A stretch of 5,063 nt of DNA, taken from the NCBI GenBank assembly GCA_024278345.1, contig JAJRTK010000127.1, positions 1 through 5,063 on the forward strand, written 5' to 3'. Origin of the DNA: a bacterium (GTDB taxonomy: Bacteria; CSSED10-310; JAJRTK01). The position numbers were made by a program, and so were the translations under genes. This document shows positions 1 through 5,063 of the stretch, piece after piece. Under the pieces are notes generated by a model. That model did not search any database. It was given only the letters and a program-made list of their open reading frames with translations, and was not told the DNA's origin. Within the stretch, counting starts at the first letter, position 1. Each line of letters opens with the position of its first letter.

Positions 1-88
1 CTGGAACCCGGCGGAGGCTCCGCCTCCGGACCTCCGCTGGGAGCGCCGCTCCCAGACCCACGCCAGGGAGCCAGCTCCCTGGACCCAC
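1..88. repeat. Array of GC-rich hairpin repeats (at least three units)
   Basis: Three consecutive inverted repeats are visible. Unit 1 pairs 12-18 with 22-28 (7 bp, loop TCC). Unit 2 pairs 37-44 with 48-55 (8 bp, loop GCC). Unit 3 pairs 63-71 with 74-82 (9 bp, two unpaired bases, in practice an 8-bp stem with a 4-nt loop). Each is followed by a related spacer (GGACCTC at 28-34, AGACCCAC at 54-61, GGACCCAC at 81-88), so the period is about 26 nt. The stems differ in sequence while the hairpin shape and the spacer are kept, which suggests selection or amplification at the level of structure. The first bases, CTGGAACCCG, look like the tail of a further unit, so the array probably continues outside the window. 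Similar GC-rich hairpin-plus-GACCC arrays occur between genes in several high-GC bacteria, but I cannot assign a named family. No coding potential is evident. Confidence 0.75.
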
Positions 89-96
89 ATCTTTGT

Positions 97-113
97 GCGC
101 TGCGCGCTTTTTT
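97..113 (+). terminator. Possible weak intrinsic terminator, plus strand
   Basis: GCGC (97-100), a TGC loop, GCGC (104-107) and then six T (108-113) give the outline of a rho-independent terminator for plus-strand transcription coming out of the hairpin array. The stem is only 4 bp, so the call is weak. It could equally be chance next to GC-rich repeats. Confidence 0.22.
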
Positions 114-177
114 CGGGTGGCCGGTACCATGACCGAGGCCGACAACCCCAGCCTCTCGCTTTTTCCGACACTCGTTT

Positions 178-585
178 CCTGAAGTCCACGCCGAAGGGCG
201 GATTGGCGAGTCACCGAAGCGCACGTTGTCGGTGCCGCCGTTCTGGTCGATCTCCTTCATGAGCATGTCGGAGGCGGCGGTGGCGCAGGCTCGCTTGTTG
301 TAGTCCTGCCCGAAGAGGTAGAGACGAGCCCGGGGGCGGTGCTCGCGGAGGTAGCTCTGGGCTTCGGCGAGCATCGCCGGTGCCGCGGGCCGGGGCGAGC
401 AGTTTTCGCACGGTGACCGGAGTGGCCAGCAGGGCGTCGTCCATGAAGAGCAGGTTGACCATGAGCCGGATGACCTCACGCGGCGTGAAGTGATCGCTGG
501 CGGTCTTGTTGGCCAGCTCGTTGAAACGCCGGGTCAGGTTCTCGAAGATGTTCGCCATGCCTGGCGGCACGGGGCGGTGAGGCAC
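178..585 (-). pseudogene. hsdM: Broken hsdM fragment (type I restriction-modification DNA methyltransferase)
   Basis: HsdM is the adenine-N6 methyltransferase subunit of type I restriction-modification enzymes. Read on the minus strand, residues of its central part appear in three successive frames. The first frame (about 576 to 376) gives IFENLTRRFNELANKTASDH, then FTPREVIRLMVNLLF, and a degraded motif I, APARGTG, where the family has DPACGTGG. Two bases appear to be missing near 375-378. The second frame (374 to about 207) continues with MLAEAQSYLREHRPRARLY, LFGQDYN, SDMLMKEIDQNG and NVRFGD. A third frame (207 to about 178) holds the catalytic motif ANPPFGVDF. About 15-20 residues usually found before NPPF are missing. 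The N-terminal helical domain and everything after NPPFGVDF are absent, and no hsdS or hsdR is present. The 124-aa reading frame at 211-585 is only the first piece, so it should not be annotated as an intact gene. The family identity is secure. The lesions are seen directly, assuming no sequencing error. Confidence 0.88.
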
Positions 586-654
586 TTGTGGGGGGGGGAA
601 GGCGCCTTTGGGGGCATCGAGACGAGACCCGGGGGCGGCGAGGTGTGAGTAGCG

Positions 655-672
655 GGGCGCCGGATGGCGCCC
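655..672. other. 7-bp hairpin downstream of the MFS gene
   Basis: GGGCGCC (655-661), a GGAT loop and GGCGCCC (666-672) form a perfect inverted repeat. It lies about 110 nt beyond the transporter stop in the direction of transcription. It has no T-tract on either strand, so it is not a standard intrinsic terminator. It might stop RNA decay or help Rho-dependent termination. Confidence 0.4.
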
Positions 673-690
673 GATGCGAACGGAACGTAA

Positions 691-745
691 CCATGAGAGA
701 AACCATCGTTTTGCCTTGCCTCATCATGGGGGAAACCATGTTGCC
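691..745. repeat. Two imperfect direct repeats of 22-25 nt
   Basis: The copies are at 691-715 and 724-745. Both contain ATG, then a G/A-rich stretch, then GAAACCAT, and end in TTGCC. The first has three extra bases before TTGCC. Within each copy the ATG and the CAT are inverted with respect to each other, so each unit is also a small imperfect palindrome. The copies are 33 nt apart, about three helical turns. Their function is unknown; a binding site or a remnant of a mobile element are both possible. Confidence 0.5.
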
Positions 746-781
746 GTGCGTCCGTCGCCGCGTCTTCCACGGTTGGCGGTG

Positions 782-2035
782 TCATCCTCCTGGAGCCTCG
801 ATGGCGGAAGTTTCCTCCAGCTCCTTGTTCATCGTCTCGGGAAGCAGCCAATAGATCAAAACGAGGGCAACCAGGGGAAAAAACGCCGTGGGTCTGATGG
901 CGGCACCCCAGCTCCAGATCTCCGCTGCCGCGCCAATGATCAGGGGCGAAAAGACATATCCGGCCCGGCCCAAAAGATTATTCGACCAGGCGAAAGCATC
1001 TCCCCGGAGATCGGTGGGAAAGAGCTCGGTGGTGTAGGCGTTTAGAACAGGAAGCACGGCGCTCACCCCGAAGATCGCCACGGCGAGCCAAAAGGTGAGT
1101 GCCCATTGCGAATGGGCGTAATAGGCAAAGAAGACCCCTGCGGCCGTGGAGCTGAAAATCACCAACGCTCCCGGCCTCCGGCCGATGACGTCAAGAAGCT
1201 TTCCGGCGAAAAAGACCAACGGCATTGCCGCCAGCGATGCGATGGTCAAAGTCACCCCCACATCGGAATCCGTCAACCCCCGCTCGTTGACCGCGAACTC
1301 CTTCCAGAAGCTTACTGCCGTGTTGGAACAAGCGTAGGTCATGAACCAGATGGCCCCCATCTGCAACACGCGCTTTCGGTAGGGTGTCTTGAAAACCCAC
1401 GCCATTGGGCGGGGCTTTGATTGCACGCCCACCTGCTCCTGGAACCGCCGGGTCTCCTTGAGACTCCTTCGGGCCACGGCAAGCAGGCAAAGGGGGACGA
1501 TCCCCACGAAATAGACCGATCTCCATCCGAAAGTCGTCTGTAGCAAGAGCGGCGTCAGCCCCGCGCAGAGCACGGATCCCAGACTCGAAAAGGCCTGGAG
1601 CACGCCGATGACCATCCCCCGTTTCCGGGCGGGAAACTCCTCCGCCGCATAGACGGTGCTGACGACCCACTCACCGATGAGAAAAATCCGCCCCATGAAC
1701 TGGAAGAAGGCGAACCAGTAAACATTGGGCGAGAGCCCCGTCAAAAACGTGCTGATGGTGTAGCCGGCAATGGTGATGGTCATGATCTTGCGCCGGCCCC
1801 AGCGATCCGCGCGGCGCACCAGAAGATAGGCGACCACCGTCCCGAAGTTCACAAACGCGAAGAGAAAGCCCGCCGACATCTTCGACAAACCAAAATCGTC
1901 CCGCAGGTTCGGGAGGATCTGCGCCAGGGCCAGAAAATCGTATCCCTCGAAAAAAGTGGCCACGCTAAGGAAGACGAACAGACGCTTTTGATAGGGTGTC
2001 AAGCGGTTTGAAGCCAACGGTTGGATCTCCGGCAA
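782..2035 (-). CDS. Major facilitator superfamily transporter, organic-acid/metabolite:H+ symporter-like
   Basis: This encodes a 417-aa inner-membrane carrier with the full 12-helix layout. A charged N-terminus runs directly into helix 1 (about residues 19-42) with FEGYDF (29-34), which recalls the acidic helix-1 motif of aromatic-acid and metabolite:H+ symporters. The loop 2-3 signature DRWGRRK is at 77-83, and its second-half counterpart GRRP is at 285-288. GEW (121-123) and EEFPARKRG (132-140) lie in and after helix 4, ELFPTDLRG (337-345) is the matching second-half motif, and PETMNKELEE (399-408) closes the protein as in sugar-porter-type MFS. The start is TTG at 2035, the first possible start after the gatC stop in the same frame, 6 nt downstream; only a weak GGAA (2048-2045) precedes it, so translation may be coupled to gatC. 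The substrate cannot be read from the sequence; a small organic acid or sugar acid is a guess. Confidence 0.9.
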   Translation of the reverse strand: MPEIQPLASNRLTPYQKRLFVFLSVATFFEGYDFLALAQILPNLRDDFGLSKMSAGFLFAFVNFGTVVAYLLVRRADRWGRRKIMTITIAGYTISTFLTGLSPNVYWFAFFQFMGRIFLIGEWVVSTVYAAEEFPARKRGMVIGVLQAFSSLGSVLCAGLTPLLLQTTFGWRSVYFVGIVPLCLLAVARRSLKETRRFQEQVGVQSKPRPMAWVFKTPYRKRVLQMGAIWFMTYACSNTAVSFWKEFAVNERGLTDSDVGVTLTIASLAAMPLVFFAGKLLDVIGRRPGALVIFSSTAAGVFFAYYAHSQWALTFWLAVAIFGVSAVLPVLNAYTTELFPTDLRGDAFAWSNNLLGRAGYVFSPLIIGAAAEIWSWGAAIRPTAFFPLVALVLIYWLLPETMNKELEETSAIEAPGG

Positions 2036-2041
2036 AAAACT

Positions 2042-2332
2042 CTATTCCATCACTTTCGGAACGATGAAAAACCCATTTTCAAAGCGGGGCGCGTTTCCGA
2101 AAAGCGCCTCTTTATCGTATTCCATTGGCTCTACTTTGTCCTCGCGGGTGACGCTTTTCAAGTCCAACGCATGGGCCGTGGGCTCGACACCGGACGTATC
2201 AGCTTCTCGAAGAATTTCCACGTATTCGAGAATTCTCCCTAGCTGGAGTGCCGTCTGGTTTAGGACCTCGGGATCGAGGTCCAAGTGCGCCAGATCCGCG
2301 ATCTTTCGGGTCTCTTCCTTGGAAATCTTCAA
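2042..2332 (-). CDS. gatC: Asp-tRNA(Asn)/Glu-tRNA(Gln) amidotransferase subunit C
   Basis: GatC is the small subunit that joins GatA and GatB in the cytoplasmic complex converting Glu-tRNA(Gln) to Gln-tRNA(Gln), and/or Asp-tRNA(Asn) to Asn-tRNA(Asn). The 96-aa length is normal. The family pattern is complete: an N-terminal helix with IADLAHLDL (11-19), ILEYVEIL (34-41), then VEPTAHALDL (49-58), REDKV, the ALFGNAP segment and the C-terminal GFFIVPKV. The start is TTG (2332-2330), preceded by a strong AGGAG (2343-2339) with a 6-nt spacer. A TGA stop lies two codons upstream in frame, so no longer start is possible. gatA is not adjacent; the next gene is an MFS transporter 6 nt downstream. The amidotransferase implies that the host makes at least one of these two aminoacyl-tRNAs indirectly. 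Confidence 0.96.
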   Translation of the reverse strand: MKISKEETRKIADLAHLDLDPEVLNQTALQLGRILEYVEILREADTSGVEPTAHALDLKSVTREDKVEPMEYDKEALFGNAPRFENGFFIVPKVME

Positions 2333-2562
2333 TCTTCACTCCTGAAGGTCAATAGCCTTTTGGCTTTCGGGCCGCCCAAGCCCCATGGGATGCGAGGTAA
2401 GCCCTCTCCTCTTTCTGTTGAGGTCCGCTCGCGGCAGCGGCAGTCCGTCCGCTGCCACTCGCCCGTCACCCCCTCAAGAGAACGCTCAACACCCTCAAAA
2501 CAGCTCACCTCCAGATTCCCGTGGCAAGACCCGGTTTCTACCTTGGAAAGCTCCACATTCAC
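2329..2562 (-). CDS. Doubtful 77-aa ORF between mannose synthase and gatC
   Basis: No family is recognised. The case for it is positional. A GTG at 2562 overlaps the mannosyltransferase stop as GTGA, a second GTG at 2556 has GGAGG (2567-2563) at a 6-nt spacing, and its TGA overlaps the gatC start as TTGA. It therefore fills the gap exactly between the two genes. Against it, the translation is rich in Arg, Glu and Gly with three Cys (CHG, CRC), it includes a strong hairpin, and its codon choice looks less biased than that of its neighbours. It may be a real small protein, a leader whose translation affects gatC, or chance in G+C-rich DNA. Confidence 0.3.
   Translation of the reverse strand: MNVELSKVETGSCHGNLEVSCFEGVERSLEGVTGEWQRTDCRCRERTSTERGEGLPRIPWGLGGPKAKRLLTFRSED
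2339..2343 (-). promoter_or_regulatory. Strong ribosome binding site of gatC
   Basis: AGGAG read on the minus strand, 6 nt before the TTG codon. It decides the gatC start, because no ATG or GTG is available in frame and a stop codon lies two codons upstream. Confidence 0.8.
2433..2456. other. 8-bp GC hairpin in the gatC leader
   Basis: GGCAGCGG (2433-2440) and CCGCTGCC (2449-2456) form a perfect stem with an 8-nt loop. No T-tract follows on the minus strand (the next bases are GCGAGCGG). It is about 100 nt upstream of the gatC ribosome site, in the 226-nt gap after the mannosyltransferase gene. It could be a Rho-linked terminator, a processing site separating the upstream and downstream cistrons, or part of the doubtful 77-aa ORF. 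I see no recognisable riboswitch or T-box elements here. Confidence 0.45.
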
Positions 2563-3323
2563 CCTCCGCTATTCCGCCTTTTTAGAAGAGCTTGCCGGAG
2601 TCTTCGCTTCCGCCACAAGAGCAGCCAGACTCGGATCACGCCTTCCAAGACGATCCGGAAGCCCATTTTCGACTGGCCAGCCCGGCGATCGACGAAGAGG
2701 ATCGGCGTCTCGTGGAGCTGAAACCCGGCCAGGTGGGCCCTGAACTTCGTCTCGATCTGGAAAGCATATCCTTCGCTTCGGATGGAGGCCAGTTCGATCG
2801 ATTCCAGCACTTCTCTGCGCCAAGCGACGAAGCCGGCGGTCATATCGCGAACCGGCATCCCCAGAATCGAGCGAGCATAAAGACTGCCAAACTGGCTCAA
2901 AAACCGGCGGAATAGACTCCAATTGCCTGTCCCACCGCCCTTGACATACCGGCTCCCCACCACCGCGTCGAACCGCGCCAAAGCCCCCAAGAGCACCGGC
3001 AGGAGAGCCGGATCGTGGGAGAGATCGGCGTCCATTTCCACGAAAGCATCGTAATCCCGGGTCAAACCCCATTGGAAGCCCGCCAAATAGGCCGAGGCCA
3101 GGCCGAGTTTCCGGGGCCGCTCCAAAAGATGCACCTGATGCGGGCGGCGACGCATTTGGGCGGCAATCTTCTGGGAAGTTCCGTCGGTGCTGGCATCATC
3201 GACAAAAAGAAGGGAAACACCCGGAAGATGGCCGAAGATCCCCGCCATGAGCTCATCGATATTCTCGGCTTCCTGGTAGGTGGGAACAATCACCAATGGC
3301 CGACCGGGAGCAGACGGCGTCAC
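2559..3323 (-). CDS. Polyprenol-phosphate mannose synthase (GT2, DPM1-like)
   Basis: This GT-A fold enzyme is predicted to move mannose from GDP-mannose to a polyprenyl phosphate on the cytoplasmic face of the membrane, making a donor for later glycosylation. With a GTG start at 3323 it has 254 aa, normal for single-domain DPM1-type enzymes. Motifs: VIVPTYQEAENI (11-22), FVDDASTDGT (40-49), KLGLASAYLAGF (72-83), EMDADLSHDP with the metal-binding DxD (96-105), GSRYVKGG (123-130), RDMTAGF (159-165) and the C-terminal FVDRRAGQSKM. No C-terminal membrane domain follows, only a basic amphipathic tail. The frame is open up to 3671, but the GTG at 3323 overlaps the upstream stop as GTGA and has AAGGA (3336-3332) 8 nt away; upstream residues show no GT2 similarity. 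The related bacterial glycosyl donors glucosyl- or GlcNAc-phosphate-polyprenol cannot be excluded as the product. Confidence 0.9.
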   Translation of the reverse strand: MTPSAPGRPLVIVPTYQEAENIDELMAGIFGHLPGVSLLFVDDASTDGTSQKIAAQMRRRPHQVHLLERPRKLGLASAYLAGFQWGLTRDYDAFVEMDADLSHDPALLPVLLGALARFDAVVGSRYVKGGGTGNWSLFRRFLSQFGSLYARSILGMPVRDMTAGFVAWRREVLESIELASIRSEGYAFQIETKFRAHLAGFQLHETPILFVDRRAGQSKMGFRIVLEGVIRVWLLLWRKRRLRQALLKRRNSGG

Positions 3324-4363
3324 GACGGGAATCCTTCTGGTGGACCCGTGGAGCCGCTTTCCTGCCGCATCCAGGTTCTGGATGGCGAGCCATCTTGGCA
3401 AAGCGGCCAGGCAGTCCATCTCGACGGCGGGGGCTCGGGCAGCATCGTCGGGTCCTCGGATTCCGGTCCGGCCACCAGCGGCGAGGGACGCGACCGCCCC
3501 TCCATGGGAAGAAGCGCCCGGGCCAAAAGTTGCCGAAGACAGGTGGTCAAATTTGCCTCGATAGAGGGGCGAGAATTGGCGATGAAAAGAAGTGATCTGC
3601 CCAGGCTCCCGTCGGCCGCGGGTTCCGATGGGCCCATGGAAAAGAGGTGGCGCCGCTCTTGCCGGGGCCATCCGTACTGCCGGGCTGCCTTACCGTAGCG
3701 CCGTAAGAACGCCTCCGCAAACATCGGCACGATCTTGTCTTCAAGGCGCAAATGGGTATCCTCCAGGAAGATGGCCAGATCGGGCCCCAGATCTTCGATC
3801 CGCCCAAGGAAGCTCTGGATCGATTCGATGGCGATATGCTTCGGTGGCGAGCTCTTGACCTCGACGTAGACCAGGCGGTTCTCCACCAGGCTGATCACAT
3901 CGTAGTCGCCGCCGCTCGGGCCATTGGTGGCCCGGATTCCGTGGGCGGCGGGGCAGCCGAAGGCGTGGCGGAAAACCTGCGCGACGTACCATTCCAAAGT
4001 CTCTCCGAAAGATCGCACCGCCGGGGACTGTAACCGCCATTTCTCCTTGGCTATGGGCTCAATGATTCGCCAGCGAGCCAGCTCGGAACAGTAAAGGCGC
4101 GCCATTTCCACATCGATATATTGAGCCAGATCCACCGCCGAAAAGGCATGACGCCGCCGAATCACCTCCCGGAGGAAAAGGCGGAAAGCATAGCCGTGGC
4201 ACCTTTGATAAAAGGCCTCGAGCTCGCCATCACTCAACCCGCCGGCGGGAAAAATGAGCTCCCGCGTCTCGTTGCCGCCATACCAGGCCAAGCCACGGCG
4301 CTTCAGGGCAAACCCGATAGCCCGGACATCCCGGGAGAGGTCGCCGGAAAAAGCTTGGCTCAT
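3320..4363 (-). CDS. Winged-helix/PD-(D/E)XK nuclease-like protein of unknown function
   Basis: I do not recognise a named family. With an ATG at 4363 the protein has 347 aa. That start overlaps the upstream stop as ATGA and has AGAGG (4373-4369) 5 nt before it; a longer frame up to 4456 only overlaps the protease gene. Residues about 45-115 look helical and winged-helix-like (SAVDLAQYI, SELARWRII, EKWRLQSP). Residues about 118-215 carry a PD-(D/E)XK pattern: a helix with E124, then GGDYDVI (D153, D155), a beta strand ending in VEVKSS (E168, K170), and a following helix (176-190). A strand reading LLFIANSRPSIEANL (258-272) may close the core. The last 60 residues are Pro/Ser-rich and probably disordered. 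No signal peptide or membrane helix is seen, so a cytoplasmic nucleic-acid-acting enzyme is inferred. No methylase partner is adjacent. Confidence 0.72.
   Translation of the reverse strand: MSQAFSGDLSRDVRAIGFALKRRGLAWYGGNETRELIFPAGGLSDGELEAFYQRCHGYAFRLFLREVIRRRHAFSAVDLAQYIDVEMARLYCSELARWRIIEPIAKEKWRLQSPAVRSFGETLEWYVAQVFRHAFGCPAAHGIRATNGPSGGDYDVISLVENRLVYVEVKSSPPKHIAIESIQSFLGRIEDLGPDLAIFLEDTHLRLEDKIVPMFAEAFLRRYGKAARQYGWPRQERRHLFSMGPSEPAADGSLGRSLLFIANSRPSIEANLTTCLRQLLARALLPMEGRSRPSPLVAGPESEDPTMLPEPPPSRWTAWPLCQDGSPSRTWMRQESGSTGPPEGFPS
3332..3336 (-). promoter_or_regulatory. Ribosome binding site of the mannose synthase gene
   Basis: AAGGA on the minus strand, 8 nt before the GTG at 3323, inside the end of the nuclease-like gene. 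It supports the 254-aa form rather than the longer open frame. Confidence 0.65.
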
Positions 4364-5063
4364 GGCGGCCTCTCGAAACGGCGACTCCCGGATCGCCCCT
4401 GAACCCGAGCCAGCCTCCACGGGCCCACAAGGAGCAAAAGAAACACTGCCAACCACGGGGTTCCGCCAGTGGGAGAAGTTCTCATAAGTTGCGGAGAGGC
4501 GGAAGGCGTGGAGGTCGGTGTCCCGACGATTCCGGTCGCCGTCGGAGTGGGAGTCGGACTACCGGGCGGGATTACTTTCGTGGGCGTGGAGGTCCGGGAT
4601 GCCGTCGGTGTCGCCGTCGGTGTCGGACTCGTCGGCGGAATCGCTTTCGTGGGCGTGGGGGTCCAGGATGCCGTCGGTGTCGCCGTTGGGGTTGGCGCTC
4701 CGGGCTCAAGGCAATTGTAGCAGACCAGGGCGAAGTCCTGGTCCGTGGTGTCCCCTTGGTTGGGCAGGCCGTCGGACGTGATGTTGGCGGCGACGACGCG
4801 GATGGTGAAATCGGCGGGGGAGGTGGGTCCCAGAAAAACAGCCTCGGTGTTGTTCTTCCCGTCGTGGGCCGTGGAGGGCCGAGACCACCCCTCGGCTCCG
4901 AAATCGTTTCCACAATAGGTGGCGGCGGCAGTCTCCACCAGAAGATCGAGGTCGTTGTTCCAGGCCGGCGTTGTTCCCCCCAGACCGTGGCCCGGCGCAT
5001 CGGTCCAAACCAGCATCATGCGGACCGGTTTGGCGGGATCCGCAGCCTGAAGCTCCAAGGTCC
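4360..5063 (-). CDS. Secreted subtilisin-family (S8) protease, 3' part
   Basis: The gene runs off the window, so the catalytic domain and signal peptide are not visible; the leftmost codon seen is an internal Thr. Numbering from the Leu at 5058, residues about 11-115 match the C-terminal beta-sandwich domain of KP-43-type subtilases: LVWTDAPG (16-23), WNNDLDLLVE (33-42), YCGNDF (48-53), DGKNNTEAVFL (66-76), FTIRVVAANI and DQDFALV (106-112). Two Cys (113, 116), with C49, could form a disulfide. Residues 121-190 are a Thr/Pro stalk with two 23-residue repeats. A hydrophobic stretch, WLAVFLLLLVG (202-212), is followed by Arg-rich residues (about 215-230), which suggests a C-terminal membrane anchor or a sorting tail with the body outside the cytoplasm. 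The stop overlaps the next start as ATGA. It could belong to another S8-like protein with the same C-terminal domain, because the catalytic triad is out of view. Confidence 0.83.
   Translation of the reverse strand, partial: TLELQAADPAKPVRMMLVWTDAPGHGLGGTTPAWNNDLDLLVETAAATYCGNDFGAEGWSRPSTAHDGKNNTEAVFLGPTSPADFTIRVVAANITSDGLPNQGDTTDQDFALVCYNCLEPGAPTPTATPTASWTPTPTKAIPPTSPTPTATPTASRTSTPTKVIPPGSPTPTPTATGIVGTPTSTPSASPQLMRTSPTGGTPWLAVFLLLLVGPWRLARVQGRSGSRRFERPP
4369..4373 (-). promoter_or_regulatory. Ribosome binding site of the nuclease-like gene
   Basis: AGAGG on the minus strand, 5 nt before the ATG at 4363, inside the end of the protease gene. Together with the ATGA overlap it decides this start over the more distant in-frame ones. 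Confidence 0.6.
4558..4695 (-). repeat. Two 69-bp tandem repeats encoding a Thr/Pro stalk
   Basis: The copies at 4627-4695 and 4558-4626 match at 57 of 69 bases by eye. Each encodes 23 residues beginning PTPTATPTAS and ending with a TPTK and IPP element. A shorter degenerate third unit (PTPTPTATG) follows towards the C-terminus. The unit length keeps the frame, so copy number can change without breaking the protein. Thr-dense stalks of this type usually hold a domain away from the envelope and are common O-glycosylation targets. Confidence 0.85.

Follow-up and report, generated by a model that had tools for sequence, protein, structure and literature searches.

The CARF nucleases are known as alarm effectors of CRISPR systems. 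In the type III effectors Can2, Card1, and Cdn1 (DUF1887), a winged-helix-like insert is followed by a PD-(D/E)XK core with a catalytic E, [DE]xD, and ExK. Can2 is a nickase and ribonuclease that is activated by cA4; its nuclease domain comprises residues 166–366, Glu276 and Asp278 are catalytic, and E276A/D278A is inactive (PMC7969007). The orphan CARF nuclease VC1899 (PDB 1xmx) is built on the same module and is not tied to CRISPR, and it exhibits no DNase activity in vitro (PMC7969007). Here we describe a large bacterial family that has the same cutting module, is free of the sensor, and occurs outside CRISPR. It is a new CARF-free form of the Can2/Card1-type nuclease module, and the family has so far been unnamed.

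The founding gene resides in a stretch of 5063 bases (the window) that constitutes one complete contig of a draft genome. It occupies positions 3320–4363 of the minus strand, beginning with ATG at 4363 and ending with TGA at 3322–3320, and the intact open reading frame encodes 347 amino acids plus the stop. A sequence-only reading of the window had delimited exactly this frame, which proves to be real. Its assignment as a CARF-less, Can2-like winged-helix plus PD-(D/E)XK nuclease gene draws on the translated frame, homologues, an AlphaFold2 model, and a fold search.

When the window protein was used as a single sequence to search Pfam, PDB (phmmer), and a first set of genome contigs, no family and no PDB relative were recovered. 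A search of relatives yielded two homologues, and a profile of the three sequences matched 21 of 386 genomes sampled across bacteria, one of which (G102) carries a true CARF nuclease. Profile searches also detected the family in 21 of 54 genomes of one further phylum and in 49 of 198 Nitrospirota genomes. This last set represents the phylum of genome G267, and its label was inferred from the position of the G267 member inside the Nitrospirota clade. A total of 270 loci in the GTDB collection are matched by the family profile. The gene is chromosomal and nearly always present as one copy per genome. Members occur in Nitrospirota, Thermodesulfobacteriota/"Deltaproteobacteria," Methylomirabilota, Gemmatimonadota, Nitrospinota, Tectomicrobia, and several unnamed phyla; Nitrospirota, Thermodesulfobacteriota, and Methylomirabilota are environmentally important groups. 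The description of the family as unassigned stands, since no scanned member reaches a Pfam or NCBIfam cut-off, and 14 members gave no meaningful match to NCBIfam or PHROGs. Given that no Pfam or NCBIfam model exists, these genes have probably been left as hypothetical proteins.

It had been noticed from the sequence that E124, D153/D155, and E168-x-K170 follow the order and spacing of a PD-(D/E)XK active site. These residues are indeed found at the claimed places: E124 in a helix (GxTLEW; codon at 3992–3994, minus strand), D153-Y154-D155 in the motif GGDYDV (3899–3907, minus strand), and E168-V-K170 in the ExK motif VEVKSSPP (3854–3862, minus strand). All five are invariant among 80 aligned homologues. 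In a wider alignment of 114 members, D153, D155, E168, and K170 are present in every protein, including the three residues (D155, E168, and K170) on whose conservation the original proposal depended, and position 124 is E in 113 of 114. This alignment therefore exhibits the conserved catalytic E, D, and (D/E)xK that characterize the superfamily, and the conservation of the catalytic residues is far above the chance level. Further invariant positions in the same alignment are R61, P173, P174, R188, D202, T203, and L205. A Pro/Ser-rich C-terminal tail of the window protein (residues ∼287–347; positions 3323–3505, minus strand, just before the start of the downstream gene) is not conserved and has no counterpart in homologues. 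The GC content at second codon positions is 0.70 in this tail versus 0.47 in the core.

An AlphaFold2 model of residues 1–286, built on an 80-row alignment, has a mean pLDDT of 91.9 and a pTM of 0.91. The N-terminal helical region, whose end had been described as wing-like, is a winged helix in this model. Its three-helix bundle (residues 45–54, 58–69, and 85–97) is followed by a β-hairpin wing (residues 101–111), and the domain as a whole spans residues ∼45–111 (positions 4031–4231, minus strand). VIA-align superposes it on the IdeR wHTH (60 residues aligned, 2.4 Å) and on a SelB winged helix (53 residues, 1.8 Å). Residues 120–283 (positions 3515–4006, minus strand) form a PD-(D/E)XK core in which the elements follow the α-β-β-β-α-β order, with helices at 120–135 and 179–192 and strands at 139–146, 153–160, 163–170, and 196–201. 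The predicted structure thus agrees with the winged-helix plus PD-(D/E)XK assignment that had been made from the sequence. Family and fold are well supported, and the protein would in all probability be an active PD-(D/E)XK nuclease.

The sequence-only reading named no specific relatives. According to the fold search, the nearest are the CARF effectors Can2, Card1, Cdn1, and VC1899. The top VIA-align match is Can2 (7bdv; Z 13.8, 193 residues aligned, 3.8 Å), with model residues 14–277 lying on Can2 residues 141–365, followed by Cdn1 (12.7), VC1899 (12.4), Can1 (10.8), and Card1 (10.2). Below the CARF effectors the Z score steps down to 8.2 for AF1548 and 7.7 for McrC, both of which are also among the best fold matches of the core. 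Foldseek likewise ranks CARF effector nucleases first (E 1e-6). Given the boundaries of the Can2 nuclease domain, the CARF sensor is the one part of Can2 that the match leaves out. An N-terminal CARF sensor is absent from the window protein: the match begins past CARF, and only 22 residues precede R23 (family median 37).

A comparison of profiles (hhalign) between the family and ten collected CARF-nuclease proteins gave an E value of 3e-4 but a probability of only 39%, which is a point against the assignment. In this alignment E124 is paired with the helix Glu, D153xD155 with the NExD motif, and E168xK170 with the ECK motif of Card1/Can2, such that D153-Y154-D155 matches Glu276-x-Asp278 of Can2. 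The first family profile by itself also retrieved a CARF-nuclease protein (locus L024). It is very likely that the family is structurally a close relative of the Can2/Card1 module.

There are clear differences between the family and its nearest relatives. Unlike Can2, Card1, and Cdn1, its members have no CARF domain and no CRISPR association, and PF09002 (Card1_endonuc) gave no match at E ≤ 1 to the window protein or to 14 members. They carry GGDxD where the effectors have NExD, an additional conserved PP after ExK, and a DTxLR loop. VC1899, in contrast, has kept its CARF domain. AF1548 (1y88) and the Hjc-type resolvase ST1444 share the PD-(D/E)XK core (Z 8.2 and 6.4), but the match is restricted to that core and does not include the N-terminal winged helix. 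TnsA also joins a winged helix to a PD-(D/E)XK nuclease, with the winged helix placed after the nuclease. The same two domains are joined in the 6mA-dependent type IV winged-helix fusion endonucleases (PMC11037411); neither these nor TnsA are among the best fold matches of the model. At two loci, L144 and L145 (G591:C52 and G609:C30), frames of 288 amino acids match PF09002 weakly (E 5e-5 and 9e-5). These loci are distinct from those of the family members in the same genomes and possibly represent another CARF-free Card1-like group.

We favor the interpretation that the family serves in the maintenance of DNA (or RNA) as a metal-dependent nicking nuclease that lacks CARF and corresponds to the Can2/Card1 effector half without its sensor, and we assign this reading a probability of about 0.5. 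The protein would be a stand-alone enzyme consisting of winged helix and PD-(D/E)XK domains. By analogy with Can1 and Can2, it is predicted to be a metal-dependent endonuclease that is probably dimeric and makes nicks. With CARF missing, activation by cyclic oligoadenylate (cA4) is not to be expected; in its place, the winged helix together with the conserved DTxLR loop might choose the substrate. We infer a role in repair, wherein the nuclease would incise damaged or aberrant DNA, and PolX, which fills gaps as a polymerase and carries a PHP exonuclease/AP endonuclease, could then complete repair together with a ligase. The specific assignment to DNA maintenance has slightly less than even odds, and an RNA substrate is possible because Can2 also cuts RNA.

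The genomic neighborhoods of 79 loci bear on this role. Neighbors are specific to clades and include genes for radical SAM proteins, PolX, YjbQ/LpxK, RarA/RicT/HolB, SurE/TopB, rhomboid, CinA, and LMW phosphatase. Because 57 of 107 same-strand neighbors lie within 25 bases, the nuclease gene joins operons habitually. Genes for RarA, HolB, and topoisomerase III are neighbors of the nuclease in other clades than those with adjacent PolX. Many clade neighbors (radical SAM, YjbQ, LpxK, rhomboid) are non-DNA genes, which counts against a DNA role: a radical SAM gene is located just upstream (position −1) in 19 loci, and a YjbQ gene is upstream in 11, often with LpxK.

The radical SAM protein, which resembles PflA/AmmeMemoRadiSam at scores under the NCBIfam cut-offs (L067:2607-3512 and related loci), directly adjoins the nuclease in several separate lineages. 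Its gene precedes that of the nuclease in Thermodesulfobacteriota, follows it in L007 and L012, and is two genes away in L047, and it often overlaps or abuts its neighbor. This adjacency is a second possible functional link for the nuclease. In five loci, most of them from Nitrospirota (e.g., L117:5195-5386), a short Cys-rich protein (∼63 amino acids, CAVCAWRATCNKKY) is encoded closely behind the nuclease (−28 to 1 bp).

PolX is the best lead to the function of the family and was chosen for co-occurrence testing because of its adjacency to the nuclease gene. It is encoded directly downstream from the nuclease in 11 loci, in two of them with a 4-base overlap. Five genomes of the Nitrospirota family f211 have the nuclease and PolX genes as convergent neighbors 184–568 bp apart. 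Since the arrangement is convergent in f211 and codirectional in Thermodesulfobacteriota, the adjacency probably arose at least twice, with each case being confined to essentially one clade. The co-occurrence counts omit genomes G449, G615, and G102, owing to partial or fragmentary matches and to the true CARF protein in G102. Among Nitrospirota genomes, PolX is present in 41 of 47 with the family versus 48 of 151 without it (raw p 1e-11), and by genus the numbers are 33/35 versus 26/60. Stratification by taxonomic family weakens the association to an odds ratio of 3.1 (p 0.097), so that common descent or lifestyle probably accounts for much of the signal. A strong PolX match is missing for six of the 47 Nitrospirota members, of which four belong to family f270. 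Across phyla, 18 of 20 genomes with the nuclease encode PolX versus 179 of 366 others (p 3e-4, uncorrected for relatedness, with several of the 20 sharing a family). The genome of the window itself encodes PolX, and its seven sampled relatives in the phylum have neither PolX nor the nuclease.

PolX is enriched in thermophiles (PMC12926913). Given this enrichment and the stratified p of 0.097, the association may be due in part to lineage or lifestyle. NrdD, used as a control for anaerobic lifestyle, has no association with the family in Nitrospirota (5/47 versus 17/151), which is a weak control because NrdD is rare in the phylum. The available part of the PolX neighbor list in PMC9226535 makes no mention of such a nuclease. 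A direct partnership between the nuclease and PolX is a tentative proposal that we regard as doubtful. The link offers a concrete partner candidate for bacterial PolX, whose cellular roles remain debated.

The main rival to a role in DNA maintenance is that the same CARF-less nuclease serves as a housekeeping RNase in RNA processing or decay. Can2 accepts both DNA and RNA as substrates for cleavage (PMC7969007), and RicT and YjbQ are among the neighbors in some clades. However, these RNA-related neighbors are no more conserved than the others, and both the PolX, RarA, HolB, and TopB neighbors and the co-occurrence with PolX favor DNA. We consider an RNase of this kind unlikely.

An orphan defense effector is another possibility, in which Can2 minus CARF would still act against phages or plasmids, either constitutively or upon some other trigger. 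The nearest folds are CARF effectors, mostly from CRISPR systems, PADLOC returned weak matches to CARF_PDDEXK and Csx1 as its only matches for 14 members, and the orphan VC1899 demonstrates that such proteins can part from CRISPR (PMC7969007). Against this explanation, no cas genes or obvious defense genes were found among the recurrent neighbors in the 79 loci. In the 198 Nitrospirota genomes, the family also exhibits no association with Cas10 (9/47 versus 26/151, p 0.83) or with Card1 (5/47 versus 13/151, p 0.77). These Cas10 and PF09002 tests led us to reject dependence on type III CRISPR. Inheritance of the family is largely by clade, and the searched phage records, plasmid records, and IMG/VR contigs contain no member. 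A function in defense is thus quite improbable.

The same searched collections gave no support for an origin of the family from phages, plasmids, or viral contigs. The family tree groups by phylum (28 Nitrospirota rows need 3 changes, versus 21.5 in shuffles), which is in line with largely vertical inheritance. A broader scenario is that this is an ancient chromosomal family across many bacterial phyla that acts in a repair pathway with PolX, and that the CARF-free lineage is the source of, or sister to, the effector halves of type III CRISPR Can2/Card1. Taken as a whole, this scenario is speculative and rather unlikely. The sensor-free family does provide a testable story of origin or exaptation for the CARF effectors.

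The nuclease might instead be structure-specific, acting on Holliday junctions, mismatches, or flaps in a pathway of its own that is unrelated to PolX. Two of 14 members match the Pfam model of Hjc weakly (E 0.015), AF1548 and the Hjc-type resolvase are among the lower fold matches, and a superposition of the Can2 nuclease with EndoMS has been reported (PMC7969007). The Z scores of the AF1548 and resolvase matches (8.2 and 6.4) are well under that of Can2 (13.8), however, and no RuvC, MutS, or MutL was recognized among the recurrent neighbor clusters. The probability of this alternative is low.

In the window, the nuclease gene is translationally coupled on both sides, as had been reported. 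Its ATG overlaps the stop of the upstream gene (ATGA), which encodes the C-terminal part of a subtilase and a Thr/Pro linker (4360–5061, minus strand; phmmer to SubHal/KP-43, E 5e-9). This gene is cut by the contig end because the window is a complete contig. A GTGA overlap connects the nuclease to the start of a GT2 glycosyltransferase gene (2559–3323, minus strand; PF00535, E 5.7e-24), a putative polyprenyl-phosphate sugar synthase whose NCBIfam dolichyl/polyprenyl-phosphate transferase matches are under the cut-off. GatC and MFS transporter genes come after it. A new envelope-linked role involving the protease and lipid-linked sugar, to which these overlaps and the presence of LpxK/KdtA/LpxB near some Nitrospirota members might point, has only a slim chance and was rejected, because the subtilase/GT2 pair recurs in none of the homologue neighborhoods examined and neighbors change by clade. 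The other possibility raised from the sequence, that of a local gene arrangement, was borne out, as the pair is seen at this contig alone.

Other features of the contig deserve mention. At positions 4480–4690, tandem Thr/Pro-rich coding repeats (TPTPTATP…) join the C-terminal domain of the subtilase to an apparent hydrophobic C-terminal segment, a layout like that of surface-anchored proteases. At positions 3–585 of the minus strand, two overlapping frames each match the N-6 DNA methylase family PF02384 (E 5e-5 and 0.0085) and appear to be a frameshifted, truncated remnant resembling a type I methylase at the contig end. Positions 1–120 are GC-rich and contain short inverted motifs (e.g., ggcggaggctccgcctcc and gggagcgccgctccc), which may be the reason that the assembly stops at this end of the contig.
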